This document shows positions 1 through 13,459 of a stretch of DNA of 13,459 nucleotides, piece by piece. The notes under the pieces were generated by a model. The model made no database searches. It had not been told where the DNA came from and saw nothing but the letters and a program-made list of their open reading frames with translations. Where the stretch lies: assembly GCA_030638765.1 (NCBI GenBank), contig DAOWDZ010000262.1, forward strand, positions 1 through 13,459, read 5' to 3'. This DNA is from Desulfocapsa sp. (GTDB lineage: Bacteria; Desulfobacterota; Desulfobulbia; Desulfobulbales; Desulfocapsaceae). How positions within the stretch are numbered: position 1 is the stretch's first letter; every line of letters begins with the position of its first letter. The position numbers and the translations under genes were made by a program.

Positions 1-28
1 CACGCTGATTTGTCATCCGTAATTGCAT
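1..28 (-). CDS. 5' end of an unidentified gene (partial)
   Basis: Only the first nine codons are inside the window, reading MQLRMTNQR and running off the left edge. The start is supported by a strong Shine-Dalgarno sequence, AAGGAGG at minus-strand 39-33, four bases before the ATG at 28-26. A sigma70-type promoter lies just upstream at 56-84. A second in-frame ATG (16-14) is possible but lies further from the ribosome binding site. Too little protein is visible to suggest a function. Confidence 0.55.
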
Positions 29-55
29 ATTGCCTCCTTGCGATAATAATTTTCA

Positions 56-84
56 ATAGTAAGTAATAACTCTTCGCAAGTCAA
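56..84 (-). promoter_or_regulatory. sigma70-type promoter for the gene starting at 28
   Basis: On the minus strand TTGACT (84-79) is followed, after exactly 17 bases, by TACTAT (61-56). The -35 box matches the consensus at five of six positions and the -10 box at four of six. Transcription would start near position 49, giving a leader of about 20 nt that holds the AAGGAGG ribosome binding site. Confidence 0.5.
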
Positions 85-246
85 GATTTTTATTTACTTT
101 GCGCATGACATTCTCCACGGCAAAATGCCACCGAAATTCATATCTTACTCTTACATTTCAAATTGTTAAAGGGAACAGCACAAGGAGAACAGGCGTACGA
201 TCGACAACCACCTGAAGAAAACAAAGATTTGATGTATATAAAGAAA

Positions 247-278
247 TTCATCATTTCCGAATCAGTGGAAATGATGAA
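247..278 (-). terminator. hairpin terminator of the selenoprotein operon
   Basis: A perfect 12-bp inverted repeat (247-258 with 267-278) encloses an 8-nt loop. It lies about 40 nt downstream of the stop codon of the rhodanese-ferritin gene. Read on the minus strand the stem is followed by TTTCTTTATA, a U-rich tail. The stem is AT-rich, so termination may be modest, but position and shape fit a Rho-independent terminator. Confidence 0.55.
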
Positions 279-316
279 ATAAGGGAGAGGTAACCTCCAA
301 ACTCAAGAGGGAGGAA

Positions 317-1123
317 TTAGAGAATTTTATCGTATTCAACACTGAGAAAGGAAAGGTGCTGCTTTTCTTCTTTAACCATAAATTCAAAGAATTCTTTAGC
401 TTCACCATCTTTTTCTTTTTTCGCCAAACGACTATACAAATCATATGCCTGAGTCTCAAGCATCATTCCAAGCTGGATAACATCATCCTGAGTAACAATT
501 CGCGATTGAAAATAATCTAACACCTGTTGCTTATCAAAGCCACCCTCCAATGTATTGTCGACAGCCTCATCTTCATTTTCGATATCAGGAAACATCGATG
601 CCAATTTGGCCTTATGACCTTCTTCAAATTTTGCCAGACGAGCAAGAAGTACTTTAACGTCAGGATCTTCACACAGATCCTCAAAAATCAGATAGAGTTG
701 CTGCAATCCCTCTTCCATGGCATAGCTCATCCGGAACACATCACTAAAATCTCCTGTGACAAAAAATTCCATTCCAAAATTCTCACTCCCAACTGCTTTT
801 CCACCGTCATAGGCAATAATACCACCTTTCATATTAAAAATATGGGGCAGATCTTCAGCAAGCAGTAATTGCGCAGCAGCCTTGCTGCGTACTCCAGAGT
901 GTCAGTAAATAAATGTTGGTTTATTAAAATCAAGCTCCCCAATACGATCGGTTAATTCTCGTACAGGAATAAGTATGGCACCAGGAAGATGTTCTTTCTC
1001 ATACTCCTTAGGCTGACGAACATCGAGGAGTTGATATTCATCAGGCTTATGTTCTGCCATGAACTGTTTAACCTCATCAGCGCTCATATCGGCACTCAGC
1101 GTAAACAAACTTTTCCAATTCAT
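317..1123 (-). CDS. Selenocysteine-containing rhodanese / ferritin-like (rubrerythrin-type) fusion protein
   Basis: A 268-aa protein is read through an in-frame UGA at 904-902 (codon 74); a standard-code reading splits it into 73-aa and 171-aa pieces. Residues 1-105 form a rhodanese domain: DVR at 34-36, HLPGA at 45-49, then the active-site loop U74-H-S-G-V-R-S80. Sec sits exactly where rhodaneses have the persulfide-forming Cys of CxxGxRS. The reading frame and rhodanese similarity continue unbroken past the UGA (KAAAQLLLAE, then GGIIAYDGG). Residues 118-268 form a four-helix ferritin-like domain with a full set of likely diiron ligands: E137 or E138, E167-x-x-H170, E223, E253-x-x-H256. The start is supported by GGGGAG eight bases upstream and by an ATGA overlap with the ArsC-like gene. 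Rhodanese domains move sulfane sulfur and rubrerythrin-like domains commonly reduce peroxide; a combined thiol/peroxide role is inferred. Confidence 0.9.
872..904 (-). promoter_or_regulatory. Sec UGA codon and bSECIS-like stem-loop in the rhodanese gene
   Basis: The UGA is at 904-902. After 12 nt comes a perfect 6-bp stem CGCAGC (889-884) / GCUGCG (877-872) with loop AAGGCU (883-878). The loop begins 18 nt after the UGA and contains two G residues. This matches the layout known for bacterial SECIS elements such as that of E. coli fdhF, where SelB binds a G-containing apical loop directly downstream of the UGA. The element lies in coding sequence for residues that are themselves conserved in rhodaneses. 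Confidence 0.75.
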
Positions 1124-1458
1124 CCAGTCAACTCCCCATACATTGTTTCGTTATATCCAACATACAAAGTAACTCCAACACGTACCGCGGGTGCCCGCAA
1201 ATTGCCAGTGCGCCCTAAGCTTACCTTCAGGATCTCTTCTTTAGATTCCGTACTCGGTGTATAAATAACAGTTTTCTTTCCTCTTCCGACATGCACACTC
1301 TTCATACCCTGGAAGATCTCCCAGGCGCCATCCTCTTTAATCACATTCTTGCGTGCATCAACGATCTCTTTAACGTTTATGTTTGCCTGCTCAAGGGCCC
1401 CCTGAGCTTTTGTACACGAGGTTCATCCCTTACGAAAATACATCCAGTCAATCGTCAT
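1120..1458 (-). CDS. Selenocysteine-containing ArsC/Spx-like thioredoxin-fold protein (UxxC)
   Basis: A 112-aa protein starts at ATG 1458-1456, seven bases after a GGAG ribosome binding site, and reads through UGA at 1425-1423. The N-terminus MTIDWMYFRKG-U12-T-S-C15-TKAQGALEQ matches the beta strand, redox motif and helix that open ArsC/Spx-family proteins. Spx itself has CTSC, here with the first Cys replaced by Sec. A likely cis-proline segment (LRAPAVRVG) lies near residue 90, as expected for a thioredoxin fold. Without readthrough only a 74-aa fragment from an internal GTG would be called, lacking the active site. It is the first gene of a two-gene operon, overlapping the rhodanese fusion by ATGA. 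It probably acts as a cytoplasmic redox protein. True arsenate reduction is doubtful because the family's arsenate-binding arginines were not identified. Confidence 0.85.
1389..1425 (-). promoter_or_regulatory. Sec UGA codon and bSECIS-like stem-loop in the ArsC-like gene
   Basis: The UGA is at 1425-1423. Fifteen nt later, 1407-1389 folds into a hairpin: stem GCUCAGGG paired with CCUUGAGC (eight pairs including one G-U) and a GGC loop. The apical loop starts 23 nt after the UGA, within the range of bacterial SECIS elements, and its first bases are G. Confidence 0.7.
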
Positions 1459-1806
1459 TGTTTTGCTCTCCAGCGTAGATTTTCTGTCATTTAGTTATCA
1501 CCATACATAAGAATAAATCATGCCTTATTATTTATATGTGTGGGGAAGAATGTGGGGAAGAGACCTTCTTCACTCTCCTTCTGAACCAAAATACAACAGT
1601 GGTTGATTATGGCAAGCACAACCCTGCACATATTACAGCTTAACCAAAAACAAAGCGAAAGTGTATTACGCTCGTTATCGCAAGAGTGGTTGGCTATAGA
1701 TGAAAAGGTGGGTTGTCAGCATTGAACCAAAGAGTTGATAAAAATTCTCATATCTGCTAGGAATCAAACCAATACGAAGTTTATAAAATATAACGGAGAC
1801 CACATC
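1459..1806. other. Intergenic region between divergent genes; no recognised gene
   Basis: These 348 bases separate the minus-strand selenoprotein operon from the plus-strand membrane protein gene and must hold the promoters of both, although no clear consensus promoter stands out. A 12-base tandem duplication, TGTGGGGAAGAA / TGTGGGGAAGAG, lies at 1539-1562. A plus-strand reading from ATG 1609 to TGA 1725 would give 38 residues but has no ribosome binding site and resembles nothing I know. The stretch could include a decayed gene, but I cannot identify one. Confidence 0.5.
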
Positions 1807-2337
1807 ATGAATGTAAAGGAACAATCAAATTTTGTAGGATTGCAAAAGACACAGATTAAATTTTCGCTTATTTGCTTGCTTTTGACCGGCGTTTTAGGGG
1901 TATTTCACAGAGAGTTCGGACGAGCTTTTTCCGAAGGATTATCGAGCGAAGCTATCTACTTTGCGTCGCAGGCACTAAGTTTGAGTCATGGGCACATGTT
2001 TAATTTTGGATTTCTCATCCCATTAGGATTTGCACTGATAACTTTCTTCGTAAAAGACCACCTCGACGAAAAGGCCATGAAAACACTGAAGAGATGGTTC
2101 GCCATCTATATGGTTACCGCCATAGGGGTGTTTCTGCTATTCTTCTATAAAGGTGTTCATTTCACAATTTATTCGAGTGCATCCTATGATTTCACTTTAA
2201 CTGAAGTGGATAAAATGCTCTACGGAGGCAGTATTATGATGCGAAGTATGTTAAATGCCTTGTTCCATACAGGTTTTTGGATATCAATTTTACTCTATTC
2301 TCTGCCATTGTTAAAAAGTTTAAAAACAATGAAATGA
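1807..2337 (+). CDS. Four-helix membrane protein, DUF2871-like
   Basis: A 176-aa integral membrane protein. ATG 1807 is chosen over the upstream ATG 1735 because GGAG lies eight bases before it. Four hydrophobic segments are predicted at about 18-37, 61-82, 98-116 and 150-170. The first ends in G-V-F-H-R-E-F and the second opens with S-H-G-H. This layout resembles DUF2871, where a (F/Y)REF motif is followed by a conserved H-x-H at the second helix. Several histidines at helix ends (34, 61, 63, 118, 154) could bind a metal or heme; that is speculation. It is a single gene closed by a strong terminator at its stop codon. Function is unknown. Confidence 0.8.
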   Translation: MNVKEQSNFVGLQKTQIKFSLICLLLTGVLGVFHREFGRAFSEGLSSEAIYFASQALSLSHGHMFNFGFLIPLGFALITFFVKDHLDEKAMKTLKRWFAIYMVTAIGVFLLFFYKGVHFTIYSSASYDFTLTEVDKMLYGGSIMMRSMLNALFHTGFWISILLYSLPLLKSLKTMK

Positions 2338-2359
2338 AATAACCGGTTTCATTGTTTTT
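2322..2359 (+). terminator. Rho-independent terminator overlapping the stop codon of the DUF2871-like gene
   Basis: A perfect 13-bp inverted repeat, AAAAACAATGAAA (2322-2334) with TTTCATTGTTTTT (2347-2359), has a 12-nt loop containing the TGA stop at 2335-2337. The right arm ends in a T-run. The opposite strand is also T-rich after the hairpin, so it may act in both directions between these convergent genes. Confidence 0.75.
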
Positions 2360-2370
2360 CCTGATTTCCA

Positions 2371-2418
2371 CTAAAACTCAGCCAGGATTTTTTTATCCTC
2401 CTTACGGAGGAGGCTGAG
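2371..2418 (-). terminator. Probable terminator of the FAD oxidoreductase gene
   Basis: CTCAGCC (2377-2383) pairs with GGCTGAG (2412-2418), and an inner hairpin TCCTCC-TTAC-GGAGGA (2396-2411) sits between the arms. On the minus strand the outer stem is followed by TTTTAG. It lies about 130 nt downstream of the oxidoreductase stop. The plus-strand reading has no T-run after the stem. Confidence 0.45.
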
Positions 2419-2482
2419 AACCAGCTATCCTTGGTAATGCTGCTGGATTCCCGTATTTGCAATCATTAAGTGAGGTGTTGTG

Positions 2483-2554
2483 ATGGTCCGTTGTGAGATG
2501 GATCAGAATAATGAAAAAGCCCTAAAGTGTGAGGAACAGCGTGGAAACTATTGA
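2483..2554 (+). CDS. Possible 23-aa two-cysteine peptide
   Basis: ATG 2483 follows GAGGTG at five-base spacing. It opens a 24-codon frame (TGA at 2552-2554) encoding a charged peptide with cysteines at residues 4 and 16 and no hydrophobic segment. It overlaps the antisense 3' end of the FAD oxidoreductase gene by seven bases. The ribosome binding site is the only positive evidence; no family is recognised and it may be a chance frame. Confidence 0.2.
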   Translation: MVRCEMDQNNEKALKCEEQRGNY

Positions 2555-3678
2555 AATTTATCCATAAATTTTCGATCAATCCAATCCTTTACCATGAAAG
2601 CAATACGACCCGAAATCTGAAACCAGTCTTTACGTAAAACCCCTAATTTGTTCCCGAGATTAAAGATAAGAAGATAGTTACCACCGGGGTTAAAAGGCTG
2701 CAACGATGCTCCCTGAAGAAATGCTTTGAGGTTATGGAAAAGGACGGGATTTTGTCGAACTGCGTACACGCCTACCTTGGCAAGAGGTTTATCATCAAAC
2801 CAGATGCAGTCACCACCTCCAAAAATTTCTGGATGTTCAGGACATTGCAGATATTTATTCACACGCAATCCACCATCCGCACCAGTTTGCAGACCGGACT
2901 CCTCGAAGAATCCTGAAGGATGAACCCCAGTGGCTAAAATAATAAAATCAGCCTCCTGTGTTACTCCAGAATCAAAATGAAGGCAATTTTCATCAATTGA
3001 AAGCAGATGGCCTTCCTCTCTTATAATCACACCATTATCTGTTAGAATTTTACGGCTCTTATCGCTGGTTGCCTGAGGAAAGTTCGCAAGAAATTTTCGC
3101 CCTGCAAATAACAGCACCGTTGAAGTACTTTTAGCTTTACCAAGTAGCTCAGTCAGGTTTCCTGAAACTTCAGCCCCCGCAGGGCCACCCCCCACTACGG
3201 CGACAGTTATATCCTGTTTCCGTGACAGAGATTCAATTGCTGTTCGAGCCTGGTACAGACGTTCTATTGGCTTAACTGTATATATTTGGTCAGAACAACC
3301 ATGGATTACCGGTTTATTCACAGAACTGCCGGTATTAAAAGAAAGGAGATCGTAGGCCACAATCTGGCCAGATTGCAATTGCAGTTCACGAGCAGCAGGA
3401 TCGACCCCTGTTACCGTATCCCGAATAAATATTCCGCCCTGTTTCTCAACAGTATTCCTGACAGGAAAGCGGATATTCTCAGGAGAATATCCGCTGCCCA
3501 GCATCCCGGGTCCCATCCCTGAATAGTAATGATAGTCTGAAGGGCCGATCACAATTACTTCATGACCAAGTTTTCTTATGGCAGCAATCCCTGCCATGGT
3601 CACCATATGAGCGTGACCGGCACCTGCCAGGACAAGACGTTGATTTTTTTTCAATATCTGCGATTCAGTAGGAAGCAT
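2548..3678 (-). CDS. FAD-dependent pyridine nucleotide-disulfide oxidoreductase, like the SelD-associated N-terminal domain
   Basis: A 376-aa flavoprotein of the NDH-2/SQR-like group. The N-terminal Rossmann motif is VLAGAGHAH (17-24) and a second nucleotide-binding motif is VVGGGPAGAE (161-170). The ATG motif is at 249-251, GGGDC at 287-291, and the segment VGVYAVRQNPVLFHNL (302-317) is typical of the family. GAGHAH and the GVYAVRxxPVL stretch recall the pyridine-nucleotide-disulfide oxidoreductase domain fused N-terminally to selenophosphate synthetase SelD in some organisms. Here it is free-standing and no selD is visible. No CxxC redox pair is seen, so it is unlikely to be a classic disulfide reductase. 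The electron acceptor is unknown. A near-consensus promoter lies directly before the start. Confidence 0.8.
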   Translation of the reverse strand: MLPTESQILKKNQRLVLAGAGHAHMVTMAGIAAIRKLGHEVIVIGPSDYHYYSGMGPGMLGSGYSPENIRFPVRNTVEKQGGIFIRDTVTGVDPAARELQLQSGQIVAYDLLSFNTGSSVNKPVIHGCSDQIYTVKPIERLYQARTAIESLSRKQDITVAVVGGGPAGAEVSGNLTELLGKAKSTSTVLLFAGRKFLANFPQATSDKSRKILTDNGVIIREEGHLLSIDENCLHFDSGVTQEADFIILATGVHPSGFFEESGLQTGADGGLRVNKYLQCPEHPEIFGGGDCIWFDDKPLAKVGVYAVRQNPVLFHNLKAFLQGASLQPFNPGGNYLLIFNLGNKLGVLRKDWFQISGRIAFMVKDWIDRKFMDKFQ

Positions 3679-3683
3679 CCCTT

Positions 3684-3714
3684 ATTGTATCACAGATTTT
3701 GAAAAACTTGTCAA
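3684..3714 (-). promoter_or_regulatory. Strong promoter abutting the FAD oxidoreductase start codon
   Basis: Minus-strand TTGACA (3714-3709, full consensus) is followed by a 19-base spacer and an extended -10 element, TG-A-TACAAT (-10 at 3689-3684). The ATG at 3678 begins only five bases after the -10 box, so transcription should begin at or very close to the start codon. The preceding AAGGG would then not be in the mRNA. Confidence 0.5.
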
Positions 3715-3747
3715 CTCTCCCGTTCCGACAGAATTATAACAAAACTT

Positions 3748-5898
3748 TCAATACACCTTGAAGCGTTGAACCATTGCTCCAAGTTTGCCAGCAAGTCCAG
3801 ACAGAGAATCTGCACTACCACTTACCTTCTCAGAGCTGGATATGATCTCTTCAGTAACACTGCTTATCTGATTAATATCTCCTGCAATATCACCAGCAAC
3901 GGTGGATGTATGAGCAACATTTTCATTCACTTCAGAAATTCCCATTGCTGCCTGCTGTACATTGGAACCAATTTCACCAGTGGTGGCAGCCTGTTCATCA
4001 ATTGCGGCAGCTATTGTTCCAACAATTGCGTTAACCTGATGGATAACATCCGTGATTTCTCTTATTTCCGTTACTGTTTCGTTGGTGGAATTCTGTATGC
4101 CTTCAATCTGCGCCTTGATTTTCTGGGTAGCGTCTGAAGTCTGACTAGCAAGCTCTTTAATTTCATTTGCAACCACTGCAAAACCCTTACCTGCCTCTCC
4201 AGCTCTTGCGGCCTCAATAGTAGCATTCAATGCGAGCAGATTTGTCTGGGCAGAAATTTCAGAAATAACCTCTGTGACCTTACTGATTTCCACAGCCGCC
4301 TCTCCAAGAACATCAACTTTTGCACTGGCGCTTGAAGCCTGTTCAACAGCTTTGGTTGCTATCGAACTTGCCTCTTCTGTATTTGCCGCAATTTCAGAAA
4401 TGGTGGAAGTCATCTCCTCAGTGGCAGTGGCCACCATATTTACATTTGTGGAAGCCTCTTCACTGGCAGCAGCCACAGAATTCATATTGGCACTCATTTC
4501 TTCAGCAGCCGCCGCCACCGTATTGGTTCGTTCTGCCGCTGACGCAGCACCTTCCTGCATACCGTCTGAAAGCTGTGCTAGATCGTTTGATGCGGCAGCC
4601 GTAGCATCAACACTTCCCTGGATATCAATAACCATACGACGCACATTACCAAGGAACGAATTAAACGCTGTGGCAAGCTCCGCGAACTCATCACGTACAC
4701 CATTTTTATAAAGATCACACTCGCGGCAGGTTTCATAATCTCCATTAAGGATATGCGGACATTCTACATTTGTTGAAAAAGATCCACTCTGCTCCCAACA
4801 CCTGCAAACATCTCCAAAACTACTGCACTTAGAATTTCCACATTTCAACTCCTGTGAGCAATTTACTGCGACAAGCTTATTACTCTCCATATGGAGGGTG
4901 AGATCTCCCTGCCCTGCCAATTGAAATTTTGCAACCAGTTCCTTAAGCGGATTATTCACAAGAATATTCATCAAGAGATACACAGCAATCATGGTAATAA
5001 GAAATGCAACAAATCCGATAGCAGCCATCTTATACATAGTTGCTCTTATCTCACCCACAAGAGCCGTAATGTCAGATGGCAGGGCTAAAACGCCTATGGT
5101 TTTGCCACTATAATCTTTCAAGGGACCATAAACCGTCATCATGGTTTTACCATCCTTTTCAACCTGCTTAAATCTGACACCTTCATTCATCTTCATTATC
5201 TTCTTAAGCCAGGGGTGGCTCTTTTGAGGAAGGCTTAAAGAATGTGTCTTTGCGAGAAATTTAAAACCTGTACCGTCGGGCACAATCAATGAGATATTCA
5301 CTCCGAGCGACTCTTTCAAGCGTAACAGCAGATTGTCATTAAGCTTTATCCCAAATTCCACCGAACCGAGGTGCCTGCTATCCATCATTACAGGAACCAC
5401 CCCTCGGATACCAAGGCCGGCACGCCCCACTTCAAGCCCTGAAAGGTTTTGTTTTGTTCGATTTACCTGAATGACAGTTTGACGAATTGAGGAGAGATCA
5501 TCACCAAATTTTTTAGGTTTATGAAGCCGTAAAAAAGAGGTGGCAGGAGGAAGATGAAACTGAAACTGAGCAAGAGATAGCCGTTTTTTTTCATTTTCAA
5601 AGAAAGGTAGGGTAAGATCCTTTAATTTCTCACGATTACGATCACTAAATTCTTTTTGCACATCCGGCATTGCTGCGACCACCAGAGCCATAGCTGTTGC
5701 TGATCGGGCAGAATCTTCAAAGGCTTTATACACTCCGTAGAATCTGCTTTCAAGACGTAAGGTTTCAGTCATTAAAAATGTTTTCTTTTTTTCAACTGCA
5801 GTCAAAATAACTGTGGATGTAATCAACAAACAAAAAGAAAATCCAATCATACCCAGTAATCTGGCTTTAACAGTTTGTGGCAAAAGCTTCCTAAACAT
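3748..5898 (-). CDS. Methyl-accepting chemotaxis protein with a Cys-rich insertion in HAMP
   Basis: A 716-aa transmembrane chemoreceptor. ATG 5898 is preferred over the in-frame TTG 5910 because GGAG (inside that TTG extension) lies seven bases before it. Layout: first membrane helix about 15-35, periplasmic Cache-like sensor about 36-285, second helix about 291-314, HAMP starting about 314, then the long coiled-coil signalling domain. The signalling-tip sequence [20 protein letters not shown] lies at about 547-566. The HAMP domain is interrupted between its two amphipathic helices by about 60 residues with eight cysteines (347, 353, 358, 365, 367, 380, 391, 394), including a C-R-C-W-E motif and a CxxC. 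The receptor should signal through CheW/CheA to flagellar or pilus motility. The Cys cluster could bind a metal or Fe-S centre or sense redox (inference). No other che gene is nearby. Confidence 0.92.
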
Positions 5899-6000
5899 GT
5901 AATTCTCCAATGTTCTGTTTTTTTTAAACGATCGTTCTCCAACTATTCTTTAATTATAGGCGTTACGGAGGAAAAAATGAATTTTTTTCTGCACACATGT

Positions 6001-6885
6001 TCACTTTTTGAAAGAGTCCCCTCTCTGAACAACAATCATGGCGACTAGAACAATTAACACACCAGGAACAACCTGGGTTCCCGGCAAAATACCGCCGAAA
6101 AGAAAATCAAGCACAAGAACAAGCCCTGGATTGAGATAGGAGTAGGCTATAACTCTGGTCGGGCCAAGAAAAAGAATTGAATACTGGGTAAGAAAAAACG
6201 TAACACCCGTTGAAAAAATCGCCAGATAGGCAATTCCTCCCCACACCTTGTAAGAAATATCTGGCCATGAAACCTCCAATAGCTGCGGCCCGGCAAGAAG
6301 TAGTAACCAGAAAGTACCTGTAAACATGACCCAGAAAGACATCTGCAGCATCGGTTCTCCACGATGAAACAGACTGATCAGGGGGCCATACAAGCCAAGA
6401 ACAAGACAACCACCAAGGAAAATTAAATCTCCTCTGTTCCATGAGAATTCCACAAGCAGAGCAAGATCACCATTAAAGACAACCCAGAGAGCACCCACCA
6501 CACCTAGGGCCAATGCCACAAGACGAACTCGCCCAAGCCGTTCCCTGTTCAGAACCATGGCATAAATCCCAGAAAGGCCAGGGACGATAGTATATATCGC
6601 GCCACTATTTAAAGCAGTTGTATACCGAAGGGAAAGAAACATACACCAGAAGAAAAAAACCAGCGTAGCCGAGATCAGAGAGTAACGAACAAGTGCACCA
6701 AAGGAGACTACAAAAGTGTAACGAAGCCAGACGATGGGGACAAAAAACAGAGTGGCGAGGGCAAAACGGATTAAAGTAAGTACACCAGGATCGAGATCAT
6801 GGGTGATGGCAGCCATCACCGGAAAAGATCCGGAAACAATGGCAGCACAGAGAAACATCAGGAAATGGACTTTAAAAAATTGCAT
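6001..6885 (-). CDS. EamA/DMT-family transporter
   Basis: A 294-aa, very hydrophobic protein with about ten membrane helices arranged as two EamA repeats (about 8-135 and 150-288), the usual length for this drug/metabolite transporter superfamily. The first repeat opens with F-L-C-A-A-I-V-S-G-S-F-P and a conserved L-x-L-I-R-F-A-L-A segment around 36-45; the second ends with a glycine-rich PGTQVVPGVLIVL stretch. The start ATG 6885 is preceded by GGGAGATGGAG. Substrate cannot be told from sequence; relatives export amino acids or other small metabolites. It follows the zinc-ribbon membrane protein on the same strand, with a large hairpin between them. Confidence 0.88.
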   Translation of the reverse strand: MQFFKVHFLMFLCAAIVSGSFPVMAAITHDLDPGVLTLIRFALATLFFVPIVWLRYTFVVSFGALVRYSLISATLVFFFWCMFLSLRYTTALNSGAIYTIVPGLSGIYAMVLNRERLGRVRLVALALGVVGALWVVFNGDLALLVEFSWNRGDLIFLGGCLVLGLYGPLISLFHRGEPMLQMSFWVMFTGTFWLLLLAGPQLLEVSWPDISYKVWGGIAYLAIFSTGVTFFLTQYSILFLGPTRVIAYSYLNPGLVLVLDFLFGGILPGTQVVPGVLIVLVAMIVVQRGDSFKK

Positions 6886-6907
6886 TCTCCATCTCCCGAC
6901 ATTCTCG

Positions 6908-6954
6908 AATAAACCATGTCACTCTTTTATGATGAGTGTGACGTGGAGTTTATT
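6908..6954 (-). terminator. Long imperfect hairpin between the zinc-ribbon protein and EamA transporter genes
   Basis: AATAAAC (6908-6914) pairs with GTTTATT (6948-6954), and CCATGTCACTC pairs inward with GAGTGTGACGTGG apart from small bulges. This gives about 18 base pairs around the loop TTTTATGAT. The stem includes the stop codon of the upstream gene. The tail on the minus strand (TTTATTCG) is only weakly U-rich, so it may be a terminator, an attenuator or an RNA-processing site. Confidence 0.5.
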
Positions 6955-8683
6955 CTTTATTTGATTCCTTGTTCTCCTCGGGAGATTCTTCCTGTTCTTC
7001 TTCCAGCGCTTTTTCAGTCTCCACTTCTATTTCTTCCGACAGTTCCCTGGCAACATCCTCATAAACACCAAAAAGTCGCACATAGAGTACACCGATGAAT
7101 ACAAAGTACATTGGCACAACCCAGATCAGTCCAATTCCAGCAGGAATCATCGCAATCACAGCAAGAAGTCCCAGCACAATATACAAACCAAACACAGTCC
7201 ACCATTTTTTGTGGATCGCTTTCCGTGATGCTTCGAGAGCTTCCCATGGCCCCATTCCTTTATCAAGAATGAGCGGTAAAGTCAGGGCATAGCCAATAGA
7301 AAGGTATATTCCGGGGAGTACAAGAAGCATAAAGCCGATAACAACTAAAATGGTCTGAAGAATTATGGCTATGGTCATGGACAGCCAGCTTGAAAACCCT
7401 GCAAAAACCATTTTCCAGCTCACCCGCTGCCCAAGAACACTTCGCACACCAATCAACATGATACCGCCAGTCATAAGCATGGAGAGCCAGTTTGAAATCA
7501 ACTGAGAACCAAGGCTTACTCCCGCCACTACCATCGGGTTACCCCCGCCAACAAAAACCTGTGAAGCCGCCATCCCACCAAAGGTAACGGTGCAGACTAT
7601 CAAAAGCATAACAGCCATGGCTGCCCAGATAGTTCTCTTTTTTCCTTTAGTTTCCTGCCATACTTCTTTTATTAGCCCAACAACACCGAAGTCAGTATCA
7701 CCTATACATTCAGTTTCTTCAGTTTCGCTCTCAGTTTCCTCTGCATCGTCCGTCAATGCTTCAATTGCTTTTGGCTGACAAACTCCGCAGTACAATTTAG
7801 AATCAACTTCCTGTAAGAAATCACGATGGAACTCATCACCACAATCAGCGCAATGTTCCATTTCGGATCCATTCTGTTCTTCTTCATCAATGCTACCAGC
7901 CTGGCCCATTAATGACTGTGCTAAGGAGTCAGCTTTTTCTTCCTCAGAGACCTCATCCAGTTCCCAGTAGGACGCGTCATCCTCCAGATCTCCGTTTATC
8001 TTTTCTTCCTCTCCGCCATCCTCAGGATCACAAAGTGCGCAATAATATTTCGAGTCAACTAGGTCCATAAAATCGGGATGAAACTCTTCTCCACATCCGG
8101 CACAGACGACAAAACCAAAATCTTTTTTCTCATCCTGGATTGTTTCGTCATCCATCAGGGCAGAAATCCCGTCATTCTCTCCGATGGTATCCTCTTCAGT
8201 CACTTCATCCATCAAATCAATGTTACTGTCAACCACGGATTCACTTTCCATTGCAGCGGGAAGTTCATCAGGGTCTTCTTCAGCACCATCTTCCTCAAAG
8301 AACAAGTCCTGTTCCTCTTCTTCAAATTCAGGCTGGCACAGGGCGCAGTGAAATTTTGAGTCAATCTCAACCATTAATTCGGCCGCAAAAGATTGTTTAC
8401 AGACAGAACATTCCTCCATCTCAGGAGCATCATCGACAAAAGCTGTTTCTGTCTCCTCAGAGGCTTCTAATTCCTCCAGCTCTTCACTCTCTGTAACAAC
8501 TTCTTCCGCTTCCGGTACTGTTTCCTCATTAATTTCTGTAATTATATCGTTATCAATGATTTCTGAAAGTAACTCTTCGGCAACTAAAAAAACCTTATTG
8601 CATTCAGGACAACGCAGTTTTTTTCTCGCTAAAGAATCATCAACAGAACCTTGCACCCCGCAATGGGGACAATTTATCTTCAT
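6950..8683 (-). CDS. Acidic zinc-ribbon repeat membrane protein
   Basis: A 577-aa protein starting at ATG 8683, six bases after GGAGG; the frame is open to 8803 but that extension lacks a ribosome binding site and hides the N-terminal zinc ribbon. Residues 5-28 form an MJ0042-type zinc ribbon (C5xxC8, C25xxC28). Three more modules with identical CxxC-x17-CxxC spacing follow at 92-116, 194-218 and 278-302, each with an internal (I/V)DSK(F/Y/L)(H/Y)C motif. They are joined by very acidic, probably disordered linkers. Residues about 350-540 hold about four to five membrane helices, with an LPGIYLSIGYALTLPLIL segment and a WEALEASRKA loop. These resemble DUF975 and glycerophosphodiesterase-membrane-type domains. 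The tail is Glu-rich. Function is unknown; the soluble part probably faces the cytoplasm. Confidence 0.85.
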   Translation of the reverse strand: MKINCPHCGVQGSVDDSLARKKLRCPECNKVFLVAEELLSEIIDNDIITEINEETVPEAEEVVTESEELEELEASEETETAFVDDAPEMEECSVCKQSFAAELMVEIDSKFHCALCQPEFEEEEQDLFFEEDGAEEDPDELPAAMESESVVDSNIDLMDEVTEEDTIGENDGISALMDDETIQDEKKDFGFVVCAGCGEEFHPDFMDLVDSKYYCALCDPEDGGEEEKINGDLEDDASYWELDEVSEEEKADSLAQSLMGQAGSIDEEEQNGSEMEHCADCGDEFHRDFLQEVDSKLYCGVCQPKAIEALTDDAEETESETEETECIGDTDFGVVGLIKEVWQETKGKKRTIWAAMAVMLLIVCTVTFGGMAASQVFVGGGNPMVVAGVSLGSQLISNWLSMLMTGGIMLIGVRSVLGQRVSWKMVFAGFSSWLSMTIAIILQTILVVIGFMLLVLPGIYLSIGYALTLPLILDKGMGPWEALEASRKAIHKKWWTVFGLYIVLGLLAVIAMIPAGIGLIWVVPMYFVFIGVLYVRLFGVYEDVARELSEEIEVETEKALEEEQEESPEENKESNKE

Positions 8684-8855
8684 GTACAACCTCCACGTTG
8701 CTGGAACTCTAACCTGGATAAAATTACGGTAAGAGAAATATAAAACAGGTATACTGTAAAAGTGTAGTACAAAACCATGGCTAAAATACAGGAAAAACAG
8801 CAATTCCGCTTGTTTTTTTACATTTTCCCTTTAAAACTTTGCACCATATATCTCA

Positions 8856-9329
8856 ATGGAACTCATCATGATAGCAGCAATGGCTCAAAACAGAGTCATT
8901 GGACAAAACAACAGTATTCCATGGGAGATTCCTGAAGAGATGCAGTTTTTCAAAAAAACCACATTGGCCCATGCCGTTATCATGGGCCGAAAGACCTATG
9001 AGTCGATTGGATCACCACTCACAAAACGTCACAATGTAATACTCAGTAGAAATATCAATCTCCACATACCTGACTGCAGGGTAGCAAAAAGTCTGGCAGA
9101 AGGAATTGAATACTGTGGCGACCATGACAAGATCTTCATTATTGGCGGGAAAAGTATCTATAAAGAAGCCATGAAAACAGTTGATACCATCCTGCTTTCA
9201 ATTCTTGACAATAACTATGACGGTGACGCCTTCTTTCCACAGATTCCCGCAGAAGATTTCCGGGAAGTTTCAAAAGAACGAATGGGTCAAAGAAATACTT
9301 TCACCCTTCACACATATCAGCGCAGATAG
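8856..9329 (+). CDS. folA: Dihydrofolate reductase
   Basis: A 157-aa enzyme of normal family length that reduces dihydrofolate to tetrahydrofolate with NADPH. The N-terminus (M-I-A-A-M-A-Q-N-R-V-I-G), the substrate loop I-P-W-E-I-P-E-E-M (21-29, with E28 in the place of catalytic Asp/Glu), MGRKTYESIG (43-52) and the NADPH-binding IIGG (95-98) with Y102 are all present. ATG 8856 fits the first beta strand better than ATG 8868, although neither has a clear Shine-Dalgarno sequence. No thymidylate synthase gene lies beside it. Only 23 bases separate it from hrpB, so the two are probably cotranscribed. The region 8684-8855 upstream is AT-rich and divergent with the zinc-ribbon gene; I could not pick a convincing promoter. 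Confidence 0.95.
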   Translation: MELIMIAAMAQNRVIGQNNSIPWEIPEEMQFFKKTTLAHAVIMGRKTYESIGSPLTKRHNVILSRNINLHIPDCRVAKSLAEGIEYCGDHDKIFIIGGKSIYKEAMKTVDTILLSILDNNYDGDAFFPQIPAEDFREVSKERMGQRNTFTLHTYQRR

Positions 9330-9352
9330 GGTATGATATAGCATCTCGGACA

Positions 9353-11848
9353 ATGAAATTTTCTCTGCCCAAACTCCCGATTCATTCCATTTTACAGGAT
9401 ATTAAAGAGACGCTTGCAACACAGCAATCCGTTGTCCTTTCCGCTGATCCCGGCTCTGGAAAAACCACAATTGTCCCATTAACTCTCCTTGATGAACCAT
9501 GGCTTGCCCGTAAAAAAATCATCATGCTGGAGCCAAGACGCCTGGCGACCCGCATGGCTGCTAAACGAATGAGCGACCTAGCCAACGACGACCTTGGAAG
9601 AACCGTTGGATACCGCATTCGTTTTGATAAAAAAATCAGCCGGGACAGCAGGATTGAAGTTGTAACCGAAGGAATCTTCATCAGGATGATCCAGAATGAC
9701 CCTGAACTTCAAAATGTCGGACTGGTAATCTTTGATGAGTTTCACCTTCGTTCCATCCAATCGGATCTTGCCCTTGCTCTCTGCATGGATATTCTGGAGA
9801 TTCGTAATGATCTTAAAATCATGGTTATGTCTGCAACCATGGATAGTTCGAGAGTGGCAGGCATGCTTGGCGAAGCAGCGGTGATAACAGGGAAAGGCTC
9901 CTGCTTTCCAGTGGCAATTCAATATCTTTCAAGATCCTCTTCCGATTACTTTCTTCCACAGGTAGTGAAAGCCATTCATCGCTCAATTGCTCAGGATTCT
10001 GGTGATATTCTGGTGTTTCTTCCCGGTGCAGGTGAAATCAAGGCAGTGCAGAGACAGATATCAGCAGATGTTCTTTGCCTTCCTCTTTACGGCAATCTGC
10101 CACAAAAGAAACAGGACATGATTTTTACATCAAGTAATACAAGAAGGGTAATCCTGGCTACTCCCATTGCCGAGACCAGCCTCACCATTGAAGGGGTGAG
10201 TGTTGTCATTGATTCGGGGCTCATGAAGGTTCCGCAATTTTCTCCCTCCACCGGCCTGACATCTCTGCGTACGATATCAATCTCCAAGGCTTCGGCGGAA
10301 CAGCGCACGGGACGTGCAGGTCGTCTTGGACCTGGAACCTGTTATCGCATGTGGCTTGAAAGCGACCATCACTCAAAACCTGACTATCTGGCTCCTGAAA
10401 TTATTGGTGCAGACCTTGCCCCCTTGTTACTGGAGCTTCTCCACTGGGGCGTATCAGACCCAACGGAGCTTAACTGGCTTGATCCGCCAAGGAGTGGTTC
10501 TGTCTTACGGGCACGAGCACTCCTTGCACAGCTGGGAGCTCTTAACACAAAAGGGCTGCTCACAGAGACAGGCAAACGTATGGCGTTATTACCACTCCAT
10601 CCGCGCCTTGCTGTAATGCTGCTGCTTGGACATAAGCAGGGGCATGGATCACTTGCCTGCCACCTTGCTGCCCTCTTACAAAATCGTGACCTGTTTCGTG
10701 GTGCCGATGGTCATCAAAGTGCTGACATCGAAGACCGGCTGGATATTTTGAGACTCTTCAAGGAAGAGGAAACAGCAATTGTTCGTTCTCGAGGTGCAGA
10801 CCCATCACTCTGCGCCCGCATCCTCAAGGAGGCAGATCAGTATCAGCGCATTTTAAAGATACATAAAAAGAAACCTGCTCAGGAAGACTTCCATGAATCC
10901 GGTAATCTTCTTGCCATCGCCTATCCGGACCGTATCGCTATGAAAAAATCCGGTTCCAAGCAGCACCTACTGGCTTCTGGTCGTGGTGTCATTCTTCCCG
11001 AGGGAGACCATCTTCACCAGGCTGATTTTCTTGTGGCTGCACACGTCGATGGCGGCAAAAAGCAGGGTCGTATATTTCTGGGAGCAACTCTTCATAAAGA
11101 AGATATCACAAAAAAACATAAACATTTATTGACGAGAGTTGAACGAGTTGAGTGGAGACACTCAAAGGTTGAAAGTATCTCTGCCCTCTGTCTTGACAGT
11201 CTTGAAATTTCCACAATGCCACTTTCAAATCCAAATCCGGAACAGATCAGACAATGTCTTCTCAAAGGAATCAGGACACATGGAATCGACTGCCTGAACT
11301 GGCAAAAAAAGAGTCGGGAACTCCAGGCGAGAATTACAACCGCACACGCCATTGATTCCACAAAATGGGCTGATATGTCCGACAGTGCTCTTTTACAGGA
11401 TCTCTCGTGGCTTGTTCCGTATCTTGACGCCATCAAAAGTTTAAGACAGCTCAGAAAGCTTGATGTTTATACTATTCTCCACTCCCTGCTCTCCTGGGAA
11501 AAACAGCAGAAACTCGACGCCCTGCTCCCAACCCACTACCAGGCGCCAAGCGGATCAAACATCAAGCTCCAATACCTTCCGGGAGAGCCCCCTATTCTGG
11601 AAGTTCGTCTGCAGGAAATGTTTGGTACAACCGAAACTCCCACTTTCTATAATGAGAAACTTCCGGTTCTTGTCCACCTTCTCTCTCCTGCCAGACGTCC
11701 TGTTCAGGTGACTTCTGATCTTGCCTCATTCTGGAAAAACACCTACCCATCGGTCAAAAAAGAACTGGCTGGACGTTACCCCAAACATTATTGGCCGGAC
11801 GACCCGTTAATTGCCCAGGCAACCGCACGATGTAAACCCCGAAAATAA
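9353..11848 (+). CDS. hrpB: ATP-dependent RNA helicase HrpB
   Basis: An 831-aa DEAH/RHA-family helicase of usual HrpB length. Walker A is GSGKTT (34-39). The Walker B motif is DEFH (128-131), the HrpB form of the DEAH box, followed by LRS and SDLALAL. Motif III is SAT (160-162) and motif VI is QRTGRAGR (317-324). A winged-helix/ratchet region follows, and the long C-terminal part has the HrpB-specific features, including a P-x-H-Y-x-x-P-S-G-S segment around 725 and a final stretch rich in K-x-Y-P-K-H-Y-W-P-D-D-P, which is diagnostic of the family. It lies directly downstream of folA. Its RNA substrate is not established in general. The stop codon touches the stop codon of the convergent response regulator. 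Confidence 0.95.
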   Translation: MKFSLPKLPIHSILQDIKETLATQQSVVLSADPGSGKTTIVPLTLLDEPWLARKKIIMLEPRRLATRMAAKRMSDLANDDLGRTVGYRIRFDKKISRDSRIEVVTEGIFIRMIQNDPELQNVGLVIFDEFHLRSIQSDLALALCMDILEIRNDLKIMVMSATMDSSRVAGMLGEAAVITGKGSCFPVAIQYLSRSSSDYFLPQVVKAIHRSIAQDSGDILVFLPGAGEIKAVQRQISADVLCLPLYGNLPQKKQDMIFTSSNTRRVILATPIAETSLTIEGVSVVIDSGLMKVPQFSPSTGLTSLRTISISKASAEQRTGRAGRLGPGTCYRMWLESDHHSKPDYLAPEIIGADLAPLLLELLHWGVSDPTELNWLDPPRSGSVLRARALLAQLGALNTKGLLTETGKRMALLPLHPRLAVMLLLGHKQGHGSLACHLAALLQNRDLFRGADGHQSADIEDRLDILRLFKEEETAIVRSRGADPSLCARILKEADQYQRILKIHKKKPAQEDFHESGNLLAIAYPDRIAMKKSGSKQHLLASGRGVILPEGDHLHQADFLVAAHVDGGKKQGRIFLGATLHKEDITKKHKHLLTRVERVEWRHSKVESISALCLDSLEISTMPLSNPNPEQIRQCLLKGIRTHGIDCLNWQKKSRELQARITTAHAIDSTKWADMSDSALLQDLSWLVPYLDAIKSLRQLRKLDVYTILHSLLSWEKQQKLDALLPTHYQAPSGSNIKLQYLPGEPPILEVRLQEMFGTTETPTFYNEKLPVLVHLLSPARRPVQVTSDLASFWKNTYPSVKKELAGRYPKHYWPDDPLIAQATARCKPRK

Positions 11849-12241
11849 TCAGGACGTTTTATTCAATAACGTCTTAAGCGTATCCCGCATCGCCTCATAC
11901 TCAACAGGCTTTGTCATAAAAGCATCGGGTTTATCTTCATTAACAGGGATATCCTCCCTGGAATAGCCGCTGATCAGCATAACTGGAAGCGTGGAATTAA
12001 TTGTACGAATTTCCTTCATGGCATCAATACCATTCATCTCAGGCATCAGAATGTCCAAAACAACAGCGCAGAAATCAATTTCACTGTCGCGCACCATATT
12101 CACAGCTTTACGACCGTTTTCAACACCATGTACGGTAAAACCAAGCCGTTCAAGCATCATCTGAACAAAAGCCAAGAGAATGGGTTCATCATCTGCAAGC
12201 AAAATGTGTCTTGCCAACTGATTTTTTTCTCTATCATCCAT
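11849..12241 (-). CDS. Single-domain response regulator (CheY-like receiver)
   Basis: A 130-aa receiver domain with no output domain. The acidic pair is D17-D18, the phosphorylation site is D63 in V-V-L-D-I-L-M-P-E-M-N-G, the switch residue is S91 (L-I-S-G-Y) and the conserved lysine is K111 in M-T-K-P-V. All residues needed for phosphotransfer are present. No histidine kinase lies nearby, so the partner is unknown. The LPVMLISGYSRED pattern is typical of receivers fed by hybrid kinases rather than of flagellar CheY (inference). There is no clear Shine-Dalgarno sequence before ATG 12241. The gene converges on hrpB with zero bases between the two stop codons. Confidence 0.93.
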   Translation of the reverse strand: MDDREKNQLARHILLADDEPILLAFVQMMLERLGFTVHGVENGRKAVNMVRDSEIDFCAVVLDILMPEMNGIDAMKEIRTINSTLPVMLISGYSREDIPVNEDKPDAFMTKPVEYEAMRDTLKTLLNKTS

Positions 12242-12269
12242 AAATATTTAACGTTGTCATAAACATCTA

Positions 12270-12296
12270 ACTATAGAATCATATGATCTTGTTCAA
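12270..12296 (-). promoter_or_regulatory. Possible promoter of the response regulator, with a palindrome in the spacer
   Basis: Minus-strand TTGAAC (12296-12291) and TATAGT (12275-12270) are separated by 15 bases, shorter than ideal. The spacer contains the perfect palindrome ATCATATGAT (12278-12287), which could be an operator. Both assignments are tentative. Confidence 0.3.
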
Positions 12297-12309
12297 CCAT
12301 TTTTTTAAC

Positions 12310-12409
12310 GTTTCCAGTAAGAGGATATAGCACACATTCAATTATAGCAAAACAAAACAGTTCAAAGAGAGAATTCCTCTCAATACTATTGGCTGGAAAC
12401 TTTTTTTTT
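12310..12409 (+). other. Nested inverted repeats ending in a T-tract (possible small RNA or leader)
   Basis: GTTTCCAG (12310-12317) pairs with CTGGAAAC (12393-12400), and inside it AGAGG (12320-12324) pairs with CCTCT (12376-12380). A T9 tract follows directly at 12401-12409. This could be a structured transcript of about 90 nt with an intrinsic-terminator-like end, or a leader of the downstream DUF3592-like gene. A local hairpin GAGAG-AATTC-CTCTC (12367-12381) competes with the inner pairing. Confidence 0.3.
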
Positions 12410-12465
12410 ACACTTTAGGCAAATTTTCATTTCCATATGGTGTTCATTCATGGAATAGTCATCGG

Positions 12466-12954
12466 ATGGAAAATAAACAGACGAATACAACTCCTCAGAA
12501 ATCAACGATCCTTCTTCTTCTTGCCCTTTTCTTCCTGTTTAACGGGGCTCACCTCTTCAGAACCAGCATCAACACCACTTTCTTTACAGAAGATATTAGT
12601 GATGACTACTCACCCATTGAAGCCACGGTATTGAAATTCGTACCCGACCCCACCGAGAAGGTTGGAGAGGCCTCCAACATGATACCTGTATTCTCATTTT
12701 CATATAAAGGAGAAGCGACCTTGCTCGAAGCTCCTGATTTTTCATTTGTAAAGGACAAAGAGCTGAAGCAGCCGTTCCAGTTAGGAAAAGAATATTCTCT
12801 CTGGGTACATAAGCGATGGGGGAAACTTATGGTTCCACCACTCATGAAACCTGCTGAACTTGGCCGCTCACAATTATGGATTAGTGGGTTGTTTTTTTTA
12901 CTGGCCATTGCGACATGGATTTTACGCAACAAATTGGCAAAACCAGGTAATTAG
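12466..12954 (+). CDS. DUF3592-like membrane protein
   Basis: A 162-aa protein with one membrane helix near each end (about 13-30 and 136-153) enclosing a mainly beta extracytoplasmic domain. The middle segment (EATVLKF ... IPVFSFSYKGE ... FQLGKEYSLWVHKRWG) follows the pattern of DUF3592 proteins: a conserved ATV strand, a P-V-F-x-F-x-Y-x-G strand and a late G-x-x-x-x-L/V-W-V-H/Y strand. Function is unknown. The ribosome binding site is weak (GGAA at about 11 bases). The stop lies 24 bases from that of the convergent TusA-like gene, with no obvious terminator between them. Confidence 0.7.
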   Translation: MENKQTNTTPQKSTILLLLALFFLFNGAHLFRTSINTTFFTEDISDDYSPIEATVLKFVPDPTEKVGEASNMIPVFSFSYKGEATLLEAPDFSFVKDKELKQPFQLGKEYSLWVHKRWGKLMVPPLMKPAELGRSQLWISGLFFLLAIATWILRNKLAKPGN

Positions 12955-12978
12955 ATCCTTCAGTTCTGCAACACCAAA

Positions 12979-13209
12979 TCAGAAACACTTGCGGACGGAA
13001 AGCACAACAGCATAGGCTCTGTTATCTCTTTTTGTTATTTCCCCGCCACTTTCAGGTACCACTTCGCTCATCCGATCAGCCATATGAGGGACACAGAGAA
13101 AGTGAAACTCCATCCCGGGATCCATACTCTTGAGACGTGCCCGCACGTCTTTAAAGCCCCATCAGCAGTCCTTTCGGTAATCGATATCTATTCGTACCCG
13201 TTTTCTCAT
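12979..13209 (-). CDS. Selenocysteine-containing TusA/SirA-like protein (Cys-Sec motif)
   Basis: A 76-aa protein from ATG 13209 reads through UGA at 13164-13162 and ends at TGA 12981-12979. It opens RVRIDIDYRKD-C15-U16-WG, then FKDVRARLKSMDPGMEF, then a second strand-helix (FLCVPHMADRMSEVVPESGGEI) and a last strand (RAYAVVLSVRK). This order (strand with Cys, helix ending in PG, strand, helix ending in GGEI, strand ending in RK) and the 76-aa length match TusA/SirA, usually about 80 aa. Sec follows the conserved Cys where TusA has the Pro of CPxP. TusA relays sulfane sulfur, so sulfur or selenium transfer is a reasonable guess. It starts 12 bases after the rhlE stop and lacks a clear ribosome binding site, suggesting coupled translation. 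With no readthrough it would be a 15-codon fragment. Confidence 0.72.
13134..13164 (-). promoter_or_regulatory. Sec UGA codon and bSECIS-like stem-loop in the TusA-like gene
   Basis: The UGA is at 13164-13162. After 12 nt comes a perfect 6-bp stem GACGUG (13149-13144) / CACGUC (13139-13134) with loop CGGG. One more A-U pair can form below, and a C-G pair above if the loop closes to GG. The apical loop starts 18 nt after the UGA, the same distance as in the rhodanese gene, and is G-rich. Confidence 0.72.
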
Positions 13210-13221
13210 AGTACCAAAAAA

Positions 13222-13459
13222 TTATGATTTAAATCTGGACTTGGATTTTGATCGGCTTGAGGCAGGACGGTTTCCCTGTGCATTTGCCCCGGAACGCTGT
13301 CCATCCCGATATCCTTTTTTAGGTTTTTTAGGCCTTTTTGCCTTAAAGGGACGCATATCAAGACGAGATTCGGGCAGTTCATTAACCGGCTCAAAACCTT
13401 CTATAACTTTTCGATCTAGCAGTTTTTTTAGAAGTCGTTCAATATCAGCTAGCTGTGGA
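13222..13459 (-). CDS. rhlE: C-terminal end of a RhlE-type DEAD-box RNA helicase (partial)
   Basis: An open frame enters from the right edge and ends at TAA 13224-13222, giving 78 residues. The first 26 (PQLADIERLLKKL ... VIEGFEP) match the end of the RecA2 core of RhlE-group DEAD-box helicases, where an IERLL segment and GFEP precede the tail. The rest is a basic, low-complexity tail rich in Lys, Arg, Pro and Ser (KRPKKPKKGYRDGQRSG ..., ending SRFKS), which in this group binds RNA. The helicase motifs themselves lie outside the window. The TusA-like selenoprotein gene follows 12 bases later. Confidence 0.75.
   Translation of the reverse strand, partial: PQLADIERLLKKLLDRKVIEGFEPVNELPESRLDMRPFKAKRPKKPKKGYRDGQRSGANAQGNRPASSRSKSKSRFKS

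Follow-up and report, generated by a model that had tools for sequence, protein, structure and literature searches.

A predicted rhodanese-diiron fusion protein with selenocysteine, and candidate ArsC-like and flavoprotein partners, in Desulfobulbales

A gene that seems to be broken by a stop codon in Desulfocapsa sp. (contig DAOWDZ010000262.1; the whole stretch of 13,459 nucleotides analysed here is referred to as the window) very probably makes one protein, a rhodanese-rubrerythrin fusion with selenocysteine (Sec) in the rhodanese active site, as judged from the comparison of homologous genes. New beyond the original prediction, which had been made from the letters of the window, are an ArsC-like second selenoprotein gene and a linked flavoprotein gene. 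The statement as a whole, that a Sec-rhodanese/diiron protein acts in an NAD(P)H-fed reductase with ArsC-like and flavoprotein partners, is in our estimation probably right.

The list of table-11 open reading frames splits the gene into two parts, 902-1123 and 317-832 (features are collected in Table 1). That these two apparent frames are one gene, as had been proposed, is borne out by a 268-codon frame that stays intact downstream of the UGA and by full-length homologues, 47 of which were aligned with the window protein and are 47-76% identical to it. Pfam recognises both halves of the product, Rhodanese (PF00581) with 64 bits against a cut-off of 22.2 and Rubrerythrin (PF02915) with 53.4 bits against a cut-off of 22.8, and the predicted structure consists of a rhodanese fold and a helical bundle (pTM 0.55, with the orientation of the two domains not fixed by the model). 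A protein search with the window protein returned 424 matches (E <= 0.001); when a more distant member served as the query there were 2436 (E <= 1e-40), with both Pfam domains in all 120 of the matches listed.

Table 1. Features of the window discussed in the text.
Feature	Position	Strand	Remark
Rhodanese-rubrerythrin gene	317..1123	-	268 aa, one internal UGA; TAA stop 319-317
Predicted Sec codon UGA, residue 74, rhodanese active-site loop U-H-S-G-V-R-S	902..904	-	132-gene codon comparison
Rhodanese domain, residues 14-104	812..1084	-	Pfam
Rubrerythrin/ferritin-like diiron domain, residues 129-261	341..739	-	
Six predicted diiron ligands: E137, E167, H170, E223, E253, H256	356..715 (span)	-	
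SECIS-like hairpin, stem CGCAGC/GCTGCG (6 bp), loop AAGGCT	872..889	-	Loop 18 nt past UGA
Terminator-like hairpin, 12 bp with T-rich tail, just 3' of the rhodanese gene	247..278	-	
ArsC-like selenoprotein gene, UTSC motif	1120..1458	-	NF041106, 127.3 bits
Predicted Sec codon UGA of the ArsC-like gene	1423..1425	-	U in 25/25 adjacent copies, window included
SECIS-like hairpin of the ArsC-like gene, 8 bp, loop GGC	1389..1407	-	Single-sequence fold
NDH-2-like FAD/NAD(P)H oxidoreductase gene	2548..3678	-	Linkage across relatives
DUF2871 gene	1804..2337	+	Between flavoprotein and ArsC-like gene

To place the UGA in its family, we searched 193 genomes of the order to which the nearest named match, Desulfocapsa sp. 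(L001, genome G001), belongs, 137 of which matched with E <= 1e-30. Of the 150 listed matches, 130 were read at the DNA level; together with the window and L003, and with the duplicates L014, L015 and L019 left out, they make up a set of 132 distinct homologous genes, a few of which are cut by contig ends. The UGA at 904-902 had been assigned to the active-site Cys of the rhodanese, and the alignment agrees: it is codon 74, in the context Y-U-H-S-G-V-R-S, and the aligned residue is Cys or Sec in every one of the 132 sequences. The codon is TGA in 51 genes, the window included, and TGC or TGT in 81, with no other codon found; one of the genes counted as Cys, L104, contains a TAG and a TAA and was scored from its intact fragment. 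Further UGAs occur in some frames only at the extreme ends of the stretches (a terminal stop, or before the start), and the 20 listed matches outside the set are all free of internal stops. The active-site loop (U/C74, G77, R79, S80) is kept in 132/132, and there is no second conserved Cys column in these sequences, the next best after position 74 holding Cys in 25. In this alignment the UGA stands in for Cys at the family's only conserved thiol position, and we regard it as almost certain that codon 74 encodes Sec. A sample of the phylum (297 genomes) yielded 61 with a match (E <= 1e-30), 25 of them with one TGA, whatever its position. An unusual enzyme had been expected; with Sec in 51 of 132 family genes, the protein is no one-off.

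A 6-bp SECIS-like hairpin, predicted to start 12 nt 3' of the UGA, is indeed present there, and the Sec genes of the family support it. We scored two stem registers, with a 6- or a 4-nt loop, which were picked after viewing the Sec sequences; the Cys genes served as the control. All six stem pairs form in 47 of the 51 Sec genes versus 2 of the 81 Cys genes, and in a test against 2000 synonymous recodings of each gene p < 0.05 was reached by 46/51 and 2/81, respectively. Some stems pair despite changes on both sides (AGAAGC/GCTTCT, GTAGCC/GGCTAC). Since the window hairpin taken by itself has p = 0.07 against synonymous recodings, the case for a SECIS rests on the family, in which the hairpin is, by this test, under selection in Sec genes and not in Cys genes. 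The distance of 18 nt from the UGA to the loop is also that of Escherichia coli fdhF. A search of the window against Rfam gave no match up to E 0.5. The energy of folding over the 48 nt that follow codon 74 was dropped as a SECIS test in favour of the stem and the synonymous shuffle, as it separates the two forms weakly (mean -18.0 kcal/mol for Sec and -16.4 kcal/mol for Cys genes).

It could be argued that the UGA is an ordinary stop, through decay of the gene or an error of assembly, with either two separate products or no protein at all as the result. Gene callers do restart after the UGA, and several of the 120 listed matches of the window protein are only 171-200 aa long, among them P0089, the NCBI entry 'ferritin family protein [Desulfocapsa sulfexigens]' of 179 aa. 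Against this stand 51 loci that have a UGA at exactly codon 74, mostly with the selected hairpin and an intact frame downstream, and the restriction of that codon to TGA, TGC or TGT in all 132 genes. Because the same UGA recurs in independent assemblies, including the 3.98-Mb contig of genome G045, it is no sequencing slip. We therefore reject stop codon, decay and assembly error as explanations for a codon common to 51 loci, and consider it extremely improbable that any of them applies. P0089 itself, its first residue aside, sits within the part of the Sec gene of G045 (L013) that follows the UGA, and on this comparison it is a truncated annotation. As this entry illustrates, gene callers can split such genes so that the Sec and the rhodanese half are lost, and in this way a redox protein that is common among sulfur-cycling bacteria has been partly hidden.

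A quick tree of the family, built with residue 74 masked and containing several long branches, requires 13 Sec/Cys changes, at least nine of which are forced by well-supported branches. On this tree, then, Sec and Cys have been swapped at least nine times, and a family with so many switches is a natural experiment on what a rhodanese gains from selenium. Close relatives can differ in this respect, as do L004 and L023, or L017 and L018 and the window gene. In some genomes one Cys and one Sec rhodanese-rubrerythrin gene coexist, lying apart on the tree (L042/L047, L109/L075, L112/L072; further such pairs are L137/L078 and L146/L063). The tree also contains a separate lineage in which all ten of ten members are Sec forms (L049, L051-L054, L058, L061, L068, L071 and L082).

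The machinery for Sec insertion was searched for in 11 close relatives belonging to the clade around the window, which has 26 members as defined from the masked tree. We detected selA in 10, selB scoring over the cut-off in 10, selD in 11 and tRNA-Sec in 10, and the complete set of four in eight; one gene each was missing from G002 (full-length selB), G137 (tRNA-Sec) and G045 (selA). In the last, which is the nearest relative (76%), neither a family search nor a protein search found selA. The same genome, home to L013 and L168 and with a contig C1 of 3.98 Mb, does have selB, tRNA-Sec and a Sec-type selD. In every one of the 11 relatives, the top SelD match contains one UGA, as expected of a Sec-containing SelD. 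tRNA-Sec was present in 4/4 of the first relatives searched; among genomes that carry the UGA form its frequency, 41 of 48, is no higher than across the order, 168 of 193, which makes it uninformative as a discriminating test. Its presence is consistent with Sec, not diagnostic of it.

Immediately upstream of the rhodanese gene lies the predicted second selenoprotein gene, whose product exceeds the cut-off of NF041106 (ArsC_rel_Se_1), 85 bits, and whose TGA stop overlaps the rhodanese ATG (ATGA, 1123-1120). In this one gene UGA would act both as Sec codon and as stop. The two genes adjoin in 25 of the 26 clade members, the exception being L022, and the gap between them ranges from about -1 to 5 nt; the ArsC-like gene is of the Sec form in all 25 adjacent copies, including those at loci where the rhodanese has Cys. 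The scan beyond the clade covered short flanks only at most loci; at L081, a weaker ArsC-like match, whose matched part has no Sec, lies at a distance of about 92 nt. The ArsC-like UxxC family as such is already included in the 2026 selenoproteome inventory (PMC13188914, accessible text).

The flavoprotein has solved relatives that include NADH dehydrogenase-like proteins, and it gave a single match (E <= 1e-15) in 8/8 genomes checked. Its best NCBIfam match is TIGR03169 at 257.1 bits, below the cut-off of 310; this family, Nterm_to_SelD, we take to be a domain often fused to SelD. Across the order, the flavoprotein occurs in 92 of 193 genomes, with 93 matches at E <= 1e-70. Fifty of these matches lie on the same strand as, and within 1.5 kb of, a listed rhodanese-rubrerythrin gene, 13 of them upstream and 37 downstream (8-237 nt): the flavoprotein gene is upstream in one lineage and downstream in others. 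That separate lineages have the two genes in opposite orders is an argument for a functional connection between them. The other 43 matches are not adjacent, and 34 of the 42 genomes concerned carry the fusion elsewhere. Where wider flanks were available (20 loci), the flavoprotein gene was present at ten and absent from ten; the latter include all five wider loci (L150, L157-L160) of the third lineage, the separate one that consists of Sec forms throughout. Taken together, we judge it highly likely that the rhodanese-rubrerythrin, ArsC-like and flavoprotein genes are functionally linked, and the conserved partner genes provide concrete candidates for electron donors.

In the window, the flavoprotein gene is parted from the ArsC-like/rhodanese pair by the DUF2871 gene on the opposite strand. 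A search of the flanks at six further loci of the clade did not find this gene. Further along lies a gene for a 617-aa protein (6950-8803, minus strand) with a zinc ribbon (PF13717, just above cut-off), repeated CxxC and a hydrophobic C-terminal part, in which no family other than PF13717 scored above cut-off. It is followed by an ordinary dihydrofolate reductase gene (8856-9329, plus strand) and a gene for an HrpB helicase (9353-11848, plus strand). Promoter-like sites in the window number 8, versus 7.4 expected.

The second half of the fusion protein had been credited with a complete set of diiron ligands. This holds for the six that make up two ExxH motifs and two further Glu, each of which is found in 130-132 of the 132 sequences, the remainder being gaps. 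It does not hold for the seventh Glu of rubrerythrin, the position of which presumably corresponds to E97 of the D. vulgaris protein: here the window has Ala226, and the column is Ala in 129/132, Ser in one and a gap in two. The Pfam domain is Rubrerythrin, but the half is erythrin-like and lacks both the seventh Glu and the rubredoxin part: the 268-aa product has no Pfam match to a rubredoxin FeCys4 domain and ends seven residues past the rubrerythrin match. Between the two helix pairs lies a highly conserved Glu-Gly-Gly (residues 193-195; 547-539, minus strand), with E193 in 130/132 sequences and gaps in the rest.

The most likely reading of this gene set is a selenium-based reductase that is fed by NAD(P)H and acts on sulfane sulfur and peroxide. 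The flavoprotein would accept electrons from NAD(P)H and recharge the U/C pair of the ArsC-like protein, which in turn would relay electrons and reduce oxidised Sec74. The Sec74 selenolate could attack sulfane sulfur (polysulfide, persulfide or thiosulfate) to form a selenenylsulfide, or react with an oxidant such as peroxide to form a selenenic acid. Within the same molecule, the diiron site would remove H2O2 or O2, an activity that might guard a sulfur-metabolising anaerobe at the oxic-anoxic boundary. Compared with Cys, Sec would be the faster nucleophile and recoverable after over-oxidation. This chemistry of the Sec74/diiron system is offered tentatively, and we would not put it at quite an even chance. 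Somewhat more doubtful still is the more far-reaching proposal of an undescribed selenium redox system that runs from NAD(P)H through the flavoprotein and the ArsC-like UxxC protein to a Sec rhodanese-diiron reductase, couples the reduction of sulfane sulfur to the removal of peroxide or O2, and is distributed over Desulfobulbales and the wider Thermodesulfobacteriota with Sec and Cys exchanged many times. The accessible text of the D. sulfexigens genome paper lists nine rhodanese-related sulfurtransferases, with roles that call for further work, and mentions that oxygen is occasionally encountered at interfaces (PMC3739170).

The same components might run in the oxidative direction, with the flavoprotein and the Sec-rhodanese loading sulfane sulfur and the diiron site oxygenating it to sulfite, on the model of the sulfide:quinone oxidoreductase (SQR) - rhodanese - persulfide dioxygenase route. 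A known fusion between a rhodanese and a non-heme iron enzyme (BpPRF, 5ve3-5ve5) and the distant similarity of the flavoprotein to SQR chains speak for this, but the iron half has the ligands of ferritin and rubrerythrin, which differ from those of ETHE1-type dioxygenases. SQR, moreover, uses more than one Cys, whereas C291 (in GGGDC) is the only Cys invariant in 25 flavoprotein sequences, the next best columns reaching 10/25; on this count a flavoprotein of the SQR type is unsupported. Of the four relatives with names, two are Desulfocapsa. D. sulfexigens is a sulfur disproportionator, which would suit oxidation, but it is also an anaerobe, which would not (PMC3739170, accessible text). On balance we consider the oxidative route unlikely.

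A little less likely again is that the rhodanese carries perselenide or persulfide for SelD or for tRNA modification and is itself reduced by the flavoprotein. The TIGR03169 match of the flavoprotein (257 bits) points this way, as does the co-occurrence of rhodanese, perselenide and selenium delivery in published papers; however, that match is below cut-off, and in the 11 relatives the open frame with the best SelD match, at 350-419 aa, is not long enough for the fusion. In the ten relatives in which both genes could be placed, selD lies either on a different contig or, as in G045, at a distance of about 268 kb. A literature search on SelD fused to such flavoproteins found no paper. Delivery would also leave the diiron domain without a role, and 81 of the 132 family genes are Cys forms. 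We assign a similarly low probability to a function in iron handling, in which the diiron domain would be a ferroxidase or iron store and the rhodanese half a sensor of sulfide or redox state. Although the ferritin-like fold with its conserved ligands fits such a function, as does the absence of the rubredoxin domain and of the seventh Glu of peroxidase rubrerythrins, it leaves unexplained why Sec is in the active site and why the gene is linked to those of a UxxC selenoprotein and of a flavoprotein.

Sec rhodaneses as such are already known, being listed in the selenoproteome inventories of 2022 and 2026 (PMC9312934, PMC13188914). The accessible text gives the motifs UxxS, UxxG, CxU and UxxxxU for them (PMC13188914) and distinguishes rhodanese-like forms 1-5, of which forms 2 and 4 have the motif UxxG (PMC13188914, PMC9312934). 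The main text of neither inventory contains the words rubrerythrin or ferritin, and in what is accessible of them the pairing of ArsC_rel_Se_1 (NF041106) with a rhodanese-rubrerythrin gene was not found. The available parts of PMC2398784 and PMC8318568 mention Sec rhodaneses without using the word rubrerythrin, and those of PMC9751629 and PMC12998232 have nothing on a rhodanese-rubrerythrin Sec fusion. A literature search covering titles and abstract openings did not find the fusion either, with EMBO Rep 2004 and NAR 2007 as places where an earlier mention might stand. Within these sources, then, the fusion with a diiron domain and the gene set were not found in print.

Like the Sec rhodaneses of the inventories, the window protein has a predicted Sec in a rhodanese domain, and its U-H-S-G is a case of UxxG; in the accessible text no rubrerythrin or ferritin domain is named for those proteins, of which form 2 or 4 may overlap with the window protein. 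The Cys-form fusions, annotated at JGI as 'rhodanese-related sulfurtransferase/rubrerythrin', consist of the same two domains, but have Cys for Sec and a hairpin that tests as selected in just 2 of 81 genes. With rubrerythrin and erythrin the window protein shares a diiron domain with two ExxH motifs, and differs from rubrerythrin in its N-terminal rhodanese, in the lack of a rubredoxin domain and in having Ala226 for the seventh Glu. A similar rhodanese domain served by a pyridine-nucleotide flavoprotein is found in the NADH-dependent persulfide reductase Npsr (3nta) and in CoADR-rhodanese fusions (3icr). In these enzymes, flavoprotein and rhodanese are fused and Cys is used, whereas in the window the NDH-2-like flavoprotein has a gene of its own and a diiron domain is added to the rhodanese. 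Finally, the persulfide dioxygenase-rhodanese BpPRF (5ve3) likewise joins a rhodanese to a non-heme iron domain; that domain is a mononuclear iron dioxygenase of the beta-lactamase type, while the one in the window is predicted to be a diiron helical bundle.
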